43,636 nucleotides of DNA, from positions 1 through 43,636 of IMG/VR virus record IMGVR_UViG_3300042691_013192; one strand, 5' to 3'. A program made the translations under genes and the position numbers. Position 1 is the stretch's first letter, and every line of letters starts with the position of its first letter. This document shows, one piece after another, positions 1 to 43,636 of this stretch. The notes under the pieces were generated by a model, which worked only from the letters and a program-made list of their open reading frames with translations, was not told where the DNA came from and searched no databases. The stretch comes from a virus.

Positions 1-69
1 AGCAGATTAAGACTCAAGAGAAGATATATCAGACTCAGGTAGATGCGGTTACAGCTAGTATTATTCCAG
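1..69. repeat. Terminal overlap, copy 1 (circular assembly)
   Basis: These 69 bases are identical to the last 69 bases of the window. One long reading frame continues without a stop from the right copy into the left copy in the same register. The duplication is therefore best read as the overlap left when a circular or circularly permuted genome was linearised by an assembler. A genuine 69-bp terminal repeat cannot be excluded, but it would fall inside a structural gene. Confidence 0.95.
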
Positions 70-2978
70 AGCTAGAGACAATGCCTGCTGTAAGTTCAGA
101 GCTTATAATGAAAACTGCTAATCGTAATGGGCCCGGCGGCGGAATGTTGTCAGCTCAGAATGAGAACTATGGTCAGTTAGGTTCTGCAACCCAGTTCATT
201 GGTAAGCGCAGAATTGAGATTACACAGAAAACCATTAAGGAGTTTAGTGACTCCACTGATTCTTTAAGATATCAGTTAATGAATGATGTGGAAGCTGCTA
301 CTGAGTTCTCTGTAATCAACAACACGCTGAGAGGTACTGGAGAAGGATACAAACTTATACGGGATGAAGCAGCAGGAACAGCTGAGTTAGTTATAGCTAA
401 GTACGCGCAGTTGTTGGAGCAGGATGCAACTAAAGCAGAAAACTACTTAGCTACATTGCCGGCCGATATCCCAAGGAAGATAATCATTAAAAATCCTACA
501 ACTATAGATGCTATAGCTATGCACATAGCTGAGAATGGTAAAGAGGTATCTAAGCTAGCTAAGATTCGCGCACAGCAAGGATTAACTTTTGAGCGGGATC
601 CTAATAACTTCTATCCTATTCCGCCTAATCCCAAAGATTATAGGTTCTATGGTTTTGTAATTGATGATTCTATTAAAGGAACTTTTGGTTCGTCTAAGAT
701 GATTCACGCTGATTCACCTCAAGCACTAGAAGAAGCTATCACTAAGATTAAACAATCTGATCCGGGACTTACAGTAGTTAGCGGTAAAGAAGCTGAGGCT
801 TATTACAAATCAATTGGACAATATGATCATTCAAGAACTCTAACTGACGCCAGATTAGACGGAGCCATCAAGCGTTCTGGCGCCTCACAAAGTTACTATG
901 TACCAACTGACCCTAAGAAGATAGCAGATGATTTATTTAATTGGCATGTTGCATCCAAGTCAAATACAGTACTTGAAGTGTTTAATCACAAGTATGAAGT
1001 ACCGATTAAAACGCTAAATAAGCTAGGTGAAGCATACACTGGTATATCAAGATCACACTATCGTGCAACTGATGTATTAAGTTATGTACAAACCAAGTAT
1101 GACAATCCTTATGATAACTACACCAAGTCATTGTTAGGTTTATCCACTACTAAAGACTATCCATTCTGGTCACCAGTTAATGAGTTACTAGATAAGAAAG
1201 TCTCTAGTTTATTTAACACAGTGTATGAGTCATTTAAGAACTTAAAGTCCTCTGATGAATTACTCGAAATTAATGAGAGGTTAGCTAGATATGGTTATAA
1301 TGGCGGGTATAAGGATGCTGCTGAACTGGCACTTGCTAATCACAGCGCACCGCGCGATGCATTAAATAAATTTATCAATAAAGCCAATGGATTACTAAGT
1401 ACTCTTCAACTTCGCTTAGATGCAATTAATCCGATAGTCAACGTACTAGGTAGTAATGTATTACTAGGCTCTGAAACTAACTATTTAATTAAAAACATCA
1501 TAGCTAAGAATGCCGATGCTGTAGGTGAATTGTCTAGGCTAACAAGTATTAAAGTACCCGGCGTAGATACATCATCAATACTATCTCCAAAGAAACTAAT
1601 TGCCGATGCATACAAAGAATTTATATCAGGTGACAATAAATCTGAACTAACTAAGTTCTTTCGTGACAACGGATTCATGCCTAAGATGCGGGATCAATTC
1701 AGGAGTGTTATTGATGATCTAACATTAGACGGTACTGAGACCGGAGGTAAGCTGGGTAGTAGGATGGAACGTGCAGTAGCTACTGCTAAAGGACTAGCTG
1801 ACAAAGGTGAGATATTAACAGGCAACAGACTGGCTGAAGATTTTAACCGGTTTGTGGCTGCTTATATTCCTAAGCAACTTACTGACATAGCAGTTAAACA
1901 TGGTCTAATGGACCCAGCTGATGCACTCAGTTATATAAATACATTCGTTAACCGCACACAAGGTAACTATATAGCAGCACAGCGGCCCGGTATATTCTCT
2001 GGGCCTATCGGTCAAGCTGTAGGATTATTCCAATCTTATCAATTTAACTTACTGCAGCAACTCTTTAGATATGTTGGCGAAGGATCATCTAAGGATGTAG
2101 CTATGATGATGGGTTTGCAGGGTACTATCTTTGGTATGAAAGGGTTACCGGCATTTGACTTTATTAATACTCACATTGTTGGCACAGCTTCTGGTAATAA
2201 GGATCACCGCGACATTTACAATGCAGCTTATGGAATAGCTGGAACTTCTGTAGGTGATTGGTTGATGTATGGTGCAGCGTCTAATGTTTGGGGTTTGGTA
2301 TCTCCTGACCTTAAAGCTAACCTGTATACGCGCGGTGACTTAAATCCTAGACAACTCACGATTATACCTACTAACATTGCTGACGTACCAATTGTTAATG
2401 CAACTACTAAGTTCTATAAATCACTAGCCTCTACGTTTAATTCAATAGATGCGGGCGGGTCAGTATGGAATAGTGTATTACAAGGATTGGAACACGCGGG
2501 TATTAATAGGCCATTGGCTGGGTTAGCTCAGACTCTTGAGGCCGCAACTAATCCTAATCAGTTAGCTTATACCACCTCAAGTAAAGGTAATGTAGTTTAT
2601 GCTAATGACTTGTTGCATATATCTAACCTAGTTAGAATCGCAGGTGCTAAGCCACTTGATGAAGCTAAAGTTGTAGAGCGTTCATTTAACATTGATGCGT
2701 ATGCTAGTAAAGATACACAACAGCGGGCTGATCTTGGCAAAGCTATTAAGACCACAATACTTGGAGGTAATAAGCCAACGTACGAGCAAGTACTTAATTT
2801 CTCTAATGAGTATGTTAAGCGTGGAGGTAAGCAGACTGAGTTTAATAAGTTCTTCATGGAGCAGTATAAGGCAGCTAACGCTGACCAAGCCATGAGGCTA
2901 CGCGATGCATTAGGACAAGGTAGGATACAAGATGCGCAAAGGCTTATGGGAGGTTACGATCCCTATGAAGGTAGATAG
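1..2978 (+). CDS. Giant ejection/internal virion protein, C-terminal part (residues ~611-1602)
   Basis: This is the second part of the gene that starts at 41737. The frame is open from base 3 and joins the right-hand part through the 69-bp overlap, giving a protein of about 1602 residues. Proteins of this size near the lysis genes of podoviruses are usually internal virion proteins ejected with the DNA to form the trans-envelope channel (T7 gp16 analogues). The sequence is mostly predicted helix. A short hydrophobic block around residues 1265-1300 (GPIGQAVGLFQSYQFNLLQQ) resembles a segment I recall from large phage virion proteins. No lytic transglycosylase or polymerase signature was recognised. 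The Met at base 81 is internal, not a start. Identity as an ejection protein is inferred from size, position and composition. Confidence 0.8.
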   Translation, partial: QIKTQEKIYQTQVDAVTASIIPELETMPAVSSELIMKTANRNGPGGGMLSAQNENYGQLGSATQFIGKRRIEITQKTIKEFSDSTDSLRYQLMNDVEAATEFSVINNTLRGTGEGYKLIRDEAAGTAELVIAKYAQLLEQDATKAENYLATLPADIPRKIIIKNPTTIDAIAMHIAENGKEVSKLAKIRAQQGLTFERDPNNFYPIPPNPKDYRFYGFVIDDSIKGTFGSSKMIHADSPQALEEAITKIKQSDPGLTVVSGKEAEAYYKSIGQYDHSRTLTDARLDGAIKRSGASQSYYVPTDPKKIADDLFNWHVASKSNTVLEVFNHKYEVPIKTLNKLGEAYTGISRSHYRATDVLSYVQTKYDNPYDNYTKSLLGLSTTKDYPFWSPVNELLDKKVSSLFNTVYESFKNLKSSDELLEINERLARYGYNGGYKDAAELALANHSAPRDALNKFINKANGLLSTLQLRLDAINPIVNVLGSNVLLGSETNYLIKNIIAKNADAVGELSRLTSIKVPGVDTSSILSPKKLIADAYKEFISGDNKSELTKFFRDNGFMPKMRDQFRSVIDDLTLDGTETGGKLGSRMERAVATAKGLADKGEILTGNRLAEDFNRFVAAYIPKQLTDIAVKHGLMDPADALSYINTFVNRTQGNYIAAQRPGIFSGPIGQAVGLFQSYQFNLLQQLFRYVGEGSSKDVAMMMGLQGTIFGMKGLPAFDFINTHIVGTASGNKDHRDIYNAAYGIAGTSVGDWLMYGAASNVWGLVSPDLKANLYTRGDLNPRQLTIIPTNIADVPIVNATTKFYKSLASTFNSIDAGGSVWNSVLQGLEHAGINRPLAGLAQTLEAATNPNQLAYTTSSKGNVVYANDLLHISNLVRIAGAKPLDEAKVVERSFNIDAYASKDTQQRADLGKAIKTTILGGNKPTYEQVLNFSNEYVKRGGKQTEFNKFFMEQYKAANADQAMRLRDALGQGRIQDAQRLMGGYDPYEGR

Positions 2979-3023
2979 CTTTAAGTTGGCAGTAAAATAT
3001 TATAACTTAATTAAAGGATTCTT

Positions 3024-3392
3024 ATGTCTCAGGATGTTGTACTTCCCTTACTTGCTAGAACTGCTACCATGGGTTCTGGCGATATTGTTCGCACACTTGA
3101 AACTGGATTGCATGTAATAATTAATATTACAGCCATTGCAGGCGGTGTGACTCTTACACCTAAAGTGCGAGGTAAAGATGCGCTGGGTAATGCGTATGAT
3201 CTATTAGTTGGAGCTGGGCTAACAGCTACAGGACTTACCGTACTAAAGATAGTTCCAGCCATAACTGATGCTGCTAACTCAGCTGTGTCTGATATGTTAC
3301 CTGATGTCTATGACGTAGTAATGACTCAGACAGGCGCCGGTGCTCACACTTACAGTGTATGTCTGAACAAACTAATCAACCGCACAGCCTAA
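3024..3392 (+). CDS. Small beta-rich virion protein (decoration or fibre-associated)
   Basis: This 122-residue protein starts at an ATG preceded by AAAGGA with 5-nt spacing. It is made of alternating beta-type segments with regular T/V/I patterning (GSGDIVRTLETGLHVIINIT near the N-terminus, then KVRGKDALGNAYDLLVGAGL). I recall this single-domain layout in phage structural proteins annotated as decoration or head-fibre proteins. It lies between the giant ejection protein and the downstream tailspike, in the late block. No catalytic motif is visible. The virion role is inferred from family resemblance and neighbours. Confidence 0.6.
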   Translation: MSQDVVLPLLARTATMGSGDIVRTLETGLHVIINITAIAGGVTLTPKVRGKDALGNAYDLLVGAGLTATGLTVLKIVPAITDAANSAVSDMLPDVYDVVMTQTGAGAHTYSVCLNKLINRTA

Positions 3393-3421
3393 TAAACAAG
3401 AAGTAATACTAAAGGAAATTT

Positions 3422-6343
3422 ATGTTAAGTGCATTTGAAACAGCCAACGGCGGTGTATTGGATGTAACTACTCAGGTGGTTACTAAGTTACCTACGACTG
3501 GCTCTATTGGTAATGATGTAGAGTTTAACGGCAACAGGTATAGATGGAATGGCACAACTTATGTAAATGACTCTACTGGATTTAGTAGGTCATTCTCTAG
3601 TTGGGCTAACATGAAATTGATTGACTACGCTAAGTTAGTTGACGGCGATGTAGTTAAGCTATCAGGTTACTACAGCTATCGCGATGGTGGGGAAGGTGAC
3701 TTCGTTTGGGAAGCTAGTAGTTCTGCTACTGACAATGGAGGTACTATTCTTAACCCAACAGGTAATCCGGGCAATGGCAGGTTACGGCGATTGCGTGGTG
3801 AGAATTTAACTGTATTCAAGATTAAATGGTACGGAGCTATTACATCTAATGGAAGTTTGGATACTGCTTTGGTTCGTGATGCTAATGCTGCTATTAATGG
3901 CCCAGCTATTGATGCTGCTATCTTAGACGTGAGAACTTCTAAAGTAACTACTCAAGGTATCAATTGGTTAGATTTTGATGTGGGATTCTATTGGACTAAT
4001 AAAGGTCATACCTGCGATAGAACCGAGGTAGCATTTCTTGGCGGTGGTGGGATGAATTGTAGGCTTATTCATACGCCATCGGCTACAGGCCCTGTATTGT
4101 ATCTATCAGGCAGAAGTAGAACTTCCGCTGCGCCCTACGGCGGATTAAAAGGTATTACACTTAGCGGTAACGCCGGTACATTCCCAGCTTGTTTATACAT
4201 AGATGATAGTATAGACAATATGTTTAAGTTAGAGGATCTAGCTACCGGCGGCGGTGCTGCAGGTTGTGACGGTATCAGTGTAGGCGAGTGGCTAAACGCT
4301 CACTTTAACGTAGCTAGAAATGATGCATGTTCTGGTTATATGTTTAGGATTCGCGGCGGATCTGCTAATTTTGCTGCACCTTCTAGTACAACTGGCAGTA
4401 CTGATACATCTGCATCTGGGTTTCCATTCAGGTCGCTTACATTTAACACAGTTACTGGATTGATTACTATTAGTAAAGGCCCTGAGAATATTGCAATGCC
4501 TAAGGGTTCAGGCATAACATTCTTAACTAAGGGTACATTACCTACAGACGCCGGTACTGGATTGCCACTTAAAGGTGTTAATGCTGCTGTCGGTGCCGGC
4601 ATGTACTTTATAGGGGACTGGGACTATATTAACTATGGGTTTAGGATCTACTACACTCAGGCGGATGCTATAGCTGGTACTAATCCTATATCATTTAGTG
4701 ATGTAGGTGTAGGACAGCACGGAGCTATTACAGCTTGTACTACATTCCTACTATCAGCAAGTTCTACTACTGACGAGTTTACGTATACATCGCGCAACAA
4801 TGTGATGATACCAACTACAGTAGTTGATGGAACTACTACTTATATCGGTAATGGCTTTACTACTACAGGTAGAATAGATTGTACAGGTGTAGGTCATGTG
4901 TTGTTATATGCCGAAGCTGGAGCTAGCTTACCTGCACCTCTATCGCCGGGTGTAATATACTATCCAATCTGGAGTGCATACAATAAGTTTAAGGTAGCAT
5001 CTACAGCTGCCAATGCTGCGGCCGGGATTGCAATTAACTTAACAGATGCAGGCAGCGGTAACTTCTATGTTATGTACAATCACGCACAGTCTACTGGCGG
5101 TATTGGCGCACTAGAAATTAACCAAATGACGTATGATAATTCTAATGCTACAACTACAACTACTACTAACGGTGTTGCTAGGGGAGGTAGAGGACTGTTA
5201 TTTGCGTGGCCGGGCACTGGTGCTAAAGGTCAGATAACTATCAGAGGTCACAGATTTGAAATTAATAAGATGCTTGATGGCGATCCTGTATTTGGATTAG
5301 CTGACCAAGCTAGGATTATTAGGATCTGGGGTATGCAGAACGCGTACTTTGCTCCACAAGTTAAGATCTGCTTAGAGGCTATTCAATTTGACTTGAGTGC
5401 ATCTTTCCAAGTACCGGGCTACGCTAAGATGATTGGGTTGCTTGGCAACAACGGCGATTGGGAATTAGATTACGAAATTCGTAATTGCCAAACTTTTGGT
5501 ATCGGTCTAGGTTATAATAATGACAGTGGTACCGCTAAAGGTTATCTACCTATTGTACATACCAGAGCTAGGATACTACGCGCTCAAGGCTATGCAATTA
5601 ACACAGCAAGCCCATTGCGTATTGATAACTCAATTATTAATACTGATGAAGGTGTATCTAGAACTAGATATGCCGCCGCGCAGTTTGCTAACTCGTTTGT
5701 TAAGGCCGGTGACCTGTTGTTGTCTGATGATGTAGCTACTGCTTACTATAAAGTGACCAATACAACTCCGGGATTAACTACTAATACAGGCGCTGTAAGT
5801 ATTGGAGCAACTGTAACTGGCACTACAGTGGCAGGTAATCTGTTTACCTTATCAGGTACACCAAGTGTTGATAATTTCTGTGTAGGGGCAGCTGTTAGTA
5901 TTGCAGGTGCTGGAGCTGCGGCTGCTGCGTTAACCGGCATTGTCGGGGCTATAGATATTATATCTACACCTAAGACATTTAGGTTGTTAACTACTACAGG
6001 GTTACCACAGCCTTGTGTTACTGATGTGACTGGGGTTGCTTGTACTTTCCTAGGCGCTACAATAGCAAGTGTACCTGTGTTCTATGAGGTAAGTGCTGCG
6101 TTCAGTGTGACTAACTTAGCTGCAGGTACGTCAACAACTGCTACTATCAATGCACCTACCGGAGTTACATTTGCTGCATCCGCGCCGATTGAGGTTGGTT
6201 ATCCAAGTAACGTACAAGCTAACTTGATATACAAAGCATTTGTTACTGCTGGCGGCGCGAGTATTACACTACAGTGTTTCAACCCAACAGCAGGTAATGT
6301 TACTCAAGCATCAGGTACATTCAAGTATCTTGTTAGAGCATAA
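3422..6343 (+). CDS. Tailspike 2, large receptor-binding protein with beta-helix fold
   Basis: This 973-residue protein has an N-terminal region typical of phage tailspikes: YRDGGEGDFVWEASS (about residues 82-96), then TDNGGTIL, then a VFKIKWYGAI segment. In this class such a module precedes a right-handed parallel beta-helix that binds or cleaves surface polysaccharide. The rest is long, Gly/Thr/Asn/Ala-rich and repetitive, as expected for beta-helix coils. The C-terminal 200 residues are very rich in T, V, A and G, which suggests a trimerising or carbohydrate-binding end. The ATG has an AAAGGAAATTT ribosome site. It is the last gene before the convergent terminator. A similar N-terminal motif occurs in the tailspike at 33732. 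Enzyme specificity cannot be told. Confidence 0.8.
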   Translation: MLSAFETANGGVLDVTTQVVTKLPTTGSIGNDVEFNGNRYRWNGTTYVNDSTGFSRSFSSWANMKLIDYAKLVDGDVVKLSGYYSYRDGGEGDFVWEASSSATDNGGTILNPTGNPGNGRLRRLRGENLTVFKIKWYGAITSNGSLDTALVRDANAAINGPAIDAAILDVRTSKVTTQGINWLDFDVGFYWTNKGHTCDRTEVAFLGGGGMNCRLIHTPSATGPVLYLSGRSRTSAAPYGGLKGITLSGNAGTFPACLYIDDSIDNMFKLEDLATGGGAAGCDGISVGEWLNAHFNVARNDACSGYMFRIRGGSANFAAPSSTTGSTDTSASGFPFRSLTFNTVTGLITISKGPENIAMPKGSGITFLTKGTLPTDAGTGLPLKGVNAAVGAGMYFIGDWDYINYGFRIYYTQADAIAGTNPISFSDVGVGQHGAITACTTFLLSASSTTDEFTYTSRNNVMIPTTVVDGTTTYIGNGFTTTGRIDCTGVGHVLLYAEAGASLPAPLSPGVIYYPIWSAYNKFKVASTAANAAAGIAINLTDAGSGNFYVMYNHAQSTGGIGALEINQMTYDNSNATTTTTTNGVARGGRGLLFAWPGTGAKGQITIRGHRFEINKMLDGDPVFGLADQARIIRIWGMQNAYFAPQVKICLEAIQFDLSASFQVPGYAKMIGLLGNNGDWELDYEIRNCQTFGIGLGYNNDSGTAKGYLPIVHTRARILRAQGYAINTASPLRIDNSIINTDEGVSRTRYAAAQFANSFVKAGDLLLSDDVATAYYKVTNTTPGLTTNTGAVSIGATVTGTTVAGNLFTLSGTPSVDNFCVGAAVSIAGAGAAAAALTGIVGAIDIISTPKTFRLLTTTGLPQPCVTDVTGVACTFLGATIASVPVFYEVSAAFSVTNLAAGTSTTATINAPTGVTFAASAPIEVGYPSNVQANLIYKAFVTAGGASITLQCFNPTAGNVTQASGTFKYLVRA

Positions 6344-6389
6344 TGTAGAGGTAGTTTAAGTAAATAAGTATTTCCCCTAGATGTAATTA

Positions 6390-6425
6390 TGCCCCCAAGC
6401 CTTGCGGTTATGGGGGCACTTTTTT
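6390..6425 (+). terminator. Rho-independent terminator ending the late (plus) block
   Basis: The stem TGCCCCC (6390-6396) pairs with GGGGGCA (6412-6418). Further inner pairing gives a TTGC loop, and a run of six T follows at 6420-6425. It lies 47 bases after the tailspike stop, in the gap between the converging blocks. On the minus strand the same hairpin is not followed by a T run, so it should act mainly on plus-strand transcripts. Confidence 0.9.
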
Positions 6426-6439
6426 GTCTGCTGTTTTGT

Positions 6440-6709
6440 TTATTGCAAAGTATGTGGTCCAGTGTCAGTTATAATCAATGTTCTTTTCTCGTAAAGTTTC
6501 TTGGTGAGTATCTCGGCTAACCTAGTTAGATCTGACTCAAAGTACTGCCCATCTAATATGATATTAAAGTGAGCAGCAATTTCAGCAAGTCCTAAATGTA
6601 AATCACCTTCATGTTTTTGTAGAAGTTCTACAATGTCTGGATGATGGCGAAGTTCTTGTTGTAAATCTAAGTACTCTTGTGGGAATAGATGTATGTATCT
6701 TCCTTGCAT
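6440..6709 (-). CDS. Hypothetical protein, last gene of the minus block
   Basis: This 89-residue, Leu- and His-rich, predicted helical protein has no family I recognise. Its ATG shares one base with the stop of the upstream exonuclease gene (TAATG), and GAAGG lies about 10 nt upstream, so translation is probably coupled. It is the most distal gene of the replication block. No membrane segment or catalytic motif is visible. Confidence 0.65.
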   Translation of the reverse strand: MQGRYIHLFPQEYLDLQQELRHHPDIVELLQKHEGDLHLGLAEIAAHFNIILDGQYFESDLTRLAEILTKKLYEKRTLIITDTGPHTLQ

Positions 6710-7419
6710 TAGTATACACCTTCAAGAGTTTCATCTATTGCTTTGAACATATTTAGTAGCATATAATATTCCATTAAACAGTCATGAAGCGGATGATGTT
6801 TCACTAGGTTGTTTTCTGCCACATAATCCGCCAGTGACTTATCAAAGTAAACTCCAGGTACATCAACTATACCGCGCCCCGTATCCAAGAATGTTCTCAA
6901 ACATCTATCATTTCTATAGTGTACTGGATACTCAAGGGGCAGGCTACCTTCTGATCTACGCAGATTTCTATAATGTAGTTGGTACCTTAAGATAGCATTA
7001 TCAAATGCTGCTCCATTGCCCCATAAATATACATTACTTAGATCGGCTTGATCACCTGTTATCTGAGATAGCAATTCAGGCCACATAGCTTCAAAGTATA
7101 CTGAGTTCTTTTTCTCTCCAGTCTTAAGATCGAAGCCATTAAATAGAAGTTCTTTCAAGTAATCTGATTGTTCCCCCCACCAATCAGTGGTACTTTTATC
7201 TCTTGCACCTTGCACATCGTTAGGATCTATTAGCCAGTAGTTTTGGGCGGTTGTTTCAGGGATAAGTAGAGTAGGATTGTCTTTACTGTATTCGCTGTTT
7301 ATTAAATCTGAATAAGTGAATGTTACAGCAGCTACAGCAAACACCGCAGCATCTGGAGTAGTTGCATAAGTTTCTAAGTCTATTACAGTGTGACGTGAGT
7401 CTATATTAAACATGCTCAT
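6709..7419 (-). CDS. DnaQ-like 3'-5' exonuclease (Rv2179c-like)
   Basis: This 236-residue protein has a DEDD-type exonuclease layout. The first acidic pair is HTVIDLETYA (D14, E16). A second site is in WGNGAAFDNAIL near residue 140. A third is HHPLHDCLMEYYML near the C-terminus, with the final His/Asp. The spacing and a WW..Q segment resemble the small Rv2179c-type 3'-5' exoribonuclease family. Such enzymes cut single-stranded RNA or DNA with two metal ions. The frame is open further upstream but would overlap the previous gene by 80 bases. The ATG at 7419, four bases after the previous stop, is the better start. ATG 7413 is also possible. Confidence 0.75.
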   Translation of the reverse strand: MSMFNIDSRHTVIDLETYATTPDAAVFAVAAVTFTYSDLINSEYSKDNPTLLIPETTAQNYWLIDPNDVQGARDKSTTDWWGEQSDYLKELLFNGFDLKTGEKKNSVYFEAMWPELLSQITGDQADLSNVYLWGNGAAFDNAILRYQLHYRNLRRSEGSLPLEYPVHYRNDRCLRTFLDTGRGIVDVPGVYFDKSLADYVAENNLVKHHPLHDCLMEYYMLLNMFKAIDETLEGVY

Positions 7420-7423
7420 GGTA

Positions 7424-8794
7424 TTATTTACTTTCTTTAGGTTTAGGTAGGTTTTCCATTGTATACTTCCAAGTCTCTTTTTCAGACTGGATACGCTCAC
7501 CATTAGCAGTTATGCGCTTGGATATTAATCTAGCATAACCCTGTATATCATCCCAGTTATCTAGGTAGAATGGATCACCATTTAATATACGGGCCATCTT
7601 ATCAGCGATAACTTCCAAGGCTTGCTTCATATCATTGGGAAGTATACTCCAACGCAGTGGCCTGACTTTTTGCATAGTGGCTTTTAGATCCTGTGCATAA
7701 TCTGAGTGATCTATGAACTCACCGTAACGCGCACCGCGCTCAGCTAAGATAGCTTCAGTTGGATCAACAGGTTTTGGTAAGATTACTTTCACAGAATCTC
7801 TAATGGAGTCTTTTGCATCTTCTGCCAGTTGTTTACCTAACTCTGCTTTCTTTTCTTTCCTAAGTACACTGTATAGTAAACCCTCCGTAGCATTTATAGC
7901 TCTATTTAACTCTAGTTCTGGAGTCTGTTCGCTGCTTGAATTATTAGGCCCATCTGTAAATCTATACACATGAGTTGAGTACAGGTTTCTATTGTTATTT
8001 ATCTTAACCTCTATAATATAGCCTCTACTTGTTACTTCCCTAAATAGTTGCTCAAGCGGTTCTTGTATATCTGCCGCCGATGCATTTGAGTTATTTGTGT
8101 TAATAGGTCTAGGTTCAGGTGTTTCCATTTTAGCTGCTATCTCCGCAGGTGAGGTTAATTTATTTGGTAGGCTGCAAGGTATGCCAGTATCGAAGTTAGC
8201 AAATATGTTTGCAGGTAAGTTATTTTGGTTGTAATAAAACACTGCAGCTCTGTGTATCTCATCCCGTATAGCTCCCTGTGCCTTGGCTGCTTCTAACAGC
8301 GGAGAGTTATCAGGTACTTGCAATTTATCATAAATCCATGCCGGAGGTTTTAGATAGGGTACATCTGAGTAAATAGTAGGTGTGCTTTGATTATAATCAA
8401 AGAGCGCCACTGCTTCCGCCCCAGCTACTAGCTCCGCAGCTTTCTTTTTAGCTTCATCTGACATGACAGTAGTATGAATTGCAGCTTCTGTAATTGCCTG
8501 CAATCCAGCTGTCGTCTTAACTTTTTCACCAGTTGCCAGTTGCTCCCTTAGTTTATCCCTTTCTATCCTACTCTCTAAATCTAAAACATACAACAGCCCT
8601 TCAGCACAAGCATCATAATAATTGACCTGCATAAGACAAATTACATACTCGTAACCTCTGTATAATCTATGGCACCAAATATTCCCGTGGATTTGCTTAC
8701 CCTGATGATATCTAGATTCATAAGTATATTTAACTTCATAACCTTTAGCAAAGAGTTCTTTCTCTATTGCTAGGTCCCGCTCTGTGACAGTCAT
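7424..8794 (-). CDS. DUF6378-containing protein with two copies of an unknown alpha/beta domain
   Basis: This 456-residue protein has a C-terminal region (about 345-428) matching the phage DUF6378 pattern as I know it: ILAERGARYGEF, then QALEVIADKMARILNGDP, then DNWDDIQGYARL. The function of that family is unknown to me. Residues about 8-87 and 246-323 look like two diverged copies of one small domain: a GY-x-V/I-x-V/Y beta start, a strand pair, then a helix with A/G-LLY-V-L-E and a final KLREQL/LGKQL. The middle is low complexity. The start is secure: GGAGG lies 7 nt before the ATG, which overlaps the upstream stop as ATGA. A role in nucleotide or DNA metabolism is inferred from context only. 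Confidence 0.75.
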   Translation of the reverse strand: MTVTERDLAIEKELFAKGYEVKYTYESRYHQGKQIHGNIWCHRLYRGYEYVICLMQVNYYDACAEGLLYVLDLESRIERDKLREQLATGEKVKTTAGLQAITEAAIHTTVMSDEAKKKAAELVAGAEAVALFDYNQSTPTIYSDVPYLKPPAWIYDKLQVPDNSPLLEAAKAQGAIRDEIHRAAVFYYNQNNLPANIFANFDTGIPCSLPNKLTSPAEIAAKMETPEPRPINTNNSNASAADIQEPLEQLFREVTSRGYIIEVKINNNRNLYSTHVYRFTDGPNNSSSEQTPELELNRAINATEGLLYSVLRKEKKAELGKQLAEDAKDSIRDSVKVILPKPVDPTEAILAERGARYGEFIDHSDYAQDLKATMQKVRPLRWSILPNDMKQALEVIADKMARILNGDPFYLDNWDDIQGYARLISKRITANGERIQSEKETWKYTMENLPKPKESK

Positions 8795-9189
8795 AAGTAT
8801 AACCTCCGCATATCTAATACTTTTTCAATTTCAGTGCAGTGCGCATCTGCAACTAGCTTTCTATATACTTTACCTTTTTCCAGCTTTAGTGCGATGTTAA
8901 ACATGGTGTCTATGTCAATGTCAGTTTTATTTTCTGTAATCTGAGTATATAAGGCTGGGCCATCTTCAGGCAATAGCACTATCTCAACTTTACTAGGAAA
9001 TAGTGATTTAGTATAGAACTTTAACTTATAGCCCCTAGCCCTAAGCCAAATCATCTTTAGTTCTCTAAGCTCAGCTTTATCTTGATTAGATCCATCTGGC
9101 TGTTTATAATTCCTTGCTTTCCTTTCATCTTCTGATAGTGGGTTACCTAATCCAAATTCTTCATCGTCACTTCCCATTAGACTACTCAT
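8791..9189 (-). CDS. Hypothetical protein with the same small domain as its downstream neighbour
   Basis: This 132-residue protein has an acidic N-terminus (GSDDEEFG). Its C-terminal half (LRARGYKLKFYTKSL, then a helix with ALKLEKGKVYRKL) resembles the two repeated units in the adjacent DUF6378 protein. The frame is open to an ATG at 9207. The ATG at 9189 has AGAGGG six bases upstream and overlaps the preceding stop by 8 nt, so it is preferred. The end overlaps the next gene by four bases, indicating coupled translation. No known family was recognised. Confidence 0.65.
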   Translation of the reverse strand: MSSLMGSDDEEFGLGNPLSEDERKARNYKQPDGSNQDKAELRELKMIWLRARGYKLKFYTKSLFPSKVEIVLLPEDGPALYTQITENKTDIDIDTMFNIALKLEKGKVYRKLVADAHCTEIEKVLDMRRLYL

Positions 9190-10441
9190 ACATATCCCTC
9201 TCTTCATCTGTTAATAAGTTATAATCCACTGTCCCCTTTGGGCAGTCCATTACTAATACTTTCTTATTCAAGTACCCACCATTACACGCCTGTATCTTAT
9301 CCGCCACCAGTAAGTTGTTAAGTATCTTAACTAACTCTGGGAAAGATTCTAAGTCTGTGTGTACTTGCTTCCAAATATCTTTGGGCGTCATCGGAGCCCG
9401 CGCCGAATCTAGCACTTGCATTATCTTATGACTCACATCTGAGTTCTTAGCTTTACCAAATTCACCTAGTGCTTTAGGCATCATCTTTTCAGTATGTGTA
9501 AGAACTGTGTTAGCATAGATAACATCTTCTACTTCTATTGTTGTACTCAATCTGCTAGCTGCTGATATTAGTGTGAGCTTAATTAGTTGGTTAAGTCTCC
9601 TGCCGTTGTAGTATTGGAATCTCGAATCAGGTATTCCTTGGAATGTTTTGTATATCTTATCTAATAAATCTTCTGCACCTTTGGATAGCTTAGCTTCACC
9701 TCGTACTTTGTGTTGGATATCTTTGTAGAAATTTGTAAGTTGTTGACCTAACTCTGTGGAGGGCGGCTTGGGGAAAGTAATTCTTCTACCTGTCGGTTCA
9801 CCGTGTACAAGTATAAGTCTTGAAAAGAACCCTTGACCGATAGCTTCTGGGGGCATAAGTGTAGATAGATTTGTTGGAGTATTACCGCCGAAGATATTAA
9901 TTGTTGGATTGTTAATGTAGACTTGTCTTGAATTCTTAAGTTTGTTTTCATATGTACCCTCGTAATCCCATAAGTTACCTAGTGTGGATAGGAACTCTAG
10001 GATAGCAGTTGTTCCAAAGAAGTCATTAAATTCATCGGCCGCAATAAATGACTCAACAGGTTCATTACTAATGTCTGGACCAAATATGTTCTGTGTAAGT
10101 ATATCCTCTGGTGACTTATCTTTAATATCGAACTCATTACCTATACCGGCCAGATCCATTAAGTACTTTTCTTTAGATGTTTTGTCCGGTGCAAATGTTG
10201 TATAGCCGCTAGCTTTCATTAGGTTGCGCATTATTTTAATTACAGTAGATTTTCTAGTAGCTGGTATTCCAATTAACTTAACATACATATTGGGGTATAT
10301 CTTAAAGTGCCCATGTTGAAAGTAGAAGTTCCTACCTAGGAAACCGGCGATGGACATAATAGCTGCCCACCTATGATAGAAAGTAGGAGCTTCTGACTCG
10401 CCTATATAATCTATATACAGCGAGAAGAAGTCCTTGTGCAT
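9182..10441 (-). CDS. DUF3987-like AAA/RecA-fold ATPase, probable replicative helicase
   Basis: This 419-residue protein has a P-loop of unusual form, GIPATRKST (58-66). It also has a Walker B-like FIAADE (132-137), a sensor-like NIFGGNTP (182-189) and a candidate arginine near RLILVHGEPTGRR. This order, and the N-terminal YIDYIGESEAPTFYHRWAA, fit the DUF3987 group of phage and plasmid proteins often annotated as helicase or primase-helicase. Residues about 353-395 resemble a winged helix (TPKDIWKQV ... LNNLLVADKI ... GGYL), probably binding DNA. No TOPRIM or other primase domain is visible. It lies beside the polymerase, which supports a replisome role. Confidence 0.7.
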   Translation of the reverse strand: MHKDFFSLYIDYIGESEAPTFYHRWAAIMSIAGFLGRNFYFQHGHFKIYPNMYVKLIGIPATRKSTVIKIMRNLMKASGYTTFAPDKTSKEKYLMDLAGIGNEFDIKDKSPEDILTQNIFGPDISNEPVESFIAADEFNDFFGTTAILEFLSTLGNLWDYEGTYENKLKNSRQVYINNPTINIFGGNTPTNLSTLMPPEAIGQGFFSRLILVHGEPTGRRITFPKPPSTELGQQLTNFYKDIQHKVRGEAKLSKGAEDLLDKIYKTFQGIPDSRFQYYNGRRLNQLIKLTLISAASRLSTTIEVEDVIYANTVLTHTEKMMPKALGEFGKAKNSDVSHKIMQVLDSARAPMTPKDIWKQVHTDLESFPELVKILNNLLVADKIQACNGGYLNKKVLVMDCPKGTVDYNLLTDEERDMYE

Positions 10442-10445
10442 AGTG

Positions 10446-10733
10446 TCACTTGCCTTTTTTATAAGTTAATCCAAACTCTCTTAGGAATTGATGCACACCT
10501 TCCTTAGCTGCCATAACAGAGAGTACTTTTCTATCTTCGCATACTTTGTCTACTGCCAGATTACTATGCTTAGCTTGAATACTATCTTTAAGTATTAGAT
10601 AGGCTAAAGTAGAGAATATCATTGCGCCTGATAGGAAAGATAATACTATTACTTTGAACAGTTGCCAGAATAACTTCACCTCTCTTTCTAGTTGGCCATC
10701 TAAGTCCTGTCTTGTTTGTATTTGATCTATCAA
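10446..10733 (-). CDS. Small single-pass membrane protein in the replication block
   Basis: This 95-residue protein starts at TTG, five bases after a perfect GGAGG, so the non-ATG start is convincing. It has a charged N-terminus, one strong membrane helix at about residues 26-49 (VIVLSFLSGAMIFSTLAYLI), then a charged mixed tail ending TYKKGK. It lies between the DNA polymerase and the DUF3987-type ATPase with gaps of a few bases, so it is translated with the replisome. No family was recognised. It could tether replication to the inner membrane or modify the envelope; both are guesses. Confidence 0.7.
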   Translation of the reverse strand: MIDQIQTRQDLDGQLEREVKLFWQLFKVIVLSFLSGAMIFSTLAYLILKDSIQAKHSNLAVDKVCEDRKVLSVMAAKEGVHQFLREFGLTYKKGK

Positions 10734-10742
10734 TCTTACCTC

Positions 10743-13004
10743 CTATTCAGTGGTTGCCCAACTTAGCGCACCCTTGCCATCTTTACCTGCTTTGATATCT
10801 GCAGGCACCGTGAATGTTCTTACTACTCCATCGTAACCTTTAACTGTTACTGGAATTTCCATGCGCTTTCTAACCTCCTCCGCAAAGTACTCATGTCCTT
10901 CTCTAAACATAAACAATATAGAGTCATGGATCTGACCAAGTAACTTAAATAAAGCACCGCGCGGGTTTATAGCTTCATTCATACTCAGTTCGCGGTGACA
11001 TTTAATGAAACCTTTATTAACAGTCTGCGCATTAAGTGACTGTGGGCCATGTGCAATATAAGCATTGAGCGCGGTCTTTGATTTGGTAGGATCAGAGAAG
11101 CAATACCTAGTCCAGCCTGTTGCACCCACTAATAAGTTAGTTGTCATAACATCGCGCTTCACTCCCTCATAATATACTGGCCGCAGTCTGGAGTATCTAA
11201 CATGGAATTGATTAAGCAAGTAGGTAGCTACATCAATCGGTTGCCAGCTCTTAGGTAGATTGAGTAAGCGTTTAGCTTCATAGATTTTAATCAAGCCCAT
11301 AGTATCTACAAGTACGGCTGGCCCCATGTTATAGTTAGCGCCATGATTCACACGCTTAGCTAAGTCACGCAGGGCTTTGTTAATGACTTGGTGCAACTCT
11401 TCAATATAAATACTTTCATACGGTACACCAAAGAAACTTGCAGCATTCATTGAGTGAAAGTCATAGTCCGCGTTAACAGCCGCTATCATAGTAGGCTCAC
11501 CAGATATGTAAGCTGTATCCCACGTCTCTGCTTGCTTAAGATCGCACTCAGCTATTCTCCAACCTTCAGGCGCAACGAGAGTTTGCTTAACTGCTTTACC
11601 TCTAGGTATGTTCTGTAGCTGTAGTCCACACCAGAAGTGATGCTCTTTAGAGGCTAGCCTACCTGTGTCAGTAGCATGTGGATTAAGTGAGTATAATATA
11701 ACTCCCTTGTGTTCTTTGCCTACTGTGAGATAGGTGGATACCAGTTTCCTGTATTTACGCAAGTCTAATATGGTATCTATTATCCTATTGTTGAGCGGAT
11801 GCCTGAATGCAGCTTTACGTAAACTCTTTTCGTCAGTGGACTCTTGAGCTATATCAGCACAGCCTAGCACTCTAAGTAATTGAGCAACTTGCTTGGGCGA
11901 GTTAGAGTTAAATCCTTTGGTGCCTAGCATATTTTCTAGTGACTTAGTCTTGTCAGCTATCTTACCCTCGTACTCAGCCTGTACTTCTTTAAGTTTATCT
12001 AAGTCTCTTGGTATACCAGTCATCTCGCAATGGTGGCAGGCATATACAAGTTGTATCTCAGCTAGGTAATTACCCCAAGCATAGGCTGGCATCTCTACGG
12101 TAGCAGCTAAGAATGATAACACAGTACCATAGGTATCTAGTCCGCAGTATTTATAATACTCATGCAGGTCTGTAGTCTCAGCTAAATCTTTCCAGTATAT
12201 GGAATCACGTACTAGATAAGAAGTAATAAAGCCTAAGTCTTTAGGCATTTCTGAATACCAAGAGTGGAATAGGTTAGCAGTATCCCAACAGTAGTTGTAA
12301 GGTACCGCATTGTACATAGATAAGTAGGCTAGGTCATACTTACCATTCTGAAATACTTTGCGCGACTTAATTTCCCAATTAAACTTACGCATCCACGCTA
12401 CAGCCCACATACTATCTATAGGGAGTACAGCTGTGTGAGTTGTAACCTCGCCAGTCTCCGATATAAACAGCGCAGTGTAGCCTATGCATCTAATACCTAA
12501 TGGATCTTTTATTGTCTCAATATCTACCGCCAGTGCATAGCAATCTTTGTAAGCATCGAATACTTGCTCTATGTTACTATGGTCTAGTATACACCAGTTA
12601 AACTCTGGACATTGTAGCCAAGTGTCTGGAGATATTAACTTAGATATGAATCGCTGGGCAATATGCTTACCGTATGGCACAGTTACTAACTGTTTGAGGG
12701 GCGCGGTGAATACTATTTCTAATCCATCGCGCTTAAAGAGTGAGCCTTGATAGTTGTCTATGCTAGGATTCTTTACTGATAAAGTGTTACCTGATAAGTC
12801 ATTAACCAGAAGTTTAAGATACTTAGGTGATGTAGATATAACACCTGTGATACCTACTGATCTACAGTATATATAAACTTCTGCTAGTGTTGATGGCTCA
12901 TTAAGTAATACTTTGGCAGGCTTGCCGCCTACTAAAGGTTTGAGATATGGCAGATAAGATTGATCTTCTGGAGTACCAAGAAATAGAAGTCTTTGATGTT
13001 CCAT
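10743..13004 (-). CDS. Family A DNA polymerase with 3'-5' exonuclease domain
   Basis: This 753-residue protein carries all three exonuclease motifs: AVDIET (D161, E163), NGKYDLAYL (D224) and YCGLD (Y286, D290). It also has the polymerase A, B and C motifs: ECDLKQAE (D488), RDLAKRVNHGANYN (R546, K550, Y558) and GQIHDS (H693, D694). An N-terminal region of about 150 residues is unassigned. Two residues differ from the usual form. His554 sits where the O-helix usually has Phe or Tyr (E. coli 762), and motif C reads HDS rather than HDE. The ATG has only a weak upstream AGG. It replicates the phage genome with proofreading. No separate primase was found. Confidence 0.95.
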   Translation of the reverse strand: MEHQRLLFLGTPEDQSYLPYLKPLVGGKPAKVLLNEPSTLAEVYIYCRSVGITGVISTSPKYLKLLVNDLSGNTLSVKNPSIDNYQGSLFKRDGLEIVFTAPLKQLVTVPYGKHIAQRFISKLISPDTWLQCPEFNWCILDHSNIEQVFDAYKDCYALAVDIETIKDPLGIRCIGYTALFISETGEVTTHTAVLPIDSMWAVAWMRKFNWEIKSRKVFQNGKYDLAYLSMYNAVPYNYCWDTANLFHSWYSEMPKDLGFITSYLVRDSIYWKDLAETTDLHEYYKYCGLDTYGTVLSFLAATVEMPAYAWGNYLAEIQLVYACHHCEMTGIPRDLDKLKEVQAEYEGKIADKTKSLENMLGTKGFNSNSPKQVAQLLRVLGCADIAQESTDEKSLRKAAFRHPLNNRIIDTILDLRKYRKLVSTYLTVGKEHKGVILYSLNPHATDTGRLASKEHHFWCGLQLQNIPRGKAVKQTLVAPEGWRIAECDLKQAETWDTAYISGEPTMIAAVNADYDFHSMNAASFFGVPYESIYIEELHQVINKALRDLAKRVNHGANYNMGPAVLVDTMGLIKIYEAKRLLNLPKSWQPIDVATYLLNQFHVRYSRLRPVYYEGVKRDVMTTNLLVGATGWTRYCFSDPTKSKTALNAYIAHGPQSLNAQTVNKGFIKCHRELSMNEAINPRGALFKLLGQIHDSILFMFREGHEYFAEEVRKRMEIPVTVKGYDGVVRTFTVPADIKAGKDGKGALSWATTE

Positions 13005-13046
13005 GTTAGCCTAGAGTGTAGTGAATTGTTTGTATTGTGTGAGTGG

Positions 13047-13069
13047 TCCCCTCTACTATGCCGAGGGGA
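13047..13069 (-). other. Intercistronic hairpin upstream of the polymerase gene
   Basis: TCCCCTC (13047-13053) and GAGGGGA (13063-13069) form a perfect 7-bp GC-rich stem with a 9-nt loop, in the 124-bp gap between the SSB-like gene and the polymerase gene. Neither strand has a T run after it, so it does not look like an intrinsic terminator. It may affect mRNA processing, stability or polymerase expression. Confidence 0.5.
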
Positions 13070-13128
13070 GGCCATTGCTTTAGGCTCTGCGTGCCTAGTA
13101 CTACATACTACTAACTACAACAAACTAA

Positions 13129-13593
13129 TTAAGCAAGAATAGTGTTAAGAATAGTAGTGTATTTAGCTGGTACTTTGCCTACTGGGTCAGTAGCCTTAGG
13201 CTTAGGCGAGTAAATACCAGTAACTACATACACATCCAAGTCCTTAGCCTTCTCAATCAACTGATCAAATGTAGTGATCCCTAGACCTTCGAACAATCCA
13301 ACTGATGCCTTCTTTAGATTGTTCATAGCATACTTATTATCTAGTGCATAATTAACACTGCACTCTGTGCCGGGGAGTGTAGGCTCAGCATTTGGATCTT
13401 CTTGTTCTGTAGTAGATACATGAGTTAAATTCCAAATAATCTTACCTGCTTTTGGTGTTCCAAATTCTACTTTACCGGGCTCGAATGTGACAGTTAGTTT
13501 AGATAAATGTAGGCCGGGTGTAAATGGTTTCAACTCTGGCAAGTCAGCAATATCGTCGAGGCCGAAAGCTAGTGAGTTATTGATATCAGTCAT
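13129..13593 (-). CDS. Putative single-stranded DNA-binding protein
   Basis: This 154-residue, mostly beta-type protein opens with an acidic stretch (FGLDDIADLPELKPFTPG) and continues with strands (LSKLTVTFEPG, KIIWNLTHV). The pattern resembles small phage proteins of the DUF669/DUF2815 kind, encoded beside recombination ATPases and often treated as OB-fold ssDNA-binding proteins. AAAGGT lies 8 nt before the ATG. It follows the Sak4-type ATPase gene, and Sak4-type annealases are known to work with a phage SSB. It lacks the classical acidic DDxPF tail. The SSB role is inferred from size, fold pattern and context. Confidence 0.5.
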   Translation of the reverse strand: MTDINNSLAFGLDDIADLPELKPFTPGLHLSKLTVTFEPGKVEFGTPKAGKIIWNLTHVSTTEQEDPNAEPTLPGTECSVNYALDNKYAMNNLKKASVGLFEGLGITTFDQLIEKAKDLDVYVVTGIYSPKPKATDPVGKVPAKYTTILNTILA

Positions 13594-13694
13594 GGTTTGT
13601 TACCTTTAAGTTTAAGTTATTGTTAATACATTGAGTTACTGCTAGTTAGGTACTGCTATGAGCTAAGCTCGTGGGTGCTACATTAAAGCTAAAG

Positions 13695-15038
13695 TTATTT
13701 CCTAGTTGTTGCGTTAAGTAATCTAACTCTAGCCATTAATTCTGATGTTGATAATTTAGGTTGTGGTGAAGGCACTACTGTTTCTTGTTCTTGTACTGTT
13801 GTTTGTTTATCTTGAGTTGGTTCTCGAACATTCTGGCTGCTGAGTGACGACGTGCTGCTTGCATCATTGATTCCACTCTCAACTGTTCCCAAAACTGTAA
13901 GTTTTGTCCCATCTGGCTTACTGACTCTATTTGGCTCCGCTGTAATATTGAGTTGACTTCCCGTAATTTGCGTGTTTGGCAGATCTGTTCGTTGAGTAAG
14001 TTCTTTAGTTTGACCACTCTGTCCTGTGAGAATCTGTGCCGGTTTATCCACCAGTGGATTAGCAGTTGCTGGCAAATTGCAAGTACTAATAGCGGTGTTG
14101 CTATTGTTAATAGTGCTTGGCTTAATGGCACTGTTTCCGGTAGGTACTCTAGCAGCCCCTGTACCCAGTCCTGTATAGATACCGCCGGTAACATATCCTT
14201 TAGTACTATCACGTTTTGCTGTATCTCTGCTAAGAAAAATGTCAAGTAATCCATTTGTTGAGTTCTCCAGTGCTAGGTTAGATGCGCTTTTAGTCAATAC
14301 ATTAGGGCGGTAAGTAGTAGATGAAGCTAGTATGTGCTTACCATTTTTGATTGTTGCGTATAATACATGGTTAAATGCTGAGGCTATAGTTATTGAGGTT
14401 GCTTTACTGCCGAATAGTGGAACAAGTTTCTTACTGCCATCTTCCATTTCAGCTTCAATGGTATGTGTAATACAAACTAGGTTATACTTGGCTTGTTGTA
14501 AGTATGATTTAATCATACCGCATATCTTAGATAAGTTACCCCAGTCATCAATCTGCATCTTGTATTCTATAGGATCAGCTACGTTCTTAGTAATGCTTGA
14601 TGTGGCCGATGCGGTAAGCTGAGTGAGTGAGTCAATAACTACTACCCAAGAATTATCTAATTTATCTAGCTCTACTAGAATGTAAGGTTTAGATTCTTTA
14701 GTGCAGATACCACAGTCTACTTTACCGTGCGCGGTACATATCTTAACTGGCTTGCCGCGTAAAAGTTTTAACATAGTTTCTACAGCAATAGGCCAAGTAG
14801 GTGTATCGGGAATAGTCAAAGGTATTATGTGGTCTTTGAGTTCTTTAGGTAACTGCTTAAGAGTGGACATGCCTTTCTCTAAATTAATGTATAGTACATT
14901 GTAATATTTAGCTAATTGCCCTGAAGCTAGTGTCTTACCTGTGCCGGGATCGCCGTGAATAATAACTTTCTCTGATAGATCAGCTTCTTGATCTGACATT
15001 GATATATTGTATTCTTGTGGTTGGGTTAGTTCACTCAT
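13695..15038 (-). CDS. Sak4-type RecA-core ATPase with long low-complexity tail
   Basis: This 447-residue protein has a RecA-like core in its first ~265 residues: Walker A HGDPGTGKT (28-36), Walker B WVVVIDSL (131-138) and a motif-III-like CITHT (189-193). Single-domain ATPases of this kind (Sak4) promote single-strand annealing or strand invasion in phages. An insertion at 97-116 has Cys101, His104, Cys109 and Cys112, which could bind zinc. Residues ~268-425 are S/T/N/Q/P-rich and look disordered, ending in a short charged helix (STSELMARVRLL). A second reading frame is open through nearly all of this tail (13775-14254). The ATG follows AAAGGT and overlaps the previous stop by 8 nt. Confidence 0.8.
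   Translation of the reverse strand: MSELTQPQEYNISMSDQEADLSEKVIIHGDPGTGKTLASGQLAKYYNVLYINLEKGMSTLKQLPKELKDHIIPLTIPDTPTWPIAVETMLKLLRGKPVKICTAHGKVDCGICTKESKPYILVELDKLDNSWVVVIDSLTQLTASATSSITKNVADPIEYKMQIDDWGNLSKICGMIKSYLQQAKYNLVCITHTIEAEMEDGSKKLVPLFGSKATSITIASAFNHVLYATIKNGKHILASSTTYRPNVLTKSASNLALENSTNGLLDIFLSRDTAKRDSTKGYVTGGIYTGLGTGAARVPTGNSAIKPSTINNSNTAISTCNLPATANPLVDKPAQILTGQSGQTKELTQRTDLPNTQITGSQLNITAEPNRVSKPDGTKLTVLGTVESGINDASSTSSLSSQNVREPTQDKQTTVQEQETVVPSPQPKLSTSELMARVRLLNATTRK
13775..14254 (-). CDS. Nested out-of-frame gene: predicted membrane protein with basic helical tail
   Basis: This 159-codon frame lies entirely inside the Sak4-type gene in another frame. It starts at an ATG with GGAG ten bases upstream, inside the coding sequence for residues 256-263 of the host gene. 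The product has a hydrophobic N-terminal helix, one strong membrane segment at about 45-69 (SQALLTIATPLLVLAICQQL) followed by WWINRHR, then a basic amphipathic helical tail to the end. This is an ordered protein-like composition. The host frame over the same bases is low-complexity S/T/N/Q sequence. The overlap spans host residues 262-421 and stops before the host's final charged helix. A spanin-like, toxin-like or membrane-anchoring role is possible; function is unknown. Translation is inferred from the sequence only. Confidence 0.6.
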   Translation of the reverse strand: MDYLTFFLAEIQQNVIVLKDMLPAVSIQDWVQGLLEYLPETVPLSQALLTIATPLLVLAICQQLLIHWWINRHRFSQDRVVKLKNLLNEQICQTRKLREVNSILQRSQIESVSQMGQNLQFWEQLRVESMMQAARRHSAARMFENQLKINKQQYKNKKQ

Positions 15039-15240
15039 TTAATTTACCTTTGAGATTTAAGTTAAGCTTGTATTGTGATTCAGGTTTGCAGGATGGTTTA
15101 GTTCTTCCATTAAGTTGTTGAACAGTTTGCTTAGGTACAGTGCTAAATCCATAATACTCTTGTCTGGCTATATCACCGCACCTAGTACATCTTAAGTAGT
15201 TAACATTAGTTGTGAGTACATAGGGTTCATAATTATGCAT
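15031..15240 (-). CDS. Hypothetical small protein with a CxxC motif
   Basis: This 69-residue protein contains LRCTRCGDIA near residue 20, which resembles half of a zinc ribbon, and one later Cys. The frame is open further upstream but would overlap the preceding gene by 125 bases. The ATG at 15240 overlaps its stop by only 8 nt and has AAGAGG about 11 nt upstream. Its stop overlaps the start of the Sak4-type gene by 8 nt, so the three genes look translationally coupled. No family was recognised. Confidence 0.6.
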   Translation of the reverse strand: MHNYEPYVLTTNVNYLRCTRCGDIARQEYYGFSTVPKQTVQQLNGRTKPSCKPESQYKLNLNLKGKLNE

Positions 15241-15871
15241 TTGGATATAGCCTCTTACCTTTAGTATATAACACAACCCCATCTCTATAAGTAATTTCTT
15301 CGTATTGGTATAACTGTGCTGTTCTAAGGCTTGTATTAAGATGCCAATTGGCCTCATCTAAGCTAGTGAATATGCGCATACACTTGTGATGATTCTGAGC
15401 TTTTGGTGGCTTAACATTGTAATGAAGATGATATACTGTCTTGTTACTTACCTGATCGCTAGGTGAGTAGCCCATTTTATCTTGATTGTATTTAGGCTCT
15501 GGTTTAGGCGGATTAAGTATCAGCTTTTTACCGGGTACTCTTATTATATCGCCTTGATGTATAAGTGGATATAGTTTGTGTAAATCTGGGAAGTAACATG
15601 TCACTTCACTAAGCTCTACTATAACTATAAATACTTCAGGATCATGTGTGCTTGCTTGTAATCCAAGCTCGATATCAAATTGTCTTTTAATACTAGGGTA
15701 TACATTCATCGATGTACTTATGAGTAGTTTTGAATAATATTCATTTTCTTCTTTACGCACATGTGAGAACTTAAAGTCATATCCAGACCTAGATAAATTT
15801 CCTACAAGTATGTTGTTATCATTAGAAATTAGGTACTTTCTTACCAGCTCCAAATCACTTTTGGTTGTCAT
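15233..15871 (-). CDS. Hypothetical protein between nuclease and recombinase genes
   Basis: This is a 212-residue protein of mixed alpha/beta character with no family I recognise. The first half has a beta-rich region (PEVFIVIVELSEVTCYF), followed by a Pro/Lys-rich linker and a C-terminal unit (MRIFTSLDEANWHLNTSLRT). The ATG shares its A with the stop of the nuclease gene (TGATG) and has AGGAG at 7-nt spacing; a GTG three bases earlier is less well placed. A role in recombination is suggested only by its tight position between nuclease and Sak4-type genes. Confidence 0.65.
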   Translation of the reverse strand: MTTKSDLELVRKYLISNDNNILVGNLSRSGYDFKFSHVRKEENEYYSKLLISTSMNVYPSIKRQFDIELGLQASTHDPEVFIVIVELSEVTCYFPDLHKLYPLIHQGDIIRVPGKKLILNPPKPEPKYNQDKMGYSPSDQVSNKTVYHLHYNVKPPKAQNHHKCMRIFTSLDEANWHLNTSLRTAQLYQYEEITYRDGVVLYTKGKRLYPNA

Positions 15872-16905
15872 CACAAATCTCCTATTGTATTATTAATCAA
15901 TGCTTCACTGTAATTTTCTATCTTAGCTTCGGCCGGTGCATCCACTTCTCTACTTTGCTGCGCGGTTATAAGATCCATTAGATCTAGTTTAATTGGGAAC
16001 TTAGCCTCCTCCGCGAGTAACCTAGCTTGCTCTTTAGCATTGATAGGTAAGGTTAAGTGCTTAGTGGATAAGTTACACACATCAATGAACTTGCATGTCT
16101 TGTGGTACTTGTTAATACAGTTATCACCATTCTTAGGGTAGGCTCCACTGGCCTCATATAACTTAATGATTTCCATGTCAATGATTAAGTCTCGTATCCA
16201 AGTAGCTCGCTCAGTGAGTGACTTATTAAACGATATCGGCGGTGCATACTCGAATGTTTTAGTTAGATATGCTAAGTACAGCACTCGATAAGATGTTATA
16301 TTAGGAAACAGCGCGTCTAATACTACAGCATAACCTAGCGCCTGTGAAGAGTTCTTATACATTGCAGGGTTAACGGACTTGAGTGAAGTAGTCTTACACT
16401 CTAATACAACTATCTCACCTGTTAATCTGTTAGTAAGCACTGCGTCAATAGAACCTCTGAACTTAAATCCATCCGGCATTGAGATAGTAAACCCTAGTTC
16501 ACAGCACGGCTCACCATTGTAGTAGGCTAACTCGTAACCTCTTAATAATCCTGTATCTAACGCAGCTTTGAATTTTTGAATAGCAACTATAGCTAGTGAG
16601 AATGATTTTTGTCTTTTATCATCATAGTAATCTAAGTCACCCTTGAATGCTAAGAATGCTTTTAATATAACTTTATCTAGTGGTGTACCTTTAAGTACTT
16701 CTTGTACTCCATCACCTACTATATGGCCAAATGAGAATGTAGCTTCTTCAACTTGTTGTACATCCTCGTCATTGTATTCACCGATTGAGCGTTTCTTATA
16801 TAACTCATAGGCGCGGGGGCAGGCATGTAATTGGCTACGTGAAGAGTAAGATAATAGTTTAATTCTTTCATCAATTGTGTCTTGAGTATCTTGAGCGTCT
16901 GTCAT
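15871..16905 (-). CDS. Cas4/RecB-like PD-(D/E)XK nuclease, possibly Fe-S
   Basis: This 344-residue protein has the PD-(D/E)XK order of the RecB/AddB/Cas4 group: LHACPRAYEL (C29), FGHIVGDGVQ (H61), FRGSIDAV (D154), VLECKTT (E169, K171) and SSQALGYAV (Q188). One N-terminal Cys and three C-terminal Cys (C263, C271, C277 in NCINKYHKTCKFIDVC) match the arrangement that holds a 4Fe-4S cluster in relatives. Such enzymes are DNA exonucleases that prepare single-stranded ends, which fits the neighbouring Sak4-type ATPase and SSB-like genes. The ATG is preceded by AGG at 7 nt. Fe-S binding is inferred. Confidence 0.8.
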   Translation of the reverse strand: MTDAQDTQDTIDERIKLLSYSSRSQLHACPRAYELYKKRSIGEYNDEDVQQVEEATFSFGHIVGDGVQEVLKGTPLDKVILKAFLAFKGDLDYYDDKRQKSFSLAIVAIQKFKAALDTGLLRGYELAYYNGEPCCELGFTISMPDGFKFRGSIDAVLTNRLTGEIVVLECKTTSLKSVNPAMYKNSSQALGYAVVLDALFPNITSYRVLYLAYLTKTFEYAPPISFNKSLTERATWIRDLIIDMEIIKLYEASGAYPKNGDNCINKYHKTCKFIDVCNLSTKHLTLPINAKEQARLLAEEAKFPIKLDLMDLITAQQSREVDAPAEAKIENYSEALINNTIGDL

Positions 16906-16913
16906 ATCAATAC

Positions 16914-17342
16914 CTACTTTTTCTTTGGAAACTTATTGAATGCGGCTTTAGCTAAATTTATATTATGCTCTGCTATTCTTTTACTTTGTTTCCTTCTTAC
17001 GTCGTCACACTCCCATGAGAAGTCTTTGAATATATCCTCGAATACAAGTGCCATATGTGATAAGCCAAGTTGATCTAAATCAAAGTTAACTATTAGTTCT
17101 ATGTCACCTACACTGAGTAATACTTCGATGCTGTATTTGTGTAATATATTATAAGGTAATAGACCTGCTTCATTCACATTGGTTAATCTACATTCAATCT
17201 CAGCTAGTAACTCAGGTACTACACCATAGTATAATATGGCGCCAAACTTTTTATTCTTAAGTACCCATGAGTCCTCAGTAATTATAAGTGGACCTTGTAC
17301 TGTGTTAAACTGTGTTGTGTGCATCTGATCTTGTATGCTCAT
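16914..17342 (-). CDS. Hypothetical protein
   Basis: This 142-residue protein has a beta-rich N-terminal half (GPLIITEDSWVL, FGAILYYGVVPELL) and a Lys/Arg-rich helical C-terminus ending FPKKK that could contact nucleic acid. AAGGT lies 7 nt before the ATG. It sits 8 nt upstream of the nuclease gene in the same direction. No known family was recognised. Confidence 0.65.
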   Translation of the reverse strand: MSIQDQMHTTQFNTVQGPLIITEDSWVLKNKKFGAILYYGVVPELLAEIECRLTNVNEAGLLPYNILHKYSIEVLLSVGDIELIVNFDLDQLGLSHMALVFEDIFKDFSWECDDVRRKQSKRIAEHNINLAKAAFNKFPKKK

Positions 17343-17350
17343 ATTACACC

Positions 17351-17695
17351 TTAGATAGAGTTAGTAACATGTAAGAATAGCCAATCTAGTATATCGTTCT
17401 GTTCCTTTGGAGTTAACAGTTCCGTGCCCCTAACAAAGTGCCAAGCTAGGTAAGCCGCATGAGTAGAGTTATCAGTCACTTGTAAGTACCAAGCTAACAC
17501 TGCTTTACATAACAACTCACTTGGTTGATTCCAGTGACTTATAGTATTAGGTGTGGCCGGTATCTTGGTGCTATCAACTTTACCATCTTCATCACACATT
17601 AGCCAATCAATTAGCTTATTAATATCACCTAGGTATAACTTAGGATATTTAAGTTGGAGTATGTGTACAGCTGGTCTAATGTATTTAACTGGCAA
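17351..17695 (-). CDS. Hypothetical helical protein, TTG start
   Basis: This is a 114-residue, Leu/Trp-rich, predicted all-helical protein. The start is TTG, five bases after a perfect AGGAGG, and no ATG has a comparable ribosome site. The middle (PATPNTISHWNQPSELLCKAV) could hold a helix-turn-helix, but this is weak. No family was recognised. It lies at the head of a compact group running into the nuclease gene. Confidence 0.65.
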   Translation of the reverse strand: MPVKYIRPAVHILQLKYPKLYLGDINKLIDWLMCDEDGKVDSTKIPATPNTISHWNQPSELLCKAVLAWYLQVTDNSTHAAYLAWHFVRGTELLTPKEQNDILDWLFLHVTNSI

Positions 17696-17738
17696 CGTGA
17701 CCTCCTATGGGCAAAGCCCAACTCTCTATTGGTTAAGA

Positions 17739-18005
17739 TTAAAATAAATCATCTTCACTTAAATTCTTAACTGCTTTAGTTTTAGGTTTAGGCATAGCCG
17801 CTATTAAGTCAACACCTACTTTCTTTTCTAGTCCACTTACTAATATCGCAATTTGCTCTTCAGTAAGCAGTGTTACGCAATCGGGATCTTCGCTAAGTTG
17901 TTTATGTATTTCTTTAAGCAGGATTGCATAGTTAGGCTGTTCATTGGCTAGTGCTACTTCTAACGCTGCGATTTTTTCGGTTGCTTGCAATATGTTAGCG
18001 CTCAT
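17739..18005 (-). CDS. Small protein with acidic C-terminal tip
   Basis: This 88-residue protein begins with a predicted coiled-coil (TEKIAALEVALANEQ). A basic linker (PKPKTKAVK) precedes a C-terminal SEDDLF. The acidic tip ending in Phe resembles the protein-docking tails of ssDNA-binding proteins, though the rest does not look like an OB fold. AAAGG lies about 10 nt before the ATG. It overlaps no neighbour and sits two bases after the previous gene. Function is unknown; a replisome adaptor is a guess. Confidence 0.6.
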   Translation of the reverse strand: MSANILQATEKIAALEVALANEQPNYAILLKEIHKQLSEDPDCVTLLTEEQIAILVSGLEKKVGVDLIAAMPKPKTKAVKNLSEDDLF

Positions 18006-18006
18006 A

Positions 18007-18240
18007 TTAGATTAAACCTTTCTTTTTTAGGTAGGATGTAGTTACAATTAGTTTTACTTGCTCGTCAGATAGCATAGTTTTACTGTATATATCTGAGTGA
18101 GGAACCCACAAGACCACCTGCCCTTTTATGTAGTTGTCATAGACAATTTTAACGGCAAGCTCATTCTCACTTAAGTATTGCGCTACTATTGGCGCGCCTT
18201 GAATGTTGTCGGTGTTGTTAAAGTATTGTGCGGCTTTCAT
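18007..18240 (-). CDS. Hypothetical small protein
   Basis: This 77-residue protein has a predicted beta centre (ELAVKIVYDNYIKGQVVLWV) and a basic C-terminus (SYLKKKGLI). The ATG follows GGGGAG at 8 nt. No family was recognised. It lies in a run of small unknown genes between the one-gene unit at 19019 and the nuclease gene. Confidence 0.6.
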   Translation of the reverse strand: MKAAQYFNNTDNIQGAPIVAQYLSENELAVKIVYDNYIKGQVVLWVPHSDIYSKTMLSDEQVKLIVTTSYLKKKGLI

Positions 18241-18266
18241 GTAATAGGCTCCCCTAATTAATTAAG

Positions 18267-18554
18267 CTAGAAAATTCTATCGGTTCCATATTTGAATGTG
18301 AGTGTGAATGTTATTGAGTCATCGCCTATTGTGTAGGCTAGTTTGGCCGTGTTACCCGCGTGGAACAGGTCAAGCCAATGCTTATAATTGTCATCGCGAA
18401 ATTTTTCCTTAATTACTGCCTTGATTACTCGCCGGTGTAGTTTACTAGGCAAGGTAACCGTTACTGATTTATTCTTTTTTAATTGTTCCCAAATGGGTTG
18501 ATACAATCTTTTGGATGTAGGGCGGGGGCGTGTTGGTGCATTAAGTTTTATCAT
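18267..18554 (-). CDS. Hypothetical basic protein
   Basis: This 95-residue protein is strongly basic in its N-terminal half (RPRPTSKRLYQPIWEQLKKN, LHRRVIKAVIKEK) and ends with beta strands (DSITFTLTFKYGTDRIF). Nucleic-acid contact is possible. The start is uncertain. ATG 18554 lies just after a G-rich run and overlaps the previous gene by 14 nt. An ATG at 18572 would add six residues but has no ribosome site. Confidence 0.55.
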   Translation of the reverse strand: MIKLNAPTRPRPTSKRLYQPIWEQLKKNKSVTVTLPSKLHRRVIKAVIKEKFRDDNYKHWLDLFHAGNTAKLAYTIGDDSITFTLTFKYGTDRIF

Positions 18555-18903
18555 ATCCCCCCAATGAATCATCGCAATCAGAATCTAAGTCACCCATGTC
18601 ATATAAATCAACTACCTTGAATGACTTCTTTTGCTCTCGATTGCCTAGTGATATTCTCACACGCAGCGGGGAGCTGTGTTTATTGTAACCTTCCACATAA
18701 TCAAATAGTAACTTCGCGCCGCCTGTTATATCATCGTGTATGGTGTTCTCTGTGGCTGTAGGATCTGATTCAATCTGCGCTTGTAATGTACGGCGTGCGG
18801 AGTGTACAGCGTTACGGAGTGAATCCAGTTCGCGGGTGTTATTTACCTCAACTACAATTATTTTATCGAGTAATAAGGAATCTAGTATTTCTTTAGCGTT
18901 CAT
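18541..18903 (-). CDS. Hypothetical protein with acidic C-terminus
   Basis: This 120-residue protein has an N-terminal helical region (MNAKEILDSLLLDKIIVVEV), an Arg-rich middle helix (LRNAVHSARRTLQAQI) and a very acidic end (MGDLDSDCDDSLGGYD). It is the first gene after the terminator at about 18960, with GAGAG about 6 nt before the ATG. No clear promoter is visible in the 44 bases between terminator and start, so it may depend on read-through. Confidence 0.6.
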   Translation of the reverse strand: MNAKEILDSLLLDKIIVVEVNNTRELDSLRNAVHSARRTLQAQIESDPTATENTIHDDITGGAKLLFDYVEGYNKHSSPLRVRISLGNREQKKSFKVVDLYDMGDLDSDCDDSLGGYDKT

Positions 18904-18947
18904 GTATGGCTCTCAAGGTTTTGTGTGGTGGGTGTGGTGCACTAAAC

Positions 18948-18973
18948 AAAAAACCCACGGGTTAGGTGGGCTC
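18948..18973 (-). terminator. Rho-independent terminator after the 202-aa gene
   Basis: On the minus strand CCCAC (18970-18966) pairs with GTGGG (18958-18954) and is followed directly by six T (18953-18948). It lies about 45 bases after the stop of the gene ending at 19019. With the promoter at 19686-19714 it delimits a one-gene transcription unit. Confidence 0.8.
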
Positions 18974-19018
18974 AGGATTTAGTACAACAGAAGGGAGTAG
19001 GCTACCTCCCCCAGCGAA

Positions 19019-19627
19019 TTACATAATTGAGGCGAGTAATTCTTCTTCTGTTGTGTTCAAGTACAGGTCAAGCGCCTCGGTTAGCTGAGTAAGAACAGGT
19101 TCAAACTGTGCAGCATTTTGTGAGTTGGTTAGGTATGTGGTTAACAAACCTTGCAACGCAGCCAAAATCTTTTTGTTTCCCTTGTGTGAAACGAATTTCG
19201 TTTTGAATACTGCCACTTGGCCTTTGAGTTTCTCTGCAGAATATAAACCAAGTGCACCCATTGTAGTGATGTAATCTGTGTAGAATGCCTCGAACAGTTC
19301 TTTTGGAATGCCAACACGCCCTTTCTGTGGCTTAGGTGCGTTAGCGATAGCTACCCAATCCAACAGTTCGTAAGGAAAATCGGCGTCACCCTTGATTGCT
19401 TCGTTAGCGTCTACAATTGCGCGTGCTTTTTCGTAGAATACATCGCCTAATGTATCGAGAACTAATTCAGCTACTTTTCCACCTGCATCAAGGGCCTGTA
19501 AAACACCTGTAACTGTAAGTTTAGGTAACTTGGTTAATTGCACAGTTTCGCGTTTCTTACCATCTTTCTCGCGAAAGTAGAACGATTCTGTCACTTGTGT
19601 TGTTTCTAATACGATTGGTGTTGTCAT
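19019..19627 (-). CDS. Hypothetical protein in its own transcription unit
   Basis: This 202-residue, mostly helical protein has a short beta/charged N-terminus (ESFYFREKDGKKRETVQLTK) and a Lys-rich segment (AEKLKGQVAVFKTKFVSHKG) in its second half. No family was recognised. It has its own consensus-like promoter 59 bases upstream and its own terminator downstream, unlike all other minus-strand genes, so it may be made at a higher or different level. AGGGG lies about 7 nt before the ATG. Genes of this kind beside helicases are common in phages, but I cannot assign a function. Confidence 0.75.
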   Translation of the reverse strand: MTTPIVLETTQVTESFYFREKDGKKRETVQLTKLPKLTVTGVLQALDAGGKVAELVLDTLGDVFYEKARAIVDANEAIKGDADFPYELLDWVAIANAPKPQKGRVGIPKELFEAFYTDYITTMGALGLYSAEKLKGQVAVFKTKFVSHKGNKKILAALQGLLTTYLTNSQNAAQFEPVLTQLTEALDLYLNTTEEELLASIM

Positions 19628-19685
19628 TTTGTTACCCCTAGGTTTGGTTTGTTTGGTTAATCACAATTCGTTTTTGTGAGTCTTA

Positions 19686-19714
19686 ATAGTAAAACAGGCG
19701 GCTAAGCCTGTCAA
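19686..19714 (-). promoter_or_regulatory. Sigma70-type promoter overlapping an inverted repeat
   Basis: On the minus strand TTGACA (19714-19709) is followed after exactly 17 bases by TACTAT (19691-19686). The -35 is perfect and the -10 matches four of six. ACAGGC/GCCTGT, a perfect 6-bp inverted repeat with a 6-nt gap, begins in the -35 and ends in the spacer. It could be an operator, or a weak terminator for the helicase gene upstream since four T follow. Confidence 0.75.
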
Positions 19715-19734
19715 GTACTATTTTGAAATGTAGC

Positions 19735-21588
19735 TTATAAATCACTTGGTAATGCTGTGCGCTGTTTACCCTTAAAGTACTCTGCTTTTTCTGTTAGTGT
19801 GTCACCCTTGATAACTTGTCGTGCTACTCCATCAATTAAGTGCTCAGGCTCACACAGTATAGCTAGTGTGGTTCTAGCGCGGGTTACGGCGGTGTACAAC
19901 CACTCTCTGCTTACCATACGAGAATTAGAATTGTGCAGGCATATAAACACCTTATCCCACTCACTGCCTTGTGCTTTGTGGCATGTTATAGCATATCCTA
20001 GTAAGAGAGAGTTAACTTCTGCGGCGGTGGTTAGTTCTACCTCCTCCTCACTCTCGCACATACGCACTACTATGATGTGAGAGCTGGATTGTTTACGCTC
20101 TTCGCCGTCATCATCAAGGCTTAATTGCATGTTAGCTAGTATTGTATCCACGTCTGCTAAAGTGTTTGGTATGTGGTGAATACTATTCTGTGTAGATTGT
20201 GCCCCGTCTCGGTGGCCTCCCCAATAATTTAATGTGTGCGCCGCGTCTTGATATGCTATACCAGTGTAATTACCGTTTACCTTTATATCTACAATGTATG
20301 CATCTTCCTTGTCTACAAGTACTTTATCACCTATTGCGAAGTAGTATTTATTGTAACCAGCTATGACCTCATGAACTAGCTTTTGCTCAGTCACTGCAAA
20401 ATACTCTGCGATGTGTTTGTTTAGTTCAAGGGTGCCATATGATTTGTTATAGGCCATAAGAATGATGTCGGAAGTGGGATCATACATCTTTGAGTTGTAT
20501 AGTTTAATAAAATATTGCGCGGTAGCTCTGATTGCCCAATCCACTGAGAGCTGTTTACCCCACACATTGATTTGCATTTGAGGGAATTCGTTGTAAGTGT
20601 CTTTTTTTATTTCTTCGCCGTTAATGATTTGGGTAGCTAGTTTAATGATTGGCGAACCTAAAGCCTGTCTGTGTACTTCGTGTAGTTCAACAGTTGGTAG
20701 CTCTAACATCTTAAAGCCTAGGATTGCAGGGCCAAATACAGGGGGTAGCTGTTGAATGTCACCTAAGAATACTTCTTGTACTGGGTGTTTAATTGCTTCA
20801 CGGTATTTCTCATATAGATCAGTTCCTAACATGCCAGATTCTTCAAACACCATACAATTGATAGAACTGGGCAATGGGTTGGCTGCGTTGCGGGTGGGTA
20901 CAAATGGTTTGCTTGTTTTAGTGTTTCCGTCTGGGTCTGTTATTGATACTTCCTTGCGCTGATATTGTAGTAATTTGTGTAAAGTCATGCAATTGTTCTT
21001 TAGGTCTGCGGGTAAGCGCTTGCGAATATTGACAACCGCACGGCGGGTGAATGCTACTATTACCACACCGGGCGTGTCATCAATTAGAAACTTATGCCCC
21101 CCGCTTTGGAGCTTACCTATCTTACCTGATTGAATCAGCGCGGTTATTCCGGCGCTTTGTATAGTGGTCTTACCTGTACCCGCAGAACCTGTCACCACGC
21201 ATGATTGACCTGTACTTATTAGCTCAATTGCGCGTAATTGCTCAGGGTTATACTGTATTTGACCGTGTGCAAGTTTAAGTGGGTTATGGGGCGGTGCCTT
21301 CGTGTATGCATTGAGCTGTTCCGCATTATGCTGTGTTAGACCACTTGCACGCTTTGCGTTATTTGCTGCTTGTAGTGCTGCTATTCTAGCGCGCAATGCA
21401 TCGCCTACGGATTGGGTAGGTTGTTCTGTTGTGGCAGGTGTAGCGTTATTAATTGGGGAACTATTCACAGCGCTTCGCGCATCACTTGATTGAATTTCCC
21501 TTTCCTCCCTTGCTTGCTGTGCCTTAGCCTTAGCCAGTGCTATCATGTGCGCAATTTTTTGCGCGGGCGTCATTGTAGATTGTTCCAT
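19735..21588 (-). CDS. RecD/Dda-like superfamily 1B DNA helicase
   Basis: This 617-residue protein has a low-complexity N-terminus (about 1-105). The SF1B motifs follow: YNPEQLRAI (113-121), Walker A GSAGTGKTT (134-142), motif II MVFEESGM (246-253), motif III GDIQQLPPV (276-284), and near the C-terminus TCHKAQGSEWDKVFI and YTAVTRART. Such enzymes unwind DNA 5' to 3' using ATP and serve replication or recombination. Motif II reads EES where DEx is usual. AGGAA lies 8 nt before the ATG. It is the second helicase-type ATPase of the genome besides the DUF3987-like one. Confidence 0.9.
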   Translation of the reverse strand: MEQSTMTPAQKIAHMIALAKAKAQQAREEREIQSSDARSAVNSSPINNATPATTEQPTQSVGDALRARIAALQAANNAKRASGLTQHNAEQLNAYTKAPPHNPLKLAHGQIQYNPEQLRAIELISTGQSCVVTGSAGTGKTTIQSAGITALIQSGKIGKLQSGGHKFLIDDTPGVVIVAFTRRAVVNIRKRLPADLKNNCMTLHKLLQYQRKEVSITDPDGNTKTSKPFVPTRNAANPLPSSINCMVFEESGMLGTDLYEKYREAIKHPVQEVFLGDIQQLPPVFGPAILGFKMLELPTVELHEVHRQALGSPIIKLATQIINGEEIKKDTYNEFPQMQINVWGKQLSVDWAIRATAQYFIKLYNSKMYDPTSDIILMAYNKSYGTLELNKHIAEYFAVTEQKLVHEVIAGYNKYYFAIGDKVLVDKEDAYIVDIKVNGNYTGIAYQDAAHTLNYWGGHRDGAQSTQNSIHHIPNTLADVDTILANMQLSLDDDGEERKQSSSHIIVVRMCESEEEVELTTAAEVNSLLLGYAITCHKAQGSEWDKVFICLHNSNSRMVSREWLYTAVTRARTTLAILCEPEHLIDGVARQVIKGDTLTEKAEYFKGKQRTALPSDL

Positions 21589-21599
21589 GTTGTATATTC

Positions 21600-22619
21600 C
21601 TATGTGCGATGTTTGGCTGAATTATATAAAGCTAGTGCTTTTATATAGTCAATTTTGTTAAGGTAGTTTTTTGGGTCAGGCTTGGCGGTGGTATCCACCC
21701 CGCTAATCAATGCCTCAAATGCTGTAGCCTGTATCGCCCTATTCGCAATAAATGTAGGTGAGACATTACTAACCTGCGCCTGTTCGGTTATGTAATCAGG
21801 TTCTAGTATTTCATACTGAGTCTTACATGCAACCCGTAACGCTTGAATTAACACGGTTCCTATGGGTGTATAACAGGGAACACTCGAATCTATTTCGTCG
21901 ATTAATTCTGTTATGTCGTGTTCGTCATAGCAAATAAGGGTACGTTGACAGATTGCATCGCGTATCATTTTGCACCACAGATTTTTAATTGTAATCATAG
22001 GCCCAAAATGTGTGACTAGGTGCGGCGGTGTAAGTGTCAAAGTATGTGGGAACTGTGCAACCCTTGCGGCCCACTCGCTAATTAATCTAGCCAGTTTTTC
22101 AGGCTGTGACCTGTATCGGTTAATCAACCCCTCAATATGGGTTTCACGCTCGCGCTCTACACTCAGGATGTAATTCCTAGAGTAGTTCACAGTGTAGTCG
22201 TCAATTGCTTGTTTCCATACATTCAAATGTTGCTCAAGTAACTCAAGCGTATTATTGTGTTTGTTTATGTGTATCTTAGGTATTACTGCTGATGTATCTG
22301 GTATAGTAGCAACCACATCACACACATTGATTAGATCATGGATACAAGTATTTATTATGGTGCAATCGGCCGGGGATTGTATCCAACCTGATTCCACTAT
22401 TACACGTTTAGTTGAGTATAGTTTACTCAGTGTGCATAAGTACAATTCTGTGTTTGTGAGTGTGACAGTTTCGTCAATGTATGATTCAAGAATGTTATTT
22501 ATTGTGTTTTGCGCGGTGTAGAATATAGGATGCACATAACCACTTACACGTAAATCTAGTGATGTAAAATGCTGAACTGCAAATCTGGTATTACTTAGAG
22601 CACAATTGACTGTTGTCAT
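21600..22619 (-). CDS. Hypothetical phage protein
   Basis: This is a 339-residue protein without a family I recognise. It is alpha/beta with several Cys (LYLCTLSKL, CTIINTCIHDLINVCDV), an Arg/Glu-rich central helix (LSVERERETHIEGLINRY) and a C-terminal unit (KPDPKNYLNKIDYIKALALY). AAAGGT lies 7 nt before the ATG. It sits directly upstream of the RecD-like helicase gene and may be co-expressed with it. The 100-bp gap before it contains a small hairpin (AACACA/TGTGTT). Confidence 0.65.
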   Translation of the reverse strand: MTTVNCALSNTRFAVQHFTSLDLRVSGYVHPIFYTAQNTINNILESYIDETVTLTNTELYLCTLSKLYSTKRVIVESGWIQSPADCTIINTCIHDLINVCDVVATIPDTSAVIPKIHINKHNNTLELLEQHLNVWKQAIDDYTVNYSRNYILSVERERETHIEGLINRYRSQPEKLARLISEWAARVAQFPHTLTLTPPHLVTHFGPMITIKNLWCKMIRDAICQRTLICYDEHDITELIDEIDSSVPCYTPIGTVLIQALRVACKTQYEILEPDYITEQAQVSNVSPTFIANRAIQATAFEALISGVDTTAKPDPKNYLNKIDYIKALALYNSAKHRT

Positions 22620-22719
22620 TGTATCACCTTTAGGTTAGTTAACACACACTATGTGTTTTTACTTTTTGGGTTGGCTGCACTGTATGCGATAAGTGAACTT
22701 CATCGCCTTCGGCTTACGC

Positions 22720-23085
22720 TTAAAATATGCTAACCAATCTTTGAACTATTTGTTCCCTTGTGACTCTCGCTAATAATTCTAGCTTTCCACCTTGTAAATC
22801 TAGCTTTCTGAATATTACTTTGAAATGTGTACTTATTGTTTCAGGTGATATTTCCAATTCTTTGGCTATTCTCTTATTAGAGTATATTCCATCTAGTTTC
22901 ATTTTACCTACTATTTGGGCCTGTCTGTAACTTAACTTAGTTAGGTCAAGCGGGGTATCATTCTTGAATGCTGGAACTGTTAGTTCCAAAAAAGGTTTGT
23001 TTGTGGTACTTGTAAATTGTGAATTAAACTCGCGGTGATTGTATCTACCTGTATCTGTGTCTGATTGTGTGGTGTGCTTACTCAT
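22720..23085 (-). CDS. LuxR/GerE-type helix-turn-helix DNA-binding protein
   Basis: This 121-residue protein has a polar N-terminus and a C-terminal LuxR/GerE-like domain at about 52-104: LSYRQAQIVGKMKLDGIYSN, then KRIAKELEISPETISTHFKV, then IFRKLDL. The pattern of a first helix, the scaffold ..IA..L.IS..T...H., and a final helix is diagnostic for this fold. There is no sensor or receiver domain, so it is a stand-alone DNA-binding protein. The frame is open to 23130. The ATG at 23085 has GGAG at 8 nt and avoids overlap with the gene before it. As the second gene after the early promoter it is a good candidate for an early regulator of phage or host promoters. Confidence 0.85.
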   Translation of the reverse strand: MSKHTTQSDTDTGRYNHREFNSQFTSTTNKPFLELTVPAFKNDTPLDLTKLSYRQAQIVGKMKLDGIYSNKRIAKELEISPETISTHFKVIFRKLDLQGGKLELLARVTREQIVQRLVSIF

Positions 23086-23104
23086 GATATTAACTCCAGT
23101 ACTA

Positions 23105-23485
23105 TTAAATAAAAAGGTTTTCAGATTCAAATCCCCAAAATAGCGCTAAACAAAATGCAAATATAGCTTCGCTATGTACGCGGGGATCAATAAGGTTTTT
23201 TATTTCGCCTACTCTACTTGAATCTAAATTGTTACTTAGTGTTTTTAGTCCTTCAGAGATTAACTTAACTTTGTATTCAGGTATATTAGTTAGGTCTAAT
23301 TTCATAATGGCGTACTTACTAACTTCACTAGGTATTACTATGCTTAAATGTCTATCCATACCGGGGAAAGCCGAATTAAGGGTGAACTTAATTGCTTGAT
23401 AAGATATAGTTCCTAACGCTTCAAAGCTATAGTTTGATATTAATAACTCTCCGTGCTTATCTGTTTTATACAACGCCAATTCCAT
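23105..23485 (-). CDS. Hypothetical early protein
   Basis: This 126-residue protein is the first gene after the promoter at 23521-23549, with a leader of about 29 bases. It is alpha/beta (ELALYKTDKHGELLISNYSF, HLSIVIPSEVSKYAIMKLDL) with a hydrophobic aromatic C-terminus (IFAFCLALFWGFESENLF). TAGGT lies 7 nt before the ATG. No family was recognised. Its position suggests early expression and possibly a role in host takeover. Confidence 0.65.
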   Translation of the reverse strand: MELALYKTDKHGELLISNYSFEALGTISYQAIKFTLNSAFPGMDRHLSIVIPSEVSKYAIMKLDLTNIPEYKVKLISEGLKTLSNNLDSSRVGEIKNLIDPRVHSEAIFAFCLALFWGFESENLFI

Positions 23486-23520
23486 GATATTACCTATATT
23501 ATGATGTGTGGGGAGTGTCT

Positions 23521-23549
23521 ATTGTGCGCCCAGTGGCGGTGTGTGTCAA
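23521..23549 (-). promoter_or_regulatory. Early promoter for the minus block
   Basis: On the minus strand TTGACA (23549-23544) is separated by 17 bases from CACAAT (23526-23521). The -35 is perfect and the -10 matches four of six. The start would fall near 23514, about 29 bases before the first ATG. The spacer holds a short dyad (CGCC/GGCG around CAGT). Confidence 0.65.
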
Positions 23550-23576
23550 GCACTATTTTTAATTCAACCTTGCATG

Positions 23577-23660
23577 ATGTGAGTGATGTGAATCATGTGA
23601 GTGATGTGGTGTGATGTGGCCTATGTGAACCATATTGCGATTGCGGAGGGGGGCAGTGTG
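23577..23660. repeat. Iteron arm A (TGTGA words)
   Basis: TGTGA occurs at 23578, 23587, 23596, 23610 and 23624, mostly in the longer word GATGTGAGTGATGTG. The first three copies are nine bases apart. This arm is the imperfect inverted partner of the arm near 24000-24079. Confidence 0.7.
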
Positions 23661-23691
23661 TATTTCATGCCCTCTGAGTTGGTGTATATAA

Positions 23692-23747
23692 CCTTATATA
23701 CCTTATTATTACCTTATATAACCTTATTTCTCTGTGTATAACCCTAT
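23692..23747. repeat. CCTTAT repeats in the AT-rich core
   Basis: CCTTAT starts at 23692, 23701, 23712 and 23722, and CCCTAT at 23742. Spacings are close to one or two helix turns. The surroundings are almost pure TATA-type sequence. This fits an easily melted element with phased protein sites. Confidence 0.6.
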
Positions 23748-23878
23748 ATATGGGTGTATTTATTGTTAGTTGTATTTATATGTATTATATCTTACCGTTT
23801 GTATAGGTGTCACTAAATTTTTTCATAATGTGAAATGAGTAGAGATATATAGACTAACAGATACAGCTACCAACAGAC

Positions 23879-23979
23879 TAGGATATAAATAGAGAGTAAT
23901 AGATAGTAATAGAGAGAGTAATGGAGAGTTATAGAGTGAGTAAGTAATAGATAGTTAGAGAGAGTGAAAAAAGAGGGGT
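23879..23979 (+). repeat. 101-base tract without a single C, purine-rich repeats
   Basis: The plus strand has no cytosine from 23879 to 23979. The tract is built from degenerate AGAGAGTAATAGATAGTAAT units. Such strand asymmetry favours R-loop or single-strand formation and is not explained by coding. Confidence 0.7.
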
Positions 23980-23994
23980 CGAAAACCACACCCC
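23967..23994 (-). terminator. Probable terminator for the two small genes at 24102-24598
   Basis: On the minus strand GGGGT (23994-23990) can pair with ACCCC (23979-23975) over a 10-nt loop, followed by TCTTTTTT. The stem is short but GC-rich. It would stop minus-strand transcripts before they enter the origin-like region. Confidence 0.5.
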
Positions 23995-23996
23995 CC

Positions 23997-24079
23997 ATGC
24001 CTGCAATGGTCATATTGTTCACATTGGCCATATATGGTCATATTTGCTCACATCACCCATATGGCTCACATCGCTCACA
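23997..24079. repeat. Iteron arm B (TCACA words)
   Basis: TCACA occurs at 24019, 24048, 24066 and 24075. ATGGTCATATTG and GGCCATATATGGTCATATT are additional related words. The arm is the imperfect reverse complement of the arm at 23577-23660. Confidence 0.7.
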
Positions 24080-24101
24080 TGAGGTGATGATACAAACCAA
24101 C

Positions 24102-24383
24102 TTACTTAACCATATGTAATAGTACTCTACCTGTACTCTTAGCAGCTACTAACTTAGGCTGGGTAAGATTAAATAGGCTATATTTAATAACCCCAGCACA
24201 ACCATTATTAGCTACACGTAACCAATCCAGTGCCTCTGAGTAGCTCCAAGCATACTGCCATGTTCCATGTGTATCTAACACAGCATAGCCACCGCCAAAA
24301 CGAACAGTAAAACTTTTAATTGATCTGCGTGTATGTTTGAATAGTTTGTTTAGTTTAGGGTTTAGTTTATTAAGTGTGCTCAT
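24102..24383 (-). CDS. Hypothetical small basic protein
   Basis: This 93-residue, strongly basic protein has an N-terminus (LNPKLNKLFKHTRRSIKSFT) followed by a beta-type segment (VRFGGGYAVLDTHGTWQYAW). AGGA lies 9 nt before the ATG. It is the second of two small genes transcribed from the divergent control region and is followed by a probable terminator. No family was recognised. Basic character and early position would fit a DNA-binding or host-interaction protein, but this is a guess. Confidence 0.6.
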   Translation of the reverse strand: MSTLNKLNPKLNKLFKHTRRSIKSFTVRFGGGYAVLDTHGTWQYAWSYSEALDWLRVANNGCAGVIKYSLFNLTQPKLVAAKSTGRVLLHMVK

Positions 24384-24418
24384 GTTATATAGTCCTATTG
24401 TTTAAGTGGTCTGTGTGT

Positions 24419-24598
24419 TTAGTTGTGTTCTGGTGTTAGGTACTCTTTAGCAGCTTTTAAGTGTATTACTGCTTCCCTAGTTTGTTCTGAGTTCTCGCCG
24501 TATGTACGAACAATCCTAATTAGTGACAGCTCAGCCTCTGCTATCAGCTCAAGTAGTACCTCTTCATTCGTTTGATTCGCTGTTTCTGGTATATTCAT
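24419..24598 (-). CDS. Hypothetical small acidic helical protein
   Basis: This 59-residue, Glu-rich, predicted two-helix protein (NEEVLLELIAEAELSLIRIV, then REAVIHLKAAKEYL) has no recognised family. The frame is open to a TTG at 24625, but the ATG at 24598 has GGAG at 8 nt and is preferred. It is the first minus-strand gene left of the divergent control region. Small acidic early proteins often bind host factors; nothing here identifies a target. Confidence 0.6.
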   Translation of the reverse strand: MNIPETANQTNEEVLLELIAEAELSLIRIVRTYGENSEQTREAVIHLKAAKEYLTPEHN

Positions 24599-24758
24599 TT
24601 GATTCACTCCATTAGTTAGATTCAACAGTTACCAGTATACACACCTCAATAATTAAATCATCCCCTAAGTGGGTATAAACAACACACTGACGTAAATATA
24701 TTCGCACTAGCTACAAACTACCTATAACTCACTACTAACCCATCAACTCTCAAACCTA

Positions 24759-24777
24759 AACAATAATCACTCTCATC
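24759..24777. promoter_or_regulatory. Fur-box-like site 1 (weaker)
   Basis: AACAATAATCACTCTCATC differs from the second site by four of 19 positions and lies 29 bases before it, start to start. On its own it would not be called. Confidence 0.35.
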
Positions 24778-24787
24778 CCAACTTGTA

Positions 24788-24806
24788 AATGATAATCAAT
24801 CTCATT
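24788..24806. promoter_or_regulatory. Fur-box-like site 2 (strong)
   Basis: AATGATAATCAATCTCATT is a 19-bp imperfect palindrome. It matches the gammaproteobacterial Fur consensus AATGAnAATnATTnTCATT at every fixed position but one. By the classical GATAAT-based 19-mer the overlapping window matches 15 of 19. It lies about 105 bases upstream of the late -10 hexamer. Confidence 0.5.
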
Positions 24807-24891
24807 AACTATCTATTCTAGGGGAGGGGTAGGAGGCTTTTTGCGTTTTGGGTGACGTGGGTATCCTATGTAACCTCCCACATTTTACTAA

Positions 24892-24905
24892 AGTTTTATA
24901 AAACT
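24892..24905. promoter_or_regulatory. Perfect 14-bp palindrome next to the late -10
   Basis: AGTTTTATAAAACT is identical to its own reverse complement. It ends seven bases before the TATAAT at 24913 and so covers the -35 region, a typical place for an operator or activator site. Confidence 0.45.
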
Positions 24906-24912
24906 ACTAACT

Positions 24913-24918
24913 TATAAT
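24913..24918 (+). promoter_or_regulatory. Putative -10 hexamer of the late promoter
   Basis: This is a perfect TATAAT on the plus strand, about 108 bases before the first late gene. No good -35 is present at 16-18 bases, so activation by a factor bound at the adjacent palindrome is plausible. Confidence 0.4.
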
Positions 24919-24966
24919 TAAAGTTTCCAATTCCCCACTAACAAAAAATAATATTAAAAAATAAAC

Positions 24967-25001
24967 TTGAGTTAATGGCGCTACGCACCTTATTAACTCA
25001 A
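24967..25001 (+). other. Leader hairpin of the late transcript
   Basis: TTGAGTTAAT (24967-24976) and ATTAACTCAA (24992-25001) form a perfect 10-bp stem with a 15-nt loop that contains CGCTACGC (24979-24986). It lies 24 bases before the GTG start and just before the AGGAG site. There is no T run. The loop is complementary over eight bases to the loop of the hairpin at 29419-29454. Confidence 0.7.
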
Positions 25002-25025
25002 TGGCCTAACATAGGAGAATACTAA

Positions 25026-25619
25026 GTGACTATTAATACAAGTACATCAACTAAGTTAGGCGATGCCACGCGCGAAAAAGCACTATCACTACTTGCGTGT
25101 AATGTACCAGATGTACAAGTAGCCAATGCACTAGGTGTATCAGTAAGTAGGATTACACAACTATTATCCGAAGATGAATTTAAGGATAGACTAGCTGAGT
25201 TAAAGTACACTACACTAAGTAAGCACGTAGAGTCAGATAAAGAAAAAGATCAATTTGAGGATAAGTTGTTGGGTAAATTGCAGGATTCACTAGAGCATGA
25301 GTATAGAGCCCCTGTGTTATTAAAAGCTTTCCAAGTATTAAATGCAGCCAAGCGTAGATCTGCGCCCGGCGTAGCAGGAGGAATAACAAGCACTGCGCCA
25401 ACAGTCCAACTAATCATGCCAACAAAAGTAGTAAACAAATTTACAACAAACATATACAATCAGGTAATAAAAACTGGACAACAGGAACTTATTACAGTAC
25501 AATCTAACCAAATGGGTAAAATGTTGGATCAAACAATAGTACAAAATAGAGTAGGGAGATTACTAGATGAATGCTCTGATAGAGGGAGTGTGCCAAGTGA
25601 CTCGGCCGATGACAAGTGA
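25026..25619 (+). CDS. Small terminase subunit (putative)
   Basis: This 197-residue protein starts at GTG, nine bases after AGGAG. Residues ~12-60 look like a helix-turn-helix (ALSLLACNVPDVQVANALGV, then SVSRITQLLSEDEF), as in small terminase subunits that bind the packaging site. The middle is helical and charged, and the C-terminus is polar. It precedes the large terminase gene, the usual order. Assignment rests on the DNA-binding motif, size and position. Confidence 0.7.
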   Translation: MTINTSTSTKLGDATREKALSLLACNVPDVQVANALGVSVSRITQLLSEDEFKDRLAELKYTTLSKHVESDKEKDQFEDKLLGKLQDSLEHEYRAPVLLKAFQVLNAAKRRSAPGVAGGITSTAPTVQLIMPTKVVNKFTTNIYNQVIKTGQQELITVQSNQMGKMLDQTIVQNRVGRLLDECSDRGSVPSDSADDK

Positions 25620-25734
25620 GCCACTGACTTATAACGCAAGTGCGCTAAGGCAACCAATAGTTGTAGATAAGACCAATGCGCAAGCCATGCTAACTAAGTT
25701 ACGTGAGCAATTAGCTCGCACAAACTGTAAATAA
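25609..25734 (+). CDS. Possible 41-aa protein between the terminase genes
   Basis: An ATG 11 bases inside the end of the small terminase gene opens 41 codons ending at 25734 (MTSEPLTYNASALR ... MLTKLREQLARTNCK). The C-terminus could be an amphipathic helix. The nearest AGGGAG is about 21 bases upstream, too far for ordinary initiation, so expression would need coupling to the upstream stop. It fills the gap between the two terminase genes. Confidence 0.35.
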   Translation: MTSEPLTYNASALRQPIVVDKTNAQAMLTKLREQLARTNCK

Positions 25735-25761
25735 TGTTAATAATAACCTGAAGGGGTAGGA

Positions 25762-27312
25762 ATGTTAGTACCTAAAAGTGAACCTTCCCCTAACTTACCT
25801 GATTTCTTGCAGCAGGACTTTATAGATGAGCAAGATCCGGCCGATGACTTAGCAGAACTAAGTTTCTCGGCTGAGGATGTATCAGAAGCCTCTAAAAAGT
25901 CACTAGACTTTCTAGCCGCACTAGCTATGCCCACAGTATTTAGGTACTTTTTCCCTCCTATCTATATAGCAGTATGGGAATGGCTACTAGAAACTGTACA
26001 TAAAACACGTGATTTCTCGCAACTCGCACTGGGATTACCGCGCGGATTTGCCAAATCCACAGTTATTAAATTATTTGTGCTATACTGTGTACTATTCACC
26101 TCGCGTAAATTCATCTTAGTAACTTCCGAGAATCAATCCAAAGCTAATAACATCATATCTGATGTAATAGATATGTTAAATGAGCCTAATATTATAGCTG
26201 CATTTGGTGATTGGAAGTTAGGTATAGAATCTGACAGGTTAGACTTAAAGAAATTTGGCTTCAGAGGTAGAAATATAACTATCATGGCCGGTACTGTATC
26301 AGCTGTTCGAGGTATTAACCTTAAAAACGAACGTCCTGATATAATGATCTTTGACGATATACAATCTAGGGAGTGTTCTGAGTCACAAGTGCAGTCAGAA
26401 ACATTAGAACGTGAGATGATAGGTACGGCTATGAAAGCCAAATCACCTCATGGCTGTATGTTCCTGTTTGTTGGTAACATGTATCCTACTAAGTTCTCTA
26501 TTCTAAAGAAGCTTAAAACTAATCCTAACTGGGTTAAGTTTATTGTGGGTGGAATTTTAGCCAGCGGGGAAAGTTTATGGGAAGAATTACAGCCGCTAGA
26601 ACAATTAATTAAAGAGTTCCAGAATGACTTGTCAATGGGTAAGCCGCAAGTATTCTACGCTGAAGTACTTAACGATGAGAACGCAGCACTAAATAACTTA
26701 GTAGATCTATCTAACTTACCGGCCCTCCCTTATCACGAAGGTGATATACCCAATGGTAACTTCATAGTAATAGATCCGGCCGGCAGTAAAAAGAAGTCAA
26801 ATAACACAGCAATAGGTTACTTTGAAGTCTATGACGCTAAGCCAGTATTGGTGGACTTAGTTAATGAGATACTCTCTCCGGGCAGGACTGTTTACGAGGC
26901 GCTAAGACTTTGCCTAACTTATAATTGTAGACTGGTAGCTGTTGAGTCAGTAGCTTATCAAGCTTCACTATGTTATTGGGCACAGCACATAATGGAACAG
27001 CGACAGATAAATGGTATAGAGTTTGTTGAAGTATACCCAGATGGTGGAGCTAAGAACTCTCGCATATTAAAGATGTTAAGAGAATATGTGGCCGGTGAAG
27101 TATTTGTTAAGCCAAACTTGCAAGCTGAGGTACATCTTGAAATGATGCAGTTTAATCCACTTAAAACTGATAACACTGATAACATACTTGATGTGTTAAC
27201 TTACCCATATAAGATAATAAGGGAATTTGGGGAGTTTATAACCAGTACCACAGTAATAGAAATGCAGGACTTTGATGCTACAGAAGTTCCTGAGTTCAAC
27301 TCTCCATTCTAA
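25762..27312 (+). CDS. terL: Large terminase subunit (ATPase-nuclease)
   Basis: This 516-residue protein has an ATPase domain with Walker A LPRGFAKST (92-100), Walker B DIMIFDD (193-199) and a coupling motif near FVGNM (236-240). The nuclease domain follows, with the first catalytic Asp in FIVIDPAG (D338) and a final acidic site in TDNTDNILDVLTYP near the C-terminus. It powers DNA packaging through the portal and cuts the genome. AAGGGG lies five bases before the ATG. The 50-residue acidic N-terminal extension (DEQDPADDLAELSFSAEDV) is somewhat unusual. Confidence 0.95.
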   Translation: MLVPKSEPSPNLPDFLQQDFIDEQDPADDLAELSFSAEDVSEASKKSLDFLAALAMPTVFRYFFPPIYIAVWEWLLETVHKTRDFSQLALGLPRGFAKSTVIKLFVLYCVLFTSRKFILVTSENQSKANNIISDVIDMLNEPNIIAAFGDWKLGIESDRLDLKKFGFRGRNITIMAGTVSAVRGINLKNERPDIMIFDDIQSRECSESQVQSETLEREMIGTAMKAKSPHGCMFLFVGNMYPTKFSILKKLKTNPNWVKFIVGGILASGESLWEELQPLEQLIKEFQNDLSMGKPQVFYAEVLNDENAALNNLVDLSNLPALPYHEGDIPNGNFIVIDPAGSKKKSNNTAIGYFEVYDAKPVLVDLVNEILSPGRTVYEALRLCLTYNCRLVAVESVAYQASLCYWAQHIMEQRQINGIEFVEVYPDGGAKNSRILKMLREYVAGEVFVKPNLQAEVHLEMMQFNPLKTDNTDNILDVLTYPYKIIREFGEFITSTTVIEMQDFDATEVPEFNSPF

Positions 27313-27345
27313 ATAAGATTAGCAGTACAAACTAGAAAGATAACT

Positions 27346-29337
27346 ATGGCATCTAACACAGGTCTTATTATACCTAAATCCTCACAGGAAGGTATAATTG
27401 AGTATAGTAGATTATGCTACAATTTACTAGAAAAACAGTTCTCTATAAGAGAGCGCATGAGGCAGGTTGACTTAGCCTATATTAGAGAGAAAGATAGAAC
27501 TGAGGCACAGATTCGCGCAAAAAATGCTAATAAGCAAGGTGACGCAGATAGGTTACAGAACATAACTGTACCTGTAATCTATCCGCAAGTAGAATCAGCT
27601 ACAGCCTATCAATCAGAAGTATTTTTATCTGGTCAGCCCATATTTAGTTTTGTCAGTCCTCCGCAGTACATGGACCAAGCGATGGCTATGAATGCTATCA
27701 TTGAGGATAACTGCACGCGTGGTGGCTGGGTAAGAGAACTTATGATGTTCTTCCGTGATGGATTTAAGTATAACCAGAGCGCAATAGAGGTTGTATGGGA
27801 CAGGAGAATAACTGCTGCTGTAGAAACTGACTTAGCTATAGGATCTAATGGACAACCTAAACAGGTAATTTGGGAAGGTAACTCACTTAATAGATGGTGT
27901 CCATATAATACATTTTGGGATACTAGAGTTACGCCGCCGGAAGTTTCCAGTAAAGGTGAGTTCATCGGCAAGACAGAAATTATGTCTCGTATAAGGCTAA
28001 AGAAATTTATAGCTGAACTCCCTGATAAGATGGTAGATAATGTGCGCTCAGCATTTGAGTCTAGTATATCAGGCACTTCATTATCTGGTACTAGTTACCA
28101 AGGTGAAAGTTTCTACATACCACAGATCAATCCTGATGCATTAACCAGTAGTATGTATCAGCATGGTGTAGACTGGGAAAGATTCGCTGGACTAGATAAA
28201 GCTAGCAATTCAATAAACTACAAGAACTCTTACGAGGTTAGTACACTTTATGCGGTAATATTACCTTCTGACTTTAGCTTAAAACTACCGGGACGTAATA
28301 CTCCACAGGTCTGGAAATTTATTATAGTTAACCGCCAAGTTCTTTTATATGCTGAGCGCCAAACCAATGCACACGATAAATTACCTGTGCTTATGGGCTC
28401 TCCACTAGAAGATGGACTAGGATACCAAACTAAGTCATACGCAGAAAATGTAGCTCCATTACAGGATGCAAGTTCAGGACTTATGAACTCTGTATTTGCC
28501 GCGCGACGCAGGGCAATATCAGATAGGTTAGCTTATGATCCAAGCCGGATAAGTTCATCTGCTATTAACTCATCTAATCCTAGCGCTAAGATACCAGTTC
28601 GCCCAAGTGCTTATGGCAAGAATCCGGGTGAGGCTATATTCCAGTTTCCTTTCCGCGATGAGAACTCACAATTTGCATTACAGCAAGTTAGTCAGCTACA
28701 GGGAATGTCTAACATAGTTAATGGCTCTAATCCGGCTAGACAAGGTCAGTTTGTTAAGGGCAATAAAACCTTACATGAGTTCTCTGATACTATGGCACAC
28801 TCTAATGCACGTGATCAGATGTGCTCTTTACTATTAGAAGCTCAAGTATTCACCCCGATGAAGGAGATATTAAAACTTAATATTTTGCAGTACCAAGCTG
28901 GAACTACCATATATAGCCAATCCAAAGACCGGCAAGTGCAAGTAGATCCTATTAAGTTACGTACGGCGGTGCTTGCATTTGAAGTATCTGACGGTCTAAC
29001 GCCTACAGCTAAGCTAATTAATGGTGATACTTTCCAAGTAGCTACGCAAGCTATTATGGGTACACCGGCGCTGGCTGCCGAGTATAATGTTGGCCCGATG
29101 TTCTCTTACTTAGTTAAAACTCAAGGCGCTGACATTAGAGCCTTTGAGAAAACTATAGAACAGAAAACTTACGAACAGGCTATGATGAGTTGGCAACAAG
29201 TTGTAATGGAAGCTATTAAGCAGGGTGCATCGCAAGATAAGTTACCTCCACAACCCAAACCGGCCGATTATGGCTATATACCGCAGCAAGTACAAGATAG
29301 CAACCCTACACCGCCACCTACAAGTAGTAGTATGTAG
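27346..29337 (+). CDS. Portal protein
   Basis: This 663-residue protein directly follows the large terminase. Its features fit a podovirus portal: an N-terminal helical region (RLCYNLLEKQFSIRERMRQ), a central VIYPQVESATAYQSEVFLSG and NWERF-type wing segments. A long helical C-terminal region follows, ending in a Gln/Pro-rich barrel-like tail (PPQPKPADYGYIPQQVQDSN). Twelve copies would form the DNA channel at one capsid vertex. Assignment rests on position, size and general pattern. Confidence 0.85.
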   Translation: MASNTGLIIPKSSQEGIIEYSRLCYNLLEKQFSIRERMRQVDLAYIREKDRTEAQIRAKNANKQGDADRLQNITVPVIYPQVESATAYQSEVFLSGQPIFSFVSPPQYMDQAMAMNAIIEDNCTRGGWVRELMMFFRDGFKYNQSAIEVVWDRRITAAVETDLAIGSNGQPKQVIWEGNSLNRWCPYNTFWDTRVTPPEVSSKGEFIGKTEIMSRIRLKKFIAELPDKMVDNVRSAFESSISGTSLSGTSYQGESFYIPQINPDALTSSMYQHGVDWERFAGLDKASNSINYKNSYEVSTLYAVILPSDFSLKLPGRNTPQVWKFIIVNRQVLLYAERQTNAHDKLPVLMGSPLEDGLGYQTKSYAENVAPLQDASSGLMNSVFAARRRAISDRLAYDPSRISSSAINSSNPSAKIPVRPSAYGKNPGEAIFQFPFRDENSQFALQQVSQLQGMSNIVNGSNPARQGQFVKGNKTLHEFSDTMAHSNARDQMCSLLLEAQVFTPMKEILKLNILQYQAGTTIYSQSKDRQVQVDPIKLRTAVLAFEVSDGLTPTAKLINGDTFQVATQAIMGTPALAAEYNVGPMFSYLVKTQGADIRAFEKTIEQKTYEQAMMSWQQVVMEAIKQGASQDKLPPQPKPADYGYIPQQVQDSNPTPPPTSSSM

Positions 29338-29392
29338 CTGATATGCTAGTTGCAATTGGCTGTAGCGCCGCGCGGTGCTTGACGGCGGTGTT

Positions 29393-29493
29393 GCTGACAC
29401 AATTAGCGGCGGGTTCCATATGTCAAGAGCAGAAGCGTAGCGTCTCTTGACATAGGGTAGAGCTAATTGTTAAGCTCACCGGAAGTAGTCAGC
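29393..29493 (+). ncRNA. Nested stem-loop element after the portal gene
   Basis: The 209-bp gap between portal and the next gene holds no credible gene. It contains three nested perfect inverted repeats: GCTGAC/GTCAGC (29393-29398, 29488-29493), ACAATTAGC/GCTAATTGT (29399-29407, 29462-29470) and an 11-bp stem TATGTCAAGAG/CTCTTGACATA (29419-29429, 29444-29454) with a 14-nt loop. The first two stems abut on the 5' side. No terminator T run follows. It is more GC-rich than its surroundings. It matches no RNA family I recognise and could be a structured RNA, a processing site or a small inserted palindromic element. Confidence 0.6.
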
Positions 29494-29546
29494 CCCGCAA
29501 GCGAAAGACAAGGCAACGATGGTGTACTAACTAATAAGGAACTAAC

Positions 29547-29843
29547 ATGGCAGTACTACAAGAAAATAGATTTAACTCGTATAATCTAACTGAGGAAGAA
29601 TTTCTCGCTGCTACTAGACTAACAGACTTACAGAGAATGAAGATTCAAACTGAGTTATCACAGATAGCTCATAGGTTACTTAATTGGACCTTAGATTTAG
29701 AGAATTATCATGTATCAATAGCAACACATGCAGAGTTACAAGGTAGGCTTAATGCTTACTCAGGTATATTAGATGATCACGCAGACTCAGTGGCTAAAGA
29801 AATTGAGGCTGCTAGAGAATCTAATCAATATCCCACACAATAA
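29547..29843 (+). CDS. Hypothetical helical protein of the head module
   Basis: This is a 98-residue, all-helical, acidic protein (TEEEFLAATRLTDLQRMKIQ, AYSGILDDHADSVAKEIEAA) with AAGGA eight bases before the ATG. It lies between the portal and the scaffold. Small helical proteins here are often scaffold or assembly accessory factors. No family was recognised. Confidence 0.7.
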   Translation: MAVLQENRFNSYNLTEEEFLAATRLTDLQRMKIQTELSQIAHRLLNWTLDLENYHVSIATHAELQGRLNAYSGILDDHADSVAKEIEAARESNQYPTQ

Positions 29844-29902
29844 CTTATAGTATCACAACCAAGTAGTATCCCTCAGCATTATAACTTAACAAAGGAATTA
29901 AC

Positions 29903-30592
29903 ATGGCAGATTTTTTTGCAAGCTTAAAAAGTGCGTTTTCAGGCACAGCGCCTACAGCACAGAATACTCAACCGACTCAGCAACCAGCTGCACCTACTGA
30001 GCCACAGTCTACAGCTCCACAAGCTCCGCAATCCCCTCTTGATGAGTACTCAAAATTATGGGAACCTGTAGCTACTGATCCAGATTCTAAACAACCCACA
30101 GGGTTAGACCCGGCAGAGTTAATGAAGTCAGCTTCTAAAGTAGACTTTACTAAAGCTCTCACGCCTGAGATGCTATCTAAGTTACAAGCTGGCGGTGAAG
30201 ATGCATTGCGGTCATTACCTGAGTTAGTTAATAGAATGTCACAACAAGCTTATGCTTCTGGGGTTATGGCTTCTAGTAAATTAATGGAAACCAAAATAGC
30301 TGAAGCCGAATCAAAATTCCTGAGTAAGTTACCTGACTTAATTAGGAAACATAATGCAGTAGAATCTACCTTCGAAGATAACCCTTTGTTAAAACACGAG
30401 AGTGTTCAACCCTTAGTAGCAGCAATCCAACAACAGTTTGCAGTTAAGCATCCCGGTGCAACTGCAAAAGAATTAAAAGAGTACACCAATAAGTATTTAG
30501 ATGGGGTAGCAGGGCTGTTTAGGAAGCCAGAACCTCAAGCTAAGGGCAGAAATGTCGATAATACCGATTGGGAAGATTTCGCTAAATTTTAA
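29903..30592 (+). CDS. Scaffolding protein (putative)
   Basis: This 229-residue protein has a Pro/Gln/Ala/Thr-rich disordered N-terminal region (about 12-50), a long helical middle (EMLSKLQAGGEDALRSLPEL) and an acidic C-terminal helix ending NTDWEDFAKF. Order, size and composition match phage scaffolding proteins, which guide capsid assembly and leave the prohead. AAAGGA lies 7 nt before the ATG. It is followed, after one small gene, by the major capsid gene. Confidence 0.8.
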   Translation: MADFFASLKSAFSGTAPTAQNTQPTQQPAAPTEPQSTAPQAPQSPLDEYSKLWEPVATDPDSKQPTGLDPAELMKSASKVDFTKALTPEMLSKLQAGGEDALRSLPELVNRMSQQAYASGVMASSKLMETKIAEAESKFLSKLPDLIRKHNAVESTFEDNPLLKHESVQPLVAAIQQQFAVKHPGATAKELKEYTNKYLDGVAGLFRKPEPQAKGRNVDNTDWEDFAKF

Positions 30593-30626
30593 CTAGCTAA
30601 GCTAGTAACCAATTAAAGAGGTATTT

Positions 30627-31019
30627 ATGTTTAGAGTATTTGGTACCACGGACGGACTTAATCGTCATGCTCGTGTAGGGGAGCTTATTAATAGCCCCTT
30701 AATTTCAACTATTGCCACAGATGCTGATGTAACTTACACTATATCGCAATTGTCTGGTCGTGCAATCTTACGGACTTCGTTGACCGCACCTAGAAGTGAC
30801 ACACTTCCTACTGCTGCTGCTATCTTAGCTGTAAATGCTAATATGGATATTGGCGATACGTTTCTTGTAATGTTAGCTAATACATCCGCATCTGCGATTA
30901 CATTAGTTACTAACACAGGTGTGACGCTTAATGGTAATACTACTATTGCTGCCACTTCAAGAGCATTCTTAGTAATTACCAAAACATCGGACACAACAGT
31001 TACTGCAACATTGTTCTAA
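30627..31019 (+). CDS. Beta-rich head decoration-type protein
   Basis: This 130-residue protein begins FRVFGTTDGLNRHARVGELI and continues with strand-rich sequence (SGRAILRTSL, DTLPTAAAILA, AITLVTNTGVTLNGNT, RAFLVITKTSDTTVTATLF). The repeated T/V strands and lack of helices are typical of capsid decoration or head-fibre subunits. AAAGAGG lies 6 nt before the ATG. It is placed between scaffold and capsid genes. Confidence 0.6.
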   Translation: MFRVFGTTDGLNRHARVGELINSPLISTIATDADVTYTISQLSGRAILRTSLTAPRSDTLPTAAAILAVNANMDIGDTFLVMLANTSASAITLVTNTGVTLNGNTTIAATSRAFLVITKTSDTTVTATLF

Positions 31020-31073
31020 TTCAATATTAGACTTTGCCGCATTGACAACTAGAAAACAATTTAAGGATTAGAT

Positions 31074-32300
31074 ATGTCTACAGGTATTTTAACACAAAAT
31101 CAGTTTCCAGCGGATTTTGTTAAGAAGTCATTTGCTGGAATGATTATGCGGCTTATGCCTTCAGGTAATGCACCTTTGTTTGGGCTAACTTCAATGTTAG
31201 GTACAGAGAATGCTAGCCGCGTTGAGCATGGGTTCTTCACCAAAACAATGTTGTTTCCACAAGTTACTTTGGCTGCCGCTGTAGCTAACGCAACTGACAC
31301 AACTTTCACGGTTACTTCTACTACCAATATCATCCCCGGTATGGTGTTGCAGGCTAACTCTACAAAAGAGCAGATCATAGTTAACAGCATTATCTCCTCT
31401 ACACAACTTACTGTATCTCGTGGTGTGGGTGTTGTATCCGCTGCTGCTATTTCTAATGGTGTTGATCTTTACCAAGTTGGTAATGCATTCGAAGAGGCTT
31501 CTGTACGTCCTAACGCACAGAATATTATTCCGGTGCGTATTACTAACTTCACTCAGATTTTCCGTAATACTTGGGCACTAAGTGATACAACTCGTGAAAC
31601 CCTAGTTATTGCTGGTGAAGATAACGTATCTGAGTCTAAGATGGATGCAACAATGTTCCATGCTGCTGACATCGAAAAAGCTCTATTTTTTGGTCAGAAG
31701 TCACAAGGTACTAGGAATGGGCAACCTTTCCGCACTATGGATGGCTTGGAGAGTATTGTTAGTAACTTGAGTTATTATCCTTCTTCCTACGCTGCTGCTA
31801 ACGTGTTTACTGCAGGTGCAACCACTAACTATACGCAGTTAGAAGGTTTTGTTGATCCAGTGTTCAACCAGAATACAGACCCACGTACAGGTAACCAGCG
31901 CTTTGCATTCGTAGGTGGAACTGCACTCAAGGTGATTAACAATATTTGCCGTTTGAATGGTAATTATCAGTTGATTGACGGACAAACAAGTTGGGGCTTC
32001 CAGTTTAAGACACTGAAATTTGCACGTGGTACTATTCAACTTGTCGAGCATCCACTGTTCAACACTAATGCTAACTGGTCTAAGTACATGTTTGTTGTTG
32101 ATACTTCAACATTCAAAACTGCTTACTTGGGTAACCGTAAAACTCAGTATAAAGAGTTTAACATGGACCCAGATAACTGTGCTCAGGATAATGGTATTGA
32201 TGCAGTTGGTGGTACACTAACTACTGAAGTTACTTGCGTTATTAAAAACCCTCCAGCAAACTCTATTGTATACAACTTAACAGCTGCTGCGGCAGGCTAA
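31074..32300 (+). CDS. Major capsid protein (SU10/DUF5309-like)
   Basis: This 408-residue protein shows the pattern I associate with the SU10/DUF5309 capsid family: an N-terminal ADFVKKSFAGMIMRLMPSG, then VRITNFTQIFRNTWALSDTT, then DIEKALFFGQKS and FRTMDGLESIV. Residues about 65-145 look like an inserted beta domain (TDTTFTVTSTTNIIPGMVLQ) that may project from the capsid surface. The fold should be HK97-like. AAGGA lies 8 nt before the ATG. Position after scaffold and decoration genes supports the call. Confidence 0.85.
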   Translation: MSTGILTQNQFPADFVKKSFAGMIMRLMPSGNAPLFGLTSMLGTENASRVEHGFFTKTMLFPQVTLAAAVANATDTTFTVTSTTNIIPGMVLQANSTKEQIIVNSIISSTQLTVSRGVGVVSAAAISNGVDLYQVGNAFEEASVRPNAQNIIPVRITNFTQIFRNTWALSDTTRETLVIAGEDNVSESKMDATMFHAADIEKALFFGQKSQGTRNGQPFRTMDGLESIVSNLSYYPSSYAAANVFTAGATTNYTQLEGFVDPVFNQNTDPRTGNQRFAFVGGTALKVINNICRLNGNYQLIDGQTSWGFQFKTLKFARGTIQLVEHPLFNTNANWSKYMFVVDTSTFKTAYLGNRKTQYKEFNMDPDNCAQDNGIDAVGGTLTTEVTCVIKNPPANSIVYNLTAAAAG

Positions 32301-32311
32301 TAGGAAAAAAG

Positions 32312-32650
32312 ATGGCTACCATTAAAGTCCCTTCAAATGTAAGTTCAATAACATTCACATCATCTGGAGTAAAGGCTGCTTCATCTGGCTTGATTACTGG
32401 TATCACAGCTGTTGAAGCTACGGTAGCCACCTCTCCTTACAGTGCTAATGCAGGTTATAAAGGTATTCAGTACACTGATGGACAAGCAGCTTACATATAC
32501 CTACCATCTGTAATTTCTAGTATCACTATAAATGGTAACGTTTATGCTGTAACATCTGGAGTAATAGGCCCAGTACCGGCGGCAGATGTTGCCGTCTTTA
32601 TTGGCTCATTAAGAAATGTTAATGCCCTGTTCCAATTAGTTACAGGCTAA
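32312..32650 (+). CDS. Small beta-rich virion protein
   Basis: This is a 112-residue, Ser/Thr/Val/Ala-rich protein of beta strands with no charged helices (SSITFTSSGVKAASSGLITG, YIYLPSVISSITINGNVYAV). It lies 11 bases after the capsid gene with AGGAAA before the ATG. A decoration or capsid-cementing role is likely from position and composition. No family was recognised. Confidence 0.6.
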   Translation: MATIKVPSNVSSITFTSSGVKAASSGLITGITAVEATVATSPYSANAGYKGIQYTDGQAAYIYLPSVISSITINGNVYAVTSGVIGPVPAADVAVFIGSLRNVNALFQLVTG

Positions 32651-32682
32651 CATAAATTTTGTAATAACCTAAAAGGAATATC

Positions 32683-33129
32683 ATGGCACAACATAAATTG
32701 TACAAATCTTGCCTGAGTAGTAACTCATATATATTCGCTGGTGGTACCATCGGAGGTAAGCGAGCAGTATTTATTAATGGCAGATATGCTACTGGCAACG
32801 CCGAAGAAATTGCTGAGTTAGACGCACTGATCGCTGGCGGTAACCAGTATATTTACGTAGATGCTTCTGAGCCAGAAGTGGATACTGATAATTTAGATCC
32901 AATAGAACAGATTAGGCGTAAAGCTGTTGCTGAGTATATTGCAAGACAAGCTGCCGCTAATAGTCTAACAAATGATCGCGGGGAAACTGCCTCTGATAAG
33001 TTAGCTAATATTGGTAATAGTACTACCATTTCTCCGATTAGCTCAGAGCAATCTAACTCAGTTGAGGCAGTTGATCCAACTAGTGAGCTAGCAACCTTAA
33101 CTGCTTCACTTAAAGCAAAGAAAGCATAA
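32683..33129 (+). CDS. Hypothetical head/neck-module protein
   Basis: This 148-residue protein has a compact N-terminal domain (about 1-65: KLYKSCLSSNSYIFAGGTIG, AVFINGRYATGNAEEIAELD), a helical middle (DPIEQIRRKAVAEYIARQAA) and a disordered Ser-rich C-terminal part. I recall the N-terminal pattern, a strand pair followed by EI..L..L in an exposed loop region, in small phage proteins between capsid and neck genes. Function is unknown. AAAAGGA lies 6 nt before the ATG. Confidence 0.65.
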   Translation: MAQHKLYKSCLSSNSYIFAGGTIGGKRAVFINGRYATGNAEEIAELDALIAGGNQYIYVDASEPEVDTDNLDPIEQIRRKAVAEYIARQAAANSLTNDRGETASDKLANIGNSTTISPISSEQSNSVEAVDPTSELATLTASLKAKKA

Positions 33130-33134
33130 TTTAG

Positions 33135-33731
33135 ATGGCTACATTTTCTGAGATATTAACTGATGTTTACACTTTGACTAATAGACCTGATCTTGTAGCC
33201 GAATCTAAGCTTGCTGTAAGGGCTGCTACACTTAAGGTCCATGCCACAGATTTTTACTATAAGGACATTACTGAGTTACCTGTTGATCTAGGTGTTAGCG
33301 AGTTTTTACATACTTTAGATTATAAAGATATTTTTCCAAGGTACAAAGCTCTGTCTTACATAAGAAAACTAGATATTACTACTACAGATAATCAGGATGT
33401 ATTTTTTACTGTCCTAACCCCAAATGAAGTACTTGATCCATATAGTGCTAACAGAGCAGATGTGGCGTATGTAGCTGGGGCTAATTTACAGTTGCGAGGT
33501 AGCACTAAATTTAGGTACGTATCAATAGGGGCTTACCAATATCCGGATGTAACTGAGGATAGCTACAATAGCTGGATTGCTATTGAGTACCCATTTACAA
33601 TTATTCACATAGCTGCGGCTAATGTATTTGCCGGCATTGGGCTGAGGGAAGAGGCTAACAGCCAAATGAGTATGGCTGGCAACCTAATAACAGACTTAAA
33701 AATGACTAACATACAAGCAGAGGGGTATTAA
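33135..33731 (+). CDS. Head-tail adaptor / tail tube A-like protein
   Basis: This 198-residue protein starts MATFSEILTDVYTLTNRPDL, the kind of helical opening seen in podovirus adaptor and tubular A proteins that ring the portal. The centre is beta-type (FRYVSIGAYQYPDVTEDSYN) and the end helical (REEANSQMSMAGNLITDLKM). The ribosome site is weak. Its stop is immediately followed by the tailspike start. The call rests on pattern and on its position after the capsid genes. Confidence 0.65.
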   Translation: MATFSEILTDVYTLTNRPDLVAESKLAVRAATLKVHATDFYYKDITELPVDLGVSEFLHTLDYKDIFPRYKALSYIRKLDITTTDNQDVFFTVLTPNEVLDPYSANRADVAYVAGANLQLRGSTKFRYVSIGAYQYPDVTEDSYNSWIAIEYPFTIIHIAAANVFAGIGLREEANSQMSMAGNLITDLKMTNIQAEGY

Positions 33732-35585
33732 ATGACAAGCAGTGTGTGGATCCCAGATAGTCCAGTTACGCCTCCTAATGTTAATACAGAGGACGTTACT
33801 CATGACTTAGCTACTTCCCCCCAAGTTAGTTCGACTCTTAATGATTATCTCGACTATAATCAATCATCAACTTTACGTAACCTAACTACAGGTGATACAG
33901 TAGCTAATTTAGTAGGTCATATACCAACTGTTTCTGAGGCGACTTACAGTGCAGTTAGTTATCACCTACCGACCGTAAGGGCTGGACTGATTGGAGGAGG
34001 CAAGTTTGTATGGTCGCCTAGTACAGCTAAGTCACTGCACGATGGGGGCTATATAGTAAGTCCTACTGTTCCATGGGATAAATCACTCGCAACACTGCAG
34101 AACTATTTAGATGGGGTGGGCGAAACATTCCCTTCAGGGACGGGCTGTTGGGTAAGAGCTGATTTGACTTGTTTGGATCCAAGCCACTTTGGTGCTGTAT
34201 GTAATGATACAGTGTCCGATTCTATATCCATACAAGCTTGTGTCACTGCCTGTATAACTAATGAAATTAATTTAATCTCGCCAAAGAGAACTTACGCCTA
34301 TTCTACTACAGTACTAATCAAAGACAGATCTGTATATTCTAATAAGTTAATCATAGACTTTGGCGGATCTTCGTTCAATGCCAAAGCTGATGTTACACTA
34401 TTCGAATCAGCATATATAAATGCAGGTAATCTAGTTTCTAATTATGGTACTCCATATGGAACTACTGCAACTTTCGGACTAAATTTTGGTAACTTTGTAC
34501 TGACTACTTCGGTAGGAAATACAACTGCCCCAGCACTAAAACTGCAGGATTGGCATCAAGGTTGTTATGTGCACAGCATAGTTAGCAATTACACTGAATT
34601 CATTTTATCCTCAGCCAATAACTTTTATTGTGAGTTTGATGATATAAGTTGTATATTGAACACTGTAACTTACGCTCCTGGACCTTGTTTTTATTGGGAA
34701 GGTGCTCATAATCTTAATACGTTTAGGAGGTTGATAGCTACTAACTTTGATTTACAGCATGATTTTAATGGCTTGTTGACTACATGTAAATTTGAGAGTA
34801 TGTCGATAGAAGGTGTAAACAACGGGCTTAGATTTAGAGGTGAAGTATATGGAACTACTTTTGATGGTTACATAGAAAATTTTAAGCTGGCTTTTGATTT
34901 TCAGGCTCCAGTTTTAGGGTTTAAGTTGGTTAGTGGCTACATAAATTATCTTAATGATGTAAGTGCTTTTTTAATTAAATATCTTCCCGGACCGAGTAAT
35001 GCCATTACAATAGGCGCTGAAGTGCAGTTTGTGGCTCTGCCTGATGAAAGTCAAATATTTTTCAACAAGGATAATACGTCTGGTTATAGCTTACTTACGG
35101 TTGAGCGCAAGCCGGAGTTTGGGTTTACTCTGGATTCATTAATAGTTAATAATGGCTATTACTCCACTGAATTGGATTGGGATCAAAGAGTTCAATTTCC
35201 TTCCGCAAGGGCTAACAAAAATAATCGCTATGCAGTAGGTAACTATTCTGGGCTATACACTGATGGCTACGCATCTAAAGCTTGTTTTGACTGGATAGAC
35301 AATACTACTACGGCTGCTGATGACAAACAATTAACGCTGAGAACTAGAATAGTTAAAAATGATACTCAACACGTTTATGTTAATATTAAAGTTAGTTATG
35401 TTGCAGGTACTGCCTATATAAAAGGTTATTTTGTTGGTCAGGATTTTTATGAATTTGATGGAACCGCACTAACAAAAACTAACAAATTAGCTGCAGGTAA
35501 TTTTGGGGCATTTTTACAAATAGACAGTACTGCGTTCTTCCCTGATGTAGTACTTGGCTGCACAGGCGAAGTTAGGATGGTATAA
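33732..35585 (+). CDS. Tailspike 1, receptor-binding beta-helix protein
   Basis: This 617-residue protein has a tailspike-type N-terminal module: LIGGGKFVWSPSTA, then HDGGYIV, then GCWVRADLTCLDPSHFGAV and a DSISIQACV start of the beta-helix. The body is strand-rich with many aromatic and Asn residues. The N-terminal motif resembles that of the tailspike at 3422, but the bodies differ in length and composition. It probably recognises another surface glycan or provides the capsid-proximal anchor. AGAGGGG lies 7 nt before the ATG. It is encoded between adaptor and nozzle genes, so it belongs to the short tail. Confidence 0.75.
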   Translation: MTSSVWIPDSPVTPPNVNTEDVTHDLATSPQVSSTLNDYLDYNQSSTLRNLTTGDTVANLVGHIPTVSEATYSAVSYHLPTVRAGLIGGGKFVWSPSTAKSLHDGGYIVSPTVPWDKSLATLQNYLDGVGETFPSGTGCWVRADLTCLDPSHFGAVCNDTVSDSISIQACVTACITNEINLISPKRTYAYSTTVLIKDRSVYSNKLIIDFGGSSFNAKADVTLFESAYINAGNLVSNYGTPYGTTATFGLNFGNFVLTTSVGNTTAPALKLQDWHQGCYVHSIVSNYTEFILSSANNFYCEFDDISCILNTVTYAPGPCFYWEGAHNLNTFRRLIATNFDLQHDFNGLLTTCKFESMSIEGVNNGLRFRGEVYGTTFDGYIENFKLAFDFQAPVLGFKLVSGYINYLNDVSAFLIKYLPGPSNAITIGAEVQFVALPDESQIFFNKDNTSGYSLLTVERKPEFGFTLDSLIVNNGYYSTELDWDQRVQFPSARANKNNRYAVGNYSGLYTDGYASKACFDWIDNTTTAADDKQLTLRTRIVKNDTQHVYVNIKVSYVAGTAYIKGYFVGQDFYEFDGTALTKTNKLAAGNFGAFLQIDSTAFFPDVVLGCTGEVRMV

Positions 35586-37120
35586 TGGCACAGCAAACTT
35601 ACTCTGCAAATCTATCTGCTGCAACCTTTCCTATGCTGTTTAGGGATGCTACTAGATCTATAATAATAAAAGGTCCAGACCAGACGTTTGCTCCAGTTAT
35701 AGACTCTAAATCTGATCAGGATAGGAATGCTAGTATACCTCAGATGTTGTATTGCCACAATGTACTTCCAACATCTTATGGTTATTCCTCCATAACTTTC
35801 AAGAAAGTTATAGAATTTCCAGGGTCTTTGCAGGGTAGTTTTGATGATCTTAAATTGATTAGGTCATCTACTGGTGCGAAAGCATATATAACTTTAACTG
35901 ATCAGGGTAAGTTATATATAACTCAGCCTCCGTTGTATAGGTGGATTTATGTTACAGGGTCATCTACGTATATAGGTAAGAAACTTACAGTAGCGTACGT
36001 TGACGGTAAATCGTATATATACATAGCAACAGTTGGCTGTTTTCTGTATGACTTCAGTACTAACACTCTTCTACCTCAGTCTTTAACTGGCCTGACTTTA
36101 GCAGATATTCAAGGAGTAGTAGCTAGTTCAGGTTATCTGCTATGTTGGTCAAATACAGCCTTGTACTGGTCTAGCTCAATTGACGTAACCGACTTTACTC
36201 CAAGCTTACTTACCGGCGCAGGAGGTGGTAATGTACAGAGTGCTGAAGGTAATATAACATTTTGCAAGCCCGCTCTTCAAGGAATATTAGTGCACACGCT
36301 GTCCAATGTAATTTATTTTAATTACACAGCTAATTCTAGGTTTCCATTTTCTGCCAATGCACCTGTTGTAGGTGCCGGTGGGTGCGCATTAGATAGGTAT
36401 ACGGCTGCTGATTCCAGTTCAGCCTCATACTACATGTACGGAACTTCTGGATTGCAGCTACTGAACACTAGACTAGCTCAGAATGTATATCCTGAAGTTA
36501 CAGATTTCATATCAGGATTCTACTTTGAGGATTTTGATTACGCTACTAATGAATTTACATTTAGGGCTCTTCAAGTACAACTACTGCGAAGTTTAACTTT
36601 AGTAGCTAGCAGATATTTAGTAGTATCATACGGCATAACTGAATTAACCCACGCTATAGTAATAGATTTAATACAGAAAAGATTCGGTAAGATAAAGTTT
36701 ACTCATACAATATGCTTTGAGTTTGAGGATTTATCCAGCCCTGTAAGTAATAGTACAACAGACTCGATCGCGTTGCTATCTCCTACAGGGGATGTGTACA
36801 CTGTAAAGTTAGCTGATATAACTACTGAGTGTGATTCTGTAGCGATATTTGGTAAATACCAATATGTCAGATCTAGAGTTTTGCAGCTACACTCTATAGA
36901 GGTAGAGAATGTACAGTATGAATCTAATTTCCAGCTAGGTTTACTGAGTGCTATTGACGGTAAAAATTACTCTACACAAATACTAACCAACATTACTCAT
37001 TCAGGACTTCTTTATAAGGCCAATATGCGAGTTACTGCGCTAAACTTTGCTGTACTATTCAAAGGCAACTTTAACGCAAATTCATTGTTATTGGTGTATA
37101 GCATAGGGGGCTCAAGATGA
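35585..37120 (+). CDS. Tail nozzle / hub protein (T7 gp12 or P22 gp10-like)
   Basis: This 511-residue protein is almost wholly beta, with repeating short blades (KLTVAYVDGKSYIYIATVGC, NTALYWSSSIDVTDFTPS). A NITFCKPALQGILVHTLSNV region is typical of podovirus nozzle or hub proteins with a beta-propeller core. Its ATG shares one base with the tailspike stop (TAATG). Hexamers would form the tail tube tip below the adaptor ring. The choice between gp12-like and gp10-like cannot be made from sequence alone. Confidence 0.7.
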   Translation: MAQQTYSANLSAATFPMLFRDATRSIIIKGPDQTFAPVIDSKSDQDRNASIPQMLYCHNVLPTSYGYSSITFKKVIEFPGSLQGSFDDLKLIRSSTGAKAYITLTDQGKLYITQPPLYRWIYVTGSSTYIGKKLTVAYVDGKSYIYIATVGCFLYDFSTNTLLPQSLTGLTLADIQGVVASSGYLLCWSNTALYWSSSIDVTDFTPSLLTGAGGGNVQSAEGNITFCKPALQGILVHTLSNVIYFNYTANSRFPFSANAPVVGAGGCALDRYTAADSSSASYYMYGTSGLQLLNTRLAQNVYPEVTDFISGFYFEDFDYATNEFTFRALQVQLLRSLTLVASRYLVVSYGITELTHAIVIDLIQKRFGKIKFTHTICFEFEDLSSPVSNSTTDSIALLSPTGDVYTVKLADITTECDSVAIFGKYQYVRSRVLQLHSIEVENVQYESNFQLGLLSAIDGKNYSTQILTNITHSGLLYKANMRVTALNFAVLFKGNFNANSLLLVYSIGGSR

Positions 37121-37683
37121 ACCAACAATACTCGTTTAATCTTGGACTGTCCAAACAACCTGAGACTACGTCTGGTGAAGCCTATATAGACTTATCTAGG
37201 TTATACTCCGCAGTAAGGTTATTACAAGAGTATTTAGATAAGTATACTGGAGTACTCCAACAAGACAGCGAACTCTGGAGTATACTTAATCCGTCTGAGA
37301 CTCTGACTTCATTTAGGCTGAACAGATTATATCGGAAAACTCTAGTTGATATAACTGTAGGCAAGTTAGTTAATTTTACTCTTAGCGGCGGTGAGTTACA
37401 AGCTCAACTTGCCGATTCCACTGATGCTACTAAACCTGCTATGGCTTATGCTACAGGTAACTCAACAGCTGGAAACTTTGCTGAGTTCATATTACCTAAT
37501 GCTATTCACCCGTACTATGCAGGTCTTACAGTAGGTACAATATATTACTTATCCAAAGTAACGCCGGGCTCACTTACTAGTACACCTCCGGCCACCGTGG
37601 GTAATTTAGTACAGCCAATAGGATATGCAATAACCGACACCCAGCTATATTTTTGTCCTTCACTTTCTAACAAAGTAGTATAG
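37117..37683 (+). CDS. Tail-associated structural protein
   Basis: This 188-residue protein has a helical first part (SRLYSAVRLLQEYLDKYTGV) and a C-terminal beta domain (residues about 85-188: VNFTLSGGELQAQLADST, LTVGTIYYLSKVTPGSLT, VQPIGYAITDTQLYFCPS). I recognise this domain pattern from tail-fibre and decoration proteins. The ATG overlaps the nozzle stop as ATGA after a GGGGG run. It is likely a small fibre, plug or collar subunit. Confidence 0.65.
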   Translation: MNQQYSFNLGLSKQPETTSGEAYIDLSRLYSAVRLLQEYLDKYTGVLQQDSELWSILNPSETLTSFRLNRLYRKTLVDITVGKLVNFTLSGGELQAQLADSTDATKPAMAYATGNSTAGNFAEFILPNAIHPYYAGLTVGTIYYLSKVTPGSLTSTPPATVGNLVQPIGYAITDTQLYFCPSLSNKVV

Positions 37684-37691
37684 GAGGCATC

Positions 37692-38180
37692 ATGAATACT
37701 AAGGCAAAAGAAATTCCGTTATCTGATAACTTCTTTATGTCCGAAGTTACTGAGTCGCAGACAGCCTCTAGGTTAGGTTTAGACAACACATTGCCTACTG
37801 AGCTACTAGGTAACGTGATAAACACTGCTACTCAAATGGAAAAGGTAAGAGCGCTGTTGGGTAACTTACCAATAACCATCAACAGTTGGTATAGATCAGT
37901 ACAAGTTAATCGCGCAGTTGGGGGAGCTACAACTTCTCAGCATATGACAGGTAAAGCAGTAGATTTTGTGTGCCCTAAGTTTGGGAGGCCATTGGAAATA
38001 GTTAAGTTAATAGCAGCAAACTCAGAGTTGTTTAGATTTGATCAGCTAATACTTGAGCATACTTGGGTCCATATATCATTTGAACTTCCTCTAACTAAAG
38101 GTAGGAAGGAGGTTCTTACACTCTTGGATACAGGTAAATACGCGAAAGGTATTACCACTAAGAAAGGGGTGCCCGTGTGA
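37692..38180 (+). CDS. M15-family peptidoglycan peptidase (endolysin or virion murein hydrolase)
   Basis: This 162-residue protein has the zinc-peptidase motif SQHMTGKAVD (82-91; H84 and D91 ligands) and LEHTWVHISF (121-130; E122 and H127), as in the Peptidase_M15_3/D-Ala-D-Ala carboxypeptidase group. It should cleave the peptide stems of cell-wall peptidoglycan. There is no signal peptide. AGGAGG lies five bases before the ATG. It is followed by two small membrane proteins, which makes this the lysis cassette. Confidence 0.9.
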   Translation: MNTKAKEIPLSDNFFMSEVTESQTASRLGLDNTLPTELLGNVINTATQMEKVRALLGNLPITINSWYRSVQVNRAVGGATTSQHMTGKAVDFVCPKFGRPLEIVKLIAANSELFRFDQLILEHTWVHISFELPLTKGRKEVLTLLDTGKYAKGITTKKGVPV

Positions 38181-38419
38181 CAATAAACAAGGTTGATTTG
38201 GAAGATTTTAAGGATGAAGTAAGGAAGGAAATTCTAGCAATTCATGTGAAGATTGAAAACCATATGAAGTGCGAAGAAGCTTTCAGGCCACATGTAAAGA
38301 AGTTAATTAAACTTATGGAAGATAGTAGTACTATATTCTCTTTCATTAAGTATGTAGCTTGGATAGTAGCCCCAGTAATGGCAGTTATCTACTGGATTAA
38401 AGACCACGTAAAATTGTAA
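38177..38419 (+). CDS. XhlA-like membrane protein of the lysis cassette
   Basis: This 80-residue protein starts at GTG, overlapping the peptidase stop as GTGA, with AAAGGGG at 5 nt. The first 50 residues form a charged helical coil (LEDFKDEVRKEILAIHVKIE). A C-terminal membrane segment follows (about 54-75: IFSFIKYVAWIVAPVMAVIY) with a short basic end. This coil-plus-C-terminal-anchor shape resembles XhlA-type lysis proteins. A holin or holin-modulating role is inferred. Confidence 0.7.
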   Translation: MTINKVDLEDFKDEVRKEILAIHVKIENHMKCEEAFRPHVKKLIKLMEDSSTIFSFIKYVAWIVAPVMAVIYWIKDHVKL

Positions 38420-38433
38420 CTCTGGAGTATTAC

Positions 38434-38607
38434 ATGGATACAGTATTAGTGTATGTTAAACAACCATCTACCTGGAGGGGACTTTCTATTCTCCTAGGTG
38501 TGTTTGGTGTGTATGTAGAGCCTGAACTTGTAGTGCAAATTGGTACTACAGTAGGCGCAGTGATTGGTGCTATTGAAGTAGCAAGAAACGAAAAACCTAA
38601 ATCTTAA
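38434..38607 (+). CDS. Short holin-like protein
   Basis: This 57-residue protein has QPSTWRGLSILLGVFGVYVE followed by a second hydrophobic stretch (VVQIGTTVGAVIGAIEVA) and a charged end (RNEKPKS). The PSTWRG opening, two membrane segments and a short polar tail are typical of small phage holins. CTGGAG lies 6 nt before the ATG. It sits directly after the peptidase and the XhlA-like gene. It should make or control the membrane lesion that triggers lysis. Confidence 0.75.
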   Translation: MDTVLVYVKQPSTWRGLSILLGVFGVYVEPELVVQIGTTVGAVIGAIEVARNEKPKS

Positions 38608-38646
38608 CCTAGCGCTAATGCGCAGCCCTTGTAAAGGAAGTTAAAT

Positions 38647-40038
38647 ATGTCTAGTGGTGCATTATCTAAAACTGTAGATGGGTTACAGGGGCTAATAGGA
38701 CTTGTAAAATCTACTCCAACTACCGTAAATCAATCTGGTTCAAGGACTCAAACTAAAGGTATCTCGCAGGAAGGTCTTAACGCGTTACTTACACAGATTT
38801 TATCTAATGTAAATGGGTTGGCCAGTGTGGCCTCAGGACAGCGCAGTGCAGGTTTATATAACAGTTCAACTAATCAATTATTGATTAATGACTTACTTAC
38901 TAGAGCCGCCGGTGAAGTGCAGGCTAGAAATGAAACTACTACAGATACTCAGAATCAGACTACTACTACGACTAAAGAAGCCCCACTAGCTGTGAGCAGG
39001 TCTGGTGCTATCAGCGGTATTGGTACATTACTAGCCACTAAAGCTGCTGGAAGTTTACTAGGTCCAACAGTAAAGAGAGCTACTAAGAATTTACCTTCAA
39101 TTGGTGATTTAGGTGAGTCTATATCTAGTATGTTGTTTCCAACTCCAGTAGGTCAAGGTGTTGATTCAGCATTAGGTGACACTACATTTTCTAGTTTCTA
39201 TAACTCAGGCCCCGGCATTGATGCTGGAGCTAGCTTAGTAGATGCTGGCGGCGGTGGCTTTGATTTAAGTTCATCACTTGTAGAGTCTAGTGCAGGCGCT
39301 GGCGCGGTATCTAGTTTAATAGATTCATTTAGTGCTAGCTCACTAGGTGGTCAAGGTGTAGATCTCTTTACTGCAGGTATGGATAACTTTACAGGTGCAG
39401 CAATAGGCTCTGGAGTGAATGCTGCGGCAGGTGAGTTTATAACTTCTGGATTTGGTGAAGGTGTAGATGCTATCGCTTCTGGGGCAGATAATTTTACTGG
39501 CGGTGCATTAGATAGTGCTGGATTTGCATTGCCCGGAGGTAGCTTTTCAGCCGCTAAGAATTTACTAGAGGGTGATGCTGGCGGTGCAGCTGGTGCTTTA
39601 GCCGGAGCTGCTATTGGACAAGCACTAATTCCGGTACCCGTATTAGGCTCTGCAATTGGTAGCTTTGTAGGAGAGTCATTAGGTAGTGGGTGTTTTATTA
39701 CAACTGCAGTATGTTATAGCTTAGGGAGACGTGATGATTGTAAAGAACTTCAAACACTTCGTAGCTTTCGTGATAGTTATATGCAGGAAACGCCTGAACG
39801 CAAGGAACTTATTAAGTTGTATTATGCTGAATCTCCGGCAATCTTGGATGCTCTTGAGGATAAGTTCGGTTTGGGCTCTGAGGCATTTACTATCTTGGAT
39901 GAACGGTTTATACAGCCTGCTGTTAAGGCAATAGACAATGGCTTACCTCACATAGCATTTGATTTGTACGTAGAGCTATTTAAGTTTGCTAAGTTACTAT
40001 CAATAGCTGAACCTGTAAAAACTACAGAGAGCGTGTAA
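38647..40038 (+). CDS. Gly/Ala-rich ejection-type protein with C-terminal CFI-box domain
   Basis: This 463-residue protein has a helical N-terminus (1-90), a low-complexity Thr/Gln stretch (96-110) and a Gly/Ser/Ala-rich region with two similar units (GVDLFTAGMDNFTGAAIGSG at 237-256, GVDAIASGADNFTGGALDSA at 272-291). A glycine-zipper-like hydrophobic stretch follows (about 310-345). The end is a CFI-box-type domain from C349: CFITTAVCYSLGRRDD, then LRSFRDSYM and IKLYYAESPAI. The CFI-box is known from bacterial secreted or cell-surface proteins. Position before two large virion proteins suggests it is ejected and inserts in the envelope. AAAGGAAG lies 6 nt before the ATG. Confidence 0.7.
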   Translation: MSSGALSKTVDGLQGLIGLVKSTPTTVNQSGSRTQTKGISQEGLNALLTQILSNVNGLASVASGQRSAGLYNSSTNQLLINDLLTRAAGEVQARNETTTDTQNQTTTTTKEAPLAVSRSGAISGIGTLLATKAAGSLLGPTVKRATKNLPSIGDLGESISSMLFPTPVGQGVDSALGDTTFSSFYNSGPGIDAGASLVDAGGGGFDLSSSLVESSAGAGAVSSLIDSFSASSLGGQGVDLFTAGMDNFTGAAIGSGVNAAAGEFITSGFGEGVDAIASGADNFTGGALDSAGFALPGGSFSAAKNLLEGDAGGAAGALAGAAIGQALIPVPVLGSAIGSFVGESLGSGCFITTAVCYSLGRRDDCKELQTLRSFRDSYMQETPERKELIKLYYAESPAILDALEDKFGLGSEAFTILDERFIQPAVKAIDNGLPHIAFDLYVELFKFAKLLSIAEPVKTTESV

Positions 40039-40039
40039 T

Positions 40040-41728
40040 ATGGCTAATACCCAAGCAAATGATGTACTGAATCAATTAGTCACTAATACTCAGCGCGCTG
40101 CTGAGGCTAAGTCTAAATCACAGGATATCTACTCAGCTATTGCTGATGTAGGTAATGAGCTGGTAGATTTTCTATCTGGTGGATTTATTCCCGGTACGCA
40201 GGATACGCCTCTAAGCTTAAAGACTAAGAAACTATCTGAGTTAGAGGTGCAGACTAGGAAGCAGGAAATGCTGACTGCTGCACAAATGAGCGGAGAGGGG
40301 GCAGCTAGAGTAACTAACATATTAGCCGAATCACTAACTAATCAAGCCAAGGAACGTGAACGACTTAACGCTGAATATATGGCTAAGCAGAGTGTGTCAT
40401 TCCTAGATAGTCCTTTAGACTGGCTAATGAACCAAGTAACCGCACCGTTCGAGGAAGAGAAGTTAGCAGCTACAGATGCGCGAATGGCTAGAACTGCTGA
40501 CAGCATTAAGAAGATTAATGATGGCCTGCAACAAACAGCTGTTACAGAGAATGAGTATGCTAAGAAGTTTACGGCAGCCTCAGTTGAGAGTGTAGCAACG
40601 GCGGCGCAGAATGAACTTAATGCTACCGTGGCTAATGCTAGGTTACAGTCATTGAGGCTGAGTGCTCAAGGTGTCAAAGAGTTATTTAGCTTTGACTCTG
40701 TTGGGGTTGATAATGCGTTTAAGGCTAATCAAGTTAAGAACTCTGAGGAACAACTTAGGTTATCTCGTGAGTCACACGCACTGGCAAGGCAGCGCGCTGA
40801 GCTTGAGTTTAAGCAGATTAAAGAGAAGGAAGAGTTCAAGGACTATGTAGCTGCTGCTATGAACAAAGCTATTGTGGATTCAGGTGGTAATGCAGTAAGT
40901 CCATCACAAGCCTTTATGTTAATTAACTCGCCCGGTGCAGTAGGTAAACAAGCTCAGCTTATGTTTGAAGTAGGCTCCGCTGCCATTATGAATAAAGGTG
41001 TATTAAGGTTAGGTGATAACCCGGTCGAAGTATTGACAACAATGCAGAAGTTAAATATACCTGAGCCTAAAGACTCACAACAAAGACTTGTATTAGACCT
41101 AGTTGGTAAGTCTTATGAGGCAGCCAAGTTACAGCCCGGGGTTAAAGAAGGTAAGATGAGTGAGCAGGTAGCTGCTAATGAAGCACTTAAATCTAAGGTT
41201 AGGGACTATAATACTAACATAGATTCACGCGATAAGACTAACCCTTACATAGCCCCTCCGTTAACTGTATTGTCTCAGTCTCGTGCTGTAGCTAACACTG
41301 CATTGTACTCTAAAGTACTTGCTCCATTAGTGACCGCCGGTGGACTTAAAGAATCAGAGCCCAAAGAAATTGCCAAGTTAGCACTAGATGGGGTTAAGGC
41401 CGGTAAACTTACAGCTGCTGAGTTCGTGCAGGGTATGACTACGCTGTATAAGGTAGCTGCTGAAGCTAACAATCAGAAGGCTCAGTTTGAGAAGTTCGGT
41501 GTACCTGCACAGACAAGCTACCGCGCTGCAACTGGATTTGGAAGTTATAGCTTCTCTAGCTCTCAGTATGGTGCATCCGGCGGTTCAATGCCAGTACCTC
41601 AGATTAGGTCAACTGCTTCTCTAAAGGTTATTGACTGGACTGATCCTGTGGATGTTAACAAATTCCTAGTAACTTCACAAAATCTAAACAACATAGTAAC
41701 ATCACAAGATCCTGCATTACCTAAATAG
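40040..41728 (+). CDS. Internal virion / ejection protein (helical)
   Basis: This 562-residue protein is predicted almost entirely helical and rich in A, K, E, Q and N, with long coiled-coil-like stretches (KKFTAASVESVATAAQNELN, ESHALARQRAELEFKQIKEK). It begins one base after the previous stop. Together with its neighbours it forms the three-gene ejection module typical of podoviruses, in which such proteins line the capsid core and are injected with the DNA. The assignment is from composition and order; no domain was recognised. Confidence 0.7.
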   Translation: MANTQANDVLNQLVTNTQRAAEAKSKSQDIYSAIADVGNELVDFLSGGFIPGTQDTPLSLKTKKLSELEVQTRKQEMLTAAQMSGEGAARVTNILAESLTNQAKERERLNAEYMAKQSVSFLDSPLDWLMNQVTAPFEEEKLAATDARMARTADSIKKINDGLQQTAVTENEYAKKFTAASVESVATAAQNELNATVANARLQSLRLSAQGVKELFSFDSVGVDNAFKANQVKNSEEQLRLSRESHALARQRAELEFKQIKEKEEFKDYVAAAMNKAIVDSGGNAVSPSQAFMLINSPGAVGKQAQLMFEVGSAAIMNKGVLRLGDNPVEVLTTMQKLNIPEPKDSQQRLVLDLVGKSYEAAKLQPGVKEGKMSEQVAANEALKSKVRDYNTNIDSRDKTNPYIAPPLTVLSQSRAVANTALYSKVLAPLVTAGGLKESEPKEIAKLALDGVKAGKLTAAEFVQGMTTLYKVAAEANNQKAQFEKFGVPAQTSYRAATGFGSYSFSSSQYGASGGSMPVPQIRSTASLKVIDWTDPVDVNKFLVTSQNLNNIVTSQDPALPK

Positions 41729-41736
41729 GAAATAAA

Positions 41737-43636
41737 ATGGCACTATTCTCTTCGGATATAGAAGAAACAGCAGCAGATAGTACTTATGCTATGTTACCAG
41801 CTTATGTACGCGCTGCTGATACTCATAACACAGGCAACCTAAATGAAAGTATCTATGACTCTATAGCCGGAGGTGCTTCCAATCTAGGTAAGTTTGTTGC
41901 TTCTGCTGCTGTCTCAAGTACTACACAGCTATACAATATACTACCTACTGTTGGTAATATGTTCGGCGGTGATTTTGAGCTAGCTAAAATATCCGAAGTA
42001 GTTAGTTCTGTTGACTCTGATTTAGGTAAGTATTATGAGGGTCACAAAGAATCCGCCGATGCACTAGGCTTTCTAGTATCTAGTTTTGTTCCCGGCCTAG
42101 CTGGTACTAAGATTCTTAATAGTGCCCAACTAGCTTTGAAGGGTGCTGCCATTGGTAGAGTTGGCGGTAACATAGGCAAAGCTACAAGTCTATTAACTCC
42201 ATCAATACCAGAACTTCGTCTAGCGGCTGAGGCTGCTGCTACTGCACCTAACGCTGGGTTTGCTATTTGGAACCAAGCTACGTATAGAGCAGTGGCCGGT
42301 AGTTTTACACAAGCTACGTTGGAGTCACTGGCTTTTGAGACTGCAGTAGGCGTAACTATGTACAACTCTCCTGTACTGGAGAACCAAGACTACAAGGACA
42401 TTACAGCTAACATTCTTTACGGAGGATTAATAGGTGGAACGATTGGTGGAGTTCTTGGAACTGTTAAAACGGTTTATGGCATATCTAAAGCAGCTCGTAC
42501 AGTTGATGCAAAAGTGGCTCCGTTTACTGTAAGAGAAGTAACCCCTGAAGTATTCCCATCGTACAGTAAGATACTTACTTATGCTGATGATGCTATTAAT
42601 ACGCCTACACCGGCCGCAGATTTTGAGTTATTCCAGAAAGCCACATCGCTTAAAGCAGCTAAGCTGAGTGCTATTGAAAATGATATTAGATCAGAGTATC
42701 TAAAGATAGCACAAGGCGACGATGCAGTATCTTCTCTTATGTATGACTGGCATAAAGTAGTTGACAATGACACATTGCAGTCTAAGCTATATGGCACAGT
42801 AAAAACTGTTAGAGTTGGTAAGGTAACTGACGAAGAAATTCAGTTTGCTAAATCGGCTAAGGAAGCTGATAAGGTTGGCGGTAACCCAATACCCCCAGAA
42901 AAATCTATCGTAGTTAACTTTGTTAAGACATACGGCGAAGGTGCCGGTAATGTAACCTTGGAAACTCCCAAGGTATTAAGCATTGCTGATAACCTGAAAG
43001 CTGGTCAGAGTTACGCCGATGAAGTTAAGAAGTACAGGGAAACTTTGGGGTCTGCTTATAACGTAGTTAAATCTAATCTGCTACAAGATGAAGCTAGGTT
43101 TGTTACAGCTAAAAAGACTACACTTAAAGGCGATGAAACTATATCTTACAGGGACTTACCTTACCTAACTGCTGCACTGGAACAAGGTAAATATGAAGTA
43201 AAGGTATCAGCTGCTAATGGGTCATTGTTAAGTTTTAATAATCTTGCCGAATTAAAGTCGTTTATACTAGAACAAAAGCGCTGGTTGAGTCTGGAACTAC
43301 AAGCTACAGGTAAGTACGATATCACCCAAATAGCTAAGAAGTTAGATGTGGAAGAAAGCTGGTTAGGAGGTATGATTGCTGATGGCGATAAGAATGCATT
43401 TGCATTGACTAAAGCTTCTGACGACTACACTAAGACACTAAAAGATAAAGGTATCTTATCCCAAGATGCACCGGCGGTACCTGTATGGGAAAGACCTTCT
43501 TATATCAAACAGATTAAAGATACTTCTAAGCTGGCTGAGATTGATAACCATGTTATATCAGCTATGCAGCAGATTAAGACTCAAGAGAAGATATATCAGA
43601 CTCAGGTAGATGCGGTTACAGCTAGTATTATTCCAG
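41737..43636 (+). CDS. Giant ejection/internal virion protein, N-terminal part (continues at base 1)
   Basis: The frame opens at an ATG with AGGAAA four bases upstream and is uninterrupted to the window end. It continues at base 1 through the overlap to the stop at 2978, giving 1602 residues. The N-terminal region has hydrophobic Gly/Ala segments (about 110-145, and LYGGLIGGTIGGVLGTV at 227-243) that could cross or line a membrane channel. A charged helical region follows from ~285 on. It is the third and largest member of the ejection module. No transglycosylase Glu motif was seen in the N-terminus, where T7-like gp16 carries one. Confidence 0.8.
   Translation, partial: MALFSSDIEETAADSTYAMLPAYVRAADTHNTGNLNESIYDSIAGGASNLGKFVASAAVSSTTQLYNILPTVGNMFGGDFELAKISEVVSSVDSDLGKYYEGHKESADALGFLVSSFVPGLAGTKILNSAQLALKGAAIGRVGGNIGKATSLLTPSIPELRLAAEAAATAPNAGFAIWNQATYRAVAGSFTQATLESLAFETAVGVTMYNSPVLENQDYKDITANILYGGLIGGTIGGVLGTVKTVYGISKAARTVDAKVAPFTVREVTPEVFPSYSKILTYADDAINTPTPAADFELFQKATSLKAAKLSAIENDIRSEYLKIAQGDDAVSSLMYDWHKVVDNDTLQSKLYGTVKTVRVGKVTDEEIQFAKSAKEADKVGGNPIPPEKSIVVNFVKTYGEGAGNVTLETPKVLSIADNLKAGQSYADEVKKYRETLGSAYNVVKSNLLQDEARFVTAKKTTLKGDETISYRDLPYLTAALEQGKYEVKVSAANGSLLSFNNLAELKSFILEQKRWLSLELQATGKYDITQIAKKLDVEESWLGGMIADGDKNAFALTKASDDYTKTLKDKGILSQDAPAVPVWERPSYIKQIKDTSKLAEIDNHVISAMQQIKTQEKIYQTQVDAVTASIIP
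43568..43636. repeat. Terminal overlap, copy 2
   Basis: Identical to bases 1-69. The reading frame of the giant virion gene passes through it in register, which supports circular closure. Confidence 0.95.

Follow-up and report, generated by a model that had tools for sequence, protein, structure and literature searches.

An inverted-iteron control element beside the replication operon of PaP2-like podoviruses, a candidate replication origin and operator

The DNA analysed here in full (the window) is a virus record of 43,636 bp which carries, at positions 23,577 to 24,079, an intergenic region bounded by short words repeated in mirror image, and the question this locus raises is whether replication starts here, whether expression of the adjoining genes is controlled here, or both. 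A 69-bp end repeat closes the record into a complete circle of 43,567 bp, the genome of a phage distantly related to the PaP2-like podoviruses (Fredfastierviridae). The minus strand left of 24.6 kb encodes a Dda-like helicase, a DUF3987 primase, a PolA polymerase, a Sak4-like protein and an exonuclease, and the plus strand from 25.0 kb encodes terminase, portal, major head protein and further structural genes. Cultured relatives are distant, at about 29–36% protein identity (PaP2/119X/PaMx41 of the Fredfastierviridae, Jamesmcgillvirus; Polaromonas phage Tiera; Aeromonas phage P5; EBPR podovirus 3), and no nucleotide similarity between the window and deposited phages was found. Closer relatives are abundant in IMG/VR (50–66% identity in the terminase, 39–51% in the helicase). 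In two of the relatives, G008 and G010, about 100 extra bases interrupt the matches to the helicase (L045–L048) while a single frame of 801–828 aa stays open, which suggests an insertion in the protein.

Repeats and core of the window region

An earlier note, made from the sequence of the window, described five TGTGA words on the left facing four TCACA words on the right, and these are present as described: TGTGA at 23578, 23587, 23596, 23610 and 23624, and TCACA at 24019, 24048, 24066 and 24075, with a sixth TGTGA at 23829 that belongs to the core and lies outside both arms. Five TGTGA within 60 nt did not arise in any of 200 Markov simulations (the highest count was four, seen once), and when the same 6.5 kb was simulated 240 times, no combined score for inverted repeats and periodicity reached the observed 16.0 (highest 12.3); the arm repeats are real and non-random. 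The 18-bp word reported to recur in inverted form about 390 bases apart is found at 23618–23635 (+) and 24012–24029 (−), 394 bp apart, and its exact sequence has two matches in IMG/VR, in larger contigs. The arm designated I2 (23577–23608 against 24049–24080) is 84% complementary over 32 nt. Arm-to-arm spacing in the window is 446 bp and the word period is 9 bp.

Within the core, CCTTAT was confirmed at 23692, 23701, 23712 and 23722, together with CCCTAT at 23742; CCTTAT occurs only nine times in the whole window, and it was not seen as a conserved word in relatives. The C-free tract to its right spans 101 nt and is the longest in the window. No gene fits the region, as had been stated: it contains no ORF of at least 60 aa, the largest being 54 aa, and Rfam gave no match there. 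As to transcription units beginning or ending at its edges, the gene at 24102–24383 ends at the right edge and that at 23105–23485 starts left of the region; both flanking genes are on the minus strand, so the region is not the point of transcription divergence, which lies at 24.6–25.0 kb. The features of the region and the neighbouring genes are collected in Table 1.

Table 1. Coordinates of the intergenic element and of the genes beside it in the window.
Feature	Position	Strand	Remarks
Dda/RecD-like SF1 helicase	19735..21588	−	
f340, ~340-aa protein	21600..22619	−	nearly all relatives have it immediately 5′ of the helicase
136-aa protein with LuxR/GerE-type HTH	22720..23130	−	in the position that f130 takes in most relatives; Pfam PF00196, 35.7 bits (cut-off 23.5)
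126-aa protein	23105..23485	−	first gene of the leftward operon
Sigma70-like promoter, TTGACA-17-CACAAT	23521..23549	−	leftward into 23105–23485 and the helicase operon; next to the left array but outside it
Left iteron array	23577..23635	+	adjoins the helicase operon; five ATGTGA-type words, 9, 9, 14 and 14 bp apart, last part GGCCTATGTGAACCATAT
AT-rich tract with CCTTAT (minus strand ATAAGG) repeats about 10 bp apart	23688..23727	.	candidate unwinding element
DnaA-box-like sequence TTATACACA	23733..23741	−	single copy in the window gap
Second promoter-like match, GTGACA-18-TATAAT	23784..23813	−	falls within the central motif, of which it is an alternative reading
Conserved central motif as it stands in the window, AAATTTAGTGACACCTATACAAACGGTAAGA	23790..23820	−	relatives: AAATTTTGATACCCCTAAATATGACCGTAAGA
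C-free purine-rich tract	23879..23979	+	right half of the purine/pyrimidine switch
Right iteron array, inverted	24012..24080	−	four TCACA words, including GGCCAATGTGAACAATAT on the minus strand (24012–24029)
93-aa protein	24102..24383	−	at the right edge, upstream of the region; in most relatives the unrelated f226 gene stands here

The element in relatives

Loss of the repeats in relatives with the same gene order had been named as a result that would count against an origin. The outcome favours the origin-like reading: the arms persist even though the word changes. Forty-three loci span the spot, with both TerS and f340 in the stretch that was fetched, and 37 of them have inverted iteron arms by systematic scan and reading by eye, spaced 212–465 bp apart around an AT-rich core. 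Accepted loci mostly score 12–22, a few lower-scoring ones (L090, L150) being taken on their repeated word, and the two shuffled controls run for each locus scored 11.7 or below. When only the gap was scanned, the inverted score exceeded the direct score in all 37 curated loci, and the direct score was above 12 in 17. Arm-scan matches of the low-complexity CAG type in coding DNA (e.g. L105, L101 and L116) were discarded by eye. Alanine-rich proteins (Y/D-A-A-A) coded by CAG/GCT-type repeats are seen near the gap at L116:7761–8336, L114:7614–8141 and G005:1–330. The f226 family (e.g. L051:15336–16100, minus strand), of 220–270 aa and no known family, adjoins the distal arm in 48 loci and is absent from the window and PaP2.

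The word varies among phages and matches between both arms of one genome; examples are AGACTGCT, AGACCGCT, TGCCAGAA, TTGACTAA, CTAACAGA, AACCAATT, TTTTCTG, ATAATC and GTGCTAnnnn. Most arms have about three repeats, and the period is mostly 8 bp, with periods of 6 (L002, L133), 7 (L149, L117), 9 (the window, L114) and 10 bp (G008/G010, PaP2) also represented. The two arms of L080 show a CT/TC difference at two positions of the spacer (AGACCGCT AGACTGTC versus AGACCGTC AGACTGCT), more in keeping with degenerate sites for a protein than with base pairing; a hairpin or RNA base-pairing reading of the arms is disfavoured, since arm pairs differ at such degenerate positions. PaP2, with Shea and PaMx41 the closest cultured phages, has the same element in its gap at 43683–43783 plus 1–379, with AAGGTAG words about 10 bp apart and a central AATTTTTTAACCCCC, but differs in that f130 was not found there. 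Polaromonas phage Tiera has inverted words of the GTTCGTTAT type, seen by eye only, and no clear arms were seen in Aeromonas phage P5.

The cores share a central motif, AATTTT-n-GGGG/CCCC, in which AATTTT(n)A.. stands beside a G or C run and is often followed by ACCGTAAGA/GCTAAGA. It is present in 29 of the 37 cores against 3.0 expected from shuffles, although we note that the pattern was written after viewing the data, with a CACC alternative added for the window; a post hoc pattern was used because an automatic PWM failed on the G-run variants. AT makes up 77% of the core at its centre, and across the core the purine content moves from 0.38–0.44 to 0.50–0.57 and GC skew from −0.33 to +0.14, a switch that falls at the core centre despite the same gene direction on both sides.

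Skew along the whole genome is given little weight. Cumulative GC skew, which the earlier note had proposed as a check, did not point to the region: its minimum in the window is at 32,739, and in relatives the skew at the gap is mixed or opposite. The change of coding strand confounds the purine-skew minimum at 24,939 in the window. Cumulative AT skew reaches its minimum at 23,823, 6 bp away from the region's midpoint, but this minimum is partly a product of the region's own composition; G008 and G010 resemble the window in AT skew (within about 40 bp), and other relatives do not.

Candidate readers of the words

f130 is a previously undescribed small protein, a family of 91–176 aa with the N-terminus KYRPYFT..EL... 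Of the neighbouring gene families, f130 alone clearly follows word similarity once helicase relatedness is removed (27 loci, partial rank r 0.445, Mantel p 0.0005), and the signal resides in residues 1–75, not in residues 94–127. For f340 the partial r is 0.20 (p 0.03) in the 27-locus set and approximately 0 on all 37 loci, and TerS, TerL, f226 and f120 gave no significant tracking of word similarity in the same partial Mantel test. f340, which is present in 65 of 72 loci and has a confident fold prediction (pLDDT 86), was rejected as the reader because its correlation is far weaker than that of f130; its model has no PDB fold match, and its best BFVD match is an unnamed viral protein (A0A6G5YB32).

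Individual genomes show the same behaviour. Within one tight helicase clade, L081 and L083 (AGAC words) have RPYFT..EL in f130, and L097 and L139 (TTGACTAA words) have RPYF(L/I)..I. L008 and L034, which lie outside the training set and have TTGACTAA words, carry an f130 closest to that of L097, also a TTGACTAA phage, and an f340 most identical to that of L083, an AGAC phage. Residue 8 of the L008 and L034 f130 is T, so the code does not consist of this residue alone.

All phages in which f130 was found have words of 8-bp period; it was not found in phages with other periods, the window included. Four 8-bp phages without f130 at the usual place carry it elsewhere in the record, and in L131 and L015, which are partial contigs, 8-bp words are present and no f130 was found. 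This co-occurrence is weak evidence by itself because the presence of f130 on the tree can be explained by as few as three changes. In L111 (~11.9 kb), L095 (~17.4 kb), L130 (~9.9 kb) and L135 (~20.0 kb), f130 is relocated downstream of the helicase and the 8-bp arms are still in the gap.

The AlphaFold2 monomer model of f130 (mean pLDDT 79) has extended residues 1–8 followed by helices at 9–22 and 25–42, the strand-helix-helix order of ribbon-helix-helix (RHH) proteins, although in the monomer no strand is assigned there. f130 had no Pfam, PHROG, PDB-sequence or significant Foldseek match, RHH proteins included, and a monomer model cannot show an inter-subunit sheet; the model suggests an RHH-type protein, and we do not file f130 as one. 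MetJ is a protein of this type whose met boxes are 8-bp tandem sites. The spacing is shared with the arms described here, and words such as AGACTGCT resemble AGACGTCT boxes, but our words are not palindromic, the arms form an inverted pair, and no homology to MetJ is detectable.

The window has no f130 and instead carries a LuxR/GerE-type gene in the corresponding place in the operon. Among 35 records, only the window has a GerE match over the cut-off, and GerE was on that ground rejected as a family-wide reader. From its position and the absence of f130, the 136-aa protein is probably the reader of the 9-bp ATGTGA words in this genome. The idea in the earlier note that the LuxR-type protein may bind the arms gains indirect support.

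Origin, operator or other site

We interpret the region as a family-wide inverted-iteron control element, most likely a replication origin with an early-operon operator built in, a reading that we hold at slightly better than even. The earlier description of an origin-like region with inverted iterons around an unwinding-prone core thus stands as to its architecture, which fits and is kept across the phage family; the GC skew was negative, and a promoter or operator role is at least part of the truth. Tandem direct repeats of one word lie next to an AT-rich element, and helicase, DUF3987 primase, PolA, exonuclease and Sak4 adjoin the region as an operon. Iteron-type theta origins (plasmid Rep/iteron, lambda ori-O) likewise have tandem short direct repeats by AT-rich DNA, adjoining a replication operon and with a promoter at the repeats, and the window also has one DnaA-box-like site. 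They differ from the element here, which has two mirror-image arrays 212–465 bp apart, units of 6–10 bp (mostly 8), words that are unrelated between related phages and no recognised Rep initiator; neither Pfam nor PHROGs recognised a Rep-type initiator domain, and f130 or the GerE-type protein is a candidate by covariation and position.

In the mechanism that we infer, a small phage-encoded DNA-binding protein, f130 in most phages and probably the 136-aa LuxR/GerE-type protein in the window, would bind the tandem words of both arms cooperatively, and the mirror-image arrangement would set two complexes facing each other across the AT-rich core. These complexes may help to melt the centre, at AATTTT beside the G/C run where the strand composition switches, and the melted centre would admit the phage helicase, the DUF3987 primase-helicase and the PolA polymerase. 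At the operon-side arm the DNA-binding protein would also tune the TTGACA promoter and so regulate its own expression, as happens at plasmid iteron origins.

A purely transcriptional switch is a possibility that we regard as real, if rather doubtful. The arms would then be paired operators of the early promoter, both bound by f130 or its substitute, with DNA looping across 212–465 bp to repress or activate that promoter, and there would be no origin function. In favour of such a switch, most curated loci have a TTGACA-17-(TATAAT-like) promoter that points toward the helicase operon and overlaps or abuts the arm on that side. The location of f130 and the GerE-type gene within the operon driven by that promoter also favours it, as does the predicted strand-helix-helix order of f130, which resembles small regulators. 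The window departs from most relatives in that its promoter stands clear of the arm, a point against the origin-with-operator reading. Around the element more widely, the window has no more promoter-like sites than shuffles have, and the case for the promoter rests on the recurrence of its position across relatives. A switch leaves unexplained the central motif, the AT-rich core and the composition switch, as well as the retention of the distant arm at the end of an upstream gene in the same orientation.

A partition or episome-maintenance site, centromere-like, where an RHH-type protein would occupy short tandem repeats that overlap a promoter, is improbable. The omega protein (ParB) of pSM19035 is a ribbon-helix-helix protein that binds 7–8 bp tandem sites, the parS heptads, and the 7–8 bp arrays overlapping a promoter closely resemble them (PMC9499535); the candidate reader, too, is small, with an extended N-terminus and two helices. 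The PaP2-like phage Shea persists as an episome (PMC13348215), which makes an origin or a maintenance site plausible for the group. Against partition, none of the window proteins scanned was recognised as a ParA-type ATPase, f130 has no sequence or significant fold match to RHH proteins, omega–parS needs at least four contiguous repeats for full ParA activation and most arms here have about three, and a centromere has no need of inverted arms with an AT core. The literature searched gives no account of this region, or of how PaP2-like phages start replication or persist as episomes. Relatives in GTDB MAG contigs, from bacterial or archaeal bins (L147, L148, L149 and L150), are separate contigs of ~42–44 kb (4.7 kb for L147), which would fit episomes or free phage.

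It is very unlikely that the arms are terminase binding sites around a packaging cut or genome end: the PaP2 GenBank record does begin inside its gap copy, but related records begin at shifted positions, with portal coordinates differing by hundreds to thousands of bp, PhageTerm indicated terminal redundancy at the ends of Shea (PMC13348215), and the word covaries with f130 and not with TerS or TerL. Binding of host CRP, which the earlier note had raised, deserves scarcely any credence, since the arms do contain TGTGA and TCACA, the CRP half-sites, but as direct repeats within each arm, with no TGTGA-N6-TCACA in the window and unrelated words at the same place in relatives.

These episome-capable podoviruses may have a swappable origin-specificity system, in which each lineage has a private word and a matching reader, either a variant of f130 or an unrelated protein such as the LuxR/GerE-type one of the window, and the two change together by mutation or replacement; we put this forward tentatively. 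Replication or early control would then be incompatible between similar co-infecting phages, as in plasmid incompatibility or phage immunity groups. The element provides a precise candidate origin or operator, and the word–f130 pairs would be a natural collection of protein–DNA specificities built on an 8-bp code; they could show how a small DNA-binding protein shifts its target and possibly serve as orthogonal plasmid origins or repressor–operator pairs.

Two phages with 6-bp words (AATCAT/ATTCAT) share a protein of 191–215 aa at the f130 position (L002:7295–7870 and L133:6993–7640); its N-terminus is seemingly unrelated to that of f130, and it is a candidate reader of the 6-bp words.
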